Positions 1-64,000 of a stretch of DNA of 64,000 nucleotides are shown piece by piece. Where the stretch lies: positions 156,993-220,992 of the forward strand of contig CACPMT010000001.1 of the NCBI GenBank assembly GCA_902635045.1, written 5' to 3'. The notes beneath the pieces were generated by a model. The model did not search any database and was not told where the DNA came from. It saw only the letters and a program-made list of their open reading frames with translations. A program made the position numbers and the translations under genes. This stretch comes from an uncultured SAR86 cluster bacterium (GTDB taxonomy: Bacteria > Pseudomonadota > Gammaproteobacteria > Magnimaribacterales > AG-339-G14). Every line of letters begins with the position of its first letter. The stretch's first letter is position 1.

Positions 1-367
1 CGGCTAATTCAGCTCTTGCTCTTGAGAAATCTAAATCGGAATCTGCATTTTCCTTAATTTTTTCAGCTGCTTCTCTGGCTTTTTCAGCTTGTTCTTCGTC
101 AATGTCTTCAGCTCTAATTGCAACATCTGACAAAAGAGTCACCACATCAGGCTGAACTTCTATGAAACCACCGGATAAAAAGAATACTTCTTCCTCACCA
201 TTCTCTTTAACTATTTTTACTGGCCCAGGCTTAATACCGGTTAAAAGTTGTGAGTGTCCAGGCGTAATTCCCAATTCACCCATTGATCCTGTCGCAACAA
301 CCATGGAAACGCTCTCGGAAAAAATTTCTTTTTCGGCACTTACAATGCTGCATAGGATGGTAGACAT
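1..367 (-). CDS. atpC: ATP synthase F1 epsilon subunit (3' end outside window)
   Basis: The reading frame begins at the ATG complementary to 365-367 and stays open to the window edge, giving 122 residues that start MSTILCSIVSAEKEIF. Epsilon forms part of the central stalk and can brake ATP hydrolysis. The N-terminal beta-sandwich is recognisable, with GELGITPGHSQLL at about residues 30-42 and the FLSGGFIEVQPDVVTLL stretch typical of the family, followed by the charged start of the C-terminal helical hairpin. It begins 3 bases after the atpD stop and is the last gene of the leftward operon. The C-terminus lies outside the window. Identification is secure from sequence and position. Confidence 0.95.
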   Translation of the reverse strand, partial: MSTILCSIVSAEKEIFSESVSMVVATGSMGELGITPGHSQLLTGIKPGPVKIVKENGEEEVFFLSGGFIEVQPDVVTLLSDVAIRAEDIDEEQAEKAREAAEKIKENADSDLDFSRARAELA

Positions 368-370
368 GCT

Positions 371-1765
<1,395 letters not shown>

Positions 1766-2626
1766 CTATATTGCTTCAGCTCCAGCAACAATCTCAGAAA
1801 GTTCTTGAGTAATCGCTGCTTGCCTTGCATTGTTGTAAATAAGTTGTAATTCATCAATTATCGTTCCTGCGTTCTCTGTTGCATTTTTCATCGCCACCAT
1901 TTTTGCAGCTTGTTCGCAAGCTATGTTTTCTATTACAGCCTGATAAACCAATGACTCAATATATCTTTGCATCAATCCATCTAATAATTCTTTTGCATCT
2001 GGTTCATAAATATAATCCCATCTGTGTTTTAACTCTGGCGTGTCCTCAGGCAACAAAGGTAGGAGTTGCTTAATTTCAGGCTGTTGAGTCATTGTGTTTT
2101 CAAACCTGTTGCTTGATAAGTAAACTTTATCTATCTCGCCTTGTTCAAATTTATCCAATAAGACCTTAATGGAGCCAATTAAATCTTCGAGAGATGGTAT
2201 GTCCCCTAATTTCTCAGAAGCAGCTACAACATCTCCTCCAAAGGAATTGAAGAAGACTTTTGCTTTGGTACCAATTGGACAAAACATTTGTTTAATTCCG
2301 TTATCAGTTTGTTCTTTCAAAAAAGGCAGCAAAGTTCTAAAGAGATTAATATTCAAACCGCCACAAAGACCTTTATCAGAGCCTATGACAATAACTCCAA
2401 TACCTTTCACATCTCTTTCCGACATATAAACAGGCTTATATTCAGGATTTGAATTGGCTAAGTGACCAATTACAGAAAGCATTCTGTCGGCATATGGTCT
2501 GCCCATTTCCATTCTGTCTTGAGTTTTTCTCATTTTACTAGACGCAACCATTTCCATCGCGCTGGTTATCTTTTGCGTATTGGTGATACTTGAAATTTGT
2601 TTTCTTATTTCTTTAGTATTAGCCAT
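1766..2626 (-). CDS. atpG: ATP synthase F1 gamma subunit
   Basis: Gamma is the rotating central shaft that couples ring rotation to catalysis. The 286-residue protein starts [20 protein letters not shown], the family's N-terminal helix, and carries the conserved GLCGGLN segment near residue 87. The C-terminal helix ends in [20 protein letters not shown], as in other gamma subunits. It lies 3 bases after the atpA stop and 18 bases before atpD, so it is cotranscribed with them. Confidence 0.97.
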
Positions 2627-2629
2627 AAA

Positions 2630-4174
2630 CTACCAAGTTTGCGTTGATTTAAATTTATCGACGGCATCAGTGAAAGTTTTTAACACCTCATCTGAATACT
2701 CACCAGAAACGGCTAAGGCATCCATAAAGTCTTTATGTTCTGTTGCCATGTATGAAAGAAGGGCGGATTCAAAGTCAGCAATTTTTGTTAACTCCACGTC
2801 TTTTAAATATCCTTTTTCAACTGCAAATAAAACTAACCCCATTTCTGAGACTGACATCGGTGAGTATTGCTTTTGTTTCATTAACTCAGTTACTTTTTGG
2901 CCTAGCTCAAGCTGTTCTCTTGAAGCATCATCTAAGTCGGATGCAAACTGAGCGAACGCTTCTAATTCTCTAAATTGAGCCAAGGCAATTCTTACCCCAC
3001 CTCCAAGTTTTTTGATAAGCGGCGTTTGAGCTGCTCCACCAACCCTGGAGACTGATATTCCAGGATTCATTGCTGGTAAAAGCCCTTTGTTAAAGTAAGA
3101 AGTTTCTAAGAATATTTGTCCATCAGTAATTGAAATAACATTAGTTGGTACAAAAGCAGACACGTCTCCTGCTTGCGTTTCAATAATTGGTAAGGCGGTT
3201 AAGGAGCCAGTTTGATCTTTAACTTTTCCATTAGTTTCTTCGGAAACGTATTCCTCATTTACTCGGCAGGCTCTTTCTAATAGTCTTGAATGCAAGTAGA
3301 AAATGTCTCCGGGATAAGCCTCACGTCCTGGTGGCCTTCTCAATAGAAGAGAAATTTGACGATAAGCAACTGCTTGCTTGGACAAATCATCATAAATAAT
3401 TAGAGCATCCTCGCCTTTGTCTCTGAAGTATTCTCCCATTGAACATCCAGAGTATGGTGCTAAAAATTGCATTGGAGCAGGATCCGCTGCTCCTGCAGCA
3501 ACCACAATGGTGTGCTCCATTGCGCCGTATTCTTCTAGCTTTCTTACTACTGCTGCAATGGAAGATTGTTTTTGACCAACTGCAACGTAGACGCAAGTAA
3601 CTCCTGTGCCTTTCTGATTGATAATTGCATCAAGCGCAATCGCAGTTTTACCGGTTTGTCTGTCTCCAATAATAAGCTCTCTCTGACCTCTGCCGATTGG
3701 CACCATGCTATCAACGGCTTTCAAGCCAATTTGGACTGGCTCGTCCACTGGTTTTCTTGTCATGACCCCAGGGGCAACTTTTTCTACAGGCGAAGTAAGC
3801 TTGGTTTTAATTGGGCCCTTACCATCAATAGGATTTCCAAGGGCATCAACCACTCTACCCACAAGCTCTGGCCCAACAGGAACCTCTAAAATCTTCCCAG
3901 TACATTTTGCTGTATCTCCTTCAGCTAATTGTTTGTAATCACCAAAAATAACAACACCGACTGAATCTCTTTCTAGATTAAGAGCCATGCCAAAAATACC
4001 GCCTTGAAATTCAATCAATTCTCCATACATGGCTTCGCTTAAGCCATGCACTCGTGCGATTCCATCGGATAGAAAAACTATTGTTCCTTCATTGGATTCA
4101 TCGGAAGAAACTTCCAAGTTATTTATTCTATCTTTAATAATTTTGCTTATTTCTGATGGGTTTAAGTTATCCAT
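2630..4174 (-). CDS. atpA: ATP synthase F1 alpha subunit
   Basis: Alpha is the non-catalytic nucleotide-binding subunit alternating with beta. It has 514 residues, the normal length. The P-loop GDRQTGKT is at about 170-177 and [16 protein letters not shown] sits in the region linking the beta-barrel and nucleotide-binding domains. The C-terminal helical bundle is complete. It lies 10 bases downstream of atpH and 3 upstream of atpG. Confidence 0.98.
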
Positions 4175-4184
4175 TTCGTACCTA

Positions 4185-4721
4185 CTAATTTCTAAGTTGA
4201 GATTTCAAAGCCTCAAGTTTGTTTTTTAATGACAGATCAATAACTTGGTCGTCATATGAAATTTTTATTCCGCCTATCAAAGACTCATCTATCTCAGTTG
4301 AAGCGTTTATTTTTGATCCAGTTCTTCGTTGCATTGCTTCTTTTATCTTTTCTACTTGCTCAGAGTCCAATGCATAAGAGGAAGATATAACTACATTTTT
4401 TTCATTTTTCTCTAAAGCAACTAAATTTTTAAAATTGTCCAGAACGCTTTTTAAAAGCTTTAATCTATTAGCTTGGCCTAAAACTAAAACAAAATTTAAC
4501 ACCTTGTTTGATATTTCTCCTTCAAAAAGCTTTGTAAAAGTATCGGCTTTAAGCTTTTGTGAGATGTCAGGAGAATCGATTAAACGCTTAACTTCGGCTT
4601 CTTGCATAGAGACTGCTACAACCGATAAATCCGCAACCCAAAGATCTAAAGTATTTTCCTCTTTTGCAATTTCAAAAATAGCTTCAGCATAAGGTCTTGA
4701 TTGTGTAAGTAATTCCGACAT
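4185..4721 (-). CDS. atpH: ATP synthase F1 delta subunit
   Basis: Delta is the peripheral-stalk subunit that holds the alpha3beta3 head to subunit b. The 178-residue protein begins [19 protein letters not shown], matching the family's RPYAxAxFExA opening, and ends with the conserved LIGGIKI and D-x-S-x-x-x-K-L-x-x-L region. It starts 3 bases after the atpF stop. Sequence is weakly conserved in this family, but position and both terminal signatures agree. Confidence 0.95.
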
Positions 4722-4724
4722 GCT

Positions 4725-5195
4725 TTATAGCTCTTTAATTAAAGCATCGACGATATCTTTGTTAGATGACTCATCAACCTCTTTATTTAATATTTGTTCG
4801 GCTCCGGCGATAACCAATGCAGCAACCTCTTCTCTAAGGCCTTCTTTGGCTTTTGTTATATTTTGCTCTATATCGGCTTCAGCGCTATCTTTTATCTTTT
4901 TTTGCTCTTCAATTGCTTGCGTTTTAGCTTCATCAACAATTTGATCTCCCCTTGAGCCTGCTTGAGCAATAAGACTAGAAGCTTCAGACTTCGCGTCTTC
5001 AACAAGCTTTCTAGATTCTTCATTAGCCTCTTCTAGTTTTCTTTGTGACTGACTAGCAGCTTCCAAGCCTTCAGAAATTTCCTCTTGTCTAGCTTCTAAA
5101 ATATTTGAAAAGCTTGGCCAGAGATATCTGTAAGTAATAAAAATAAATAGGCAAAAAGCTATCAGCTCGGCAAAAAAAGTAGCATTAACGTTCAT
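4725..5195 (-). CDS. atpF: ATP synthase F0 subunit b
   Basis: Subunit b forms the peripheral-stalk dimer. One membrane segment occupies about residues 5-27 (starting MNVNATFFAELIAF) and is followed by a long, highly charged helix, a coiled coil rich in Glu, Lys and Ala. The length of 156 residues equals that of E. coli AtpF. There is a single b gene, as in most gammaproteobacteria, with no b' copy. Confidence 0.96.
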   Translation of the reverse strand: MNVNATFFAELIAFCLFIFITYRYLWPSFSNILEARQEEISEGLEAASQSQRKLEEANEESRKLVEDAKSEASSLIAQAGSRGDQIVDEAKTQAIEEQKKIKDSAEADIEQNITKAKEGLREEVAALVIAGAEQILNKEVDESSNKDIVDALIKEL

Positions 5196-5208
5196 TTATT
5201 ATTTTCTT

Positions 5209-5430
5209 TTATGTAAATAGAAACAACAATCCAACTGCCAGCGAGATTACAGGCAATGCATCAATCAATCCCATAGCGATTAATAATTGACCAAACAAGA
5301 GCCCTTGTAATTCCGGCTGCCTAGCCAAAGCTTCTATATATTTTGAAGTTAAAGTACCAATCCCGATTCCGGCTCCAAGCGCACCAAGTCCGGTGAGCAA
5401 AGCTCCTGCAACCAATCTTAATTCTTCCAT
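5209..5430 (-). CDS. atpE: ATP synthase F0 subunit c
   Basis: This is the rotor-ring subunit, a two-helix hairpin of 73 residues. The first helix carries the glycine-rich GALGAGIGIGTL and the loop carries ARQPE. The second helix has GLIDALP, whose Asp is the ion-binding carboxylate in the E. coli-like (proton) arrangement. The Gln and Glu-Ser/Thr ligand pattern of sodium-coupled rings is not present, so proton coupling is inferred. It lies between atpB and atpF. Confidence 0.97.
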   Translation of the reverse strand: MEELRLVAGALLTGLGALGAGIGIGTLTSKYIEALARQPELQGLLFGQLLIAMGLIDALPVISLAVGLLFLFT

Positions 5431-5452
5431 TTTTTTCTCCTTTTATTTTGGG

Positions 5453-6337
5453 CTAGTGTTTCGCACAAGCCAAGTTAATGTAAGCAATGGTCAGCATCAT
5501 AAAGATGTATGCCTGCAAAGCAATTATAAGTATGTGGAAAAGAGCCCACACCAAATTCATAATAAGCCCCGGTAAGAACCAAAGCGTTTGTCCAAAGGAC
5601 ATTAAAAACTGTCCGAACATAATTCCTATTAAGATGAAAATCATTTCTCCGGCAAAAAGATTTCCATAAAGCCTCAAAGCCAGTGCTACGTGCTTTGAAA
5701 AATACCCCACCAATTCTATAGGATTAATAAATTCTTTTAAAAAACCTCCAAGGCCATGGTTTGCTATTGTGTAATAAGTTACAAAAAACATCACAACCAA
5801 AGCTAACGCTAACGGAGCATTTACATCTGCTGTAGGTAATACCTTAAAATATCCAACATAACTTATGCCCTCGGAATTAACTAAATTAGCTCCGAAAAAG
5901 TTCGTCATTTCTACCGGAAGCAAGTCCATTAAGTTCCAAGATAGAATCCAGACGCATGAAGCAAAAGCAAGCGGGCCAATTATTTTTGAAGTTCCATGAA
6001 AATTGTTTTTTACCGCGCCGCTAATAAACTCAAAAACAAATTCAGCGAAATTTTGGACTTTTCCAGGCACGCCCTTCTTAGCTCCCATCAGAACCAAACC
6101 GAAAAAACCAAAAAAGATTAAGCCCAAAAAAGTAGACATGAAAATTGTATCAAGGTGAAAAGACCAAAAACCCATTTCTGAAACCTTGCATGAAGTTTCT
6201 TTAAAGATATTTTGCTGATGATATGCAAACCCCCAAGTTTGAGATTTTTCGCACCACCCATATGTTAGGTTCGTTAAGTGGTGACTAATATAATCAGCCG
6301 TTGGTGTTAGATTTTCTGTAAGGTTTTTCTCTGCCAT
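5453..6337 (-). CDS. atpB: ATP synthase F0 subunit a
   Basis: Subunit a forms the proton half-channels. The 294-residue, multi-helix protein carries the essential arginine in ALALRLYGNLFAGE, matching E. coli Arg210 and its surroundings. A long hydrophilic N-terminal segment precedes the first helix. It is the first gene of the operon. No atpI-like gene lies upstream; the next gene is parB. A consensus-like promoter precedes it. Confidence 0.97.
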   Translation of the reverse strand: MAEKNLTENLTPTADYISHHLTNLTYGWCEKSQTWGFAYHQQNIFKETSCKVSEMGFWSFHLDTIFMSTFLGLIFFGFFGLVLMGAKKGVPGKVQNFAEFVFEFISGAVKNNFHGTSKIIGPLAFASCVWILSWNLMDLLPVEMTNFFGANLVNSEGISYVGYFKVLPTADVNAPLALALVVMFFVTYYTIANHGLGGFLKEFINPIELVGYFSKHVALALRLYGNLFAGEMIFILIGIMFGQFLMSFGQTLWFLPGLIMNLVWALFHILIIALQAYIFMMLTIAYINLACAKH

Positions 6338-6355
6338 AAATCACTCGGGCAAAGC

Positions 6356-6385
6356 ATTATAGTTAGGTCGGTACTGTCTGTTCAA
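6356..6385 (-). promoter_or_regulatory. sigma-70-type promoter of the atp operon
   Basis: On the minus strand TTGAAC (complement of 6380-6385) is followed by an 18-bp spacer and a perfect TATAAT (complement of 6356-6361), ending 18 bases before the atpB start codon. The 72-bp gap between parB and atpB has no other candidate this good. It separates atp transcription from the parAB unit upstream. Confidence 0.75.
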
Positions 6386-6409
6386 GGGATTAATAGATTT
6401 TTTTTTAGC

Positions 6410-7267
6410 TTATTCTTTTTTTTTGAGAGGGCCTATTATTTGATCTAATTGTTCTAAATTTTTATAGAAAAAAGTTATTTTTCCCGATCCCTTTTTTTGA
6501 TGCGATATAGAAACCTTTGCACCCAAGACATCTCCCAGTTCAGTTTCTAAATTTACTAAATTAGGGTCTTTTGTTGATTTGGTTTTTGTTCTTTTTTCGT
6601 CCAGATAAGTTTTAGCTAAATTTTCCGCCTGTCTAGCCGACAAACCAGACTTAACTATTTTTAAAGCAAATTTTTCTTGAATTGCTTCGGGCAATGTTAG
6701 TAAAGGTCTAGCATGTCCCATGCTTAAATTGCCTGACTCAAGTAATTCCTGAACAGAAGATGTCAGCTGCAAAAGCCTAAGAGAATTAGAAATGGCCGTC
6801 CTCGATTTTCCCAAAGAAGCGCCCAAGTCTTCTTGTGTAATATTAAATTCTTTCTGCAACCTTTGGATTCCTTTGGCTTCGTCAAGAGGGTTCAAGTCTT
6901 CTCTTTGCAAATTTTCTATTAGGCCCATTTTAATTATTTCCTCGTCGGTAAGATCTTTTACGACAACGGGCACTTCCGACAATCCTGCTTTTTTGGAAGC
7001 TCTTAATCTTCTCTCTCCAGCTACTAATTCAAAATTTCCTGCAGCAGCTTTTCTTACTATTAAGGGCTGAATCACTCCTTGCGATCTTATCGAAGCTGTG
7101 AGTTCTTCAAGGCTTTCTTCTGATATATCGGTTCTGGCTTGAAATCTACTGGGCGATATTTTGCCGACACTTACAAGCGAAGAATTCGTATTCTTTTTTG
7201 AGGTGTTTTCTTCACCAAGTAGCGCGCTTAACCCCCTTTTTAGTGTTTTGTTTTCTTTTTCACTCAT
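6410..7267 (-). CDS. parB: chromosome-partitioning protein ParB
   Basis: ParB binds parS sites and spreads on DNA using CTP to load condensin and work with ParA. The 285-residue protein has the ParB/Spo0J N-terminal domain with VAGERRLRASK at about 103-113 (the conserved CTP-binding GERRxRA motif), ENLQREDLNPLDEA, and a central helix-turn-helix around LGKSRTAISNSLRLL. It begins immediately after parA. A matching parS site is present in recF at 17625-17640. Confidence 0.97.
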   Translation of the reverse strand: MSEKENKTLKRGLSALLGEENTSKKNTNSSLVSVGKISPSRFQARTDISEESLEELTASIRSQGVIQPLIVRKAAAGNFELVAGERRLRASKKAGLSEVPVVVKDLTDEEIIKMGLIENLQREDLNPLDEAKGIQRLQKEFNITQEDLGASLGKSRTAISNSLRLLQLTSSVQELLESGNLSMGHARPLLTLPEAIQEKFALKIVKSGLSARQAENLAKTYLDEKRTKTKSTKDPNLVNLETELGDVLGAKVSISHQKKGSGKITFFYKNLEQLDQIIGPLKKKE

Positions 7268-8050
7268 TTAATAAATATTCGTGTTGCTTTCAAATTTATT
7301 AATTATTTCCCCTGCCAATGCCAAATAAGCTAGCGTTCCTTTTGCTTCAGGTTCGTAATAAAGTGCTGGCATTCCGAAACTAGGCGCCTCAGCTAACTTA
7401 ACATTTCTAGGAATTACTGTGTCACATAGCTGCTCCGAAAAATGCTCCTCAAGCTCTTTAGACACTTCTCTCGAAAGCCTTATTCTAGGATCATACATTG
7501 TCCTCAAGATGCCGTTAATTTCAATATTTTCTCCAGTTGCTTCATTTATTTCTTCTAAGGTTTTGCTCATAGACGCCAGGCCTTCCAAAGAATAATATTC
7601 GCACTGAAGCGGTATTAAAACTTTTGAAGCTGCTCTTAAAGCACTTACTGAAATCATGCCAAGTGATGGTGGACAGTCGATAACAACATAATCGTATGAC
7701 GCTTGCATATTTGATAATTTATTTTTTAATAATGAAGTTGGGTTGGGAAGCGAACTTAATTCAATTTCAGCAGATATAAGATCAACACTTGATGGAATTA
7801 AATCAAATTTATATTTAGTTTGTTCAATGGCTTTTTCTATTGGAAAGCCTTCATTTAATAAAATATCAATTAAAGAATGGGAAGCTTCGTTTTTTTCTTC
7901 GCCTGTGCCTGATGTTGAATTTCCTTGAGAATCTAAATCTATCAATAAAACTGTTCTTGAGGCCGCGGATAAAGAAGCAGCAAGGTTTAATGCGGTTGTA
8001 GTTTTACCCACACCTCCTTTTTGATTTGCAACTACTAAAGTGATCAACAA
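7268..8050 (-). CDS. parA: chromosome-partitioning ATPase ParA (Soj)
   Basis: This is the Walker-type partition ATPase that moves ParB-parS complexes. The deviant Walker A motif KGGVGKTTT lies at 11-19, and DYVVIDCPPSLG (Walker B region) and LIPLQCEYYSLEGL follow. The 260-residue length is normal for a chromosomal Soj. The only start giving the complete fold is TTG (two TTG codons in a row), with no clear Shine-Dalgarno sequence. It is cotranscribed with rsmG and parB. Confidence 0.97.
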   Translation of the reverse strand: MLITLVVANQKGGVGKTTTALNLAASLSAASRTVLLIDLDSQGNSTSGTGEEKNEASHSLIDILLNEGFPIEKAIEQTKYKFDLIPSSVDLISAEIELSSLPNPTSLLKNKLSNMQASYDYVVIDCPPSLGMISVSALRAASKVLIPLQCEYYSLEGLASMSKTLEEINEATGENIEINGILRTMYDPRIRLSREVSKELEEHFSEQLCDTVIPRNVKLAEAPSFGMPALYYEPEAKGTLAYLALAGEIINKFESNTNIY

Positions 8051-8060
8051 AATTACTATA

Positions 8061-8663
8061 TCAGTTTTTTACAGGGGTAATGTTCAAAAATCCTCTATTT
8101 TTTCCTAAGATTTTTTGGGCTTCAGAAACAAAAAATTTTGACTCCCAATTAGGGTTTGAAATTAGGCTTGGCTCCGTAACCATCATTATAATTTTTAAAT
8201 TTTTATTATTTAATTTTGATATTGAATTCAACAGTTTTTCTGGTTCCATTACTGCTCTTGTAATTATTGTTTCTTCGCATATATCCTTCAGGTTTTCAAT
8301 TCTTTCTTTAAATATTTTTGTGTTTTTTAAGTCAAGCCTAGCCTGAACATGTGTTAGAAAAGATATCTTTTTTTGATTCGGCTCTAATAATCTTATGTTT
8401 TTTTCGTCGTCTATGATTGAAAGAACCATTCCTGGTAATCCTGCCCCGCTACCCACATCTAATAGATTTTTCTCTTTCAAGTGTGGTGCTAGACATGCGC
8501 AATCGAGAATGTGTTCGTTTATTGCTTCTAGATTGGCATTTCTTGAAACAAGGTTTCTAGTTTTGTTCCATTTTAGAATAAGTTTTGCATATTCGTTTAA
8601 TTGGTCTTGCTTTTTTTTTGAAAGCTTTAAATTTGTTTGATCAAACAGACTTTTTAGAGACAT
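8061..8663 (-). CDS. rsmG: 16S rRNA (guanine-527-N7)-methyltransferase RsmG
   Basis: RsmG (GidB) methylates G527 of 16S rRNA using S-adenosylmethionine. The 200-residue protein has [14 protein letters not shown] and the SAM-binding [17 protein letters not shown] at about 66-82. It overlaps the end of mnmG by 23 bases, the classical mnmG-rsmG coupling, and precedes parA-parB. Confidence 0.95.
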
Positions 8664-10527
8664 TGGCGCTTTTCCAGTTTTGTGTTCTTTTTAAATGCAC
8701 AAGTAACAACGATATAGTTGCTGGTGTTATTCCTGGAATTCTTTGAGCATGCGCTATGGTTCTTGGTTTCACTTCTAATAACTTTTGTCTAGACTCGTTG
8801 GACAAGCCCTTTATATCCTGATAAGAAAGTTGATCCGGTATCAGGGCGTTTTCATTGCTTTTAGCCTTCTCTATTTCTTTTTTTTGACGTGAAATATAGC
8901 CCGAATATTTCTCTTCTGTGACAACGTCTAAAGATACTTCCTCTGGCGCTTCTTTAATTTTTAGTACAGAACACAATTCATGATAATCAACTTCTGGCCT
9001 TTTTAATGCGTGAAGTGCAGTAATTTTTTGTTCGCTTCGGGTTTTGCTTGTTTCTAATACTCCTGGAAGATCTTTCTTTTTAATTTTTATTCCTAATAAC
9101 CTGTGTTTTTCATCCTCAATGGCATTCATTTTATTTTGAAATATTTCCCATCTTTTTTCATCGATAAGGCCTATTTTTTTTGCTATTGGTGTAAGTCTTT
9201 GATCTGCATTATCCTCTCTAAGCAGGAGCCTGTGTTCAGCTCTACTAGTAAACATTCTATAAGGTTCTTTTGTTCCTAAAGTTACTAAATCATCTATTAA
9301 GACTCCTATGTAACTTTCATTTCTTGCAGATATCCAAGGATCTTTATCATCAAGAGATAAACAAGCATTTATTGCGGCCACTAAACCTTGTGCCGCTGCT
9401 TCTTCGTAACCAGTGGTCCCATTTATTTGCCCAGCAAAATATAAATTTTCTATTTTTTTTGTTTCCAAAGTATGTTTCAGCTCTCTTGGGTCAAAAAAAT
9501 CATATTCAACGGCGTAGCCTAATTGTTCTATTTTTGCTTTTTCGAAGCCTGGAATTGAAGAAATCATTTTCTCTTGTATTTCTGCTGGCATGCTTGTCGA
9601 GATTCCATTGGGGTAAACTAAGTTTGAATTCAAGCCTTCGGGTTCAATAAAAATTTGGTGAGAGGATTTATCAGAAAATCTGAAAATTTTATCTTCAATA
9701 GAAGGGCAATATCTCGGTCCTACTCCTTCTATTTTTCCAGAAAACATGGGGGACTTATCTATTCCTTTTCTTATATATTCATGTGTTTCTTGTGTGGTTC
9801 TAGTTAAAAAACAGCTTAATTGTTTCGGGTGAATATCAGATGAATTGATGAAAGACATAGTGGGTCTTGGAACATCGCCACACTGCTCGATGGTTTTGGT
9901 CCAGTCGATAGAATTAATATTTAGCCTTGGTGGAGTTCCCGTTTTCAATCTGCCCGTTTTCAGATCTAATTCAGATAAAAAATTTGCTAAATTTTTTGAG
10001 GGTTTTTCACCTATCCTGCCACCTTCTGATGTATCTTCACCTGTAAATAACTTCCCGTTTAAAAAAGTTCCGGCAGTTAAAATTACCTTATCAGACCTTA
10101 GCTCTTTTTTATTTTTTAGAATAACCCCATTAACTTTGTAATTTTTTATAAGTAGTTCATAAACTTCAGACTCCTCTAAAGTTAGTAAGTGCTCACTTTT
10201 TATTAATCTACTCACAGAATCAGCATATAACTTTCTATCTGACTGTGCTCTAGTAGCTCTTACAGCCGGACCCTTTGAAGCATTAAGAACTCTAAAATGA
10301 ATACCTGCTCTATCTGCGCTTACCGCCATTAGGCCGCCCATGGCATCTATTTCTTTCACCAAATGACTCTTTCCTATTCCACCTATCGCAGGGTTGCAAG
10401 ACATTTTTCCAATGTCTTTTTTTGACTGGGTTATTAAACAAACTTTTTTCCCATATCTAGCGCATGCAAAAGCAGCTTCGGTCCCCGCATGCCCGCCTCC
10501 AATTACAATAATGTCGAACTTATTCAT
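8641..10527 (-). CDS. mnmG: tRNA uridine-34 carboxymethylaminomethyl synthase subunit MnmG
   Basis: MnmG (GidA) with MnmE installs the cmnm5 group on wobble U34 of tRNAs, using FAD and NADH. The 628-residue protein starts [19 protein letters not shown], the FAD-binding GxGxxG fold, and carries [27 protein letters not shown] and YEEAAAQG. The C-terminal helical domain needed for MnmE and tRNA binding is intact. The partner mnmE lies 245 bases upstream on the same strand. Confidence 0.98.
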
Positions 10528-10772
10528 CTCTCTATTAATTATATTGTTTATTAATTTATATATTTATTTATATTGTTGTTGTTATTGTTATGTAAATGGA
10601 AACTTGTTAATAACTTTTCAAACGCAACTATAAATTAGATCTCGCGAATTAAAAACCTTGTTGGTAATAATAAGAATCAATTGTGTAAAAAATGTTATTT
10701 CTTGTTAGTAAAAAAAAATCATTAAAAAAAATTGATAATTAACAAACAAAGAATAAACACTTTGAACACATG
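10528..10772. other. AT-rich intergenic region between mnmE and mnmG
   Basis: These 245 bp hold no credible gene. They are very AT-rich, with TTA/ATT runs next to the mnmG start at 10530-10590. One near-consensus DnaA box, TTTTACACA, lies on the minus strand at 10682-10690. In some gammaproteobacteria oriC lies beside mnmG, but the box density here is far lower than upstream of dnaA. It most likely holds the mnmG promoter and the 3' end of the mnmE transcript. No clear promoter pair or terminator hairpin could be picked out. Confidence 0.5.
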
Positions 10773-12083
10773 TTATTTACCAATGCAAAAAGAAGAAAAA
10801 ATTTCCCCTAATAAATCATCAGATGAATAAGGATTCATAATTAGACCTAAAAAGTCGCTTGCAATTCTTAAGTGTTCAGCGGCGAGCTCAACTGATCCAT
10901 TAAAACAAAGTTTTTCTGCAGCTGTAGTTTCAACGAAACATTTGTTGATAAGTTTTAAGTGTCTTGTTCTAGCTGAAAATCCTTCTAACGCTCTATTTTT
11001 TGAGGAAAAAGCCAAGTCTATAAGTGCGTTTCTTAATTCTTCCAAGTTTTTATTATATTTAGCCGATATACATAAATGTTTCTTATCAACTTTTTTTAAA
11101 AGATCTAATTTATTAATGACCTTTAAAACTTTTGATTTCTCAGGGTAAACCATTTCATATTCCATGTTTTCAGGATCTACAAGCTCAATGATTATATTAG
11201 CTTGGTTTAAAGCTTTTTTAGCCAGATCAATTCCTATTTTTTCAATAGTTCCTTCTTGGTTGTCGCTTAAGCCAGCAGTATCGATAAAATCAAAGATAAA
11301 ACCCTGAATTTTAACGGATTTTTGAAGAAGATCTCTTGTAGTTCCTGGAATTTCAGAGACAATAGAAACATCATCTTTAGCTAGTATGTTCATTAAAGTG
11401 GACTTCCCTGCGTTTTCGGGCCCTGTAATTACAACTTTGACCCCTTCATTTACGAAAACAGCCTCTTCTATCTTGTGGATAAAATCTTTGAAATATATAT
11501 TAAAATCGTTTATCTCCGTCTTAGTTGAAGATATGTTGATTTCTGTATCTTGATCATTAAAATCAATTTCTCCTTCAATTTTTGTCCTAATTTTCTTTAA
11601 CTTAAGTACCGCTTCATTCAACTCTTTTTCAAAGTCGCCTGAAAGAGATTTGCTGATAGCCTTTAGTTTTTCGAAAGACTCAGCAGTTATTAGATCAGCA
11701 ATTGTTTCTGCCTCAACAAGGCTGATTTTTTCATTTAAATAAGAGCGCATGGTAAATTCTCCAGGTTCGGCATTTCTGCAACCAAGGTCATTTAATTTGG
11801 AGATTATAAGCTCAACAATAAGAGGGTTTCCGTGACATGATATCTCTATAACGTCTTCTCCAGTATAAGAGTTTGGAGCAATAAAAGAAGTAAGTACACA
11901 CTTTTCTTTAAAACCCTCTTTTAATGGTATTTCACATAAAGCGACTTCTTTATGAGATATTTCGTAACCTGATATATTTTTAAATAGCTCTGAACAACCT
12001 TTTCCTGAAACCCTAATACAAGAAACTGCCCCGGAGCCTGGCGGTGAGGAACAAGCAACTATTGTGTCTTCTGTATTTATCAA
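10773..12083 (-). CDS. mnmE: tRNA modification GTPase MnmE
   Basis: MnmE (TrmE) is the GTPase partner of MnmG in U34 modification. The 436-residue protein opens INTEDTIVACSSPPGSGAV, the folate-binding N-terminal domain. Its G1 loop GPENAGKST is at about 221-229, the switch IPGTTRD at about 245-251 and DTAG at 268-271. It ends with the hallmark CIGK. The start is TTG, 3 bases after the yidC stop and without a visible ribosome site, which suggests translational coupling. Confidence 0.97.
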   Translation of the reverse strand: MINTEDTIVACSSPPGSGAVSCIRVSGKGCSELFKNISGYEISHKEVALCEIPLKEGFKEKCVLTSFIAPNSYTGEDVIEISCHGNPLIVELIISKLNDLGCRNAEPGEFTMRSYLNEKISLVEAETIADLITAESFEKLKAISKSLSGDFEKELNEAVLKLKKIRTKIEGEIDFNDQDTEINISSTKTEINDFNIYFKDFIHKIEEAVFVNEGVKVVITGPENAGKSTLMNILAKDDVSIVSEIPGTTRDLLQKSVKIQGFIFDFIDTAGLSDNQEGTIEKIGIDLAKKALNQANIIIELVDPENMEYEMVYPEKSKVLKVINKLDLLKKVDKKHLCISAKYNKNLEELRNALIDLAFSSKNRALEGFSARTRHLKLINKCFVETTAAEKLCFNGSVELAAEHLRIASDFLGLIMNPYSSDDLLGEIFSSFCIGK

Positions 12084-12086
12084 CTA

Positions 12087-13736
12087 TTAAACGGCAAGCT
12101 TTGCTTTTTTGGGGCCATGCATAACCATTTGAACTGCAGAAACCAAAGAATTAAGAAACCAGTAAAGTACGAGCCCAGCAGGAAATAATGCAAATAAAAC
12201 CCCAAAAATTAAAGGCATATATTTGAAGACATTTGCTTGGATTGGATCTGCGCCAACCGGTTGTGGTTGAAGTTGCTGCATTCCCCACATTGCTGCCATG
12301 TTAAGAATAGGTAAAATAAACAAAGGGTCTCTTGCCGACAAATCAGTAATCCAGAATAAAAAGGGAGCGTATCTTAGCTCTACTGTCTCTATCAACACCC
12401 AATAAAAAGCTAAAAAGAAAGGCATTTGCATTAGCATGGGCAAACACCCGAGAGCCGGATTAACTTTTTCTTTTTTGTAAAGATCCATCATTGCTTTGGA
12501 CAATGCCTGTCTGTCATCTGAGTATCTTTCTTGAATTTCTTGCATTTTAGGCTGGACAGCTCTCATTTTTCCCATATTTCTATAAGAAACCATAGATAAA
12601 GGCCATAATAGGACTTTAATTAGTATTGTGACTAATACAATAGACCAGCCCCAATTACCTGTAAGATTGTGGAAAAAGGACATTGCTGAATACATTGGTT
12701 GTCCTATCCACCACAACCATCCATAGTCAACAGCCAAGTCAAGCTCTGGATGTGCTTTTTGAAGTTCTTTTTTAATTTTAGGACCAAAGTAAACCTTTTG
12801 ATTGAAAGACGCTTCTCTGTTTGGCGCAATAGAATTTGTTTCGCCAACCAGACCTATTGAAAAGACATCAGATTTTGTGCTTTTTCTTGCCTGAAAAATA
12901 AAATTTGTTCCTTCTTCAGGCACTATCGCGCTAATAAAATAGTGCTCTAACATTGAAGCCCATCCCTTCGTTGATAGCTCCCTAAAATTGTCCTCACTTA
13001 AATCTGAAAAGGAAATTTTATTGTAGTTATCACTAGAGGTTTGGAAAGCAGGCCCTAGGTATGCAAAGCTGGCGGGATTAAAAATAGAATTTTCGTCTGC
13101 ATTTAAATCAACATTTGATCTGTCAATTTTAGAGAAGGGCGCAAGAGTAACTTCAGATGCCGAAACATTCAAAACACTGTCTGTAACAGAGACGAAGTAA
13201 TCGTCATTTTTATAACTAATAATCTTTTTGAATAGTAAGTTTTTCTCTGTCTTTTCTAGGACAACAAAAGTTTTGTTATCAGATGTATATGCTTCTTTAA
13301 CTGAAAAAAAGTTTTTGTCTGGATTAAGTTCTTTGTTTAAAAATTCGAAACCACTCGTATGAGAATATTTTTCAGGACCGCATTTATTAAACAGAATTTT
13401 TTTCCCTTTTGAATCAATTTCGACTGGGTAGTTCTTTAAAGTTGTTTTTACTATTTCACCTTTTTTTAAATCTATATCTAGAGACCAATAAGGAGATTCA
13501 AGAGTTTTTATATTGTTTGCAGCGCAAACATTATCAATAGCCTTAATATTAGATAAGTCTTCATTAAAAGGAGTAGTTTCCTCAAAATCTATTGGTTCAT
13601 TTATAAGTGGGCGCTCACTATCAATAGATATACTGTTTACTGTGGAATTTTCGTTTGGTGGATCCCACCTTATTAATAAAAAATAAGAGAAAATTAATAT
13701 TGAAAACATTAAAAAATATCTTTGAAAATTTTCCAT
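12087..13736 (-). CDS. yidC: membrane protein insertase YidC
   Basis: YidC inserts and folds inner-membrane proteins alone or with Sec. The 549-residue protein has an N-terminal anchor helix (about 7-23), a large periplasmic beta-rich domain, and the conserved five-helix core beginning around WGWSIVLVTILIKVLLWP, with the hydrophilic-groove arginine in that region. The cytoplasmic tail is short and basic. It overlaps yidD by one base. Confidence 0.97.
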   Translation of the reverse strand: MENFQRYFLMFSILIFSYFLLIRWDPPNENSTVNSISIDSERPLINEPIDFEETTPFNEDLSNIKAIDNVCAANNIKTLESPYWSLDIDLKKGEIVKTTLKNYPVEIDSKGKKILFNKCGPEKYSHTSGFEFLNKELNPDKNFFSVKEAYTSDNKTFVVLEKTEKNLLFKKIISYKNDDYFVSVTDSVLNVSASEVTLAPFSKIDRSNVDLNADENSIFNPASFAYLGPAFQTSSDNYNKISFSDLSEDNFRELSTKGWASMLEHYFISAIVPEEGTNFIFQARKSTKSDVFSIGLVGETNSIAPNREASFNQKVYFGPKIKKELQKAHPELDLAVDYGWLWWIGQPMYSAMSFFHNLTGNWGWSIVLVTILIKVLLWPLSMVSYRNMGKMRAVQPKMQEIQERYSDDRQALSKAMMDLYKKEKVNPALGCLPMLMQMPFFLAFYWVLIETVELRYAPFLFWITDLSARDPLFILPILNMAAMWGMQQLQPQPVGADPIQANVFKYMPLIFGVLFALFPAGLVLYWFLNSLVSAVQMVMHGPKKAKLAV

Positions 13737-13993
13737 TATTCTTCCTTTCCTGGCACTGGATCAAATCCTTTGCCTCCCCAGGGGTGACACTTAGAAATTC
13801 TTTTAACACCCAGTATAGTCCCTTTAATTGGTCCATGTATTTTTAAACTTTCTATAAAATATTCACTACAAGTTGGGTGATATCTACAGTTGTTTCCGAT
13901 TAACGGACTAATGAAGATTTGATAAAATCTTATAATTGATATCAAGAATTTTGATGTTAAGTTAATAATTTTATTTTTCATTCTAATGAACAT
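13736..13993 (-). CDS. yidD: membrane protein insertion efficiency factor YidD
   Basis: YidD is a small membrane-associated protein that assists YidC-dependent insertion. The 85-residue product has the family core [20 protein letters not shown] and [13 protein letters not shown]. The first ATG is used here. A second ATG four codons downstream (13981) is equally possible because neither has a clear Shine-Dalgarno sequence. A 171-bp AT-rich spacer without features separates it from rnpA. Confidence 0.93.
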
Positions 13994-14164
13994 TTAGAAA
14001 CAGAATTTTATCTTTCTTTTAAGCTCAGTTAAATTTTTTTTTGCGATGTTATTATTTGATTAAAATTTTTCTTAATTAAATAAACTAATTATTTTCGTAA
14101 TTTAAAATCTTTAATATACTTTATGAAGATTTTCTTACACCATTTTTAATATCGGAAAAAAAGT

Positions 14165-14497
14165 TTATAAACAAAATTCAATTTTTGTTTTAAGGTCTGT
14201 TAAGTTTTTTTTAACTTTAGTTTTATCAAAGTTAACAATTTTTTTCTTAACTAAAAAAATAATATTAAATCCCTTTTCTGCGTTTATAGTTTTAAGCATT
14301 TCTTTGGCTGATCTTTTTGCATAATTTCTGTTAACGGCAAGGGGGATATTCTTCTTTGGAAATATGAAGCCATAATTAATTTCTTTTTTGGTCTTTAAAG
14401 TTAAGAGAACAGAAAACGGGCCAGAAGAGATGTTTAGATTGTTGTTTGAAAAGACCAGATCAAAATCAGACTTATTTTTTAAAGAATCCAACTTCAA
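14165..14497 (-). CDS. rnpA: ribonuclease P protein component
   Basis: RnpA binds the RNase P RNA and helps process tRNA 5' ends. The 110-residue protein is a divergent member. It has the LKNKSDFDLVF opening, the central basic PKKNIPLAVNRNYAKRSAKE region corresponding to the family's RNR motif (here RNYAKR), and FNIIFLVKKKI. The start is TTG, 4 bases after the rpmH stop. The rpmH-rnpA-yidD-yidC-mnmE order makes the identification secure despite low conservation. Confidence 0.93.
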   Translation of the reverse strand: MKLDSLKNKSDFDLVFSNNNLNISSGPFSVLLTLKTKKEINYGFIFPKKNIPLAVNRNYAKRSAKEMLKTINAEKGFNIIFLVKKKIVNFDKTKVKKNLTDLKTKIEFCL

Positions 14498-14501
14498 AGG
14501 A

Positions 14502-14636
14502 TTAGACGGTAAGGGATTTACGTCCTTTTGCTCTTCTATTTTTTAAAACTGATTGTCCGCCTAAAGATGAAGACCTTTTTCTATATCCATGAGTTCTTTT
14601 TCTTTTAATTTTGCTAGGCTGATAGGTTCTTTTCAT
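14502..14636 (-). CDS. rpmH: 50S ribosomal protein L34
   Basis: The 44-residue protein begins [18 protein letters not shown] and ends [11 protein letters not shown], a clear L34. About a third of its residues are Arg or Lys. The ATG is complementary to 14634-14636. It is the first gene of the leftward rpmH-rnpA unit and diverges from dnaA across the putative origin. Confidence 0.97.
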
Positions 14637-14660
14637 GATTCAAGTAATTAAGAAATGCAG

Positions 14661-14688
14661 ATAATATATAGTTTGAAAAAAAAATCAA
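14661..14688 (-). promoter_or_regulatory. probable rpmH promoter
   Basis: On the minus strand TTGATT (complement of 14683-14688) is separated by 16 bp from TATTAT (complement of 14661-14666), which ends 24 bases upstream of the rpmH ATG. Spacing and both hexamers suit sigma-70. The adjacent DnaA boxes raise the possibility of DnaA control, which is inference. Confidence 0.5.
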
Positions 14689-14698
14689 TTAAAATAAG

Positions 14699-14785
14699 TT
14701 ATCTACAATTTATCCACAATTTATAAAATGGATATCCTGTGGATAAGTTTATATAAAAGTAATAATATTAATTAAATATCTTTTT
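14699..14785. other. candidate oriC: DnaA boxes plus AT-rich segment
   Basis: Three DnaA boxes lie within 48 bp: TTATCTACA at 14699-14707 (one mismatch), TTATCCACA at 14710-14718 (perfect) and its reverse complement TGTGGATAA at 14738-14746 (perfect). They are followed by an almost pure A/T stretch to about 14780 that could serve as the unwinding element. Genes diverge here, leftward to the start of the window and rightward through gyrB. parAB and a parS site are close by. Together this supports oriC. The same boxes could also autoregulate dnaA. Confidence 0.8.
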
Positions 14786-14797
14786 AGGAGAAAGATT

Positions 14798-16129
14798 TTG
14801 CAAATTTGGAATAAATGCAAGAAAAGTTTTGAAAATAGCTTGTCCTCTGATCAATATGCCACATGGATTAACCCTTTAGAACTTGTAGAGGCGGATAAAG
14901 TCAATGGTTTGAGATCATTCTATGTATTGGCGCCAAATGATTTTATTAAGGAATATATAAGGACAAACTTAGACGAGGAATTCAGAAAATATCTATCAAA
15001 AGCAGCAGGTTTAAAGGAATTTTCGCTGACTTACGAACTTGAAAATACATATAACTTATTGAATATAAAGGAAAAAAATAATAAAAAAGCTTCCTTATTC
15101 TCTAATAAAGAAAATTCTTTAATTTCAAATTTCACTTTTGAAACGTTTGTAGAAGGTAAGTCAAATAATGTTGCACTTGCAGCTGCTAAACAAATTGCAG
15201 ATATGCCTGATGGGGCTTACAACCCATTATTTATTTATGGAGGCGTTGGTTTAGGAAAAACACATTTAATGCACGCAGTAGGAAATAAATTGCAGGAAGA
15301 TGACCCTTCAAAAAAAATTGTTTATGTACATTCCGAAAGATTTGTGGGCGATATGGTTAAGTCTCTTCAACTAGGGGCTATAAATGAGTTTAAAAATTTT
15401 TACAGAACTGTTGATGCCCTTTTAATTGATGATATTCAGTTTTTTGCGGGCAAAGAGCAGTCACAAGAAGAATTATTTCATACTTTCAATGCCCTATTAG
15501 AAGGGGGTCAGCAAATGATTCTTACTTGTGATAGATATCCAAAGGAGATCTCAGGCTTAGAAGAAAGACTAAAATCAAGACTTGGTTGGGGGCTACCAGT
15601 TGTGATTGATCCGCCTGAATTAGAAACGAGAGTTGCAATACTATTAAGTAAATCTGAGGAAATGGGAATAGATCTCCCTCAGGACAGCGCTTTTTATATT
15701 GCACAAAAAATCAGATCAAATGTTAGGGAATTAGAGGGATCTTTAAAAAGAGTTGGAGCAAATTCTAAGTTCACAAATAGACCAATTGATGTAAATTTAA
15801 TCAAAGAATCTTTAAAAGATTTACTTGCTATTCAGGCAAGACAGGTAAGCATAGATAACATACAAAAAACTGTTTCAGATTACTACAATATTAAGCTATC
15901 AGATCTATTATCAAGCAAAAGAAACCGCTCTTTAGCTAGACCAAGACAACTATCAATGAGCCTCGCCAAAGAGCTAACTAACCACAGCTTGCCAGAAATT
16001 GGAGAATCTTTTGGCGGCAGGGATCATACTACAGTGCTTCATGCTTGCAGAAGAATATTGGCTCTTCGAGAAGAAGACAGCGGCATAGAGGAAGATTATA
16101 AAAAATTAGTAAGAGCCCTAACTGCTTAA
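14798..16129 (+). CDS. dnaA: chromosomal replication initiator DnaA
   Basis: DnaA melts the origin and loads helicase. The 443-residue protein has the N-terminal interaction domain ([14 protein letters not shown]), the AAA+ domain with Walker [10 protein letters not shown] at about 148-156 and Walker [10 protein letters not shown], and the C-terminal DNA-binding signature [15 protein letters not shown]. The start is TTG with AGGAG at 14786-14790 as ribosome site. dnaN follows after 3 bases. Confidence 0.98.
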
Positions 16130-16132
16130 ATA

Positions 16133-17233
16133 ATGAAATTTACAGTAGAAAAAAAAGAGATAGCAGAGGCTTTAAGTCTTGTAGCGTCTGTTGCTGAAAA
16201 AAGGCAGTCAATCCCGGTCTTGTCTAACATTCTTTTAAAGGCTGAGAAGGATGGCCTCACTTTGATAGCAACTGACCTTGAGATAGAGCTTACCTTCAAA
16301 ATATCAAAAATAGTATTAGATAAAGAAGGAGAAACAACTGCTTCCGCTAGAAAACTTGCTGATTTAGTTAGATCTGTGCCTGAGGATACAGTTTTGACGT
16401 TCGAGCTATTAGAAAATCAATTAGAGATAAGTGCCCTCAAATTTCAAGCGGACTTTTCAACTTTACCAGTAGGAGATTTTCCAGTTACTGAAATAAGTGA
16501 ATTTGAAAGAGATGTTGCTCTTCCTGGAAGAGAATTGGCAGACTTAATCGAAAAAACTTCTTTTGCAATGGCATCTCAAGATGTTAGATATTACTTGAAT
16601 GGAATCCTCTTAGAAGTTTCTCCTTCACAAATAAATGTTGTTGCAACGGACGGTCATAGATTAGCTTGGGCCTCATGCAAAATTAAAACGGATTTTACCG
16701 ATGAAAAAATAATAATTCCCCGAAAATCTGCAATAGAGCTTCAGAAATTGCTAAATCTTTTTCCAGATAATGTAAATATAGCCTTTAATTCTAATCAATT
16801 AAGAGTTTTTTCAGATGAATTCATCTTTATATCAAAACTCATTGAGGGCTCATATCCTGATTATGAAAAGGTTTTCCCTCAAGGTACTGAGCAAAAGCTT
16901 AAAGCAAATAAATCATCAGTTCAAACAGCTCTTAACAGAGCTGCGGTTTTATCAAATGAGAAGTATAGAGGAGTAAAATTCATTCTGAATAAAGATAATT
17001 TAAAAATTTGCGCCAATAATCCCAGCAAAGAAAGCGCTGAAGAGGAAGTGACTGTTGATTATGCCGGAGAATCATTTGAAATAGGCTTTAACATATCTTA
17101 CGTTCAAGAATCTTTATCAGTGATCTCAAACAGTGAAGTAGAGTTTGTTTTTTTTGGCTCCGAAAACTCATGCTTAGTTAAAAATATTGACGATGAGAGT
17201 TTAATACATGTAATCATGCCAATGAGATTATGA
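16133..17233 (+). CDS. dnaN: DNA polymerase III sliding clamp (beta subunit)
   Basis: This is the ring-shaped processivity clamp. It has 366 residues, three similar domains, starts MKFTVEKKEIAEALSLVASV and ends in the conserved HVIMPMRL. The segment RYYLNGILLE and the DGHRLAW motif, typical of bacterial clamps, are present near the middle. It is in operon order between dnaA and recF. Confidence 0.98.
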   Translation: MKFTVEKKEIAEALSLVASVAEKRQSIPVLSNILLKAEKDGLTLIATDLEIELTFKISKIVLDKEGETTASARKLADLVRSVPEDTVLTFELLENQLEISALKFQADFSTLPVGDFPVTEISEFERDVALPGRELADLIEKTSFAMASQDVRYYLNGILLEVSPSQINVVATDGHRLAWASCKIKTDFTDEKIIIPRKSAIELQKLLNLFPDNVNIAFNSNQLRVFSDEFIFISKLIEGSYPDYEKVFPQGTEQKLKANKSSVQTALNRAAVLSNEKYRGVKFILNKDNLKICANNPSKESAEEEVTVDYAGESFEIGFNISYVQESLSVISNSEVEFVFFGSENSCLVKNIDDESLIHVIMPMRL

Positions 17234-17236
17234 TAA

Positions 17237-18262
17237 ATGTATTTTTCCAGAGTTCACTTAATAAATTTTAGGCCTTTTTCTGACATTGTCTTTAATCTAG
17301 AAGAAACAACCTTAATAACAGGCAGAAATGGTTCTGGAAAGACTTCGATTTTAGAGGCAATTCATGTTTTATTAAAATCTAGGTCTTTTAGAACTTCATC
17401 TATAAACAGTCTAATAACTCGAGAAAAGGAAAATTTCATACTTAGCGCAAAGCTCGGCGAAGATTTGCTAGTTTTTGAAAAAAAAAGAAGGAATCAAGCA
17501 ACAAACAATGGATATAAAACAGAGGATTATAAATACAAAAATTTTCCAATTTTAATAAATAACTTTAGTTTAGCTTTTTTAGAAGCTGATAAGGAGCTAA
17601 GAAGAAAGATCTTAGATTATTTTATGTTTCACGTGAAACATGATTATGCTGATAATCTTAAAAAATTTAAAAAAACTCTTTTTAGTCGAAATATGGCTCT
17701 TAAAAAAAACAATGAAGAAGAAATTAACATTTGGACAAAATTATTAGTTGAGCACGCAGAAAAAATTACTAACGACAGAGAAGAAATATTTAATAAAGTG
17801 ATTGAAAATGTTCCTAAGTTTTTTCTTAATTTGCCTCTTGATAAAAAGTGGAAAAGAATTATCGATGAAATGTCTTTAGATTTTTATAAAGGTTGGGAGA
17901 AGGGCGAATTAATAGAGGCTCTTAGAAAAAATTTTCAAGAAGATATGAAAAGAGGATACACAAAATTTGGACCTCAAAGGTTTGACTTGGAAGTTAACAT
18001 TTCAAAAGATAAAGCTGGAAATGTTTTATCTAGGGGCGAGCAAAAGCTATTGATTTTATTGATTTTTTTATGCTTTGGTGAGTTTACCGCACATAATACT
18101 TGCAGAAGAGTTTATTATCTCATCGATGATGCGACAGCTGAATTTGACGAAGAAAATTTATATTTAGCTTTAAAATCTTTAGAAAAAGTTAAAGGTCAAA
18201 AGATTATTTCTTCTATAAAAAAACCTGAAAATATTAAATTTAATTCCGTTATTGATTTATAA
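17237..18262 (+). CDS. recF: recombination mediator RecF
   Basis: RecF is an SMC-like ATPase that helps load RecA at gaps. The 341-residue protein has Walker A GRNGSGKTS at about 30-38, the signature LSRGEQKLLILLIFL and the Walker B-like YYLIDDATAEFD. It is divergent in the middle. The sequence contains a perfect parS site at 17625-17640, encoding part of MFHVKHD. It starts 3 bases after dnaN. Confidence 0.96.
   Translation: MYFSRVHLINFRPFSDIVFNLEETTLITGRNGSGKTSILEAIHVLLKSRSFRTSSINSLITREKENFILSAKLGEDLLVFEKKRRNQATNNGYKTEDYKYKNFPILINNFSLAFLEADKELRRKILDYFMFHVKHDYADNLKKFKKTLFSRNMALKKNNEEEINIWTKLLVEHAEKITNDREEIFNKVIENVPKFFLNLPLDKKWKRIIDEMSLDFYKGWEKGELIEALRKNFQEDMKRGYTKFGPQRFDLEVNISKDKAGNVLSRGEQKLLILLIFLCFGEFTAHNTCRRVYYLIDDATAEFDEENLYLALKSLEKVKGQKIISSIKKPENIKFNSVIDL
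17625..17640. promoter_or_regulatory. parS: parS centromere site
   Basis: TGTTTCACGTGAAACA is a perfect 16-bp palindrome identical to the canonical bacterial chromosomal parS bound by ParB/Spo0J. It lies inside the recF coding sequence, about 2.9 kb from the DnaA boxes and about 10 kb from parB. I saw no second perfect copy in the window, though I could not search exhaustively by computation. Confidence 0.93.
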
Positions 18263-21224
<2,962 letters not shown>

Positions 21225-21225
<1 letters not shown>

Positions 21226-22574
21226 TAACCTGAGATTTTTTGCTGGAAAAAAGAAGAAACTTGATCTATCTCAAGAGTTTCTTGACTCATATCATCACGG
21301 TCCCTTATCGTGACTTTATTTTTTTCCAAACTATCAAAATCAACTGTTATACAGATGGGAGTTCCAATTTCATCGTGTTTTCTATAGCTTTTGCCTATAT
21401 TTCCTGTATTTTCAACTACAACCCTGCCTAATTTCATGCTTTGAAGCTTATTTTTAAGTTTATAAGCTAAATCTACCAAATCCTTATTATTTTTCTTAAG
21501 AGGAATCACAGCAGCCTTAACTGGCGCCAAATGAGGCTTTAAAGATAATAAAACCCTTGTTTTGCCTTCATCAAGCTCTTCCACCTTATATGCTTCGTTT
21601 AAAATAGCTAAAAATGCCCTTTCTACTCCAGCAGATGGTTCGATTACGAATGGAATCATCCATTTTTGAGTATCTTGTTCTTGAATGGCTAATTTTGCGT
21701 TAGAAGAGCTATTTTTCACTACTTTTGCTTTAATATCTAAATCTTCTTGATTTTTGCTATGTGATCCTAGGTCAAAATCAGTTCGATTCGCAATTCCTTC
21801 TAACTCCTCCAAGCCATGAGGAAATTCGTACATTAAATCTACTGTCCTTTTTGAATAATGCGCCAATTCTTCTCCTTCTACATTTAAAAGTTTGATTTTT
21901 TCTTTGGGAACTCCTTGCTCATCCCACCAAGCAAGCCTTAATTCCACCCATTTATCGTGCCATTCATCATCGCTGCCTGGATTAACAAAATACTCAAGCT
22001 CCATCTGTTCAAATTCTCGAACTCTAAAAATAAAATTTCTGGGAGTTATTTCGTTTCTAAAAGCCTTTCCAATTTGTGCAATTCCAAACGGCAAAGTTCT
22101 AGAAGTCGAATCAATAACATTCTTAAAATTAGTAAAAATCTGCTGCGCAGTTTCTGGTCTCAAATATCCAAAGTTAGTGCCATCATCAATAGGACCTACA
22201 TTAGTTTTGAACATCAAATTAAATTGTCTAGGCTCAGTTAAATCTTCTTCCTTACAATAATCAGGAACCTGATCTGCTCTGAATCTTTCTCCACAGGATT
22301 TGCAATCAACCATTGGGTCAGAAAAAGTATCTTCGTGACCAGAATATTTTAGGACTTCAGGATGAGTCAAAATAGATGCATCTAAGCCTTCTATATCATC
22401 TCTGTCATAAACCATGGAAGCCCACCATGATTGTTTAATATTATTTTTTAATTCAACACCTAAAGGCCCAAAATCATAAAGTCCCTGAAGGCCGCCATAG
22501 ATTTCATTTGACTGAAATATAAAGCCTCTCCTTTTGCATAAGGCAACAAGTTCTTCCATTGTTTTTGCGGTCAC
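21225..22574 (-). CDS. glyQS: glycyl-tRNA synthetase, single-chain (alpha2) type
   Basis: This class II synthetase charges tRNA-Gly. It is the dimeric, eukaryote/Thermus-like form, not the alpha2beta2 GlyQ/GlyS pair usual in gammaproteobacteria. Visible features are [17 protein letters not shown] near the N-terminus, a [11 protein letters not shown] zinc-like segment, [12 protein letters not shown], motif 3 [13 protein letters not shown], and the C-terminal anticodon-binding domain. It has 449 residues. The GTG start at 22574 has AGGA 7 bases upstream; an internal ATG at 22559 is less well placed. It sits at the position of glyQ-glyS in Pseudomonas. Confidence 0.93.
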
Positions 22575-22626
22575 TATTAATTCCTAAATCAATATTTAAA
22601 TGAGTTTAATTCATAGTGGGTACTTA

Positions 22627-24078
22627 CTATGTTCTCCAAAAGAAACTTGTAAATAACACCAGTAATGTATAAATCTCTAGCCTACCTAAGATCATGGCAA
22701 ATGACAAAAATAGTTTGCTTATTTCGTTAAGTGAACTGTAGTTTAATGTTGCATCACCCAAAGCCGGACCCAGATTATTTATGCATGAAAATACTGCAGA
22801 AAATGCGGTTTCGAAATTTAATCCAGAAGCTAGTAAGAGCATTGTTCCAATTAAAAGAGTAATTAAATAAACAGCCAAAAATCCCCAAACGGAATCTTTA
22901 ATCTCTTGGCTAATTATTTTGTTTCCAATTTTGAGCGGTAAGACCGAATTAGGATGTACAAGTTTTTTCAATTCTTTTACACCTTGCTTTAAAAAAATTA
23001 AAATTCTTATGGCTTTTATTCCTCCTCCTGTAGAGCCAGCACAAGCCCCCATTCCAGCAAGACCAATTAAAAAATATGGTAAATACGAAGGCATAGAACT
23101 ATGATCCTCTGAAGTGAATCCTGTAGTTGTTAAAAAAGAAACAGTTTGAAAAAGCGATTTCATAAGCAAAGATAAATTGTTGTTATCAGTAAATATAATC
23201 ATTGAGATGAATAAGAATAAAAATGATAAAAAAGCAACGTTCAAAAAGAATTTTAGTTCAGGATCTAGAAAGTAGCCTATCAAGGTTCTTTTTTTCAACG
23301 CCACAAAATGCAGAGAAAAGCTTAAGGCAGAAAGAAGCATAAAAATTGAGCCAAAAAAATATAAGAGATTATTATCAAAATAAGCAAAGCTTTGGTCATA
23401 ATTTGAGAACCCGCCTATAGCCACTGTAGTAAATGAGTGAGTTATTGCATCAAAAATATCCATTCCTGAAACAAAATAACAAAGACTACAAGCTGCAGTA
23501 AGCAATAGGTAGACAAACCAAAGAGATTTGCCTGTTTCTGCCATTTTTGGTCTTAATTTGGTGCCAGATACCGAGCCTTGTGTTTCTCCTCTATAAAGCT
23601 GCATCCCACCTACTCCTAATAGTGGAAAAAGCGCAAGTGCCAATACTATTATTCCTAAACCTCCAATCCATTGCAGCAAGGACCTATAAAACAAAATAGA
23701 TTTAAGTTGTGCATCTAAATTAGTTAAGATAGAGGCTCCAGTTGTTGTGAGACCTGAAACAGCTTCAAAGTAAGCATTTACTATCGATAAATTAACTGTT
23801 TTTCCAATGAAAAAGGGCAAGCTCGCAAAAATCGAGAAAGTGAACCAAAGCAAAACTGTTAATAAAAAACCGTCCCTTATCCTTAAATCTTCATATTCTT
23901 TATTAAAGTTTACAGCTATTAAAAATAATCCTGATGATAGAGTTATTAGAAACGAATATGTGAAAGAAACAAGAGAATTTTCTTGGTAAATTAGGGCAAT
24001 TGCAATTGGCAATAGCTGAAATAATGAAAATATAACTAAACCTACACCTAAAATCTGTGAAATGAGTCTAAATTTCAT
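22627..24078 (-). CDS. trkH: Trk potassium uptake system membrane subunit TrkH
   Basis: TrkH is the inner-membrane K+ channel subunit gated by TrkA. The 483-residue, roughly ten-helix protein has four pore repeats with filter segments LTTTGASIL, TVAIGGFSN, LTTTGFTSE and CINNLGPALG. It lies 24 bases downstream of trkA on the same strand, so the two-subunit system is encoded together. Confidence 0.96.
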   Translation of the reverse strand: MKFRLISQILGVGLVIFSLFQLLPIAIALIYQENSLVSFTYSFLITLSSGLFLIAVNFNKEYEDLRIRDGFLLTVLLWFTFSIFASLPFFIGKTVNLSIVNAYFEAVSGLTTTGASILTNLDAQLKSILFYRSLLQWIGGLGIIVLALALFPLLGVGGMQLYRGETQGSVSGTKLRPKMAETGKSLWFVYLLLTAACSLCYFVSGMDIFDAITHSFTTVAIGGFSNYDQSFAYFDNNLLYFFGSIFMLLSALSFSLHFVALKKRTLIGYFLDPELKFFLNVAFLSFLFLFISMIIFTDNNNLSLLMKSLFQTVSFLTTTGFTSEDHSSMPSYLPYFLIGLAGMGACAGSTGGGIKAIRILIFLKQGVKELKKLVHPNSVLPLKIGNKIISQEIKDSVWGFLAVYLITLLIGTMLLLASGLNFETAFSAVFSCINNLGPALGDATLNYSSLNEISKLFLSFAMILGRLEIYTLLVLFTSFFWRT

Positions 24079-24102
24079 TATTTTCTATTAAAATCTGGTT
24101 AA

Positions 24103-25458
24103 TTAGGATAAAGAGTTTTCCAACTTTTCAAAATTGCCTTTATCAGCTAAAAATATAATTAAATGATCATTTTCAGCTATTTTAACGTCATGATGAGCTA
24201 TTTTTACTTCCTTATCCCTCAAAAGCGCACCAATCATGCAGCCTTCCGGTACTTTGATCTCGTCTATTCCTTTACCAATTAAACCTTTATTTTTTTCTAT
24301 ATCTACTATTACTTCAAGAGCTTCAGCTTTACCTCCCTTAAATGAGTATGCATTAGCCAGTCTTGAACTTACGACATTCTGTAACACAACGCCAATAGTA
24401 ATTAGTGTAGGAGCGATAGAAACTTCTAAATCTTCGTCTTTAATGAGCTCAATATAGTTACTCTTATTTACCAAAGTTAATACGTTTTTTGCCCCTTGCC
24501 TTTTTGCTAATAATGAGGACATGACATTTGCTTCATCATTATTTGTTACTGCACAAAAGACGTCTATTTGATCTATTCCCTCTTCGTCTAATAATTCTGA
24601 GTCAGATGTATCGCCCTGTAAGACTAAACTGTTCGAAAGTTTTTCCGATAAATAAATGCATCTCTCTTTATCTGCTTCAATGATTTTGACTCGAAAATTT
24701 TTCTCTAGAGCTTTAGCGATCCTTCTGCCAATTCTTCCACCACCAGCTATCATAATATTTTTATATCGGGCATCCTCTTCTCTGATCTCTGACATTACCT
24801 TTCTCAAATTAGATCTTGCTGTAATGAAAAAAACCTCATCTTTTTCTTCAATAAAATCATCGCCTGTAGGAATAATTAATTCGTTATTCCTATAAATTGC
24901 TGCAACTCTTGTATCTGCAGAGGGAATATGATCTTTCAATTCTGATATTTTATGACCAGTTATCGGAGCTCCCTTTTTTGCTTTGACTTGCACCATTGAA
25001 GCCATAGAATTCCCAAAATCCAAAACCTGCATCGCTCCAGGGAGTTCTATTAATTTTGTTATGTAATTAGTAATTAAATTTTCAGGGCTGATGATCACAT
25101 CAATGGAATATTCTCCAGCTTCAAAAATTTCTCTTCCCTTTCCAGCCAAATATTGAGTAGCTCGAATTCTTGCCATAGTTTTAGTTTTTTTGTTTATATG
25201 TTTAATCATTTGACAGGCAACCATATTTACTTCATCCCATTGGGTCATGGCAACAGCAAGATCCGCTGATGTTATATCTGCTGATTCTAAAGTTCTCGGG
25301 TAACAACAATTTCCACAAATTGTTCTCAGATCGTTGTGATCAGAAATTTTTTGTAGTTTCTCTTCGTTGATATCGATGAGGGTTACGTCATGTTCTTCTG
25401 CAAGAATTTCAGATAATTCCGAACCGACTTGCCCTGCACCAAGGATTACAATATTCAA
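24103..25458 (-). CDS. trkA: Trk potassium uptake system regulatory protein TrkA
   Basis: TrkA is the cytoplasmic NAD(H)/nucleotide-binding ring that gates TrkH. The 451-residue protein has two RCK halves: Rossmann motifs ILGAGQVGSELSEIL at about 4-18 and IAGGGRIGRRIAKAL near residue 236, each followed by a TrkA_C domain. The start is TTG with TAGGT upstream. The Pseudomonas locus also has trkA between glyS and fmt, but there rsmB intervenes; rsmB is absent here. Confidence 0.96.
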   Translation of the reverse strand: MNIVILGAGQVGSELSEILAEEHDVTLIDINEEKLQKISDHNDLRTICGNCCYPRTLESADITSADLAVAMTQWDEVNMVACQMIKHINKKTKTMARIRATQYLAGKGREIFEAGEYSIDVIISPENLITNYITKLIELPGAMQVLDFGNSMASMVQVKAKKGAPITGHKISELKDHIPSADTRVAAIYRNNELIIPTGDDFIEEKDEVFFITARSNLRKVMSEIREEDARYKNIMIAGGGRIGRRIAKALEKNFRVKIIEADKERCIYLSEKLSNSLVLQGDTSDSELLDEEGIDQIDVFCAVTNNDEANVMSSLLAKRQGAKNVLTLVNKSNYIELIKDEDLEVSIAPTLITIGVVLQNVVSSRLANAYSFKGGKAEALEVIVDIEKNKGLIGKGIDEIKVPEGCMIGALLRDKEVKIAHHDVKIAENDHLIIFLADKGNFEKLENSLS

Positions 25459-25506
25459 GTTTTTTTACCTATAAAAATTATACTCTTACTTAAATATTTG
25501 TGAACT

Positions 25507-26439
25507 TTAAGTGAGATATTTTCCAAGATTAACAAAATTTCTTGAGCCATTATAAAAATCAGCTACAGAAATTTTTCTTTTACCCGGTCTAGAAAGCTCT
25601 AATAATTCTACTGAGAAATCTTCAGCGCCAACCAAGAGAGTGTTTTTTGAAAATTCCATAATTTTCCCTGCACCTTCACTTTTGGTTGAATTAAGTCTTG
25701 CCTTATAAATGTTAATTCTTTCTTTTTTGTACGTTGTATAAGCACATGGGTTAGGGCTAAAACCATTAATCATATTTTTAATAACCTCAGCTTTATTATC
25801 CCAATTTATACAAGATTCATTCTTTAATAATTTCTCTGCGTAAGAAGCTTTTGAATGATCTTGCTCCCTTAATTTAAATTTATTTAATTCAATATTATCA
25901 ATAGCTTGCAAAATTTTATTAGAAGCTACTTTAGACATTTTTTTTGCTAGAGACCCGGCAGTTTCCTCCTCCTCTATAGCCATTTCAAAGCATTCTAAGA
26001 TTGGTCCTTCATCCAAACCTTCTGACAATTTCATAAAAGTAATCCCAGAAGATTTTTCTCCATTAATTATTGCTCTTTGTATAGGAGCAGCACCTCTGTA
26101 ATTAGGAAGAATAGAAGTATGGATGTTTATAGAACCGTGAGCTGGCAATTCAAATATTTTCTTTGGAATAATTTTTCCATAAGCAAATACAATTAGTAAG
26201 TCTGGATTAATTTCATTAAATTTATTTTCGAGTTCAAAATTATTTAAGTTTTCAGGCTGCATGAATTGCAAACTATTATCAATACAAAATTTTTTTATCG
26301 GCCCAGGCATTAATTTTTTTCCCCTTCCAGACGGCTTATCGGGCATGGTTAAAACCAAGCTCAATTCATGAGATGAATCTAATAACTTTTCTAAACAAGA
26401 AATTGAAATTTCAGGTGTTGCAGCGTAAATGATTTTCAT
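25507..26439 (-). CDS. fmt: methionyl-tRNA formyltransferase
   Basis: Fmt formylates initiator Met-tRNA with 10-formyl-THF. The 310-residue protein has the Rossmann start MKIIYAATPEISI, the catalytic and cofactor segment NIHTSILPNYRGAAPIQRA, and a C-terminal OB domain (INWDNKAEVIKNMINGF). It overlaps def by 4 bases, the conserved def-fmt pair. Confidence 0.96.
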   Translation of the reverse strand: MKIIYAATPEISISCLEKLLDSSHELSLVLTMPDKPSGRGKKLMPGPIKKFCIDNSLQFMQPENLNNFELENKFNEINPDLLIVFAYGKIIPKKIFELPAHGSINIHTSILPNYRGAAPIQRAIINGEKSSGITFMKLSEGLDEGPILECFEMAIEEEETAGSLAKKMSKVASNKILQAIDNIELNKFKLREQDHSKASYAEKLLKNESCINWDNKAEVIKNMINGFSPNPCAYTTYKKERINIYKARLNSTKSEGAGKIMEFSKNTLLVGAEDFSVELLELSRPGKRKISVADFYNGSRNFVNLGKYLT

Positions 26440-26945
26440 CTTTTTTGTTTTTTTAATTTCAGTAACTTTGACCTTATCCTTTCTCTTTTAGTGGACGAAA
26501 TATAATCAACCATAAGTTTTCCATCTAAGTGATCAGTTTCATGTTGAACAACTACACTTAATAATCCAGTTGGCTTTATTTTTTTTTCATTGCCTTCTAA
26601 ATCATTAAAAGTAATTTCAACATTGACTGGACGAACTACTTCTTCATAAAAACTAGGCACAGAAAGACAGCCTTCTTCATATCCTGCTTTTTCTTCTCCT
26701 TTTAAAATTTTTATTCTCGGATTAACAAAAACTTGAGGTTCGTTTTTTTCTTCGCTGATGTCTAGAACAAGAATTCTTTTTGATACTCCAATTTGAGTTG
26801 CAGCTAAACCAATTCCATTAGATTCATACATAGTTTCTAAAAGATCTTCTGAGAGGACTTTTAGTTTTTCATCAAAAACTTTTACTTCTTTAGCAACTTC
26901 CCTCAATCTGGGGTCTGGAAAAACTAAAATATTTCTTAAAGCCAT
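26436..26945 (-). CDS. def: peptide deformylase
   Basis: Peptide deformylase removes the formyl group from nascent proteins with a metal centre. The 169-residue form starting MALRNILVFPDPRLR is chosen because it matches the family N-terminus. The frame extends upstream to 27110, but that would overlap purE and adds unrelated sequence. Motifs I to III are GIGLAATQIG, EEGCLSVP and HETDHLDG (metal ligands Cys and two His, catalytic Glu). It is followed by fmt. Confidence 0.97.
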   Translation of the reverse strand: MALRNILVFPDPRLREVAKEVKVFDEKLKVLSEDLLETMYESNGIGLAATQIGVSKRILVLDISEEKNEPQVFVNPRIKILKGEEKAGYEEGCLSVPSFYEEVVRPVNVEITFNDLEGNEKKIKPTGLLSVVVQHETDHLDGKLMVDYISSTKRERIRSKLLKLKKQKR

Positions 26946-27012
26946 TTTATTTAATTTCGATAAACATTTATTATAGGTTATAAATTTTAATAAGCATTTA
27001 ATGGAGTAATTT

Positions 27013-27501
27013 TTGAAAGTTTCAATAGTAATAGGATCTAAAACAGATCTAGATTTGGCTAAAGCCTCGGCAGAAGTTTTAGATGATTTTGGTGTAGAAA
27101 ATTCTATCAATGTTCTAAGTGCCCACAGAATGCCGGAAGTACTTCAAGAACATATTCAAGCAGAACTTTCTTCTGGCACTAAAGTTTTTATTGGGATAGC
27201 TGGCATGGCCGCTCACCTAGCTGGAAACATTGCAGCGCACACTTCAGTGCCAGTTATTGGCGTGCCTGGTGATGGCGGGCCGCTTAATGGTTTCGATGCT
27301 TTATTGTCAACAGTCCAAATGCCAAAAGGAGTTCCAGTAGCTACTGTTGCTATAGGGAAGGCTGGAGCTATTAATGCAGGACATCTAGCAGCTCAAATGC
27401 TGGCGATTAGCGATGAAAAGATTGAAAGTGCTATTAAAGAGGCAAGAATTCAACAAAAACAACAATTAAAGAAGGAAAATGACGAACTTCAGGCCAGCTA
27501 A
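27013..27501 (+). CDS. purE: N5-carboxyaminoimidazole ribonucleotide mutase PurE
   Basis: PurE catalyses the carboxyl transfer step in purine synthesis. The 162-residue protein has the class I-like core IVIGSKTDLD, VLSAHRMPE and LLSTVQMPKGVPVATVAIGKAG. The loop VPGDGGPLNG differs from E. coli PurE and resembles the variant found in some archaea and deltaproteobacteria. The start is TTG with GGAG upstream. purK, its usual partner, is not adjacent. It diverges from def and overlaps tsaC by one base. Confidence 0.93.
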   Translation: MKVSIVIGSKTDLDLAKASAEVLDDFGVENSINVLSAHRMPEVLQEHIQAELSSGTKVFIGIAGMAAHLAGNIAAHTSVPVIGVPGDGGPLNGFDALLSTVQMPKGVPVATVAIGKAGAINAGHLAAQMLAISDEKIESAIKEARIQQKQQLKKENDELQAS

Positions 27502-28037
27502 TGCCTGATTTAAAGAATTCTTTTTTAAAAGACCAGATTTTTGCTTATCCAACTGAAGGAGTCTGGGGCCTTGGATGTAATCCTTTTTCAGAAAAGGCGG
27601 TAAAAAAGTTAATTGCTCTAAAAAAAAGGCCTGAAAACAAAGGAATTATAGTTTTAGGCGGATCCATTGAGCAATTGATACCATTTACAGAGCATCTAGA
27701 TGAAAAACTTAAGAATAGAATGTATTCAAAATGGCCTGGTCCTCATACATGGCTTGTTTCATCTTCGACTAGGACTCCAAAATGGCTTTTGGGCCCAACT
27801 GGACTAATTGCATTGAGATTGAGCAATCATAAAACTGTCGTAAAATTAACAGAGACACTTGGAATGCCAATATGTTCTACTTCAGCTAATCTTAGTGGAA
27901 ACGAGCCTGCAAAAGATTCAAACGAAATAAGAACTTTTTTCAAAGACAAGGTTCTTATTATTGAGGGGAAATTAGGTGATTTAAAAAGACCTACACCAGT
28001 ACAAGATTTGGAAAGCGAAGAATGGTTAAGAAAATAA
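27501..28037 (+). CDS. tsaC: threonylcarbamoyl-AMP synthase TsaC
   Basis: TsaC/YrdC makes threonylcarbamoyl-AMP from Thr, bicarbonate and ATP for the t6A37 tRNA modification. The 178-residue protein has AYPTEGVWGLGCNPFSEKAV, KKRPENKGIIVL and the SxxxSANLSG motif (ICSTSANLSGNEPA). It is the short TsaC form, without the Sua5 C-terminal domain. It overlaps aroE by 16 bases, a pairing also seen in Pseudomonas. Confidence 0.94.
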   Translation: MPDLKNSFLKDQIFAYPTEGVWGLGCNPFSEKAVKKLIALKKRPENKGIIVLGGSIEQLIPFTEHLDEKLKNRMYSKWPGPHTWLVSSSTRTPKWLLGPTGLIALRLSNHKTVVKLTETLGMPICSTSANLSGNEPAKDSNEIRTFFKDKVLIIEGKLGDLKRPTPVQDLESEEWLRK

Positions 28038-28870
28038 AACTTGCAGTAATAGGATCTCCAATATCTCATAGTCGTTCGCCTGAAATCCATCAAGAATTTG
28101 CTGATCAAGCTGGGATAGACATTGAATTTAGTAAAGTTGAACTGAGTAAATCTAATCTAGACGATTGGGTTCATTCATTTTTTCTTGATGGAGGCAGAGG
28201 TTTGAGTGTTACTCTTCCTTTCAAAGAAGATTGTCTAAGTTTGGCAGACAAAATCTCGGATAGAGCAGAAATTACAAAAGCTATAAATGTACTTTACAAT
28301 TACAAAGGCAAAATTTTAGGTGATTGTACGGATGGGGTTGGACTGGTAAAAGATTTAATTGTAAATAAAAATCAGAGTATAAAAGAAAAATCTATTTTGT
28401 TAATAGGCGCTGGGGGAGCATCTCGAGGGATTTTGCCATCTCTTATAAATGAACAACCCAAGTCCATTGTCATTGCCAATAGGACAGAAGAAAAAGCAGG
28501 AAGAATTGTTGAAGAATTCAGCTCTAAAGCCTTACAGACAAGCAAAAGTTCTAATCTTATAGCGTCTAGTTTAAGCTTAGAATCGATGAAAGATTTTGAA
28601 TTTGATCTAGTAATCAATGCTACTTCTGTATCGACAAATCCAAGCCAAAATTTAAATTTAGATGAATCCATCTTCAGAAACGCCTCTCTAGCCCTTGATT
28701 TATACTACTCTCAGGCTTTCACTCCTTTCATGGATTTAGCTGATAGAGCTAAAGTGCCCACAGTAATAGATGGTTGGGGCATGCTAGTGGAACAAGCTGC
28801 GGAGTCTTTTTTTCTTTGGACTGGCTTTAAACCTGATACTTCAGAGCTCATCGTAAAGCATGGAGAGTAA
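28022..28870 (+). CDS. aroE: shikimate dehydrogenase
   Basis: AroE reduces 3-dehydroshikimate with NADPH in aromatic amino acid synthesis. The 282-residue protein has the substrate motif GSPISHSRSPEIHQEF, the catalytic-lysine segment VTLPFKED, the NADP fold LLIGAGGASRGILPSL and the NRT segment ANRTEEKA. The C-terminal IDGWGMLVEQAAESF is typical. The next gene, coxB, begins 45 bases on. Confidence 0.95.
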   Translation: MVKKIKLAVIGSPISHSRSPEIHQEFADQAGIDIEFSKVELSKSNLDDWVHSFFLDGGRGLSVTLPFKEDCLSLADKISDRAEITKAINVLYNYKGKILGDCTDGVGLVKDLIVNKNQSIKEKSILLIGAGGASRGILPSLINEQPKSIVIANRTEEKAGRIVEEFSSKALQTSKSSNLIASSLSLESMKDFEFDLVINATSVSTNPSQNLNLDESIFRNASLALDLYYSQAFTPFMDLADRAKVPTVIDGWGMLVEQAAESFFLWTGFKPDTSELIVKHGE

Positions 28871-28914
28871 TAGTCTAATAAGCTAAAATTACAGTCAAAT
28901 CACAATTGTTATTT

Positions 28915-30051
28915 ATGTTAAGAGCTATTAAATATTCATTAAGCCTCGTGGCAGCGCTGACTGCAAATCTTTCTTTTGGAGCATGGGATGACTTGAATAT
29001 GAGCCCTGGAGCTACTCAATTGAGTCAGGAAATATTTGGACTGCACATGACAGTCTTTTATGTCTGCCTTGCTATTGGTATTGCTGTTTTGTTAGCAATG
29101 GCTTTCATTCTTTTTAAGTACAGAAAAAAAGAGGGCGTAAAACCAGCCGATTTTGATGATAGCACTGCTTTAGAAATTACTTGGACAGTATTATTTGCAT
29201 TGATACTAATTGTGCTTGCGGTGCCAGCGACCTCAGTGATGATCAAAGCTTACGATGATCAAGAAGGAGATATAAATATATTAATTACGGGTCACCAGTG
29301 GAAATGGCAATATGAATACATCGAAGACGAAGTTGGATTTTTTAGCAATCTTTCTACTTCTTTAGATAAAAGAAATAATTTGGCCCCCAAAGACGAAAAC
29401 TACCTTTTGGAAGTAGATGAACCTTTGGTAATTCCAACCAATACAAGAGTCAGATTTTTAATTACCGCAAACGATGTCATTCATTCTTGGTGGGTTCCAG
29501 ATTTTGCTATTAAGCAAGATGCTATTCCAGGATTTGTTAATACGGGATGGACTTACGTTAATGAGCCTGGAGTTTTCAGAGGACAATGTACTGAGTTATG
29601 TGGTCAATACCACGGCTATATGCCAATTGTGGTTAAAGCAGTGTCACCAGAAGAATATTCAACTTTCATTAACGAAAAGAAGGAAGCAAAAATTCAGCAA
29701 GCTCTTCTAACAGAGAAACTCTGGAGTACTAGTGAGCTCATGGAAATTGGAGAGGCTACCTATCAAAAGAACTGTGTTGCTTGTCATCAAGTTGGTGGTA
29801 GAGGAATACCCCCTGTTTTTCCTTCGCTTGTTGGAAGCGAAATAGTCATGAGAAACAAAGCTAGACACATAGAAATTCTCATGGAAGGAGTGCAGGGTGC
29901 GGCAATGGCGTCTTATGCTGAGCAATTGACAGAAGTTGAAATAGCAGCTGTCATAACTTATACAAGGCAAGCTTGGGGCAATGCAGAAACTGGCGATGGC
30001 AAAATAGTCATTCCAAAAGAGATTTTAGATTATAAAAATAATAAACTTTAA
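28915..30051 (+). CDS. coxB: cytochrome c oxidase subunit II with fused cytochrome c domain
   Basis: Subunit II accepts electrons at CuA. The 378-residue form from the ATG at 28915 has a signal peptide ending near SFGA, two transmembrane helices (about 45-67 and 90-110), a cupredoxin domain with CuA motif CTELCGQYHGYM (Cys225, Cys229, His233), and a C-terminal haem c domain with CVACH at about 287-291. The fusion marks a caa3-type enzyme. A TTG three codons upstream is possible but less likely. Confidence 0.95.
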   Translation: MLRAIKYSLSLVAALTANLSFGAWDDLNMSPGATQLSQEIFGLHMTVFYVCLAIGIAVLLAMAFILFKYRKKEGVKPADFDDSTALEITWTVLFALILIVLAVPATSVMIKAYDDQEGDINILITGHQWKWQYEYIEDEVGFFSNLSTSLDKRNNLAPKDENYLLEVDEPLVIPTNTRVRFLITANDVIHSWWVPDFAIKQDAIPGFVNTGWTYVNEPGVFRGQCTELCGQYHGYMPIVVKAVSPEEYSTFINEKKEAKIQQALLTEKLWSTSELMEIGEATYQKNCVACHQVGGRGIPPVFPSLVGSEIVMRNKARHIEILMEGVQGAAMASYAEQLTEVEIAAVITYTRQAWGNAETGDGKIVIPKEILDYKNNKL

Positions 30052-30066
30052 ATTAAGGAATAAATT

Positions 30067-31674
30067 ATGAGTGCAGTTATAGATTCACATCACGACGATC
30101 ACCACCACGGACCGGCAAAAGGTTTCTCAAGATGGCTTTACACCACAAATCATAAAGACATTGGTTCGATGTACCTGTGGTTCAGCTTGATAATGCTTTT
30201 TATTGGCGGAGCAATGGCAATGGTAATAAGAGCTGAGCTTTTTGAACCAGGAAGTCAAATTGTATCTCCAGAATTTTATAACCAGATGGTAACCAATCAT
30301 GGTTTGATTATGGTTTTCGGAGTGATCATGCCGGCGTTTGTTGGTTTTGCGAATTGGATGATACCAATGCAAATCGGAGCGCCAGATATGGCCTTACCAA
30401 GGTTAAATAATTTAAGTTTTTGGATACTGCCTGTGGCTTTCGGAATACTTTTAAGTACTTTTTTTATGGAAGGCGGGGCTCCTAATTTTGGTTGGACTTT
30501 CTATGCACCTTTATCAACCGAGTATGCACCACCTACTGTTACATTTTTCATTTTTTCCGTACACATTATGGGAGCTTCATCAATTATGGGTTCCATAAAT
30601 ATTATTACTACCATCTTAAATATGAGAGCGCCGGGAATGACGCTCATGAAGATGCCTCTATTCGTATGGTCTTGGTTTATAACAGCTTACTTGCTAATTG
30701 CTGTGATGCCAGTTTTAGCAGGAGCCGTAACTATGATGTTAATGGATATCCATGCTGGCACAAGTTTCTTTAAAGCAGCCGGTGGTGGAGATCCTGTCCT
30801 TTTCCAGCATATTTTTTGGTTTTTTGGGCATCCAGAGGTTTATATTATGATCTTGCCAGCCTTTGGCATTGTCTCTCATATTATTGAGACTTTCTCTAGA
30901 AAACCAATCTTTGGTTATTCTTCTATGGTTTATGCAATTGCATCAATTGCACTTTTATCCTTTGTTGTATGGGCCCACCATATGTTTACGGTAGGTATGC
31001 CAATTGCGGGAGAATTATTTTTTATGTATTCGACAATGTTAATTGCGATTCCAACGGGAGTTAAAGTTTTCAACTGGTTGTCTACTATGTTTAAAGGGTC
31101 ACTTACTTTTGAGACGCCAATGTTGTTTGCCATCGCCTTTGTAGCTTTATTTACAATCGGAGGCCTCTCAGGAATTATGCTCGCTATTGCTCCGGCTGAC
31201 TTCCAATATCACGATACTTATTTTGTTGTGGCGCACTTCCACTATGTGCTCGTTCCAGGAGCGCTTTTCTCGCTCTTAGCCGCAGCTTATTATTGGATTC
31301 CAAAATGGACTGGAAAAATGTATGACGAAACTTTAGGGAAAGTTCATTTCTGGATGTCATTCATTTCAGTAAATTTGACTTTCTTCCCAATGCATTTTGT
31401 TGGACTTGCAGGAATGCCAAGAAGAATTCCTGACTATGCAATGCAATTTGCTGATTGGAACATGATGGTCAGTGTAGGAGCATTTTTATTTGGTATTTCT
31501 CAGCTACTTTTCTTATTCATAGTACTTAAGTGCATTTACAATGGAAAAGCCGCTACTACTGAAGTATGGGAAGGTGCGAAAGATAGAGGTTTTGAGTGGA
31601 CTGTAGATTCACCAGCCCCTTATCATACTTTCAGCTCACCTCCATCAATGGAAAGCCTAAAGTCTAGTTCTTAA
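30067..31674 (+). CDS. coxA: cytochrome c oxidase subunit I
   Basis: This is the catalytic subunit with low-spin haem, haem-copper centre and proton channels. The 535-residue protein has about twelve helices, TTNHKDIGSMYLWF near the start, the CuB motif HPEVYIM, HHMF and the haem-ligand segment HFHYVLVPGA. The N-terminus is His/Asp-rich (HHDDHHHGP). It follows coxB by 15 bases. Confidence 0.97.
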   Translation: MSAVIDSHHDDHHHGPAKGFSRWLYTTNHKDIGSMYLWFSLIMLFIGGAMAMVIRAELFEPGSQIVSPEFYNQMVTNHGLIMVFGVIMPAFVGFANWMIPMQIGAPDMALPRLNNLSFWILPVAFGILLSTFFMEGGAPNFGWTFYAPLSTEYAPPTVTFFIFSVHIMGASSIMGSINIITTILNMRAPGMTLMKMPLFVWSWFITAYLLIAVMPVLAGAVTMMLMDIHAGTSFFKAAGGGDPVLFQHIFWFFGHPEVYIMILPAFGIVSHIIETFSRKPIFGYSSMVYAIASIALLSFVVWAHHMFTVGMPIAGELFFMYSTMLIAIPTGVKVFNWLSTMFKGSLTFETPMLFAIAFVALFTIGGLSGIMLAIAPADFQYHDTYFVVAHFHYVLVPGALFSLLAAAYYWIPKWTGKMYDETLGKVHFWMSFISVNLTFFPMHFVGLAGMPRRIPDYAMQFADWNMMVSVGAFLFGISQLLFLFIVLKCIYNGKAATTEVWEGAKDRGFEWTVDSPAPYHTFSSPPSMESLKSSS

Positions 31675-31680
31675 CAAGAT

Positions 31681-32217
31681 ATGGAAGCTCGAAAAAGCAC
31701 TCTAAAATTAATCCTTTTTACTTTTGGAATGTTTGGCTTTGGATTTGCTCTAGTGCCTTTATATGATGTTTTTTGTGACATTACTGGATTGAATGGAAAA
31801 GTTACTGGACCTACTATTACAACTTACGACCAGGAGATCTCATCGAGAGAAGTAAAAATAACTTTTGTCACTTCGAACAACAAACAAATGCCTTGGTCTT
31901 TCAAATCTAGTTCACCCCAAATGAAAGTTGAAACGGGCCAAGATTATTTAATGGACTTTACCTTTACAAACACTACAGATAAACCAATGATAGGTCAGGC
32001 TGTCCCAAGTGTTTCTCCTGGCAGGGGAGCAAGGTATTTCCATAAAACAGAATGCTTTTGTTTTGAACAACAGTTTTTAGCAGCAGGCGAATCTATCACG
32101 ATTCCTGTTAAGTTTATTATCGATCCTGAATTACCTGATGACATTTCTTCTTTGGCTTTAGGGTATACTCTATTTGATGTGACCGAGGAGTTTGCTAATC
32201 TCCAAGCAAAAAACTAA
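31681..32217 (+). CDS. ctaG: cytochrome c oxidase assembly protein CtaG (Cox11)
   Basis: CtaG/Cox11 delivers copper to CuB of subunit I. The 178-residue protein has one N-terminal helix (about 10-28), a periplasmic immunoglobulin-like domain, and the copper-binding motif ECFCFEQQ at about residues 121-128. It lies between coxA and coxC, the standard location, and its stop overlaps the coxC start by one base. Confidence 0.96.
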   Translation: MEARKSTLKLILFTFGMFGFGFALVPLYDVFCDITGLNGKVTGPTITTYDQEISSREVKITFVTSNNKQMPWSFKSSSPQMKVETGQDYLMDFTFTNTTDKPMIGQAVPSVSPGRGARYFHKTECFCFEQQFLAAGESITIPVKFIIDPELPDDISSLALGYTLFDVTEEFANLQAKN

Positions 32218-33119
32218 TGAGTTCTGATTCTTCATATTACGTTCCAGCAAGCAGCAGAATGCCCATCTTTATGGCATTCGGTCTATTACTTTTTGTTTTA
32301 GGCGCGTCTTTTACTATGAATAATTGGGGCGAAGAGGACTCAAATGCCCACTGGTTATTAATAACTTCTTTTGCTGTTATTTGGGGAACAATGTTTTTCT
32401 GGTTTGGCAGCGTCATTAAGGAAAATGATTCCGGCATGTATAGCGGTCAGTTGAATCAATCTTTTGTTTGGGGTATGGCTTGGTTTATTTTTTCAGAAGT
32501 TATGTTCTTCTTTGCCTTCTTTTTGGCTCTTGGTTATGTAAGGCTTTTTGCTGTACCTTGGTTAGGCGGAGAGGGGGAAAAAGCAATAACAAATATTTTA
32601 TGGCCGGGGTTTGAAGCAGCTTGGCCTCTTTTAGTCACTCCAGATAATGAACAATTTCCGGGAGCTCACCATAGTATGTCGATACCTGAAGTATCAAAAT
32701 TACATACCTGGCTGCCTTTTTGGAATACACTTTGTTTAATAACTTCTAGTGGCACAATTGCGCTGGCCGAAGCAGGCTTAAGAAAGGGAAACAGAACAGC
32801 TTTTAAATTATGGATGGTGGCAACTTTATCTTTAGGATACATATTTGTTTTTCTTCAAGGTTTAGAATACTACGAAGCCTACACGCATATGGGTTTAACG
32901 CTTGGAGCAGGAATATATGGAACAACTTTCTTTTTATTAACTGGTTTTCACGGGTTCCATGTTTGTCTTGGAGCGATAATACTTACAATAATGACCATTA
33001 GAGGTTTCGGTGGAGCTTTCAGTGAGCACGACCATTTTGGCCTAGCAGCTGGTTCCTGGTACTGGCATTTTGTGGATGTGGTTTGGATTCTTTTAGTGCT
33101 GGTAGTTTATATTTTTTAA
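32217..33119 (+). CDS. coxC: cytochrome c oxidase subunit III
   Basis: Subunit III is a seven-helix integral subunit that stabilises the oxidase. The 300-residue protein begins SSDSSYYVPASSRMPIFMAF and carries FISEVMFFFAFF (as FSEVMFFFAFF), LQGLEYYEA, FLLTGFHGFHV and the terminal WYWHFVDVVWILLVLVVY. Its end overlaps the convergent DUF2909-like gene by 4 bases. Confidence 0.96.
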   Translation: MSSDSSYYVPASSRMPIFMAFGLLLFVLGASFTMNNWGEEDSNAHWLLITSFAVIWGTMFFWFGSVIKENDSGMYSGQLNQSFVWGMAWFIFSEVMFFFAFFLALGYVRLFAVPWLGGEGEKAITNILWPGFEAAWPLLVTPDNEQFPGAHHSMSIPEVSKLHTWLPFWNTLCLITSSGTIALAEAGLRKGNRTAFKLWMVATLSLGYIFVFLQGLEYYEAYTHMGLTLGAGIYGTTFFLLTGFHGFHVCLGAIILTIMTIRGFGGAFSEHDHFGLAAGSWYWHFVDVVWILLVLVVYIF

Positions 33120-33325
33120 CCAAAAGGAATATTTACACCAAGTTGTCCGGTATAAATACCAATGGCTACGGTAATCATAATTAGAACAGCAATAGTCACT
33201 CGAATTCTTAAAGTATTTTGGGCTCTTTCTGTATTCCCTTTGTCTTTGACAAGAAAAAATGCGCTAGAAAAAAGACTTATTAACATTGCAGCGGCTAACA
33301 GGATTATGATTATTTTAAAGATCAT
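33116..33325 (-). CDS. DUF2909-like small twin-helix membrane protein
   Basis: The 69-residue protein has two hydrophobic helices (about 2-27 and 44-66) joined by a basic loop KDKGNTERAQNTLRIRV. A small DUF2909-type protein is commonly found on the opposite strand between coxC and surf1 in gammaproteobacteria, and its position and shape fit. Function is unknown. It is presumably linked to the oxidase. Confidence 0.8.
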   Translation of the reverse strand: MIFKIIIILLAAAMLISLFSSAFFLVKDKGNTERAQNTLRIRVTIAVLIMITVAIGIYTGQLGVNIPFG

Positions 33326-33339
33326 TTTTAGATTATAGA

Positions 33340-34047
33340 ATGAAAGTCTTGATAAGTAATTGGAAAGCTTCGTTAACTTTTTTTCTTTTATTGCTATTAG
33401 TATTATCTCTTGGAGTTTGGCAAATAGACAGAGGCTATAATAAAAAAGAATTAGAAAATACTTTTTTAGAACGACAATCTCAACCTGTTAAAGAGATCAA
33501 ATATAATGCGTTCCTAGAATCTGATCTTTATAGGAATGTAGTTTTAGAAGGAAAATATTTAGAAAAAATATTTTTTTTAGATAATAGAATTCATAATGGA
33601 AAACCTGGTTTAAAAGTTTTTTCACCATTTGAAACAACCAATAATAATTTAGTTTTAGTTTCTAGAGGATGGATCGAGTTAGAAGATAGATCTAAATTAC
33701 CAACAATAAACACTACAAAGAATGTATTGAAAGTACAAGGAGTTTTAAGACCTGAATCACAAGACTTTGTTCTTGAAAATGAAGAAATGAATAATAAAAA
33801 TAATCCGATCTTACTGCAAACTGTAAATCTAAGTGAGCTATCCAATTTTCTTGGAAAACCTTTGTCGCCTTACATTTTGGAATTATCTGAATTATCCGAA
33901 TCAGCTTTTGTTAAAACTTGGCAGCCAATAAATTTAAGCTCTTTTAGACATTTTGGGTACGCTGTTCAATGGTTCGGATTAGCAATTGTTTTAATTGTTG
34001 GGTATGTATTCTTTTTAAGAAAAGGCGAGATGAAAGATAATGAATAA
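33340..34047 (+). CDS. surf1: SURF1 family oxidase assembly protein
   Basis: SURF1 assists insertion of haem A into subunit I. The 235-residue protein has two end helices (about 12-29 and 207-228) flanking a periplasmic domain. Conserved pieces are GVWQIDRGYNKK near the N-terminus, FLDNRIHNGKPG, LVSRGWIE, and the C-terminal HFGYAVQWFGLA. It overlaps the next gene by 8 bases. Confidence 0.94.
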   Translation: MKVLISNWKASLTFFLLLLLVLSLGVWQIDRGYNKKELENTFLERQSQPVKEIKYNAFLESDLYRNVVLEGKYLEKIFFLDNRIHNGKPGLKVFSPFETTNNNLVLVSRGWIELEDRSKLPTINTTKNVLKVQGVLRPESQDFVLENEEMNNKNNPILLQTVNLSELSNFLGKPLSPYILELSELSESAFVKTWQPINLSSFRHFGYAVQWFGLAIVLIVGYVFFLRKGEMKDNE

Positions 34048-34618
34048 AGGTTTTGTAACAGCGCTGTTAATTTTTTTAACACCCATACTTGTTATTACAC
34101 TTAGTACAGTTTGGTACTATTCCGGATACGGGCCTGAAGAAAAAGTTAACTATGGAAATTTGCTTGCAGACCCAATCGATGTAGGAAATCTTAATCTAGA
34201 ATTAGATTACCAAAACTTAAACGTCGACAGCATGGAAAGAAAATGGATGCTGGTTCATTTTATCAACGACAAATGTCTCGAAAGCTGTGCAAACTTAATA
34301 TACGTTGCAAGACAAGTAAATGTGCTTTTAGCTAGACAACAAACCCGCGTAAAAAGATATATTGCCGCTCCATCAGCGATCAAACCAAAGCTAGAAAATT
34401 TTTTTTCTACTTATCCTGATTTAAATTTTATTGAAGTAAAAGATCAATCTAAAATTACTGAAGCATTTAATCAAAGCGGAATTGATCCGTTTGCACAACC
34501 CAATATGTTTGTCGTTGATCCTATTGGCAATGTTATTTTGCATTATTCTGGAGAAGTAGACGGCAAAAAACTTCTTGCAGATCTAAAAAAACTATTAGGA
34601 GCATCAAAAATTGGTTAA
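34040..34618 (+). CDS. SCO/thioredoxin-fold-like membrane-anchored protein of the oxidase cluster
   Basis: The 192-residue protein has one N-terminal helix (about 7-28) and a soluble domain. WMLVHFINDKCLESCAN (Cys79 and Cys83, CxxxC) and PNMFVVDPIGNVILHYSG resemble the copper motif and the following strand of SCO proteins. The gene lies between surf1 and ctaA, where Pseudomonas also has an unnamed gene. A copper or thiol role in oxidase assembly is inferred. The SCO-type histidine near DMDHS is not obvious here. Confidence 0.75.
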   Translation: MNKGFVTALLIFLTPILVITLSTVWYYSGYGPEEKVNYGNLLADPIDVGNLNLELDYQNLNVDSMERKWMLVHFINDKCLESCANLIYVARQVNVLLARQQTRVKRYIAAPSAIKPKLENFFSTYPDLNFIEVKDQSKITEAFNQSGIDPFAQPNMFVVDPIGNVILHYSGEVDGKKLLADLKKLLGASKIG

Positions 34619-35606
34619 CTTAAATAAACTAAAAATCATTTCATTAATTGGAGTATTTTTGGCATTTTCCGTAGTTGCATTGGGAGCTTGGACACGGCTT
34701 GTTGATGCAGGCCTTGGGTGTCCAGATTGGCCAGGTTGTTATGGCTTTGTTTGGATGCCGACGACAGAGGCAGAGATTAGCCAAGCCAATGCTCTTTATC
34801 CCGAGAGGAAATTCGAAGTGGAGAAAGCAATTCCTGAAGTAGTACATAGATACTTTGCAGGAAGCTTAGGGCTTTTGATTATTGCAATTTTTGCCATGTC
34901 ATTCTTCTTAAAACCTCGAAACCAATTGGTTACTAAGTTATCAGGAGCCCTCACTTTGTTGGTCTTATTTCAATCAACCTTTGGTTATCTGACAGTAAGC
35001 CTTAAGTTGTGGCCTCAAATAGTATCAATTCACTTATTAGGAGGTTTTGCCACTACGACACTTATTTTTTTAATATACGTAAAATTAAAAGAATTGAGTG
35101 AGGGTAATAAAAACCTATATTCCATAACAGCTTCTTCTAAAAACATACTAAATTGGGCTTTTCCGGTTCTTATAATTCAGATTATTTTAGGAGTTTGGCT
35201 CAGCTCTAATTATGCTTCATTAGCATGTCCCGACTTCCCTCTTTGTCAGGGAGAGATCATCCCTAATGCAGATTTCAAAATGGGATTTAATTTTTTACAA
35301 AGTATTGGGCCAGATTATTTAGGAGGACAACTCGATCATGAAGCAAGATTAGCAATTCACATTGTGCATAGATTCGGTGCTTATTTTGTAACAGCTTATT
35401 TTCTATTTTTGACATTTATTTTGGCTAAAGAAAGACAATATAGTTTTGCTAAAATTTTAATTTCATTATTATTTCTTCAATTGATATTAGGGGTTTCCAA
35501 CATTATTTATTCGCTTCCTTTATACGTAGCAATAGCTCATAATCTCGGAGCTTTATTGTTGTTAATTTCAATTTCATATTTCAGGTTAAAGGTCAGTGAT
35601 AGCTAA
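34611..35606 (+). CDS. ctaA: haem A synthase CtaA (Cox15)
   Basis: CtaA oxidises haem O to haem A. The 331-residue, eight-helix protein has GAWTRLVDAGLGCPDWPGCY, the paired-histidine segments VVHRYFAG and IHLLGG, and the second-half copies CPDFPLCQGE and IHIVHRFGAY. This is the internal twofold repeat of the family. The start is TTG with AGGAG 9 bases upstream. It overlaps the gene on each side. Confidence 0.95.
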   Translation: MVNLNKLKIISLIGVFLAFSVVALGAWTRLVDAGLGCPDWPGCYGFVWMPTTEAEISQANALYPERKFEVEKAIPEVVHRYFAGSLGLLIIAIFAMSFFLKPRNQLVTKLSGALTLLVLFQSTFGYLTVSLKLWPQIVSIHLLGGFATTTLIFLIYVKLKELSEGNKNLYSITASSKNILNWAFPVLIIQIILGVWLSSNYASLACPDFPLCQGEIIPNADFKMGFNFLQSIGPDYLGGQLDHEARLAIHIVHRFGAYFVTAYFLFLTFILAKERQYSFAKILISLLFLQLILGVSNIIYSLPLYVAIAHNLGALLLLISISYFRLKVSDS

Positions 35607-36483
35607 CGTAAAAGAGAAGAATCCATCCTTCAACTTGGGAGCATATATTCAACTCACTAAGCCTTCGATTATTTATTTGTTGGTATTAACGGCTGCTACC
35701 GCAATGTTTCTAGTGGACGGCTTTGAAACAAATATTCTCATGGCATTGACTGGCATATTTGGTATTGGCCTCATCGCTGCATCTAGTGCAGCTATAAATC
35801 AAATATTAGATTTAGAAATAGATGCAAGAATGAAGCGAACAGATAAAAGGCCACTTGTAGCTGGAAAAATTCCCGTCATAAATGCTATTACATTTGCAGC
35901 AATTCTTTTTATTATTGGCTCTTTTCTTTTGTTGACCTTTAACAATTTTCTATCTTGGGCTCTTACAGTTGCAACATGGATTTTCTATGCCTTTTTGTAT
36001 ACTAGAATTTTGAAATTTGCTGGACCGCAAAACATCGTCATTGGAGGCCTTGCTGGCGCAATGCCTCCTGTTTTAGGGTGGGTTGCTTTGACTGGATCCA
36101 TCTCACCTTTGCCTTTATTATTGGTTGCAATTATTTTTGTCTGGACGCCTCCGCATTTTTGGGCATTGGCAATAGATAGGATTGATGATTACGAAAATGC
36201 TAACGTTCCTATGATGCCGGTAGTCAAAGGCATTGAATATACTAAAATTCAAATTTTACTTTATTCCTTTCTCCTTTTAGCTTGTTCGCTTTTGCCTTTT
36301 GCAATTGGGAGTTTGGGCATTTTCTATTTTATTTCTGCTAGCTCTTTAGGCTTAATTTTCATTTTTTTGGCTGCTCGTTTAATGCAGGATAAAAACAATA
36401 GCGGAGCAATTCCATTTTTCTTATACTCAATAATCTATTTGACAATATTATTTGTTTCGATGATCTTGGATAGATTGATTTAA
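35596..36483 (+). CDS. ctaB: protohaem IX farnesyltransferase CtaB (CyoE/Cox10)
   Basis: CtaB adds the farnesyl group to haem B to make haem O, the substrate of CtaA. The 295-residue, polytopic UbiA-family protein has the prenyl-diphosphate motif NQILDLEIDARMKRTDKRPL and the second Asp-rich segment DRIDDYENANVPMMPVV. The start is GTG, overlapping ctaA by 11 bases. Confidence 0.96.
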   Translation: MIANVKEKNPSFNLGAYIQLTKPSIIYLLVLTAATAMFLVDGFETNILMALTGIFGIGLIAASSAAINQILDLEIDARMKRTDKRPLVAGKIPVINAITFAAILFIIGSFLLLTFNNFLSWALTVATWIFYAFLYTRILKFAGPQNIVIGGLAGAMPPVLGWVALTGSISPLPLLLVAIIFVWTPPHFWALAIDRIDDYENANVPMMPVVKGIEYTKIQILLYSFLLLACSLLPFAIGSLGIFYFISASSLGLIFIFLAARLMQDKNNSGAIPFFLYSIIYLTILFVSMILDRLI

Positions 36484-36487
36484 TTCA

Positions 36488-37135
36488 ATGACAAAAAATA
36501 AAGGCATCACCTATACAGTCATTTCTTGTTTGGCCATCGTTTCAATGGTTATAGGACTTTTTGTTTATAGTACGGTCGCTGAGAAGGAACTAACCAACGA
36601 TCAATACAAGTTATTGAAGTTTTATAAACTGAATACTAAAAGAGATTTAAATGCCTTTTCGCTTTTTGAAAATGACAAACCTTTTACTGAGGCTAATTTT
36701 AAAGGAAAGTGGGACTTGGTATTTTTAGGTTTTGCTTCTTGTCCAGATATGTGTCCTATGACCATGCAAAAGATGGCAAAAACTGCCCAAATCCTTTCGC
36801 AGAAGGAGGGGCTTATAGAAAAAATAAACTTTGTGATGATTTCTATAGACCCTGACAGAGATAGCCCTGAGAGGGTAAATCAATATGCCAAGGCATTTAA
36901 TAAAGAATTTAAGGGAGTTTCAGGAAATATTAAGGATATTTATCAGCTTTCGTTAAATTTAACTTTGCCATTCACGCCAGTGATTGATTCAAAAAATGCA
37001 GACTATGATATGGATCATAGTATGAATTTGGCTTTGATTGATCCTTCCGGCAAATATCATGGTTTTTTTAAAACACCATATACTCCAGAGATGATGGCTG
37101 AAGCTTTAGAAAGCGTCATAAAATTTTCAAATTAG
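36488..37135 (+). CDS. sco1: SCO1/SenC family copper chaperone
   Basis: SCO proteins deliver copper to CuA of subunit II. The 215-residue protein has an N-terminal anchor (about 9-29), a thioredoxin fold with ASCPDMCPMTM (Cys85 and Cys89) and a downstream DMDHS that supplies the conserved His. It is the last gene of the oxidase cluster; no terminator was seen in the 97 bp that follow. Confidence 0.94.
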   Translation: MTKNKGITYTVISCLAIVSMVIGLFVYSTVAEKELTNDQYKLLKFYKLNTKRDLNAFSLFENDKPFTEANFKGKWDLVFLGFASCPDMCPMTMQKMAKTAQILSQKEGLIEKINFVMISIDPDRDSPERVNQYAKAFNKEFKGVSGNIKDIYQLSLNLTLPFTPVIDSKNADYDMDHSMNLALIDPSGKYHGFFKTPYTPEMMAEALESVIKFSN

Positions 37136-37232
37136 TCGAATCTCTGACGCATAAAAATATTTTTAACGCAATATATCTCTGATATAGTTTTATTGAGAAT
37201 TATTCTTAATTAAATACATAAAGGAGAGAAAT

Positions 37233-37643
37233 ATGGATTTAGCAAATACAGCTTTACAAGCCTTTCAGAATGGAAGAATTGTAGACGCGTTAACTTTTAT
37301 AGGAGTAATTATTGCTATTTGGTTGGCTTTAAGGGTAGCCAATATGACGGGAGAGAATCCTGATAGCAATCTAGTTACAAAAATAGTATCAAGTGCATTT
37401 GGTCTTACAGTAATGGCTGGAACATTTCAATCATTTGGCTTTGCTTCCAACACTTGGGTGACTTTTGCAAGAAGACTTACAGAAATAGGTCCTGAAAACA
37501 CTGGAGACCCAATTGGTGCTCAAGCTTTCATAGATTATGTTGGCACAACTGAAGCAACAGGAATGCCTACGCCTTTGGGAATAGCCTTTTGTGTGATTGT
37601 TACTATAATGATCCTGTCTTTAATTTGGGTACCAAGAAAATAA
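37233..37643 (+). CDS. small three-helix membrane protein, triplet copy 1
   Basis: The 136-residue protein is not recognised. Three hydrophobic segments lie at about 19-37, 48-70 and 112-132, with a short AQAFIDYVG motif before the last helix and a C-terminal IWVPRK. It is related in architecture to the next two genes and is the most divergent of them. A strong AAGGAGAG ribosome site precedes the ATG. A weak TTTTTA-17-TATAGT promoter may lie in the gap after sco1. Confidence 0.85.
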   Translation: MDLANTALQAFQNGRIVDALTFIGVIIAIWLALRVANMTGENPDSNLVTKIVSSAFGLTVMAGTFQSFGFASNTWVTFARRLTEIGPENTGDPIGAQAFIDYVGTTEATGMPTPLGIAFCVIVTIMILSLIWVPRK

Positions 37644-37652
37644 GGAGAGAAT

Positions 37653-38066
37653 ATGACTGAATTTCAAATAATTTCACAATTTAATTCTTTTTTAATAAGT
37701 AATGCCCTTTATTTAATGGTTTTTACTTTTTTACTTTTTATGGCTTATGGAGGCGTTTACAGAATGTATCAAGATGGAGCTACTATTGTTGGTAAAATTC
37801 TTGGAACTCTTTTTTCTGTAATAGTGGTTTATTTTAATTGCTTAACCTTAGGCTTTTTATATTCTCAACAGGCAGCAGCAGCTTATAATTTGTCTCAATT
37901 AGAAAATCTGTCTGAAGGAGGACAGGCTTTTGTTGACTTTTTCGGCGGTGGGTCTTTGGATGCATTTTCCTTGATACCAGCTGATCCAATGGCAGTTATA
38001 TTTTTTATAGTTGTTTTAATAAGTTTGATTCTTCCAATTTGGACTGCTCCAGCGCCAAAAGAATAA
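37653..38066 (+). CDS. small three-helix membrane protein, triplet copy 2
   Basis: The 137-residue protein is a paralogue of the next gene. It begins MTEFQI, has helices at about 16-36, 47-72 and 112-131, the shared LSQLENLSEGGQAFVDFFG stretch, a LIPADP turn and the ending IWTAPAPKE. It lies 9 bases after copy 1 with its own GGAG site and is followed by a strong terminator. Function unknown. No known cofactor motif is visible. Confidence 0.87.
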   Translation: MTEFQIISQFNSFLISNALYLMVFTFLLFMAYGGVYRMYQDGATIVGKILGTLFSVIVVYFNCLTLGFLYSQQAAAAYNLSQLENLSEGGQAFVDFFGGGSLDAFSLIPADPMAVIFFIVVLISLILPIWTAPAPKE

Positions 38067-38082
38067 AGCTTGCTAAAAAAAA

Positions 38083-38106
38083 GGAGGCTGACGCCTCCTT
38101 TTTTTA
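38083..38106 (+). terminator. rho-independent terminator after triplet copy 2
   Basis: A GGAGGC/GCCTCC stem (38083-38088 and 38093-38098) with a TGAC loop is preceded by an A run and followed by eight T residues. It should end transcripts of copies 1 and 2 or partly attenuate read-through into copy 3. Confidence 0.88.
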
Positions 38107-38129
38107 TAACGTAAAAATTAGGAGAACAA

Positions 38130-38543
38130 ATGGATGAATTTCAAATAAGTAATAACTTCGCAACGGGATTTATAGGGCGAGCAATATTCATGTTTGCCAT
38201 GTTGTTTTTGTTATGGATGATGTTTAGAGCTAATACTTTAGCTCATGAAAGAGGATCTAATTTATTTCAAAAAATACTTGGAACGGCTATTTCTGGATCT
38301 GTTTTGGTTTTTAATTTAACAGCTTGGAATACTTTTCCAGCATTCTTTAATAATTGGGCTTATAGCTTATCTCAATTAGACTCTTTGAGCGTAGGCGGAC
38401 AGAGGTTTGTAGACAATATGGGAGCGACTGGGTATCTCAGTACTGGATTAATACCATCTGATCCAGTGAGCGTAGTTTTTTGGCTTGGGATAACTATTGC
38501 TCTATTTTATGGAATATGGACTGCGCCAGAACCAAAAGAGTAA
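38130..38543 (+). CDS. small three-helix membrane protein, triplet copy 3
   Basis: The 137-residue protein is a clear paralogue of copy 2: MDEFQI start, helices at about 15-33, 48-70 and 112-131, LSQLDSLSVGGQRFVDNMG, LIPSDP, and an IWTAPEPKE end. It has an AGGAG ribosome site. The 3' region after the stop (TAAAGCTT, then A-rich, then a GGAGG hairpin) resembles that after copy 2, so the duplication appears to have included the terminator. Function unknown. Confidence 0.87.
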   Translation: MDEFQISNNFATGFIGRAIFMFAMLFLLWMMFRANTLAHERGSNLFQKILGTAISGSVLVFNLTAWNTFPAFFNNWAYSLSQLDSLSVGGQRFVDNMGATGYLSTGLIPSDPVSVVFWLGITIALFYGIWTAPEPKE

Positions 38544-38562
38544 AGCTTAGACAATAAAAAAA

Positions 38563-38585
38563 GGAGGTCAAATCCTCCTTTTTTT
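38563..38585. terminator. terminator between triplet copy 3 and the convergent reductase gene
   Basis: A GGAGG/CCTCC stem (38563-38567 and 38574-38578) with a six-base loop is flanked by A and T runs. It can serve both strands and overlaps the stop codon of the convergent gene at 38584. Confidence 0.85.
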
Positions 38586-39555
38586 AGATTTCAATAACTA
38601 CCTTTCCAGTAGCGGTTCTATCTTCAAGAGATTTTATCGCTTCAACCGCCTGGTCTAACGAATAGCTTTTAGTAATTTCAGGTTTTATCTTGCCTTCGGC
38701 ATGCAAGGCAAAAAGCTCTTCAAAGTTTTTATTATTTTCTTCCGGTTCTCTACCAGTAAAGCTTCCCCAAAAAACTCCTACAATTGAGCATCCTTTTAAA
38801 AGGGCAAGATTTGTTGGAACTTTTGGAATTCCAGCTGGGAATCCAATGACAAGCACTCTACCTTTCCAATTTACACATCTCATGCATTGCAAGAATATAT
38901 CACCACCTACAGGATCATAAATAACATCAGCTCCTAATCCATTAGTAAGTTCTTTTACTTTTTCTTTTAATTCGCCATCGCCATAATTTACAACTTCATC
39001 AGCTCCTAATCTTTTCGCAATGTCTAATTTTTCTTGGTTACTCGCTGCAGCGATAACCCTTGCGCCCATTGCTTTGCCAATTTCTATTGCGGTAGTTCCT
39101 ACACCCCCTCCGGCACCAGTCACCAAAAGTGTTTCACCTTCTTTAAGTTCTCCTCTTTGTTTCAAAGCATAGTATGTGGTTCCATAGTTGAGAGGAAAAG
39201 CAGCGCCATCTTTAAAATCCATTGTTTTTGGCAGCGCCATCAGGGTCGGTCCGAAAGCAGAAACCTTTTCGGCTATTCCACCGTTACCAATCATTGCAAT
39301 TACTCTATCCCCTTCTTTCCAGTCAGAAACTCCTTCACCTACTTCAGAGATTACTCCGGCAACTTCTCCACCAGGTGAAAAAGGAAAGGGCGGTTGAAAC
39401 TGATATTTTCCTTGTACAATCAGAACATCCGGGAAACTCACACCAGCAGCTTTGACATCAATGACTACCATCCCTGGCTCTGCTCTAGGATCTTCTATTT
39501 CTTCAATTTTGTGTGTGTCCACAGGACCAAATTCTCTACAAACATATGCCTTCAT
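38584..39555 (-). CDS. NADPH:quinone oxidoreductase-like MDR protein
   Basis: The 323-residue protein belongs to the zinc-free medium-chain dehydrogenase/reductase family (QOR/crotonase-reductase-like). It has PGGEVAGVISEVGEGV and the Rossmann motif VTGAGGGVGTTAIEIGKAMG at about 145-164, with the zinc-ligand cysteines absent. Such enzymes reduce quinones or alpha,beta-unsaturated carbonyls with NADPH; the true substrate is unknown. It is likely monocistronic or cotranscribed downstream of gshA, 14 bases away. Confidence 0.85.
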   Translation of the reverse strand: MKAYVCREFGPVDTHKIEEIEDPRAEPGMVVIDVKAAGVSFPDVLIVQGKYQFQPPFPFSPGGEVAGVISEVGEGVSDWKEGDRVIAMIGNGGIAEKVSAFGPTLMALPKTMDFKDGAAFPLNYGTTYYALKQRGELKEGETLLVTGAGGGVGTTAIEIGKAMGARVIAAASNQEKLDIAKRLGADEVVNYGDGELKEKVKELTNGLGADVIYDPVGGDIFLQCMRCVNWKGRVLVIGFPAGIPKVPTNLALLKGCSIVGVFWGSFTGREPEENNKNFEELFALHAEGKIKPEITKSYSLDQAVEAIKSLEDRTATGKVVIEI

Positions 39556-39569
39556 CGATTTCTCCTTAT

Positions 39570-41120
39570 TTATATAGCGTTTAAATAATCCTTTAAAAAA
39601 GTATCAAAATCAACTTCTTTCGAAGACTCTAATTTTTCAAAATCTTTAATCGAAATCTCCGAAGATATTTTTATATTTGTTGTATCTTTTTTTAGAGACT
39701 TGTAATAGTTAGTATTTTTTTCCGCTCTATCGTTACAAAATTCATCCCAAGTAAGATTTTTTTCTTGCATTTCTTTCAAAATATTTCCGGAAGGTGTTAA
39801 CCCAGGATCGCGAAGTTTTGATTTTTGTACTTCTAAAGATCTTAAGATTTTATCTTTGAGATCATATGCCTCGACTGGAAGAGCGTAAGCAAAATCATAG
39901 ATTTTACTAAATACTTCATTGGCGGCATCTTTCACAGAAATAGTTTCTCCATCTCGCTTTAACAAAAGCTTTGGATCTCTGCCATTTCTTACCGTATTTT
40001 GCCAGTTGTCTTGAATTTCTTTAATCCTTTTTTCATCAAAAGAGTAATCTTCGTCAATAAGAGAAACCATAAGGTAAGCTTCTATAAAATAAGCTGTATG
40101 TTTATCAATGCTTCCTCTCAAAAAGGGATTATTATCCAAACATCTTACTTCCACGTACTCTATGCCTTTATTTTTTAAAACATTTATAGGTCTTTGGCCA
40201 CTGTCAACAACTCTTTTCGGCCTGATAGAGCTGTAATACTCATTCTCGATTTGAATTATTGAGTCATTTATTTGTATGTGTTGTTCGTCTTTTTTTAAAC
40301 CAATTTTTTCATATGGCTCATACTTTTTCGTCAAAGCATTTCTTAGGTCAGATATATATTCGTCCAAGGTGTTATAAGCGATATTCAGATCATCTTGGGC
40401 TTCAGACATATAGCCTAATTCGCTCATTCTTAAACAGGTTGCATTTTCCAAGAAAGAGTCATCATTATTAAGAGGTTTGAGGAAATTTTTTCTATCAGTA
40501 AGGAAGGTATTTGGAACAACTGGACTTGCACCAAATAAATAAAGAAGAAGCCAAGCATTTTTTCTAAAATTTCTTATTAAGTTTAAATATTTTTTGTTTT
40601 GAAAAGATTGAAAGTTCTCTTTTGATCCTTGCCATTTTTTAAAAAAATCTTCGTTCAATGAAAAATTGTAATGTATGCCAGACACACACTGCATCATGCT
40701 TCCATATCTATAACTCAGTCCGATCCTATAAAGCTCTTTCAGTTTTCCTGAATTACTAGTTCCATAATTAGCAATTCTAATCTTTGATTCTTCTTTAATA
40801 GAGCAAGGTACACTTCCAGGCCAAATTACATCATCAATATTTTGATGCGTGTAGGTTAGAATAATTTTCAATTCATCTAGAGCTTTGTCAACAGAAGAAG
40901 ATTTTCTTGTAATAAACTCCAATAAAGCTTCAGAAAAATCCGTAGTAATAAAAGGGTTAGTTAAGGCTGAACCTAAAACTTTTGGATGATCTGAGTAAGA
41001 TATTTCCGAGTTATTTACTCTTAAGGATTCCTTTTCAATACCCCTTTGAGAGAAGTTTAAATAATTAGTTAGATTTAGGTCACTTAATTTTTTCAGCGAG
41101 TCTTTAAATGCATTTTGCAT
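39570..41120 (-). CDS. gshA: glutamate-cysteine ligase
   Basis: GshA makes gamma-glutamylcysteine, the first step of glutathione synthesis. The 516-residue protein is the proteobacterial type 1 form (E. coli about 518). It has GIEKESLRV, DFSEALLEFIT, CVSGIHYNFSLNE and YVEVRCLDNNPF. Glutathione use in this cell is consistent with the GST-like gene at 44213. gshB is not in the window. Confidence 0.93.
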   Translation of the reverse strand: MQNAFKDSLKKLSDLNLTNYLNFSQRGIEKESLRVNNSEISYSDHPKVLGSALTNPFITTDFSEALLEFITRKSSSVDKALDELKIILTYTHQNIDDVIWPGSVPCSIKEESKIRIANYGTSNSGKLKELYRIGLSYRYGSMMQCVSGIHYNFSLNEDFFKKWQGSKENFQSFQNKKYLNLIRNFRKNAWLLLYLFGASPVVPNTFLTDRKNFLKPLNNDDSFLENATCLRMSELGYMSEAQDDLNIAYNTLDEYISDLRNALTKKYEPYEKIGLKKDEQHIQINDSIIQIENEYYSSIRPKRVVDSGQRPINVLKNKGIEYVEVRCLDNNPFLRGSIDKHTAYFIEAYLMVSLIDEDYSFDEKRIKEIQDNWQNTVRNGRDPKLLLKRDGETISVKDAANEVFSKIYDFAYALPVEAYDLKDKILRSLEVQKSKLRDPGLTPSGNILKEMQEKNLTWDEFCNDRAEKNTNYYKSLKKDTTNIKISSEISIKDFEKLESSKEVDFDTFLKDYLNAI

Positions 41121-41173
41121 GAAATTTATTCAATAATTAATGACTTACACTAAAGCAGGCTTCAATATTTAAA

Positions 41174-42697
41174 TTATACAGAAGGGCCAGAAGCAAGGAT
41201 TTCATCGGTAACATCGAATTTAGAAATGTTGTCATTAAACTTAATTGCTAAATCTTCAGCTGCTTTTTTATAGAGGCCTTGGTCAGACCAAGTTTCAGAT
41301 GGATTCAAAATTCTAGTTTCCACACCTTCTAGTTGCGTAGGAATTTCTACATTCATAATGTCGAGTTTAGATTTTGGACTTTCTTCAATAGACCCTGACT
41401 GGATTGCTTTAATAATATTTCGAGTAGTTGGAATATTGAATCTTTCCCCAACCCCATAGGAGCCACCAGTCCAACCAGAATTTACTATGTAAACTTTGCT
41501 ACCAAAGCCTTCAATTCTTTTCATTAATAGATCTGCATAAACTTGAGCTTTCCTAGGGAAAAATGGTGCACCAAAACAGTTTGAAAAAGTTGAAGATATT
41601 TCTTCAGTTGAGCCTAATTCAGTAGAGCCAACTTTTGCAGTGTAACCACTTAAAAAATGATAAGCAGCTTGTTCTTTGGAAAGTATTGACACGGGAGGCA
41701 TGACACCAGATAAATCACAAGTTAAAAAGATAATATTTTGCGGCTCGCCTCCGTAATTTTTTTCTAAATGTTGTTCGACGTGACTTAGAGGATAACAAGC
41801 TCTAGTATTTTCAGTTAAAGATTGATCCGTGTAATCTACTTCTAAACTATTAGGATCAAAAATTACATTTTCTAAAATTGTGCCATTTTTTATTGCGTTC
41901 CAAATAACTGGCTCATTTTTTTGAGACAGGTCTACAGTTTTAGCATAGCATCCGCCTTCTATGTTAAAGACAATACCATCTCCCCAGCCATGCTCATCAT
42001 CGCCGATCAGCCATCTATCAGGATCCGCTGAAAGAGTTGTTTTCCCGGTACCCGATAGTCCAAAAAATAATGACACGTCACCATCTTTTCCGGCATTGGC
42101 TGCGCAGTGCATCGACAAAACATCTTCCTCAGGAAGAATGAAATTCATAATTCCAAACATAGATTTTTTCATTTCTCCTGCATAACCAATTCCAAGGATC
42201 AAAATCTGTTTTGTCGAAAAATTGATCATTACGGTGCCATCGGAATTCGTTCCATGACGATTAGGATCGCATTTGAAGCCTGGAGCAGATCTAAGCTGCC
42301 AGACATCTTTCGATTTGGGATTGAAAGATTCTGTTTGGATAAACAGGCTTTGACAAAACATATTTTGCCATGCAAATTCATTCTCAATTGTTACAGGTTG
42401 GTAATGTTCGGAGCTGGCGCCAACATGAAGGTCGGCTGTATATTTATCTTTGCCTTTAAGATACTCTTCTGATTCTTCCCATAGGTTAAAAAATTTTTCA
42501 ACTTCTATTGGTTGATTGTTTTCGCCCCAATCGACAACATCATGCGTTAAAGCATCATCAACTAAAAATCTATCTGCTGGACTTCTACCAGTTCTTGTTC
42601 CCGTGGTGACAACAAAAGCACCATTTTTTACCTGAATGCCTTCACCCTTTTTTATTGCGATGTCTAATAAGCTAGGTATTGGTAAATTATGATTCAA
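41174..42697 (-). CDS. pckA: phosphoenolpyruvate carboxykinase (ATP)
   Basis: PckA converts oxaloacetate and ATP to PEP, the first committed step of gluconeogenesis. The 507-residue protein has TGTRTGRSPADRFLV, the P-loop GLSGTGKTTLSAD, DDEHGWGDGIVFNIEGGC and the CYPLSHVEQH segment. It is about 30 residues shorter at the N-terminus than E. coli PckA. The chosen start is a TTG with AGAGAG upstream; the exact start is uncertain because the frame is open farther upstream without an ATG. Confidence 0.94.
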   Translation of the reverse strand: MNHNLPIPSLLDIAIKKGEGIQVKNGAFVVTTGTRTGRSPADRFLVDDALTHDVVDWGENNQPIEVEKFFNLWEESEEYLKGKDKYTADLHVGASSEHYQPVTIENEFAWQNMFCQSLFIQTESFNPKSKDVWQLRSAPGFKCDPNRHGTNSDGTVMINFSTKQILILGIGYAGEMKKSMFGIMNFILPEEDVLSMHCAANAGKDGDVSLFFGLSGTGKTTLSADPDRWLIGDDEHGWGDGIVFNIEGGCYAKTVDLSQKNEPVIWNAIKNGTILENVIFDPNSLEVDYTDQSLTENTRACYPLSHVEQHLEKNYGGEPQNIIFLTCDLSGVMPPVSILSKEQAAYHFLSGYTAKVGSTELGSTEEISSTFSNCFGAPFFPRKAQVYADLLMKRIEGFGSKVYIVNSGWTGGSYGVGERFNIPTTRNIIKAIQSGSIEESPKSKLDIMNVEIPTQLEGVETRILNPSETWSDQGLYKKAAEDLAIKFNDNISKFDVTDEILASGPSV

Positions 42698-42827
42698 AAT
42701 TCTTCTCTCTAAAAATCCTTCCCTTAAATGATACTGGATTCAGTAAAAGGAAAGCTATTATGCCAAATTTTATTGATATATCATATCTAAAATATAATAA
42801 ATTCCTAACTACAATTTATAGGTAATA

Positions 42828-43769
42828 ATGAACGAAGATTTGAGTTTCAAAGAGGGAGATTTTGGCTTTATAAAGTATAAATCAACTAATCCTTTTGAAT
42901 TTTTTCACATCCTAAATGAGTTAGACAACTTGCCGGAACAAGATTTAGAAGGGTGGTTATTATTTCCTGAAGAAGGAAAAAAACCTTATTCTTGTATGGT
43001 TTGTGTTCATCACAGTGGTGGATGGGGCGCGGCCCAATACGAAATGATTAAAGACATCTTGGAATCTGGCATAGCTGTGTTTCAGGTCAATAGTTTTGAA
43101 TCGAGGGGCGTGACTTCAACAGCGGAAGAACAAATGGCTGTCACTACTGCAATGATTTTGGCTGATGCATTTGAACCTCTCAAATTTTTATCTAAACACC
43201 CAGATATAGATAAAGATAAGATAGGTATTTGTGGTTGGAGTCTGGGGGCGGGTTCATCTCTTTATGCAGGATGGCTGCCATTGGCAGAAAAGTTAGCTCC
43301 ACATGGAGAAAGGTTTGCGCTACATTTAAATTATTATCCTTTGGCTTCATATTGGCCCGAAGAGATGAGATGGACAAAAGCTCCAATTTTAAATCTTTTA
43401 GGTGATCAAGATGACTACACTCCTTTTGAGCTTGCACAAGAATTGACTATTGGGATAAATGAATCAGGAGCTAATTGTAAAGATATTCTCTACCAAGGAG
43501 GCTTGCATGGTTTTGATTCAATGTATCCCAAAACTTTTTGGCCTGATTCAATAGCTCCAAAAGTCTCAAGATTTGCAAAAATTGATAATAACGGCGACAT
43601 GACTTATGAAACAGATGATGGAAAAGTATTGTCTCTGAACAGTCCAGAGGATAGATTAAAATTATTTGAAGAAGTTGCAAAGTTTGGGGCTTGGACAGGT
43701 GGGACTTGGGCACTAAGACGAGCTTGCAAAAAAGATGCGCTAGAGTTTTTGAAAAAAAATCTGCTTTAA
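42828..43769 (+). CDS. dienelactone-hydrolase-like alpha/beta hydrolase
   Basis: The 313-residue protein has the nucleophile elbow CGWSLGAG (Ser138 in GWSLG), an Asp in GDQDDYTP and a His in GGLHGFDS, giving a complete Ser-Asp-His triad. The oxyanion segment may be VHHSGGWG. It is longer than typical dienelactone hydrolase and has no signal peptide, so it acts in the cytoplasm on an unknown ester or lactone. A TATAAT at 42793-42798 may be part of its promoter. The end overlaps the convergent gene by 4 bases. Confidence 0.8.
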   Translation: MNEDLSFKEGDFGFIKYKSTNPFEFFHILNELDNLPEQDLEGWLLFPEEGKKPYSCMVCVHHSGGWGAAQYEMIKDILESGIAVFQVNSFESRGVTSTAEEQMAVTTAMILADAFEPLKFLSKHPDIDKDKIGICGWSLGAGSSLYAGWLPLAEKLAPHGERFALHLNYYPLASYWPEEMRWTKAPILNLLGDQDDYTPFELAQELTIGINESGANCKDILYQGGLHGFDSMYPKTFWPDSIAPKVSRFAKIDNNGDMTYETDDGKVLSLNSPEDRLKLFEEVAKFGAWTGGTWALRRACKKDALEFLKKNLL

Positions 43770-44146
43770 AAGATAAAGTCTCTTTTTGAATATCGCCAAA
43801 AACATATTGCAAAGACGATTATTTCGTTTAAGAAAATATAAAAAGTAGTTGTATTTAAACTATCGTCTAAAAAGAAACTTACAATTCTGCCCACGACGAA
43901 ACTTCCTAGAAAAATTGCATAAGTGAGATAGACTTTTTTTCTTAAATTTATTCGATAAATACTTATAAAAGACATTAGGCCAATGAGAGTAAAAAAAGCA
44001 TAAAGAGCTCTTGTTTCATTTAAATAAACCGCTGAATATTCATAAACCCCAAGGAGTACGGTAATTATTTCAGGAAAAAACAGGCCCATAATTCCAAAGC
44101 CAAGCCATTCAAGCCCAAATAAAAACAAAAAAACTTTATCTAACAT
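43766..44146 (-). CDS. four-helix membrane protein, DUF4345-like
   Basis: The 126-residue protein has four hydrophobic helices (about 4-30, 46-63, 73-90 and 100-118). The ETRALYAFFTLIGL segment in the second helix resembles the charged RA-Y-G motif of DUF4345 proteins. Function unknown. It diverges from the GST-like gene and converges on the hydrolase gene. Confidence 0.65.
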   Translation of the reverse strand: MLDKVFLFLFGLEWLGFGIMGLFFPEIITVLLGVYEYSAVYLNETRALYAFFTLIGLMSFISIYRINLRKKVYLTYAIFLGSFVVGRIVSFFLDDSLNTTTFYIFLNEIIVFAICFWRYSKRDFIF

Positions 44147-44156
44147 TTGCTTAAAA

Positions 44157-44184
44157 TTGATATCTATAATCTAAACTATATTAT
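44157..44184 (+). promoter_or_regulatory. probable promoter of the GST-like gene
   Basis: TTGATA (44157-44162), 16 bp, TATTAT (44179-44184), 28 bases before the ATG at 44213. Both hexamers are close to the sigma-70 consensus. It lies in the divergent gap with the DUF4345-like gene. Confidence 0.5.
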
Positions 44185-44212
44185 AAGAAGACTTGATGCA
44201 ACTTGTTGAATA

Positions 44213-45070
44213 ATGACGAAACCAAAATTGACTCTCTACCATGCTAATTGGTCTCTTTGTAGCCAGATGGTAAGAGTGGCGCTTTTTGAAAAGGGGCTCG
44301 AATTTGATCATGTTCCGATTAAATTATGTGATCATTATGAGGAAGCAGAAAACATTACCAAAGATTATCTTAAAAACATTAATCCAACTGGAGTGGTTCC
44401 TGTTTTGAAGATCGATGATGAATTAGTTAGAGACAGTGCTTACATAATAGAAAGATTAGACGATCTAGAAGGGGAAAATAGAATAAATCTTTGGCCAAAA
44501 GACAAGGCAAGGCGTGAGATTTTAAGAAATTGGGTTTACGATACCACCATCACAGAAGGCGTTCCAATGGGAAAAACTTTAGGTACTGCCATCCCGCTTT
44601 TCTCTATGAGCTTAATTGAGACATTAATAAAAAAACTAAGTTATAGAGCTATATGGAACATTGTTCTTAGACATCCTCGCAGGGAAAGAAAAATTGCTTT
44701 CATAACTATGTATTTTTCGTCGTTAAAAGATAGAGTTGGTCCTCTTGCTTACAAAGGTTTCGTGAATGGAATATTAGAACTTGAAAACAACTTACCAAAT
44801 GATGGATTTTTATTTGGTGACTTTAGCCATGCCGATATCAATCTAATGTGTTGTTTTTATAGATTGCAAGACTTGAGATTAGACTCAGTATTAGAGATGT
44901 CAGAGCTTCCTAAAATAAATGCTTATTGGCAAAATTTAAAAGCTAGAGATAGTTATAAAAAAGGAATTTTAGACTTTCAAGATCACGAAGAAAAATTGAA
45001 TGAAATATTTTTAAATAAAGAAAATCCTCATTTAGAAAAACTCAAAGAAAAAATAAAAGATAGTATTTAG
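44213..45070 (+). CDS. glutathione S-transferase-like protein
   Basis: The 285-residue protein has an N-terminal thioredoxin-like GST domain (LTLYHANWSLCSQMVRVAL, with the NPTGVVPVL cis-proline loop and the glutathione-contact-like DSAYIIERL) and an all-helical C-terminal domain with FLFGDFSHADINLMC, the GST N-capping-like segment. It is longer than typical bacterial GSTs and resembles GDAP1-like forms. Ser or Cys near position 14-16 could be the catalytic residue. Substrate unknown. Confidence 0.85.
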   Translation: MTKPKLTLYHANWSLCSQMVRVALFEKGLEFDHVPIKLCDHYEEAENITKDYLKNINPTGVVPVLKIDDELVRDSAYIIERLDDLEGENRINLWPKDKARREILRNWVYDTTITEGVPMGKTLGTAIPLFSMSLIETLIKKLSYRAIWNIVLRHPRRERKIAFITMYFSSLKDRVGPLAYKGFVNGILELENNLPNDGFLFGDFSHADINLMCCFYRLQDLRLDSVLEMSELPKINAYWQNLKARDSYKKGILDFQDHEEKLNEIFLNKENPHLEKLKEKIKDSI

Positions 45071-45134
45071 ATTTGAAGAAATTTTAGAAATCTACTAATG
45101 TTAATGTCCTTATAATTTTTCAAAGGAGAGAAAA

Positions 45135-45938
45135 ATGAAAAAAAATGTGAAAATAGTAACACTCGTTACTTTATTAGGAGTTTTTGTTGCTTGCAGCAGC
45201 GAGTCAACTCCGACATATTCTGAATTAGGATCAGATGAGTACCCCCAAAAGTTTTATGTGGAATATATCCCTTGTGAACTAGGACCTGACTATTCTCCAG
45301 AAGCATTTGCTCAAGATATGCTTCCTGGCTGGCAGAGTCTTTTGGTAGAGGTTGATTCAAAAATAGTTGCGGCTTATGGTCTTGGCTACGAAAGTAAACC
45401 TGAGGATGCTGAAGAAGATGGCTACTGGCAGCTTGTTTGGAATTCAAAAGAAGATGCTGAAGAAGGATGGACTACTTGGGCTGGGTATGAAAAAACAGCA
45501 GAGTGGAGTGAGGCAACAAGCAACATTTTAGTTTGTGGAAATAAAGAAGATACTTTTTCTTTTGATGCTTACATAAGAAGAGATGTCGATTCGTTGGGTG
45601 AATTTGATAGAACTAATTTTAATTCAAATTATATGGCCTGTTCTTACAATGAAGGACAAGGTGCAGACGAATTAATTTCATCAATTGATAGTTTTGATGC
45701 ATGGTTAGACTCAGATGAAAATATTGATGCTCCATATGGATTTATGGTTTTAGCGCCTGATTATGAAACAGAAGAATTTGATTTCATATGGGGGGATTTT
45801 CATCAGACAGTTGAGAATAGAGAAGAAGGAACTGCAAACTTTTTAGCAAAAGCTCCAAATATTCAAGCGGCTTTTGATGAAGTAGCTTCATGTCAAGAAG
45901 TAATTTCTTACAATACTGGACAAATTCCATCTAGCTAG
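45135..45938 (+). CDS. predicted lipoprotein with two similar halves
   Basis: The 267-residue protein has a lipoprotein signal peptide with FVAC as lipobox (Cys20) and a very acidic mature part. It appears to consist of two roughly equal halves, each beginning with a strand and ending with Trp-rich acidic sequence (YWQLVWNSKED and FDFIWGDFHQ). It is not assigned to a named family. It may belong with the bipartite exported proteins at 55673 and 56396, but direct similarity is not obvious by eye. It has an AAGGAGAG ribosome site and a strong terminator after it. Confidence 0.8.
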   Translation: MKKNVKIVTLVTLLGVFVACSSESTPTYSELGSDEYPQKFYVEYIPCELGPDYSPEAFAQDMLPGWQSLLVEVDSKIVAAYGLGYESKPEDAEEDGYWQLVWNSKEDAEEGWTTWAGYEKTAEWSEATSNILVCGNKEDTFSFDAYIRRDVDSLGEFDRTNFNSNYMACSYNEGQGADELISSIDSFDAWLDSDENIDAPYGFMVLAPDYETEEFDFIWGDFHQTVENREEGTANFLAKAPNIQAAFDEVASCQEVISYNTGQIPSS

Positions 45939-45953
45939 TAATAAATAAAAAAA

Positions 45954-45978
45954 GGCTGCATTGAGCAGCCTTTTTTTT
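45954..45978. terminator. bidirectional terminator between lipoprotein gene and hupE-like gene
   Basis: A GGCTGC/GCAGCC stem (45954-45959 and 45965-45970) with loop ATTGA is flanked by an A run and a T run, and lies between the two convergent genes. Confidence 0.88.
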
Positions 45979-46933
45979 AAGTCACAATGCCAATTACTCT
46001 TTCAATGAACCAATAACTGCCTATACCTCCTAACAAATAAGAAGCGAAAATATAAGAACTTTTTTCTAATTTTATTTTTGAAAGCAAGTAGATTCCAAAA
46101 AGAAAAACAGGAATCATGATTAATTGGCCTATTTCAATTCCTATGTTGAAAAAGAGGAGAGACAGTAAAAGCTGATCATTTGCTATTCCTATTTCCGATA
46201 GGGCGCCAGCAAATCCGAAGCCATGGAGTAAACCAAAACCGAACGCCATCAACCAAGGCGTTTTTTTTAGTTTGTCCTCTGAATTAATTTCAAATGCCAA
46301 ATAAATAATGGTTAAAGCAATTAATGCTTCGATACTTCCAGATGGAAGTTTTACTATACCTAAAACTGAAAGCGCTAAAGTAATACTATGCGCTAGGGTG
46401 AAAGCAGTAATGGTCTTCAATAAATTCTTCCAGCCGAAAACTATAAATAATAAGCCCATTACAAATAAAAGATGATCCGGACCACCAATTAAATGCTCAA
46501 CTCCTAAGACAAAATAGGCTGTCGGAAAAGTTTGTTCATCTTCAGGAATTTTTATTGTTGAATTCTTCAAGTTCATCAGTCCTTCAAATCTTTTTGCATC
46601 TAAAAAGTTAATCGTTACAAGGGCATCATTTAAAACGCTCAACCCAACAACTTTTATTTCTGCTCCTCTTATAGACGAATCACAGCTAAGAGATATTTTT
46701 TCTATAGAATATTTACCCTGTTTATAAGGAATTTGGTTGAGAGCAGAGCAATTTTGAGGAAATAAAAGGGAAGCTCGTTCTCCAATGGATCTAATGGGAT
46801 ACATCCAAGTAGCCTCATAATTAGAATCTTTTTTTTCATTCATAATTAAGTGGGCGGGGCTAAACTCATGACCAGATAAATTAATACTTAAAAAAATCAG
46901 GTAAAGAAAAGTTAAATTTTTAATAAATTTCAT
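45977..46933 (-). CDS. HupE/UreJ_2 family membrane protein
   Basis: The 318-residue protein has an N-terminal signal sequence, an extracytoplasmic beta-type domain of about 120 residues, then six or seven helices. GVEHLIGGPDHLLFVMGL and FTLAHSITLALSVLG, with His and Asp in membrane helices, mark the HupE/UreJ_2 family, which is linked to metal transport in some members. Substrate here is unknown. It overlaps the PPIase gene by 4 bases. Confidence 0.85.
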   Translation of the reverse strand: MKFIKNLTFLYLIFLSINLSGHEFSPAHLIMNEKKDSNYEATWMYPIRSIGERASLLFPQNCSALNQIPYKQGKYSIEKISLSCDSSIRGAEIKVVGLSVLNDALVTINFLDAKRFEGLMNLKNSTIKIPEDEQTFPTAYFVLGVEHLIGGPDHLLFVMGLLFIVFGWKNLLKTITAFTLAHSITLALSVLGIVKLPSGSIEALIALTIIYLAFEINSEDKLKKTPWLMAFGFGLLHGFGFAGALSEIGIANDQLLLSLLFFNIGIEIGQLIMIPVFLFGIYLLSKIKLEKSSYIFASYLLGGIGSYWFIERVIGIVT

Positions 46934-47730
46934 TGGGTAAAGCTAGGGCTAATAATTACCTGGTAATTTGCTTTTAACTCGTCTACAAAGTTTTTTATTT
47001 GCATGTCTCTTTGGTTCAATAAAAAGTCCGCTCTTACTTGAGAAATCACTTCTTCAAAAGATGGCATGTATTCTTCATTTTTATCTAAAATTTTTACGAG
47101 GTGGCTACCATAAGTAGATGAAATTGGCCCTTGCCAATTGCCAAGCGGTAAAGTTAAAAAAGCTTCTGAAAAAGATTTTCCAAAATCTCTTTCAATATCC
47201 AATAAGCTTCTATTCGAAAAATTTTTGCCCAATAAAAAAGGGTCAGCATTTATTACTGTTTTATTATTAAAAAGGTTATCTGCTGCTTGAGAAGCTCTTT
47301 CGCTTCCATTTCTATTTTCAGCAAAATAAAGATGTGTAAAACTGAAGTTTTGAGGAATTAAATACGATTCTTTTGAATCTTCATAAAATTTTTCAAGCTT
47401 TTCAATTTCTGGTTCTGTAGATAGAGTTTCCTGTTTTAGAAAAGAGATCTTTTGGGCAAGTCTTCTTTTGATAATTCTATCTTCGCTATCCAAGCCAAGC
47501 CTAAGGGCTTCTCTGTAAAGAATTTCTTCTTCAATAAGACTATCAATGATAGATCTAATCTCGTCGTTATTAGGTTCTCTTCCGACTTGCAAGTTCCAGG
47601 TGTTAATCAAAGCAATTACTTCTTCATTTGAAATATAAATAGTTTTATCTTCATTAGGCGGATTAAGAAAAAGGTCTACCAAAAATATTGATAAACCTAT
47701 TCCTAAAAATAAGATTAGTTTTTTTGACAC
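46930..47730 (-). CDS. membrane-anchored peptidyl-prolyl isomerase (parvulin/SurA type)
   Basis: The 266-residue protein has an N-terminal anchor helix (about 5-21), a SurA_N-like helical part (ALINTWNLQVGREPN onward), and a rotamase-like domain at about 115-225 containing FTHLYFAEN and PLGNWQGPISSTYGSHLVKIL. It probably folds or chaperones exported proteins. The start is GTG. Its position between DUF3604 and HupE-like genes suggests it serves one of them. Confidence 0.82.
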   Translation of the reverse strand: MSKKLILFLGIGLSIFLVDLFLNPPNEDKTIYISNEEVIALINTWNLQVGREPNNDEIRSIIDSLIEEEILYREALRLGLDSEDRIIKRRLAQKISFLKQETLSTEPEIEKLEKFYEDSKESYLIPQNFSFTHLYFAENRNGSERASQAADNLFNNKTVINADPFLLGKNFSNRSLLDIERDFGKSFSEAFLTLPLGNWQGPISSTYGSHLVKILDKNEEYMPSFEEVISQVRADFLLNQRDMQIKNFVDELKANYQVIISPSFTQ

Positions 47731-47738
47731 TTAATTAT

Positions 47739-49802
47739 TTATTCAACGTATTCGGCTAAATCTGATTGCATAGATTGAGCTGGCGCTAATTCGTTGGAGC
47801 CAGTTGGGACAAACCAAATTGGCGAAGACCAGGCTCTTTCTTGAATAGTGTCGTGAATATCAGGCCTAGGAGCTAGACCCCTTTTGATTGCATCCCAAGT
47901 TGACCACCTACAAGTTGGATTCTCTAGAACTCTTACGTAGTAAAAAGCTCTATCATTTGGATTGAATTCAGGATCTGTCCAAGTCGCTTTTAATTCAGCT
48001 GAGCCAACATCTTTTGAAAAGGCACAGGTTTCGATATCGACCCGAGCACCATTGTCTGGACATCTATTGGTTTCAGGGTTTACTTCTAGGCCATTAGAGC
48101 AAGCAACATCGTATATGACCTCGGTTGGAGAAGAGTCAAATTGACTGATGGAGCCTTTGATTATTTGCACTCTTTGCAGGGGTGCTCCATGTTTATCCCT
48201 TTGTGCCCAAACTAAGAAACTTGGCACTTTATCTCCGTCCGCTAAAATTTCACCCCCCATAGTCGAACTATTTGCATAAGCAGCTTTGACTAAGTTCTCG
48301 TCATTTAAATCTAGTTGATCTGTCTCAAATCCCCCAAAAAATCTGACTTTGATTCTATTACCTGTTGTAGCAAAAGTCTCCTTTCGACGCATTGCTGAAA
48401 ATATAGAATCTCTTGTGTTTTCTTCAGCCCAAACACCTGCAAGACCAGATGCACCCCAGGTTTCAAAACCTGTATTTGCGTAAGTACCTTGATCTGTCTC
48501 AGTGACACTTACACCTGCACCGCCTTGAGGCAATTGGTCTACTTGTAACTCGCTTAAGGGAACACTACCTCGTCCTTCAGGAGTACCATCAATAATTCCA
48601 ATTTTTGACCAATAATCTTCTTCACTATAAGCTCCAGCTCCAGTGTGAGAATCACTTGCCCCGATTAAGCCAAATTTGAAAGGATTTCCCTGTGCGCTGT
48701 ACTCTAAAACCATACCTTTAATAAAAGCATCTCTGACATATCCACCAGCTGGAAAACTGTAGGTTCTAGGAAAAGAACCAATTCTAGATTCATAGATTCC
48801 AAAATCAGCAAATTCGTCATTTGGAGATAAAAGAGGATGAGTGTCTGAAGTCCCTTTCACCTGAGTCATTTCAACGATTGGTTCATTTCTCATTCTCATT
48901 TCTGAGTAGGCTTGCGTAATTGGTTTTCCATTAAAAGTTCGCATATCAAACATTGCACCATTAGAACCATTCGAGTTGTGGGGAATAGCAATTGAGTCAA
49001 CGCCCAATTCTCTCAATCCATCCATCCATTTCCATAAATTTTCTGGATTTATCGAATCAATTCTTGAATGAGGCCTCACCGGTATTTGATCGCCTTTAAA
49101 AATTACATTCCTATGAAGGTTTCCATTGCCAACATCTGTCGAAGTTGTAAATTCGTATGCGGTGAAAGTAGTAAATCTTCCAGGATCATTAGCTTCTTCC
49201 GCGGCTCGGACTATGTCAGCCCAAGCAGAAATATGTGTATCGTGATCAAAAACTTTGGAGCCAATCTGCAAGTGAGGAGTTAAGATGGCACGCCACAAAG
49301 TCGGATCCCACCAAGGGCGCACATCAGCAAGAATATTTCTTACTTGATTACCAAACAAGTTAAAACGATCAACTATGGAATCAACGCCTCGGTTGCCATC
49401 ACGGTTTAAATCATGAAAAGCTTCTACTCCAGGTAGAGTTGAAGCATAAGTCGAAGTATCCGCCCAAGCGTTGATCATACCTAGGAAAAAAGCGTGATCG
49501 GTTACAGCATAAAAATCCAACGGCTCTTTTATTTTCATATCAAAACCGAGTGGATGTTGAATAGCTTCGCCTTGGGCAAAGCGGTAAGCATCGTCAGGTG
49601 TTGCAGTTGTACCGAAAATATAAGCGTCAAAAGAATATTTAGTATGAATATGAGTGTCTCCAAAGTAAGCATTCCTGTCTTCGTTGTAATCAGGGGTCGT
49701 CGTTACAGCTGGAGCAACACCAGAATAATCAACAATTTCGTATCTAGTATCAGTACAGCTGATAAAAGTTAAAACTAAAATAGTTATAAAAAGATGTTTC
49801 AC
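47739..49802 (-). CDS. DUF3604 lipoprotein (PHP-like metal-dependent hydrolase)
   Basis: The 687-residue protein has a lipoprotein signal with ISC as lipobox (Cys16). Metal-ligand motifs of a PHP-like fold are visible: GDTHIHTKYSFDAYIFG (His51 and His53), VTDHAFFLGM, AIPHNSNGSNG and GASDSHTGAGAYS. These match DUF3604, a family common in marine and soil Gram-negatives whose substrate is not established. The start is GTG with GGGGG upstream. It heads the HupE-PPIase-DUF3604 trio. Confidence 0.9.
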   Translation of the reverse strand: MKHLFITILVLTFISCTDTRYEIVDYSGVAPAVTTTPDYNEDRNAYFGDTHIHTKYSFDAYIFGTTATPDDAYRFAQGEAIQHPLGFDMKIKEPLDFYAVTDHAFFLGMINAWADTSTYASTLPGVEAFHDLNRDGNRGVDSIVDRFNLFGNQVRNILADVRPWWDPTLWRAILTPHLQIGSKVFDHDTHISAWADIVRAAEEANDPGRFTTFTAYEFTTSTDVGNGNLHRNVIFKGDQIPVRPHSRIDSINPENLWKWMDGLRELGVDSIAIPHNSNGSNGAMFDMRTFNGKPITQAYSEMRMRNEPIVEMTQVKGTSDTHPLLSPNDEFADFGIYESRIGSFPRTYSFPAGGYVRDAFIKGMVLEYSAQGNPFKFGLIGASDSHTGAGAYSEEDYWSKIGIIDGTPEGRGSVPLSELQVDQLPQGGAGVSVTETDQGTYANTGFETWGASGLAGVWAEENTRDSIFSAMRRKETFATTGNRIKVRFFGGFETDQLDLNDENLVKAAYANSSTMGGEILADGDKVPSFLVWAQRDKHGAPLQRVQIIKGSISQFDSSPTEVIYDVACSNGLEVNPETNRCPDNGARVDIETCAFSKDVGSAELKATWTDPEFNPNDRAFYYVRVLENPTCRWSTWDAIKRGLAPRPDIHDTIQERAWSSPIWFVPTGSNELAPAQSMQSDLAEYVE

Positions 49803-49878
49803 AATGCCCCCTTTGGATGAATATCTACTATCTAAGATTTTAAAGTAAAAATCAGTAGATTTACAAATGTCTTAATTT

Positions 49879-51555
49879 CTATGACCAAGTCGCTTTGATC
49901 ATGTCTGCAGCTTTTTCTCCAATCATTATGGTTGGTGCGTTAGTGTTACCACCAATCAAAGTCGGCATTATGGATGCATCTACAACTCTGACATTATCAA
50001 GAGCATGAACTTTTAGTTCGTGATCCACTACGCTCATTTCATCTCTGCCCATTTTGCAAGTGCCTACTGGGTGATAGACGGTATCGGCTTCTTCTCTTAT
50101 TGCTTCCTCAATTTTTTCGTCGCTACTTAAATCAACTGGCCTTAGATTATTTTTGGTATGTTCCTTCAATGGTTCGGTATTCATGATTTCCATCATCTTT
50201 TTGTAGCCAGTCACCAGCAGATCAACATCTGCTTGGGCACTGAGAAACCTGGGATCAATTTTTGGCGGGTCTTTGGGATCACTTGAATTTAAGGTGACTT
50301 CACCTCTAGATTTTGGTCGCAATAAGCAAACATGACAGCTCAGCCCGTTACCATATACAAATTGCCTACCATGATCTTTAACTGGAGCAACGCAGAAATG
50401 TAGTTGTAGATCTGGAATTTCTTGTTCAGGAGAAGACTTAATAAATCCAGCACCCTCAGCGATAGTAGATGTAAATTGACCAGTTTTAGTGAATAAATAT
50501 TTTAGGATTTCGAGTGGAAACTTAAAAAAAATAGATTGCAGAGAAAGACCTATCAAATCAGTACTTTGGTGAAGATGTACACTTACATAATCAATATGGT
50601 CTTGTAAATTTTTTCCTACCCCTGGGATATTAAATAAGGTGTCGATGCCATGAGTTTTTAATTCTTCGGTCGGACCAATTCCAGAACGCATTAAAATCTG
50701 TGGCGATCCAAAAGCTCCTGAAGAAACTAATACTTCCTTTTTTACACCAACACAAAAAGAACGATTGCTTTTATCTAAGCATTCCACACCTATAGCTTTG
50801 TTTCCTTCGAAAATTATTCTATCAATTATCGTGTTAGTTAAGATTTCTAAGTTAGGTCTGTCTTTTACAGGGTGCAGGTAAGCAGCAGCTGCACTACATC
50901 TTTTTCCATTTTTTTGAGTCGTTTGATAAATGCCAACCCCTTCTTGCTCTTTGCCATTGTAATCATCGTTGACTTTGTAAAATTTAGAAGCTGCTTCTAC
51001 AAAGTAGTCCACAAATTTATTTTTATGAGGAATATTGGTAACGTTCAGCGGTCCATCCTGTCCATGATATTCATTGTCGATCATTTCATTATGTTCAGCT
51101 TTTTTGAAGTAAGGCAAAACTTCATCATAAGACCAGCCCGGATTACCAAGACTTGCCCAATGATCGTAATCCCATTTATGACCGCGCACATATAACATGG
51201 CATTAATCGAGCTCGACCCACCTAAAGTCTTCCCTCTCGGTTGGTAGCCTCTTCTGTGTTCTTCTAGCTCTTCTTTTAATTTATGAGTTTGACCAGTGGT
51301 ATCTACAACAGCAACTTCGTGTTCCAAAGATTTTTCTTTGGCAAAACCTTTTTGAGGCTCAGTTAAAAAAGCCCAATTGTATTTGCTCTTATCTCCCATG
51401 AAGGCGAAGAGAGCAGGCGTTTTAATAGAGATGCTATTATCTTTAGATCCAGCTTCAATTAAACAGACCGTATGATTTGGATTTGAACTTAATCTATTTG
51501 CCAGCACGCAACCTGCTGAACCTCCTCCAAGAACTACAAAATCATAATTTTTCAT
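49879..51555 (-). CDS. GMC family oxidoreductase (choline dehydrogenase-like)
   Basis: The 558-residue flavoprotein has an FAD-binding GGGSAGCVLANRL at 9-21, the GMC signatures RGKTLGGSSSINAMLYVRG and SSGAFGSPQILMRSGIG, the catalytic His in VYHPVGTCKMG, and a closing NTNAPTIMIGEKAADMI. It oxidises an unknown alcohol in the cytoplasm and has no signal peptide. It overlaps the upstream MDR gene by 4 bases, so the two are coupled and may act in one alcohol-degradation route. Confidence 0.92.
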   Translation of the reverse strand: MKNYDFVVLGGGSAGCVLANRLSSNPNHTVCLIEAGSKDNSISIKTPALFAFMGDKSKYNWAFLTEPQKGFAKEKSLEHEVAVVDTTGQTHKLKEELEEHRRGYQPRGKTLGGSSSINAMLYVRGHKWDYDHWASLGNPGWSYDEVLPYFKKAEHNEMIDNEYHGQDGPLNVTNIPHKNKFVDYFVEAASKFYKVNDDYNGKEQEGVGIYQTTQKNGKRCSAAAAYLHPVKDRPNLEILTNTIIDRIIFEGNKAIGVECLDKSNRSFCVGVKKEVLVSSGAFGSPQILMRSGIGPTEELKTHGIDTLFNIPGVGKNLQDHIDYVSVHLHQSTDLIGLSLQSIFFKFPLEILKYLFTKTGQFTSTIAEGAGFIKSSPEQEIPDLQLHFCVAPVKDHGRQFVYGNGLSCHVCLLRPKSRGEVTLNSSDPKDPPKIDPRFLSAQADVDLLVTGYKKMMEIMNTEPLKEHTKNNLRPVDLSSDEKIEEAIREEADTVYHPVGTCKMGRDEMSVVDHELKVHALDNVRVVDASIMPTLIGGNTNAPTIMIGEKAADMIKATWS

Positions 51556-52565
51556 TCAGCTCCCATCGTTATGGAAATCTTGCCAAAATGTTTATTGTCT
51601 ATTTGATGTTGAAAGGCATCGGAAAGATTAGCTAAATCAAAAGTATCGCTAATTACTGGTTTTATATTGTGTTTTTCAATAAATTCAATCATGGCTATTT
51701 GAGATTGTTGATTGGCCATTGCAATACCACTCAAACGTACCTGTTTGAGAAAGATTCTGGGTAAAATAATTTCACTCACTGCTGGACCGCTCAAAACACC
51801 AATCAAAGCAATGTGTCCGCCAAGTTTGGCCGCTCGCACGGATTCCCCAAAAGTTCCACCACCGCCAACTTCCATAACGTGATCAACTCCTTCGTTGTTT
51901 GTAATTTTTAAAACTTCCTTTCCCCATTCCGGATGTTCCTTATAGTTAATCAGTTCGTCTGCGCCAAGTTCTTTTAGTTTTGCTAACTTTTCTTCAGACG
52001 AAGATGTGGCGATAACTTTTGCCCCCATGCATTTTGCCAACTGCAAGGCAAAAATTGAAACACCACCAGTGCCCTGGATCAATACAGTTTCATCTTTTTT
52101 TAAATTTCCTTCATCCACCAATGCTCGCCAAGCGGTAAGTCCAGCACAAGGCAATGTTGCCGCTTCAGAAAAGGAAAGGTTGTCTGGTATTTTTGTGAGC
52201 GCAGTTTCTTTAATAGCGATGACTTCTGCGGCATAACCATCTTCGTTATCACCAATAAAACTCAACAGCTCGTATTTAGGAGGACCGTCCACCCAATTTG
52301 GGAAACAAACACTCATGACTTTATCGCCAATTTTCCACCTAGTTACATCTGAACCAACTTCAAGAATTTCTCCTGCTCCATCAGAAAGTGGGACTCGTTT
52401 ATCATCCGTAGGAATTAGACCTAGCGCTACCATCAGATCGTGATAATTAAGACTGCTGGCATAAATCTTCATCAAAACTTCGTCGTTTGCTAAATTGGGA
52501 GAGTCTACATTCTCCAATTTTAAATTTTCTAGACCACCGGGTTTTTGAATTTGTATTTGCCTCAT
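51552..52565 (-). CDS. zinc-independent alcohol dehydrogenase/quinone oxidoreductase-like MDR
   Basis: The 337-residue MDR-superfamily protein has GAGEILEVGSDVTRW, a Rossmann GTGGVSIFALQLAKCMGA, and GGGTFGESVRAAKLGG. Zinc ligands of classical alcohol dehydrogenases are not evident. It probably uses NADPH on a carbonyl or alkene substrate. Expressed with the GMC oxidoreductase downstream. Confidence 0.85.
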   Translation of the reverse strand: MRQIQIQKPGGLENLKLENVDSPNLANDEVLMKIYASSLNYHDLMVALGLIPTDDKRVPLSDGAGEILEVGSDVTRWKIGDKVMSVCFPNWVDGPPKYELLSFIGDNEDGYAAEVIAIKETALTKIPDNLSFSEAATLPCAGLTAWRALVDEGNLKKDETVLIQGTGGVSIFALQLAKCMGAKVIATSSSEEKLAKLKELGADELINYKEHPEWGKEVLKITNNEGVDHVMEVGGGGTFGESVRAAKLGGHIALIGVLSGPAVSEIILPRIFLKQVRLSGIAMANQQSQIAMIEFIEKHNIKPVISDTFDLANLSDAFQHQIDNKHFGKISITMGAE

Positions 52566-52928
52566 GATGCTGCTCCTAATTGTTTGGGTGGACTATTTTA
52601 GATCAAATCAAACCCAAAAAAATAGTATTTAAAATTATTAGAAAGATAAAAAATCCAAAAATGTATAAAAAAAGCTACTTTTTATAACTTTTGGTAAAAT
52701 CTTTATAACATTAACGTTAAAAACTAGAAAATTAATCACCTTGCTATAGCTTTAAAAGCTTATTTGACTATACTTTGAGCCTTGTTGAGCCATTTTGGTA
52801 ATAAAAAAGCCTATTTTGATAACAAAATGTGCAAATACCTTTTTTTACTCTCTTTGTAGTTGAAAAAATGGTCTTTTTGTTGGGTTTAATATATGAGTCA
52901 ACAATTCATAACTAAACGGAGTTACATA
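52566..52928. other. AT-rich intergenic stretch upstream of a short ORF
   Basis: About 360 bp without a gene. It contains A/T runs, a 10-bp palindrome TTAACGTTAA, and several TTTTT and AAAA tracts. No rRNA or tRNA was seen. A promoter for the short gene at 52929 is expected between about 52850 and 52915 but no convincing -35/-10 pair stands out. Confidence 0.5.
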
Positions 52929-53030
52929 ATGAATGTTTATAGAGCAGTTATAGGCACAGTGGGTTATGTGGTTTGCTTCTCTACCCTACTATACGTAGGT
53001 AGTCTAGGAATATTAACTTTCGGTGCTTAA
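52929..53030 (+). CDS. 33-residue single-helix membrane peptide
   Basis: The frame encodes MNVYRAVIGTVGYVVCFSTL followed by 13 residues ending in TFGA. An ACGGAG ribosome site lies 8 bases before the ATG, and a strong terminator begins 54 bases after the stop. The peptide is one hydrophobic helix. The pairing of a ribosome site with an own terminator supports a real gene. An alternative is a small RNA with a fortuitous frame. No family is recognised. Confidence 0.6.
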   Translation: MNVYRAVIGTVGYVVCFSTLLYVGSLGILTFGA

Positions 53031-53083
53031 AATCGAAGTTAGAAACAAATAAAAGTTTTTTAAGAGTTTCTTCTCCCCCCCTT

Positions 53084-53121
53084 GAACCCCTGAAGCTTCG
53101 GCCTTGGGGGTTCTACTTTTT
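53084..53121 (+). terminator. strong UUCG-capped rho-independent terminator
   Basis: A 13-base arm (53084-53096) pairs with 53101-53113 around a TTCG tetraloop closed by C-G, with two G-T pairs and one mismatch, followed by TACTTTTTT. It ends the transcript of the 33-residue gene. Confidence 0.9.
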
Positions 53122-53149
53122 TAGGGTTCTTTTTTGTTAAAATCCTTTT

Positions 53150-53278
53150 ATGAAAAATCAAAAAAAATGTAGTTCCTGCTTGAAAGAGTTACCTTTTAAT
53201 TATTTTTCCAAAAGTCGACACCAAGAAATGGGTCTCTCAAAGATTTGCTTGGCTTGTGAAAAAAATAATTTTTGCTAA
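53150..53278 (+). CDS. 42-residue zinc-ribbon-like protein
   Basis: The product starts MKNQKKCSSCLKELPFNYFS and ends with CLACEKNNFC. CxxC at residues 7-10 and CxxC at 33-36 are about 22 residues apart, with a Gly-Leu-Ser turn before the second pair, matching small zinc-ribbon modules found alone or at the front of HNH-type proteins. The full-length match to such a module supports a real gene, but no Shine-Dalgarno sequence is clear. It ends one base before the convergent SelO gene. Confidence 0.6.
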   Translation: MKNQKKCSSCLKELPFNYFSKSRHQEMGLSKICLACEKNNFC

Positions 53279-54715
53279 TTATGATGAGCAAGATATTTCT
53301 AGAGACTTACCCCAATCAGGAGAAGACTCTGCATAATTTTCATATTCCAAATGCTCCTCGAAAGGTTGACTGAGTAATTTCATTAATACTTCTATTTCAG
53401 AAAAATCATTCTGTTCTGCTTTCTTTATAGCTTGATGAGCAAGATAGTTCCGCAAAATATATTTAGGATTATTAGCAAGCATTTTCTGCTGGGCTTTCTT
53501 AATAGAAACCTTTTCTAACCCAAAACGTTCTTCGAATTTTTTAGACCAAGCTTTCCCTTCAGCATCCTCAAAGATTATACTTTTGGGTTCGTGAATGTTA
53601 TGCAAGCTTCTAAAAAAGTTAGTGTAATCTTTTTTGGAATTTTGCAACCAAGTTAATAAAGATTCGATTAGCTTTGCATCGCCCTCAAACTTTTCTTGTA
53701 GACCTAATTTTTTTCGATAGAGATCGATTAGATGCTCATAGAAATAATATTGATATTTTTTTAGCGCTTCAATTAATTTTTCCTCAGCAATAATTTCATC
53801 CAACGCAGCTGCTAGGGCTTGGCAATTCCACAAACCTATCGCTGGTTGATTATTAAAAGCGTATCTACCACCTTCGTCAGAATGATTACAAATAAAATTT
53901 GGATCATAAGATTCTAGAAAACCAAATGGTCCGAAATCAAACGTTTCACCAAGTAGCGACATGTTGTCGGTATTCATCACCCCATGAGCAAAGCCTACCG
54001 CTTGCCAATTTGCTATCAATTCTGCTGTTGATTGAACTGTTTTCTCAAAGAAAATTTCATATTTGTCTTCTCTATCAACCAAATCAGGAAAATATTCCGC
54101 CAACACATGATCTAGTAATTCTTCTATGTACTCTTTTTTATCGTTGTGTTTTAGATATTCAAAATGACCAAATCTTATGTGGGTTTTAGCAGTTCTAACA
54201 AGCATTGCACCAGTTTCGGTTGTTTCTCGAAAAACAAGTTCATTGCTACCAAACATCAGCAAGGCGCGTGAAGAAGGAATTCTTAGGCCATGCATGGCTT
54301 CTCCACATAAATATTCTCTAATCGTAGATCTTAAGACGGCTCTGCCATCGGCAAATCTCGAATAAGGAGTTTTTCCAGCCCCTTTAATATGCAAATCTCG
54401 CAACCCTTGAGGAGTTTCAATTTGGCCAAATAAAATTCCTCGGCCGTCACCCAATTGCGGTACCCAGTTGCCAAATTGATGACCGGCATAAACCATTGCT
54501 AATGACTCAGAGTTTTGATGTTCAACCTCTCCATTGAAAATTTTTACTAATTCCTCTGGTTTCAGATCAGGATTTAAGCCTAAGTCTTTTGCTAAACCTT
54601 TGTTGAACGAAATCAAGTGTGCCTTTTCAAAAGATGACCACTTTTGTTTGGTATAAAACTCCTCTGAAAGTTTTGCAAAAGAGTTATTAAATTTCACTCC
54701 CTCAAATATGTTCAT
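53279..54715 (-). CDS. selO: protein adenylyltransferase SelO (YdiU)
   Basis: SelO is a pseudokinase-fold enzyme that AMPylates proteins, linked to redox stress. The 478-residue length equals that of E. coli YdiU. Motifs are GKTPYSRFADGRAVLRSTIR, EYLCGEAMHGLRIPSSRAL, AHGVMNTDNMSLLGETFDFG and the C-terminal ISCSS, where the Cys replaces the selenocysteine of eukaryotic SelO. It diverges from the DUF2237 gene. Confidence 0.95.
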   Translation of the reverse strand: MNIFEGVKFNNSFAKLSEEFYTKQKWSSFEKAHLISFNKGLAKDLGLNPDLKPEELVKIFNGEVEHQNSESLAMVYAGHQFGNWVPQLGDGRGILFGQIETPQGLRDLHIKGAGKTPYSRFADGRAVLRSTIREYLCGEAMHGLRIPSSRALLMFGSNELVFRETTETGAMLVRTAKTHIRFGHFEYLKHNDKKEYIEELLDHVLAEYFPDLVDREDKYEIFFEKTVQSTAELIANWQAVGFAHGVMNTDNMSLLGETFDFGPFGFLESYDPNFICNHSDEGGRYAFNNQPAIGLWNCQALAAALDEIIAEEKLIEALKKYQYYFYEHLIDLYRKKLGLQEKFEGDAKLIESLLTWLQNSKKDYTNFFRSLHNIHEPKSIIFEDAEGKAWSKKFEERFGLEKVSIKKAQQKMLANNPKYILRNYLAHQAIKKAEQNDFSEIEVLMKLLSQPFEEHLEYENYAESSPDWGKSLEISCSS

Positions 54716-54755
54716 CTTCTTATTATATAAGTAAATAGTTGGGTAAAATATTCAT

Positions 54756-55127
54756 ATGGGTGAATCTAAAAATGTCTTTGGAGAAGTTTTGATCCCTTGC
54801 TCATTTGAACCTTTAACTGGATTTTACCGAGATGGTTGTTGTACCACAGGCGAAGAAGACCGTGGTAAGCACACAGTCTGTGCAGTTATGACGGATGACT
54901 TTTTGACTTTCTCTGCCTCCAGAGGCAACGATCTCTCTACGCCAATGGAAGATTTTGGTTTTCCTGGTTTAAAAGCAGGCGATCGCTGGTGCCTTTGTGT
55001 GGATCGTTGGGTTGAAGCCTGGGAGGCAGGCTTTGCTCCTAAAGTCGTTTTACAAAGTACTGAAGAATCTGCTTTAAATTATGCGCCGTTAGAAGTTTTA
55101 AAAAAATTCGCTGTTGATCTCTCTTAG
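54756..55127 (+). CDS. DUF2237 family protein
   Basis: The 123-residue protein is a full-length DUF2237 member, with NVFGEVLIPCSFEPLTGFYR, DGCCTTGEEDRGKHTVCAVM, and GFPGLKAGDRWCLCVDRW. Several conserved Cys residues suggest a metal or redox site. Function not established. Overlaps the end of the convergent nuclease gene by 4 bases. Confidence 0.9.
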   Translation: MGESKNVFGEVLIPCSFEPLTGFYRDGCCTTGEEDRGKHTVCAVMTDDFLTFSASRGNDLSTPMEDFGFPGLKAGDRWCLCVDRWVEAWEAGFAPKVVLQSTEESALNYAPLEVLKKFAVDLS

Positions 55128-55609
55128 TTTAAGCGTCGCCAATCCGATGGTTTAATAGCATTGGCATTCTTCCAAAGTCCAAGTTTGTTTTTTTTAGCTA
55201 AATTTTGATATTTGAAAAGTACCTTTCTCTCTGCGTAGCGATCATAAACCCATGCACAACCTCTTTTGATCATTTCTAAATTGATATCAAGATTTTCAGA
55301 ATAGATCCAGCCAACATGCCTTTTATAACGATCTTTTTCTCTGAATTTAAAAAAAATTTTACCATCTGATTGCTTGATTAATTTTTTTAAGCAGTTTTTA
55401 GACTCGATACCAAAAGCTTGTTTTAATTCGGGTGCGTCAATTTCAGCCAATCTTATTTTGATCAACTCATTATCGTATTTTCCTCTAACCGTATCGCCAT
55501 CTGTAACTGTGACTTCTGTTAACAACTCCTTTGCAAATAAATTTGTTGTCAAACACAAAAGTATGAGACAAAAAGTCACACGTTTTTCACTTAAAATTAA
55601 AAATTTCAC
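55124..55609 (-). CDS. secreted thermonuclease-like (SNase) protein
   Basis: The 161-residue protein has a signal sequence (VTFCLILLCLTTNLFA) and a staphylococcal-nuclease domain: VTDGDTVRG, IRLAEIDAPELKQAFG, KDRYKRHVGWIYSE, LGLW. Arg/Asp catalytic positions of the family are present. The start is GTG; an internal GTG at codon 11, just before the signal sequence, is an alternative. It diverges from the exported protein at 55673. Confidence 0.87.
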   Translation of the reverse strand: MKFLILSEKRVTFCLILLCLTTNLFAKELLTEVTVTDGDTVRGKYDNELIKIRLAEIDAPELKQAFGIESKNCLKKLIKQSDGKIFFKFREKDRYKRHVGWIYSENLDINLEMIKRGCAWVYDRYAERKVLFKYQNLAKKNKLGLWKNANAIKPSDWRRLN

Positions 55610-55672
55610 TTCACTTTTAGCTGTAATTGTCTCATATTAGTTACCCCTTAAATTTTTTCAATGGAGAGAAAA

Positions 55673-56380
55673 ATGAAAAAAATCTTAATTATTATTGCGA
55701 CAACGATGTCGCTATCTATTCATGCAGAAGGCGAAGGCAGACATGCCATGCACGCTTTTTATTTTATGAATGTTACTAACCCTATTGCAGTGGTTGGCGC
55801 TCTTGATGAGTTTGCTGCCTCTGAGTGTGGGAAAAAGATGCCAGCGGATATTGGTCTTATGGCCGAGCCAATTAATGGTTCCGATGCATCAACTCATTTT
55901 ATTATCGTTTCTTATGAAACTATGGAAGATTTCACCAAAGCTGGAGCTCTTATGCAAAGCTGTCCAGAAGCGGTAAAAATGTTACAAGGCATTGCCTCAG
56001 GAGCGGAAGCGGTATCTGAGTTTGCAATTATCCCAGCGATTGAAGTTGGTGATTGGACAAAAGACAATGTCTTTTTGAGATACGAAATTACTACAACTAA
56101 TGAAGCAGCTTATGCCAAAGCTTGGACCGAATTAATGGACTCTAACGTTGCTGACGGTTCTGTCACAGGATCTTATGGATTAAATAGAATATTCCTTGGC
56201 AATAATGAGGCTTCACATTTTGTCTACGTTGGTGCACAAGATTATGAAAGCTTGGTAGCGAATCAGGATGCATTAACAACTTCGCCAGCTTTTGCAAAAT
56301 TTTCAAAAAAAGTAGGCATGGTTAGAGATGTCATCAACACATCTTTAGTGTTTCCAGTAAAATCTTGGCCAAAGCAATAA
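55673..56380 (+). CDS. exported bipartite protein, paralogue 1
   Basis: The 235-residue form starting MKKILIIIATTMSLSIHA has a signal peptide; the ATG at 55673 has GGAG at 55663-55666, and an earlier ATG at 55661 would include that site. The mature part has two roughly 100-residue halves, each with an aromatic strand, SECG-like and ASTHFIIVSYE/ASHFVYVGAQD segments, suggesting duplicated ferredoxin-like domains. It shares this layout with the next gene. No named family is recognised. Confidence 0.8.
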   Translation: MKKILIIIATTMSLSIHAEGEGRHAMHAFYFMNVTNPIAVVGALDEFAASECGKKMPADIGLMAEPINGSDASTHFIIVSYETMEDFTKAGALMQSCPEAVKMLQGIASGAEAVSEFAIIPAIEVGDWTKDNVFLRYEITTTNEAAYAKAWTELMDSNVADGSVTGSYGLNRIFLGNNEASHFVYVGAQDYESLVANQDALTTSPAFAKFSKKVGMVRDVINTSLVFPVKSWPKQ

Positions 56381-56395
56381 CATAGAGGATATTTC

Positions 56396-57094
56396 ATGAA
56401 AAAAACTTTAATACTTCTTTTTGCCTTGAGTGGTTTCGCTCAAGCAGATGATCATGCAATGGATACGTACTATGCCTATTACGGCATTTCTACAACCAAT
56501 CCACCAGCGGTGGTTGCGGCAATGGATAAATTCAATGCTTCTGAATGTGGTCAAAAAACGCCGAGTACGGTGGCTTTGATGGCAGAAACTTTCAATGGTG
56601 GTGAGGCATCAACGCATACTTTTGTAGTGACTTATGAAGGTTCAAAAGTCTTAGATGAGACTTTAGCGATCTTGAGTACTTGCCCAGATTACGCAACATT
56701 TCTAACTGAAATGGCAGAAATCTCAGAGCCGACCGAACAAAATTTAGTTAAAAAACTTTATGAGCAAGGCGACTGGACTAAAGATACAGTTTTTGCTGTT
56801 TTCGAAATGAACATTAAAAATGAAGATGCCTATCTAACTGCTTATAAAAAAATGACTGACGCTATGGTCGAGCAAGGACAACTAACTAGTTCTTATGGAC
56901 TTGAAAGAGTTGTAGCCGGAACTGATTTTTCTCACTTTGCTTTTATTGGCGGCCAGAATGTGGCTTCACTCATGGAAACTTTAGATTTATTGGATATGAA
57001 AAATCCAGATTTCAAAGAATTTCAAACTGCGGTCAGAAGAAACCGTTCGATAGTCAGAAGAGGAATTGTCAATCCTGTTAAGGCTTGGGAATAA
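56396..57094 (+). CDS. exported bipartite protein, paralogue 2
   Basis: The 232-residue protein has a signal peptide ending near QADDHA and is clearly related to the preceding gene: VVAAMDKFNASECGQKTPS, GGEASTHTFVVTYEGS, QGDWTKDTVFAVFEM, TSSYGLERV and the closing NPVKAWE. The tandem pair is 16 bases apart with a shared terminator after this gene. Function unknown; a secreted or periplasmic small-molecule-binding role is only inference. Confidence 0.8.
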   Translation: MKKTLILLFALSGFAQADDHAMDTYYAYYGISTTNPPAVVAAMDKFNASECGQKTPSTVALMAETFNGGEASTHTFVVTYEGSKVLDETLAILSTCPDYATFLTEMAEISEPTEQNLVKKLYEQGDWTKDTVFAVFEMNIKNEDAYLTAYKKMTDAMVEQGQLTSSYGLERVVAGTDFSHFAFIGGQNVASLMETLDLLDMKNPDFKEFQTAVRRNRSIVRRGIVNPVKAWE

Positions 57095-57115
57095 ACTTTT
57101 GTTTAAAACAAAAAA

Positions 57116-57137
57116 GGGAGCTTAGGCTCCCTTTTTT
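57116..57137. terminator. bidirectional terminator after the paralogue pair
   Basis: A GGGAGC/GCTCCC stem (57116-57121 and 57126-57131) with a TTAG loop is flanked by A and T runs between convergent genes. Confidence 0.88.
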
Positions 57138-57148
57138 CTTAGCACCGG

Positions 57149-57547
57149 TTAACGGTAATTTAATTCTTCTTCAAAAGGAAAAGGTTGATTTTTAATATTA
57201 AAATAATCATTAGATCTTCTGTCTTGCAAAATTAGCTCATCGGTCATTTGAATAAATTTTTTTGTAATTTTCTTTTTTATGCCAGTTATTTTTGTAATAT
57301 TCATTAACAAATCAATATAAATAGTATGACTATTACAAATTTTCTCGTCTAACTTATCCCTTAACCGAACATAAAACTCACGATTGATATCGTCATTAGC
57401 AAATTTTTTAATTTTCTGTTCAACATACCAAATTTTTTTTGTCCAAAAGTAATTTTCTGCTCTTATTTCAGCAATAATATTCAATGCATCTTCAAAACTT
57501 TCTTGAGAAGGGTAAGGAAAATAATTTTTCGCTTTTATCTTTTTCAA
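57149..57547 (-). CDS. hypothetical protein, basic and helical
   Basis: The 132-residue protein is lysine-rich, mostly helical in appearance, with aromatic N-terminal sequence KNYFPYPSQESFEDALNII and no signal peptide or membrane helix. No family is recognised. The start is a TTG 4 bases after the stop of the upstream gene, so translation is probably coupled. It forms a two-gene unit with the next entry. Confidence 0.65.
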   Translation of the reverse strand: MKKIKAKNYFPYPSQESFEDALNIIAEIRAENYFWTKKIWYVEQKIKKFANDDINREFYVRLRDKLDEKICNSHTIYIDLLMNITKITGIKKKITKKFIQMTDELILQDRRSNDYFNIKNQPFPFEEELNYR

Positions 57548-57551
57548 AACT

Positions 57552-57854
57552 TTAGTGCTTCTTTTTTAAATGATCCTCCAAAGTACATGTAACTTTGCCT
57601 TTTTTTAAGTTGTCTTTGAACTCGTCATTAAAGACCTTTTGTTCTTGTAAGTTGCACATTACATCGTTGAGACATTGTGCAATCATCGCAGTAGCAGAGC
57701 GATAATTAGAGGCATATTGGTAATTTAACGATATGACATGCCTCGTTAAACTCCTGAAAAGATCGATAACCTCAACATCGGTTGATTCTAAATAAATCGA
57801 GATCACTTCGTCTATTGCGCTACTTAATTTTTTGTCTATTTCAGGATTATTCAT
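57552..57854 (-). CDS. hypothetical helical protein
   Basis: The 100-residue protein looks helical and acidic in its first half (IDKKLSSAIDEVISIYLES) with a lysine-rich end. No transmembrane helix or known motif. A TCTCCAGGGG-type ribosome site (on the minus strand CCCCTGGAGAAAAG) precedes the ATG, which supports the start. Function unknown. Confidence 0.68.
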   Translation of the reverse strand: MNNPEIDKKLSSAIDEVISIYLESTDVEVIDLFRSLTRHVISLNYQYASNYRSATAMIAQCLNDVMCNLQEQKVFNDEFKDNLKKGKVTCTLEDHLKKKH

Positions 57855-58015
57855 CTTTTCTCCAGGGGCGAACTTTATAATGCTCTTACGACAAAATTTG
57901 TCGTCTTGAAACCTTAAGCTTAGAACTCACGATAATTTGATGTGTCTAAAAAATATGTCCAACGAAGAAATAGAAATTGATTTTGACGGAACTATTCTTT
58001 GGTCGAAATTATTCA

Positions 58016-58690
58016 ATGAAGATTAACTTTTATTTATTATTTTTCTTGAGCGGCATAACAATGTCCGCTCAAGACCAAACTTATAAAATTTATCATTCTG
58101 ACCTTTATTTGAATGAAATTGGTACTACCTGGGAAATATCTGAATCGGATGATGGTGACTACGGATATATTTCTATTAGCGATCAACATTCTTATTGGAA
58201 TAAATTAGTCTTATCTTTCAGTATGCCCAATTGCGATCAACCTGAAGTTTTTTTTCAGATCTTTACTGCGGGCTTTCGAAAACACGAAGGCATAGTAGAA
58301 AGAGAAGATCTCCTTAATGAAACCAGAGTGGTCATGCAGGTTGACGACGAACCACCATATTGGGTTGATTCAGAAATACGTCTCGTTAACAAATTTGAAA
58401 ATATGATAGATAAGGAGTTTTATCAAAAACATTCTAAGAGCGATGATTTATTATTTGATATTTTTTTGGTTCAAATTAAGAAAGGGGCCTTTCTAATTAA
58501 AAAAGATGAATCTTTAGTAAAAAGATTATCCATATTCATTCCCCCTGAAAGCCCATATTATTTGTATTTTGAAGGTTTCAACCTTCTTACCTTCGAAAGT
58601 AACGAATTTCAACAAGCAATGGATGATTTCGCCGAGTTGTGTCAAAAAAGGCAGCTTGAAAACGATCTGCTGCTAGGCTCACATAAATAA
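58016..58690 (+). CDS. exported hypothetical protein
   Basis: The ATG at 58016 gives a 224-residue product with a signal peptide (MKINFYLLFFLSGITMSA, cleavage near AQDQT). An ATG 13 codons earlier only adds hydrophilic residues before the signal. The mature part is acidic, with SFSMPNCDQPEVFFQIF and a pair of Asp-rich segments. No family is recognised. No clear ribosome site is seen; a 23-codon frame at 57955-58026 overlaps the start and might couple translation. Confidence 0.65.
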   Translation: MKINFYLLFFLSGITMSAQDQTYKIYHSDLYLNEIGTTWEISESDDGDYGYISISDQHSYWNKLVLSFSMPNCDQPEVFFQIFTAGFRKHEGIVEREDLLNETRVVMQVDDEPPYWVDSEIRLVNKFENMIDKEFYQKHSKSDDLLFDIFLVQIKKGAFLIKKDESLVKRLSIFIPPESPYYLYFEGFNLLTFESNEFQQAMDDFAELCQKRQLENDLLLGSHK

Positions 58691-58694
58691 AGAC

Positions 58695-59138
58695 ATGGAT
58701 TTTGAAAAGTTTTTGACCAATCAAGGTCCAGATTTTAAGGGCAGAACACTCGATGAGATTTGGTCTTACTCAGATAATGAAATAGAAGGTACCCATGATT
58801 TTGTTCAGTTAGTCTTTCCTACGAACAAACCAAGTCAAGCAACTTTCAATAAACTATTCTTAAACGATCAAGCATTAATAGACAAACTTAAAAACAATCC
58901 AAAAGTAATAAATAATCTTGAGAAATCAGCTGCTTGGTTTCTATCTTTTTTGAGTAGAAATGACGCTTGGCAAAAAGGCTATGATCATAATCAGTTGCGT
59001 ATTACTCGAGTAATTGAATCTTTGAGACTTTTAGTTTCTGATGAAGCTGCAGAAGAGTTTTACAAAGATATTTTAAGATTAGTCAAAGACCCAACTATTT
59101 TAAATCCAACAACAATGAAATTTTGGGAAGAGGCATAA
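58695..59138 (+). CDS. OGFr_N-domain-like protein
   Basis: The 147-residue protein resembles the opioid growth factor receptor N-terminal domain: GRTLDEIWSYSDNEIEGTHDFVQLVFPTNKPS fits the family's DYIQWLFP-type core (shown here as HDFVQLVFPTNKPS at about 34-47), followed by SAAWFLSFLSR and RITRVIESLRLL. Bacterial members exist, with no established function. It lies 4 bases after the exported protein gene. Confidence 0.75.
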   Translation: MDFEKFLTNQGPDFKGRTLDEIWSYSDNEIEGTHDFVQLVFPTNKPSQATFNKLFLNDQALIDKLKNNPKVINNLEKSAAWFLSFLSRNDAWQKGYDHNQLRITRVIESLRLLVSDEAAEEFYKDILRLVKDPTILNPTTMKFWEEA

Positions 59139-59144
59139 AGTGAA

Positions 59145-59161
59145 ACGACATAATCTGTCGT
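59145..59161. repeat. 17-bp inverted repeat ACGACA-N5-TGTCGT
   Basis: The six-base arms at 59145-59150 and 59156-59161 are perfect complements around a five-base spacer, starting 7 bases after the OGFr_N-like gene stop. It could be an operator or a weak hairpin. Confidence 0.6.
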
Positions 59162-59200
59162 GTTAAAAATCTAATATATAAAATGTCACACTTTCTCCTA

Positions 59201-59239
59201 AAGATCTCTTAGTATTAACCCTCCTTGCTAAGAGATCTT
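59201..59239. repeat. 12-bp perfect inverted repeat with 15-bp spacer
   Basis: AAGATCTCTTAG at 59201-59212 is exactly complementary to CTAAGAGATCTT at 59228-59239. It lies in the 191-bp space between convergent genes. A hairpin is possible, but the spacer is long and no T run follows directly on either strand, so a standard terminator is not supported. It may be a transcript-end structure or a protein-binding site. No other feature was seen in this gap. Confidence 0.7.
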
Positions 59240-59329
59240 AAAAATAATAATCTAAAAAAAAATGGCAGCTTTGAAAGCATATTTAAAAACCTTCACTTTC
59301 CTTTTAAAGACACTTAACTACAATTAAGA

Positions 59330-60952
59330 TTATGAAGATGGAGTTCTTTGGTTAAAAAAAGGCTTAGATTCTTCATAAAATCTATCTAATAAAGCTTTTG
59401 CGACCTTTGAACCTTTCTTTTTATTAAGATTCAAAGCGCTCACAATAGAAAATTTTTCAGTACGAGAAAATTTATCGCTTTCATTGAGAGCCTTTAGGAA
59501 ATCATCACCCAAAGCCGTCAGATCCAAACAATCAAGACTTTTGTTTAAGTATGGAGCTAATACAACTTCTTTCCATGCAGATGTCCTCTTAGGATTTGTT
59601 AGCCATTCAAAAGCAGACTCCATATCAATGAAAGTTCTTTTATCTTTTTCAGCTTTTCTTAAATTAGGGCTTAAATAAATATCTCTATCTGTAACTTTTA
59701 TTAAGCCCGAGTTCTTTCTGGTCAATTCATTTTTGAGAGTTTTAAGTGTCGATAATTCCGCGAGGTTGGTTAGTGCGACTAATGAGATTTTATAATTTTG
59801 AGCAAAACCTTTGCCTGCAGTATCTCTTGTGAATAAAAATCTGCAAACATCTCTCCTGGCTCGCAATGCATCCAATAAATATATAATTGAATTCATGAAT
59901 ATGTTATCTAAGTCGGTGCGATTTGTTTCAAACATTAGTTCAAGTTGTAAGTCTACGTTATTTTTAGCCTCGACATTTTCATCAAATACTTCCGACTCAA
60001 GAATATCTTTGTAAAAGAATTTGTTACCTAGATATATGCTTTCAAGGAAATCACTATTCGGACCTGAAAAGTAGGCAAGCTTTTTAAAATTGTGTCTTAG
60101 GTAGCTTTTTAATGTTGAAACAGGTTTATATTGTTTATCATCACTAGCTGGTTGTTGCATCTTTTCCAATCGGTTCAAAAGTTTTTTTACTCTGCCTATG
60201 ATTATTTCTAGCTGTTCTGTGTGCAATTCAAGACACGCATTGGGCCTTCCAAGCTGTTCACTTATGTCTTCAAAATCATTGAAATTTTGAAATTTTGCAA
60301 AGGTAGAGCTGGCTTCTTCTTGAACCTCGTGAACTAAATAATTTCTTTTTAAGAAATTTAAGTCAGAAGCACTTAAGTTATTATTTTGGCTCATCATTTC
60401 TTCCCTTCCATATCCTGCCAAAGGGGAAATACCCTGAATTGCTAAAAATCCATGAAGTAAAGTTTCATGAGATTCTTTGATTATAGAAGATTTAAAAAAA
60501 TCATTATTTAAGGCAGCTACAGTGCCGTGACCGGGTAAAAGTTCTTTTGGTGTTTCTATACCTATATGAGAGCTTTTCTTTAAAAGACCATTAGCTCCTA
60601 TGAAAGAAATTAATTTATCGTATAAAACTTTGTGATCTTGTTTTTCACCCTCTGATGATGGGGGACTATCGCTGCCATCAAATTTTTTTAGAATAGAAAC
60701 TAATTCAGACGTATTAAAAGGAAAATAAAGGTCAACATTCTCGCCCCAGGCTTCAGCAAAAGAGTTCCAGAATACTTTATGGATAAATGAATCTTCATTA
60801 ATCATTAAAGCTATTAATTTAAGATTATGCTGACTTATCGATACTTCATCCATCCATATAGGATTGAGTCGAGATATTATTTGTCCACCATCGAGAATTG
60901 GGTTTCTTAAATAAAGGAAAGATCTTATTAATGTGTCTTCAAATTCTTTCAT
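59330..60952 (-). CDS. large uncharacterised protein of the divergent accessory locus
   Basis: From the ATG at 60952 the product is 540 residues; a TTG 19 codons upstream would add unrelated hydrophobic sequence and is not preferred. It is soluble, leucine-rich and probably all-helical, with no signal peptide, P-loop, nuclease or methylase motif visible. Marked segments are ETLLHGFLAIQGISPLAGYG at about residue 166-185 and RDVCRFLFTRDTAGKGFAQN in the second half. I recognise no family. Divergent from a GHKL ATPase operon, with which it probably shares a regulatory region. Confidence 0.8.
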   Translation of the reverse strand: MKEFEDTLIRSFLYLRNPILDGGQIISRLNPIWMDEVSISQHNLKLIALMINEDSFIHKVFWNSFAEAWGENVDLYFPFNTSELVSILKKFDGSDSPPSSEGEKQDHKVLYDKLISFIGANGLLKKSSHIGIETPKELLPGHGTVAALNNDFFKSSIIKESHETLLHGFLAIQGISPLAGYGREEMMSQNNNLSASDLNFLKRNYLVHEVQEEASSTFAKFQNFNDFEDISEQLGRPNACLELHTEQLEIIIGRVKKLLNRLEKMQQPASDDKQYKPVSTLKSYLRHNFKKLAYFSGPNSDFLESIYLGNKFFYKDILESEVFDENVEAKNNVDLQLELMFETNRTDLDNIFMNSIIYLLDALRARRDVCRFLFTRDTAGKGFAQNYKISLVALTNLAELSTLKTLKNELTRKNSGLIKVTDRDIYLSPNLRKAEKDKRTFIDMESAFEWLTNPKRTSAWKEVVLAPYLNKSLDCLDLTALGDDFLKALNESDKFSRTEKFSIVSALNLNKKKGSKVAKALLDRFYEESKPFFNQRTPSS

Positions 60953-60992
60953 AATCAGATACAGAGAATAATAAACTATATAATTTTTTTGT

Positions 60993-61049
60993 AAAGCGAA
61001 TAAATTCAATTATTTTACACACGTAAAAACTTGACAAAGCGAAAAAATT
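60993..61049. promoter_or_regulatory. divergent regulatory region with direct and inverted repeats
   Basis: Two near-identical 14-bp elements, AAAGCGAATAAATT (60993-61006) and AAAGCGAAAAAATT (61036-61049), flank a perfect inverted repeat TTTTAC-ACAC-GTAAAA (61013-61028). The second direct repeat overlaps the -35/spacer of the rightward promoter. A repressor controlling both directions is a reasonable inference. Confidence 0.55.
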
Positions 61050-61058
61050 AATTATTAT
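61031..61058 (+). promoter_or_regulatory. strong promoter of the GHKL ATPase operon, possibly leaderless
   Basis: TTGACA (61031-61036, perfect) and TATTAT (61053-61058) are 16 bp apart. The expected start point, about 7 bases past the -10, falls on the ATG at 61065, and there is no Shine-Dalgarno sequence, so the first gene may be translated from a leaderless message. Confidence 0.65.
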
Positions 61059-61064
61059 TATCAC

Positions 61065-61406
61065 ATGAAAAAATTATTTTTTACAAAACATGCCTTATTT
61101 AGGTGCCAACAGAGAGGCGTAAATATAGAAATTGTTGAATTCATATATAACTACGGAATTAAATCTAATACTCATGGAGACAAAAGATTTCTCATTACAA
61201 AAAATTGCATAAACAAATATTTTCATAAAGACGAGTACTTTCGAAAATTTTTTACAAAATATGAAAAACAACTCAAAGGAACCGTAATCATAGCAAATCG
61301 CGATGTGCTAATAACAGTTATGAAATTATCCAAAAATTTAAAAACTAATGTTTCTTCATTGAGGTCACATCGAAAAACTAATTTTAAATATTTGAGGGCA
61401 AGTTAA
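61065..61406 (+). CDS. DUF4258-like small protein, possible toxin or nuclease
   Basis: The 113-residue basic protein has FTKHALFRCQQRGVNIEIVE near the N-terminus (the H-x3-R-x3-RG pattern) and a late GTVIIANRDVLITVMKL strand pair. This pattern resembles DUF4258/BECR-fold proteins, some of which act as RNase toxins. A toxin role is inference. It is the first gene of the operon, and its stop overlaps the start of the next gene by one base. Confidence 0.7.
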   Translation: MKKLFFTKHALFRCQQRGVNIEIVEFIYNYGIKSNTHGDKRFLITKNCINKYFHKDEYFRKFFTKYEKQLKGTVIIANRDVLITVMKLSKNLKTNVSSLRSHRKTNFKYLRAS

Positions 61407-61618
61407 TGATTAATTGTGATGATTTGAATAGTTGTAAAGAGTTGATAAGAAAATCAATAGAATGGCATGTGTCTATAATTCTTGATTTTGGACAATCTGT
61501 TGATAAAAAGATTTTAGAAGTTTACGGTTCAGAAACATTAGATCTGGTTGTCGCTATGAGATACGCAATATCAGATTCAGATAAAAACTCAGTTGTTAAA
61601 TTTGGGAGGAAAATATGA
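61406..61618 (+). CDS. small hypothetical protein of the operon
   Basis: The 70-residue product is unrecognised, with a helical, slightly acidic sequence (CKELIRKSIEWHVSIILDFG). It overlaps the previous gene by one base (TAATG) and the next by 4 (ATGA). The tight overlaps support a real coding gene cotranscribed with its neighbours. It could be an antitoxin to the preceding product, which is only inferred from position. Confidence 0.6.
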   Translation: MINCDDLNSCKELIRKSIEWHVSIILDFGQSVDKKILEVYGSETLDLVVAMRYAISDSDKNSVVKFGRKI

Positions 61619-61962
61619 ATTCAAAATCTGTAACTTGGAAAATGTGCGGAGCATTGGCTTTTCATTTTCACGCCACTGCAAAAGACGTTGATAATTGGAA
61701 TGACGATGAGTGGTCGGAGTTTAAAAAAATGCGTGCTTGTTTTTGGGGTCAGGTGAAAGAAGGACATCTTAATCATGACGATGCAGAAAAATTATTTGAT
61801 GAGCCGGAAGGCGAATTACCAAAGAAGTTTGAAGACCTAATAGAAAATTGGGAGCCAACAAATAAAAGAACATCACCTTCTAAAAAGAAAAAAAATTCCT
61901 ATGTTTCTTCAGCAAAAGATGCAGAGGGATTTAAAATTTTAAAAATTGTTAGAGATGAATAA
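61615..61962 (+). CDS. small hypothetical protein with lysine-rich linker
   Basis: The 115-residue product has a Trp-rich acidic first half (DVDNWNDDEWSEFKKM, FWGQVKEGHLNHDDAEKLF) and a Ser/Lys-rich linker (RTSPSKKKKNSY) before a short C-terminal tail. No family is recognised. It has a GGGAGGAAA-type ribosome site and precedes the ATPase by 15 bases. Confidence 0.65.
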   Translation: MNSKSVTWKMCGALAFHFHATAKDVDNWNDDEWSEFKKMRACFWGQVKEGHLNHDDAEKLFDEPEGELPKKFEDLIENWEPTNKRTSPSKKKKNSYVSSAKDAEGFKILKIVRDE

Positions 61963-61977
61963 CCTCGGGAGTAAATT

Positions 61978-63633
61978 ATGAAAAAAGAAAGAATATCAAT
62001 TCAGGCTAACGCAGAAAAAACCGCAATGAGTCTGCGAGATACAGGCTATACCTTAAATGCTTCAGTTTCAGATTTAGTAGATAATTCCATAGAAGCTGGA
62101 GCTAAAAATATTTCTGTATTTTTAGACTTAGATAATGAGGGAGAAGTTATTTTTTATTTAGCCGATGATGGTTGTGGCATGGATAGAGATGGCTTGATAA
62201 ATGCTATGACATATGGTGCAGCTGATAGAAAAAAAACCAGCAATCCTTCATTAGGAAAATTTGGTATGGGTTTGAAGACTGCGTCCACAGCTCATTGCAA
62301 AAAAGTAGCTGTTGTTAGTAGAAATAAAAAAGGCGCTGAACCCTTAAGAATTACGATGGATTTAGATAATTACGCTAACTGGGAATGTGAATTGGATACG
62401 CCAGAGCCTCATGAAATAGCATGGCTCGACCAGGTTGCAGAAAATAAATCGGGAACTATTGTAATTTGGAAGTCAGTAGATAGAGTACAAACAACTGGTA
62501 ATAATAAAGAGTATTCTGACAAAACCAGCAAGTATGCATTCAGAAATATTGAAAAGAAAAGAGCAGAATTATCTGAACACCTAAACCTAGTTTTTTATAG
62601 ATTTTTACAAGATTTCCGAGGTACTAAAAAGAGAGTCAATATTTCTTTGAATGGTGAAGATTTATTAGGGTGGGATCCATTTTGTGAAGACTTTGTTAAA
62701 GCCAATGAAAAAGCTACTTTAAAGATAGCCTTTCAAGATTTAAGTACGTCAAAAATTCTCAAAGAAAACATAGATATTAGAGGCTATATTTTACCTAGGG
62801 AGAAAGATACTAAAGACGATGAGAAACGAGCAAGACTTAAGATTGGAAATGAAAAACAGGGAATCTATGTTTTTAGAGAAGATCGCTTGCTTTCTTTACC
62901 CAATCTTTTAGGCCTTGTAATGGAGCCACATGGGAGTCTTTTTAGAGCAGAAGTAAATATTGTTCCAGCTTTGGATGGTTTTTTTGAGGTAGATATCAAA
63001 AAATCTAGAATCGTCACTCCACTTGAGATCAAAAACGATCTCTTGGGAGGCGGCGGTAGAGCTGGAGTACTAGCTGCAACAAGAAGGGCTGCAGATAAAG
63101 CTTACAGAGGGCCAAAACAAAAAAAAATTGCAGGGCAGGCAGTAGATATCCATACCTCATCAAATACTTCAATAAAGGACGTTGTTTCAACGTTGGACAC
63201 TTCCACAATTTTAGATACTTCTGGGAAAAATAAAGCCGATATTAAAAACAAAGAGGGCGAGCAATCGGGTATTAAATTGGTCAGTTCTGAGGTGGAAAAA
63301 TCTGGTGAAGTTTATGTGCAACCAAGTGAGCAAGTCTCCAATAACTGTCTTTATGAGCCCGCGGCTTTGTCGGAATCAGATGTTAATCACAATGGGGTTA
63401 TTATTAATACCAAACATCCTTTTTATGAAAAGATTTACGTCAAATATAAAAAAGAGAAATTAATTGTAGAAGGTCTGGATGTTCTTCTTTATGCCCTTGC
63501 TCAAGCAGAGTTGAGTTATACAACTCCAGATATTCAAAGAAAGCTTGAAGATTTTCGTCATCTTGCTTCTAGAAATTTAGAAAGCCTGATGGATACTTTT
63601 CCTGAGCTTACAGACTCGGAAATTGAAGCTTAA
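61978..63633 (+). CDS. GHKL ATPase (MutL/MORC/Hsp90-like)
   Basis: The 551-residue protein has the complete GHKL nucleotide site near its N-terminus: N-box SDLVDNSIEAGA at about 31-42, G1 ADDGCGMD at about 62-69, and G2 LGKFGMGLKTAS at about 92-103. The usual catalytic Glu of the N-box is Asp (position 32) here. A transducer-like region follows (IYVFREDRLLSLPNLLG), and the C-terminal third is acidic and Ser-rich. Such ATPases occur in anti-phage loci with Z1 helicases and AIPR proteins; role in defence is inferred from context. CGGGAG ribosome site. Confidence 0.88.
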   Translation: MKKERISIQANAEKTAMSLRDTGYTLNASVSDLVDNSIEAGAKNISVFLDLDNEGEVIFYLADDGCGMDRDGLINAMTYGAADRKKTSNPSLGKFGMGLKTASTAHCKKVAVVSRNKKGAEPLRITMDLDNYANWECELDTPEPHEIAWLDQVAENKSGTIVIWKSVDRVQTTGNNKEYSDKTSKYAFRNIEKKRAELSEHLNLVFYRFLQDFRGTKKRVNISLNGEDLLGWDPFCEDFVKANEKATLKIAFQDLSTSKILKENIDIRGYILPREKDTKDDEKRARLKIGNEKQGIYVFREDRLLSLPNLLGLVMEPHGSLFRAEVNIVPALDGFFEVDIKKSRIVTPLEIKNDLLGGGGRAGVLAATRRAADKAYRGPKQKKIAGQAVDIHTSSNTSIKDVVSTLDTSTILDTSGKNKADIKNKEGEQSGIKLVSSEVEKSGEVYVQPSEQVSNNCLYEPAALSESDVNHNGVIINTKHPFYEKIYVKYKKEKLIVEGLDVLLYALAQAELSYTTPDIQRKLEDFRHLASRNLESLMDTFPELTDSEIEA

Positions 63634-63638
63634 TTCTA

Positions 63639-64000
63639 ATGGAAATTGATCAATCAAAAATAAAACAAAGCCTTACTAGTTTTGGATTTAACCCTGCTAA
63701 TTTAAGCGTTATCAATAATCTTGAGGCTAAACCTAAATTGACTGCTCTCTTTGATTTTATTAGAAATAATCCTTTTAAAATTTCTTCTGAATTGGAACAC
63801 CTTAGGACAGTGACTACATTTTCTTTAGGAGATAAGTCAGTTCTGCTTTTAAGGCATCTTGAAACCTCTTCAAAAAATTGGAAAAAAAATTTTGAAGCCA
63901 TCGTAAAAGAGGTTTTCTCAGAGAGGGGTAAATTTGAGTTAATGATCAATGAAAAACAATCAATATATAAAAAAGAAGTTGTGTGGCCAAAAGAAAACTG
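63639..64000 (+). CDS. uncharacterised protein, 3' end outside window
   Basis: The ATG at 63639, 5 bases after the ATPase stop, opens a frame of 120 codons that reaches the window edge without a stop. The sequence starts MEIDQSKIKQSLTSFGFNPA and is helical. No motif is visible in this N-terminal part. From position it may be the Z1 helicase or another partner of the ATPase, which only the sequence beyond the window could show. Confidence 0.75.
   Translation, partial: MEIDQSKIKQSLTSFGFNPANLSVINNLEAKPKLTALFDFIRNNPFKISSELEHLRTVTTFSLGDKSVLLLRHLETSSKNWKKNFEAIVKEVFSERGKFELMINEKQSIYKKEVVWPKEN

Follow-up and report, generated by a model that had tools for sequence, protein, structure and literature searches.

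The recF gene of this SAR86 genome contains a 16-bp palindrome with the sequence of a chromosomal parS, and the question it raises is whether this is the centromere of the chromosome or a by-product of a peptide that RecF needs for its own function. A single, protein-coding centromere per chromosome would be a minimal natural ParABS system, one that makes testable how many parS are needed, at what distance from oriC, and what ParB spreading does to the dnaA operon, questions that are blurred by redundancy elsewhere. Our answer, to which we attach a probability of about 0.93, is that the palindrome is the chromosomal parS of this genome and probably its only one, that selection acts on the DNA with the RecF residues following, and that recF ancestrally carried two such sites, of which different families have kept different ones. 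The evidence lies in the sequence, position and uniqueness of the site, its conservation at the codon level, its co-occurrence with ParB, and the reciprocal retention of sites between families.

A parS palindrome in frame within recF

The features of the window (the whole 64-kb stretch of DNA that was analysed) are given in Table 1. An earlier note, made from the letters alone, had proposed a perfect parS inside recF, and this is what the scan returned: TGTTTCACGTGAAACA is a perfect 16-bp palindrome that agrees with the parS consensus TGTTNCACGTGNAACA at 16/16 positions, and the gene that holds it in frame is recognised as recF by TIGR00611. It occupies recF codons 130–135, read as M-FHVK-H, and lies 2.8 kb from the start of dnaA and 10.4 kb from parAB, near oriC as placed by gene context (dnaA-dnaN-recF-gyrB and gidAB-parAB). 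The parB gene, the parA-like gene (together 6410–8050) and gidAB are found about 10 kb upstream of recF; the ParB match is strong, and that of ParA falls below the curated cut-off of the single model. An SMC gene is present elsewhere in the genome. Neither the Rfam nor the tRNA scan found a match in the window. The window also encodes a 687-aa protein assigned to DUF3604, an uncharacterised family (47739–49802, E 4.5e-214), and a 559-aa ORF (59330–61009) without a Pfam match at E 0.001.

Table 1. Features of the window around the recF parS site
Feature	Position	Strand	Remarks
parS, perfect palindrome TGTTTCACGTGAAACA	17625..17640	.	sole parS-like site found in assembled genome
recF	17237..18262	+	TIGR00611, E 2.4e-70, above cut-off; hosts parS in frame
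recF 3' end	18240..18262	+	place of second in-frame parS in most class relatives read; none recognisable in window
parB (ParB/Spo0J)	6410..7267	-	TIGR00180
parA-like ATPase, adjoins parB	7268..8050	-	best NCBIfam match ParA_partition, E 9e-32, below curated cut-off (110/180 bits)
dnaA	14798..16129	+	TIGR00362
dnaN	16133..17233	+	TIGR00663
gyrB, 6 bp 3' of recF	18269..20692	+	NF011501 / TIGR01059
rsmG (gidB) and mnmG (gidA), usual neighbours of chromosomal parAB	8061..10527	-	TIGR00138, TIGR00136

At 0–2 mismatches, this is the only parS match in the window, and to that threshold the note's claim that it stands alone was borne out; two matches with 3 mismatches occur elsewhere (8881 and 54221), where shuffled sequences are expected to give 0.34 matches with ≤3 mismatches. 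An exact 16-mer should arise by chance about 1.5e-5 times per 64 kb (arithmetic, equal base frequencies), and a chance origin was rejected on the mismatch scans of the window and of the whole genome. The genome (1,112,281 bp in 9 contigs) has a single parS at ≤2 mismatches, the one in recF, so the further sites that the note had suggested looking for are absent at this threshold from the assembled 1.11 Mb, a draft that is 88.5% complete and of which about 11% may be missing; sequences very unlike the consensus would escape such a mismatch search. No second parS is recognisable at the 3' end of recF in this genome (≤2 mismatches) or in its family, f1.

Codon conservation in family f1

One parS was found in each of 35 of the 40 f1 genomes (the window genome included; ≤1 mismatch), at the same recF codons in 35/35, and another genome (G037) has TGTTCCACGTGGAACA at these codons. 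The site is thus present in 36/36 f1 genomes whose recF covers the region, despite a RecF identity to the window protein that goes down to 33%; the RecF of the best named match, SAR86 cluster bacterium AG-337-B16 (L133), is 87% identical to it. The f1 genomes in which parS was not found either have no recF match (G010, G024 and G031) or match RecF residues 236–341 only (G002). A single-contig member of the family (G006, 1,194,046 bp) has exactly one parS at ≤1 mismatch. The sole second match in f1 is an asymmetric parS-like sequence, GTTCCACATGGAAC, in another genome (G020:C2:79017-79030).

At the f1 site, the histidine codon is CAC in 36/36 and the valine codon GTG in 36/36, in genes with a third-position GC of 21–32% and in which GTG encodes 37/367 of the other valines (~10%). 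Three residues vary (M/L130, K/E134 and H/Q135), the only changes being those that preserve parS, and the synonymous choices are TTG for L130 (17/17), AAA for K (14/14) and GAA for E (22/22). Because CAC and GTG are fixed, and M/L, K/E and H/Q vary only within what parS allows, the f1 codon pattern is one of selection on the DNA.

Two in-frame sites in recF across the class

The class was sampled with 232 genomes, for which 90% completeness was requested and to which the window genome was added. The site region of recF was read at the DNA level in 174/232 of them, 119 through a RecF-context pattern that is codon-neutral for FHV and 55 by fetching the better-scoring recF among the matches listed, plus G068; the 58 unread include some with weak RecF matches. 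The internal parS core is intact in 146/174: TTYCACGTGRAAC occurs in 116 of the 119 pattern-found genes (CAC in 118, GTG in 117), and the 55 fetched genes have it intact in 30, one mismatch off in 4 and lost in 21. In a further set of 80 named loci, retrieved with a peptide pattern that had FHV[EK] as one of two and so leans to FHV, not to particular codons, it is intact in 60, one mismatch off in 3 and lost in 17, with carriers that include Pseudomonas, Halomonas, Legionella, Acinetobacter, Haliea and Colwellia. By alignment, Pseudomonas loci (e.g. L146, L160-L165) have parS at the same RecF codons as the window; the exception among them is P. chlororaphis EA105 (L153), which keeps FHVE with broken parS DNA, as does Photobacterium iliopiscarium (L168).

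Codon usage was compared in 165 loci, made up of the 80 named ones, the 55 fetched genes and 30 of the 119 found by pattern. Among the 127 recF genes encoding FHV[EK], 119 use CAC-GTG-RAA, where 11.3 (sd 3.2) are expected from each gene's codon use; the class and family genomes are related, and such counts are not of independent events. The seven most codon-conserved of 131 recF columns all fall in the internal or the C-terminal parS, a behaviour that other synonymous positions of these genes do not share. Selection on the DNA, as would mark a chromosomal parS, is seen in both the family and the class comparisons; conservation in relatives is clearly on the DNA side, with synonymous positions fixed, and the idea that the embedded site constrains the RecF peptide FHVKH is supported by both. 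Judging from its distribution, the internal position is ancient in the class.

A second parS lies about 600–660 bp downstream of the internal one in most class recF genes that were read that far. Translation places it in frame inside recF, and not in the recF-gyrB spacer, in 44/44, 22/22 and 61/63 cases (three sets), and where both are present RecF spells FHV[EK] twice, in the middle and at the C-terminus. Many relatives in the class have two or more parS sites. In one 2.6-Mb genome (G139), TGTTYCACGTGRAACM occurs 12 times, always on the forward and never on the reverse strand, perhaps as an array of parS-like sites. When the internal core is lost (n=21), the second parS is kept in 12, as a one-mismatch relic only in G194 and as the f2 variant in G068, and neither is kept in 9. 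Six of these 9 are ParB-positive (G210, G088, G171, G099, G180 and G266), so a recF location is not obligatory in general; some lineages have relocated parS or use other sequences. Four draft genomes of 130–380 contigs (G118, G152, G153 and G267) have parS with ParB matches absent or weak.

Retention of different sites among SAR86 families

RecF was found in 185/203 genomes of the order, and parS in 183/185 of those with a recF match versus 0/18 of those without; the two exceptions (G002 and G391) have a partial or weak recF match. ParB was found in 166/203, and in 40/40 of those at least 90% complete. The internal parS alone is present in f1 (36 of 40 genomes) and f155 (33 of 35, all within recF by coordinates; 12/12 read), and a single-contig f155 genome (G406) has exactly one parS. 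Family f154 has the C-terminal site only (96 of 107 genomes; 20/20 read), its internal codons now reading FVSD, FIAS, FTAD, FLSD and similar. Both sites are found in 17 of the 21 f2 genomes, and one in G422, in the form TGTTCYACGTRGAACA, with RecF reading FYVE in 8/8 read. SAR86 families have retained different single recF sites, and f2 both in variant form; the ancestral recF would have carried two parS, internal and C-terminal. Loss in relatives with intact parAB, which the earlier note had named as evidence against the site, does occur in f154, a family of the same order that keeps ParB, but since f154 retains the second recF parS, this is a swap and does not argue against function.

RecF residues, and perhaps ParB contacts, change with the site

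Shifts in the DNA are followed in the protein. Outside SAR86, G061 has TGTTCCACATGGAACA at both sites and a RecF reading FHME, and G042 reads FHMK with a matching site variant. Paired sites shift together, being both CACGTAG in G187, both CATGTGG (recF strand) in G200, and related variants in G234. Residues drift where sites are lost, to FHNE in E. coli K-12 (L072) and two Xenorhabdus, FHHH in Gilliamella and FYLD in Francisella. F131 is nearly always retained, also where parS is lost, and the motif is to that extent protein-constrained. In a single-contig genome with no ParB match (G194), both recF parS survive only as decayed relics, and a member of the same genus (G064) has ParB and both sites; given these relics, the loss of ParB in G194 may be recent. 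Two genomes without a ParB match, G194 and G260 (1.0 and 2.0 Mb), are rated 99–100% complete.

In the helix-turn-helix of the window ParB, the contact residues are of the parS type, namely Q162, G170, K171, S172, R173, N178, G201 and R204 (residue list and Caulobacter numbering from PMC7383237, in part, which describes R204 as a conserved parS contact). Residue 204 was surveyed in 26 ParBs (loci compared: L255-L274, L113, L115, L150, L202 and L252). R204 is found in f1 (5/5), f155 (4/4) and a class comparator (G102), and every parS found in f1 and f155 has a CACGTG core; f2 (7/7), f154 (8/8) and G061 have K204 instead, together with a variable core. This covariation is offered as a lead only, and R204K may relax the need for a CACGTG core. 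The f154 ParB also has S172A, and that of f2 S172P. Residues of the Noc type (Q173, K179/K184 and R201) are replaced in the window ParB by R173, S179, Q184 and G201, and it scores 215/315 bits against the Noc model, below the cut-off; on R173/G201 and this score, identity with Noc and its binding sites was rejected.

Function of the site and alternative explanations

As a chromosomal centromere, the site would be loaded by the ParB encoded 10 kb away, which would then spread over the dnaA-dnaN-recF-gyrB region and condense the origin region, and ParA, together with SMC loading, would separate newly copied origin regions. The site would be written in recF codons M/L-F-H-V-E/K-H/Q, with RecF residues 132–134 following from the DNA. 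From a recF ancestor with two sites, streamlined SAR86 families would each have kept one (internal in f1 and f155, C-terminal in f154), and f2 both, with shifted sequence.

Two explanations dispense with a centromere, and we give either next to no weight. If RecF depended on the peptide FHV[EK] to function, the resemblance to parS would be a by-product; the near-constant F131, kept even with the site lost, speaks for a part of the motif being so constrained. Protein constraint alone was nevertheless rejected on codon fixation (119/127 against 11.3 expected; CAC and GTG 36/36 in an AT-rich family) and on the free drift of H, V and E/K after site loss (FHNE in E. coli, FYLD, FHHH, FVSD, FIAS), and the same residues recur at the RecF C-terminus where the second parS is. 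The palindrome might instead be used by another CACGTG-binding protein, CACGTG being a common regulator core in general, but conservation covers the full 16-bp parS, the two sites change jointly in lineages whose ParB helix-turn-helix is variant, and both are decayed or gone in the well-assembled genomes without ParB (G194 and G260).

Two others accept a real parS. That it serves mainly for ParB regulation of the dnaA-dnaN-recF-gyrB operon, with segregation secondary, is improbable: excess ParB in P. aeruginosa lowers expression around parS1–4, and interference with dnaA-dnaN-recF-gyrB was judged likely by the authors, but at native ParB levels the effect was confined to genes next to the intergenic parS3/4 and did not extend to those at the intragenic parS1/2 (PMC5521831, in part), and a single oriC-proximal site was sufficient for segregation (PMC4368675, in part). 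Somewhat less unlikely, though still doubtful, is that the site is not the sole centromere and that it acts alongside other ParB sites, divergent or unassembled. The genome is incomplete, as noted, many class relatives have at least two sites, and P. aeruginosa has ten (PMC4368675, in part); against this stand the single site of the genome at up to 2 mismatches, the exactly one site in each of the single-contig genomes of f1 and f155, and the asymmetry of the only extra f1 match (G020). Since P. aeruginosa segregates with one oriC-proximal site, a one-site SAR86 chromosome would be workable, and a single recF centromere is the reading we prefer.

Extending this reading beyond the window genome, we consider it reasonably likely that this order of marine bacteria runs chromosome segregation from recF-embedded parS, usually one per genome, with families differing in which of two ancestral in-frame sites they kept, and that the gammaproteobacterial FHV[EK], both mid-protein and C-terminal, is the imprint of the centromere on RecF, changing with the site (FYVE in f2, FHME and FHMK in others) and decaying with loss of the site or of ParB (FHNE in E. 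coli), the shift being accompanied by ParB R204K and perhaps by a relaxed need for CACGTG. This would be a clear example of part of a protein sequence being dictated by a DNA element across a bacterial class, in which RecF conservation at the parS positions is not to be taken as protein function, and the paired shifted sites and ParB R204K would be natural experiments on a centromere and its reader changing together. The open papers searched held no account of the SAR86 single-site state, of reciprocal retention between families, or of an imprint on RecF; Livny et al. 2007 is reportedly the main parS survey.

Comparison with known systems

The window parS belongs to the published class of recF-embedded sites known from P. 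aeruginosa, in which parS1 and parS2 lie within recF, about 4 kb from oriC, with parAB some 7 kb away on the opposite side (PMC5521831, PMC3909081, PMC4368675, all in part). This bears out the statement that coding-embedded parS near the origin are known in other bacteria, and within a mostly open-access literature, only the P. aeruginosa papers were found to treat the recF sites. In sequence, the P. aeruginosa sites (TGTTCCACGTGGAACC and TGTTCCACGTGGAACA) agree with the internal recF site found in other Pseudomonas genomes and with the C-terminal site in its general form. The window parS is very probably the counterpart of parS1, a homology that we infer through other Pseudomonas genomes, and, as its recF has no recognisable second parS at the 3' end, it is a one-site version of the P. 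aeruginosa arrangement. P. aeruginosa has ten parS, four of high affinity and six with two mismatches, compared to one in the window genome, and that one oriC-proximal site suffices for its segregation was established through mutations silent for the encoded protein (PMC4368675, in part).

Caulobacter crescentus and Bacillus subtilis share the same 16-bp palindrome and ParB family, and the Caulobacter ParB contacts are conserved in the window ParB. In both species there are several parS, located elsewhere. Caulobacter has a single locus of tandem parS, and B. subtilis ten sites (PMC4368675/PMC5521831, in part). PMC5815017 (in part) reports only a Tn5 hot spot for additional parS in the Caulobacter recF-gyrB region. 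The Noc binding sites (NBS) pair a related ParB-fold protein with a palindrome, and the window ParB differs from Noc in having R173 and G201 in place of Q173 and R201.

Follow-up and report, generated by a model that had tools for sequence, protein, structure and literature searches.

A SAR86 array of small three-helix membrane proteins at a conserved chromosomal slot, with members exchanged between species and genera

The window analysed here, a stretch of 64,000 nucleotides from an uncultured SAR86 cluster bacterium, carries three consecutive forward-strand genes for small proteins at 37233–37643 (copy 1, 136 aa), 37653–38066 (copy 2, 137 aa) and 38130–38543 (copy 3, 137 aa), exactly where an initial annotation made from the DNA letters had placed them. 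The genes are related, as that annotation proposed: copies 2 and 3 share 39% identity (E 2e-24 in a search of their own genome), copy 1 is more distant from copy 2 (29%, E 0.001), and a single profile of 54 members finds all three with E 1e-41 or better. The GGQxFVD-like motif and IW-x-x-P C-terminus that they were said to share are present, in diverged form in copy 1 (GAQAFID and IWVPRK). An AGGAG ribosome site lies upstream of every copy, that of copy 1 within AAAGGAGAG (37217–37232, forward strand). The annotation had taken these strong sites as a sign of high expression; the sites stand, and codon adaptation points weakly the same way (the three genes rank 2nd, 10th and 23rd among 63 window genes), but high expression is not demonstrated. 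Codon bias is small in this genome and ribosomal genes barely differ from background, hence codon use is uninformative on this point.

Two terminator-like hairpins were located on the forward strand, one 3' of copy 2 (stem 38076–38105, −18.3 kcal/mol) and the other 3' of copy 3 (38555–38586, −16.4 kcal/mol), both with z of about −5. The latter sits at the convergent junction with a PIG3-like NAD(P)H:quinone oxidoreductase gene (38584–39555, reverse strand), which forms the right border of the slot and is exchanged with the array. The conserved left border is the open reading frame of a sco1-like copper chaperone (36488–37135, forward strand). The hairpin pattern occurs at only two places in the window, after copies 2 and 3, against a chance expectation of 0.4. 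Copies 2 and 3 have only their 3' ends in common, and these common ends may favour recombination.

The three genes encode a previously unnamed family of three-helix membrane proteins, found in SAR86 only within the sampled class. No described family had been recognised initially, and database searches agreed: the best Pfam score for the three copies and 54 members was 17 bits, with curated cut-offs at 23 or higher, NCBIfam gave no match, the best PHROGs hit had E 0.98 and a PDB sequence search returned no accepted match. Furthermore, no description of the family was found in the SAR86 papers of the literature searched. Weak Pfam matches of a few members to Colicin_V (PF02674), DUF418, LPG_synthase_TM and T4SS_pilin all fell far below the curated cut-offs and were rejected; they vary from member to member, a common behaviour of generic hydrophobic helices.

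The search for homologues in marine genomes that the initial annotation recommended found the family in each of the 40 genomes searched in the window's own family-level group and in 108 of the 151 genomes of the order. Credible matches in a class-wide sample (369 genomes) came from SAR86 genomes alone, those from other members of the class being taken as noise (partial, some with internal stops, E 0.002–0.01), and relatives fetched by sequence bear the titles of SAR86 cluster bacteria. In several genomes of the f2 and f4 groups, including the fairly complete G040, G055 and G051, no member was detected; the family therefore falls short of being universal in SAR86.

An AlphaFold model of copy 3 with 54 members (pLDDT 95) contains helices at residues 3–41, 45–81, 88–97 and 112–130. 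Foldseek with this model gave a best E of 1.0 and VIA-align a best Z of 8.1, inside the range of generic helical bundles, and structure searches of the PDB and of viral models returned nothing above the helical-bundle background. Only four positions are near-invariant (W29, R33, K48 and W130). Positive charges cluster round the first inter-helix turn and the C-terminus, and acidic residues at the N-terminus and in the long loop; because of this pattern the positive-inside rule predicts a topology with the N-terminus outside and the C-terminus inside. A conserved metal or cofactor ligand set, which the annotation had named as worth looking for, was not found among family members: apart from E3 near the start, their conserved positions include no H, C or D and no paired acidic residues to supply metal, cofactor or heme ligands. 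An enzyme role is therefore unlikely.

Throughout the window's own family-level group, the genes occupy one slot, between sco1 and the PIG3-like quinone oxidoreductase gene, followed by gshA and pckA. In every own-family array whose left flank is on the contig, sco1 is the neighbour, with extra genes between sco1 and the array in some g3 genomes. A tree of 103 members resolved old paralogue types, although with its 143 columns these assignments are of limited resolution. Each slot holds one to four copies from about ten such types, in nearly constant order, type A always coming first where it is present. The window carries types A, E and F as copies 1, 2 and 3, respectively. Scoring 37 own-family genomes by type gave 24 compositions, a count that includes arrays near contig ends which are perhaps incomplete (e.g. 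G017, G023 and G031), the genomes being assemblies from uncultured organisms. The eight species of group g1 have eight different sets. The genus-level group g2 shows an invariant A–B in all seven species, so exchange is not equally active everywhere.

This variability is best followed in two pairwise comparisons. Against a genome of the same genus (G022), proteins of the flanks are 94–97% identical and copy 1 is 98% identical, with copies 2 and 3 replaced. At the DNA level, identity is ~90% up to 37.65 kb, drops to ~50% up to 38.5 kb (replaced segment 37650–38555), is 74–76% through the oxidoreductase and returns to ~90% from 39.5 kb. Against a genome of another genus (G032) the flanking proteins are more diverged (Sco, CtaB and GshA 52–60% identical, Pck 74%) than copy 3 (89%) and the oxidoreductase (94%). 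Here DNA identity is 79–86% over 38.1–39.5 kb and about 60% either side, which delimits a 1.5-kb tract of copy 3 and the oxidoreductase (38082–39566) with 82% identity over a background of roughly 50–70%. These sharp steps at about 37.65, 38.1 and 39.5 kb, from which we infer recombination and which are neutral as to the direction of transfer, indicate that the oxidoreductase travels with the array. The oxidoreductase protein itself is 92–94% identical to those of the other genera g2 and g4 and 85–86% identical to those of the same-genus G022 and G018, hence it too has been exchanged across genera, and it may serve as a recombination handle. Within types, dN/dS was about 0.02–0.14 in the pairs examined; each type is under strong purifying selection, with the parts conserved as the set changes.

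Could this diversity have arisen by tandem duplication, birth and death within lineages, with differential loss from an ancestral set and no horizontal exchange? The nearly fixed gene order across species would fit one long ancestral array. Loss alone is insufficient, however, to explain the identity steps, where copy 3 and the oxidoreductase match another genus amid neighbours at about 60%, or an oxidoreductase closer to other genera than to congeners, and we regard this explanation as improbable. The local tandem triplication read from the window, in which one duplication had included the terminator, is likewise not the best reading: copies 2 and 3 are different old types, copy 3 having its closest kin (85–89%) in another genus, and it was exchange and turnover within one fixed slot that brought all three together. 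We are confident that this is an array of small inner-membrane proteins restricted to SAR86, sitting at a conserved slot, with members exchanged between species and genera.

The position just after the oxidase cluster, correctly described for the window, holds across the window's own family-level group, where the array always follows coxBAC–surf1–ctaA–ctaB–sco1. Many oxidases are decorated by small helical proteins, and on these grounds the array, lying where the cluster ends, could supply the aa3-type cytochrome c oxidase with accessory small subunits or with factors for its assembly. The oxidase neighbourhood does not extend to other SAR86 families, where members occur mostly singly or in pairs, at other sites and beside unrelated genes. 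Moreover, in some genomes the array is separated from the cluster by terminators and by genes on the opposite strand, and the oxidase genes are conserved whereas the array content is not. With its linkage limited to one family-level group, an oxidase accessory role was demoted and now appears very unlikely.

Variable content between conserved flanks among close relatives, the hallmark of a replacement island, is what the array displays. It shares variable content at a fixed site, conserved flanks and genes mostly of unknown function with the hypervariable segments and replacement islands of marine bacteria described in the GOS survey (PMC1821060). Unlike those segments, it spans about 1–2 kb, consists of one protein family in nearly fixed internal order and is always occupied in the genomes searched. 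It differs further in that there is no tRNA in the window and no integrase among the ORFs listed round the slot, which are housekeeping genes.

If phages drive the diversity, the proteins being either inner-membrane targets for phage DNA entry or excluders of phages, swapped under frequency-dependent selection, whole types would likewise be expected to turn over at one slot between close relatives, as they do here. Superinfection exclusion is known to use small membrane proteins, which lends this reading some plausibility. Nevertheless, the types are strongly conserved and not diversifying, as their dN/dS values indicate, and the family is present throughout its lineage and not sporadically. 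One copy used as query found no homologue in 50,697 phage records, three single-protein queries found none in viral contigs, and PHROGs, as above, gave no match. We therefore consider phage-driven diversity unlikely.

Gene neighbourhoods in other SAR86 families offer a different lead. Outside the window's own family, the recurrent neighbours are secreted proteins of ~225–265 residues belonging to several sequence groups, and several pairs of a family member and a secreted protein are spaced by −4 to +5 nt and hence probably co-translated. Of the 92 genes adjacent to members, 21 encode secreted barrel proteins, as do 5 of the 556 distant genes, a contrast biased by the choice of partner families for their adjacency. 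In loci fetched after the partner families had been defined, the counts were 5 of 36 adjacent and 1 of 251 distant genes (Fisher p = 1.3e-4, with loci of related genomes not independent). The pairing was seen in at least four gene contexts and several orientations. Within the window's own family no partner protein adjoins the array. The window does carry a secreted lipoprotein gene (45135–45938, forward strand) 6.6 kb from the array, and relatives of this lipoprotein directly adjoin family members in other SAR86 families.

The lipoprotein represents the one partner group that was modelled, at low confidence (pLDDT 68). Its top fold match, on this model, would be a ferredoxin-like double barrel, the marine metagenome protein PDB 2pgc, followed by the coproheme decarboxylase/chlorite dismutase fold. 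This putative likeness belongs to the secreted or lipid-anchored partner and not to the membrane protein.

Taken together, these observations indicate that the conserved sco1–oxidoreductase slot is filled by one to four members of about ten old types in nearly fixed order, and that homologous recombination, probably via the conserved flanks and foremost the oxidoreductase gene, replaces members between species and genera. The proteins would insert with the N-terminus outside and the C-terminus inside, the bundle packing anchored by W29, R33, K48 and W130 at the cytoplasmic face, and would present the acidic loop and short helix to the periplasm. A heterotrimer of the three copies had been envisaged initially; an obligate form is unlikely in view of single-copy arrays, as in G028, which has one copy between intact flanks, and copy number ranges from one to four. 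As one copy can be enough, the types are probably alternative or mixed subunits of an oligomer.

As to function, our leading but tentative proposal is a membrane module for docking or passage that handles small hydrophobic compounds together with periplasmic ferredoxin-like-barrel proteins, the types differing in preference or operating range; this role is carried over from distant relatives, the partners not being adjacent in the window's own family. Such a role would fit, suggestively, with the SAR86 metabolism centred on lipids and steroids that is described in PMC11582366. A broader and still more speculative picture is that of a new class of modular membrane device in SAR86, whose interchangeable three-helix subunits share one chromosomal socket and are swapped between species and genera, which in other lineages is linked to periplasmic barrels delivering or sensing hydrophobic compounds, and through which each species is tuned to its particular part of the ocean.

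SAR86 reportedly accounts for as much as 6% of the microbial community in the surface ocean, and the description of its first isolate dates only from 2024 (PMC11582366). A strongly constrained family that is limited to this order and present in all searched genomes of one family-level group likely matters for the SAR86 way of life. As the array is small and lies between recognisable genes, existing metagenomes can be used to determine its composition and to compare it with temperature, depth or season, which would put niche tuning by gene swapping to a concrete test. The repeated neighbour, in turn, gives a handle on an otherwise undescribed membrane protein.

Several further members and neighbours were observed. 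Two adjacent genes in the window (55661–56380 and 56396–57094, forward strand) encode secreted proteins of one partner group as a tandem pair; the first was searched and had no Pfam match. An own-family-type copy in a genome of another SAR86 family (G108, L084:8867–9346) lies among unrelated neighbours, and is either a transfer or a binning error. Proteins of ~90 aa near f4-group members (L074:12887–13159, and in L149 next to 9404) look like shortened, loop-less versions of the family. Close to family members there were also a related oxidoreductase in the f2 group (41–45% identical to that of the window and within one gene of a member), a DUF1295 enzyme and an alpha/beta hydrolase. The genome of the window itself holds a fourth, distant member of 149 aa (L033:10530–10979; contig C2 133547–133951, reverse strand), whose counterpart in several related genomes has a 4-base overlap with an alpha/beta hydrolase gene.
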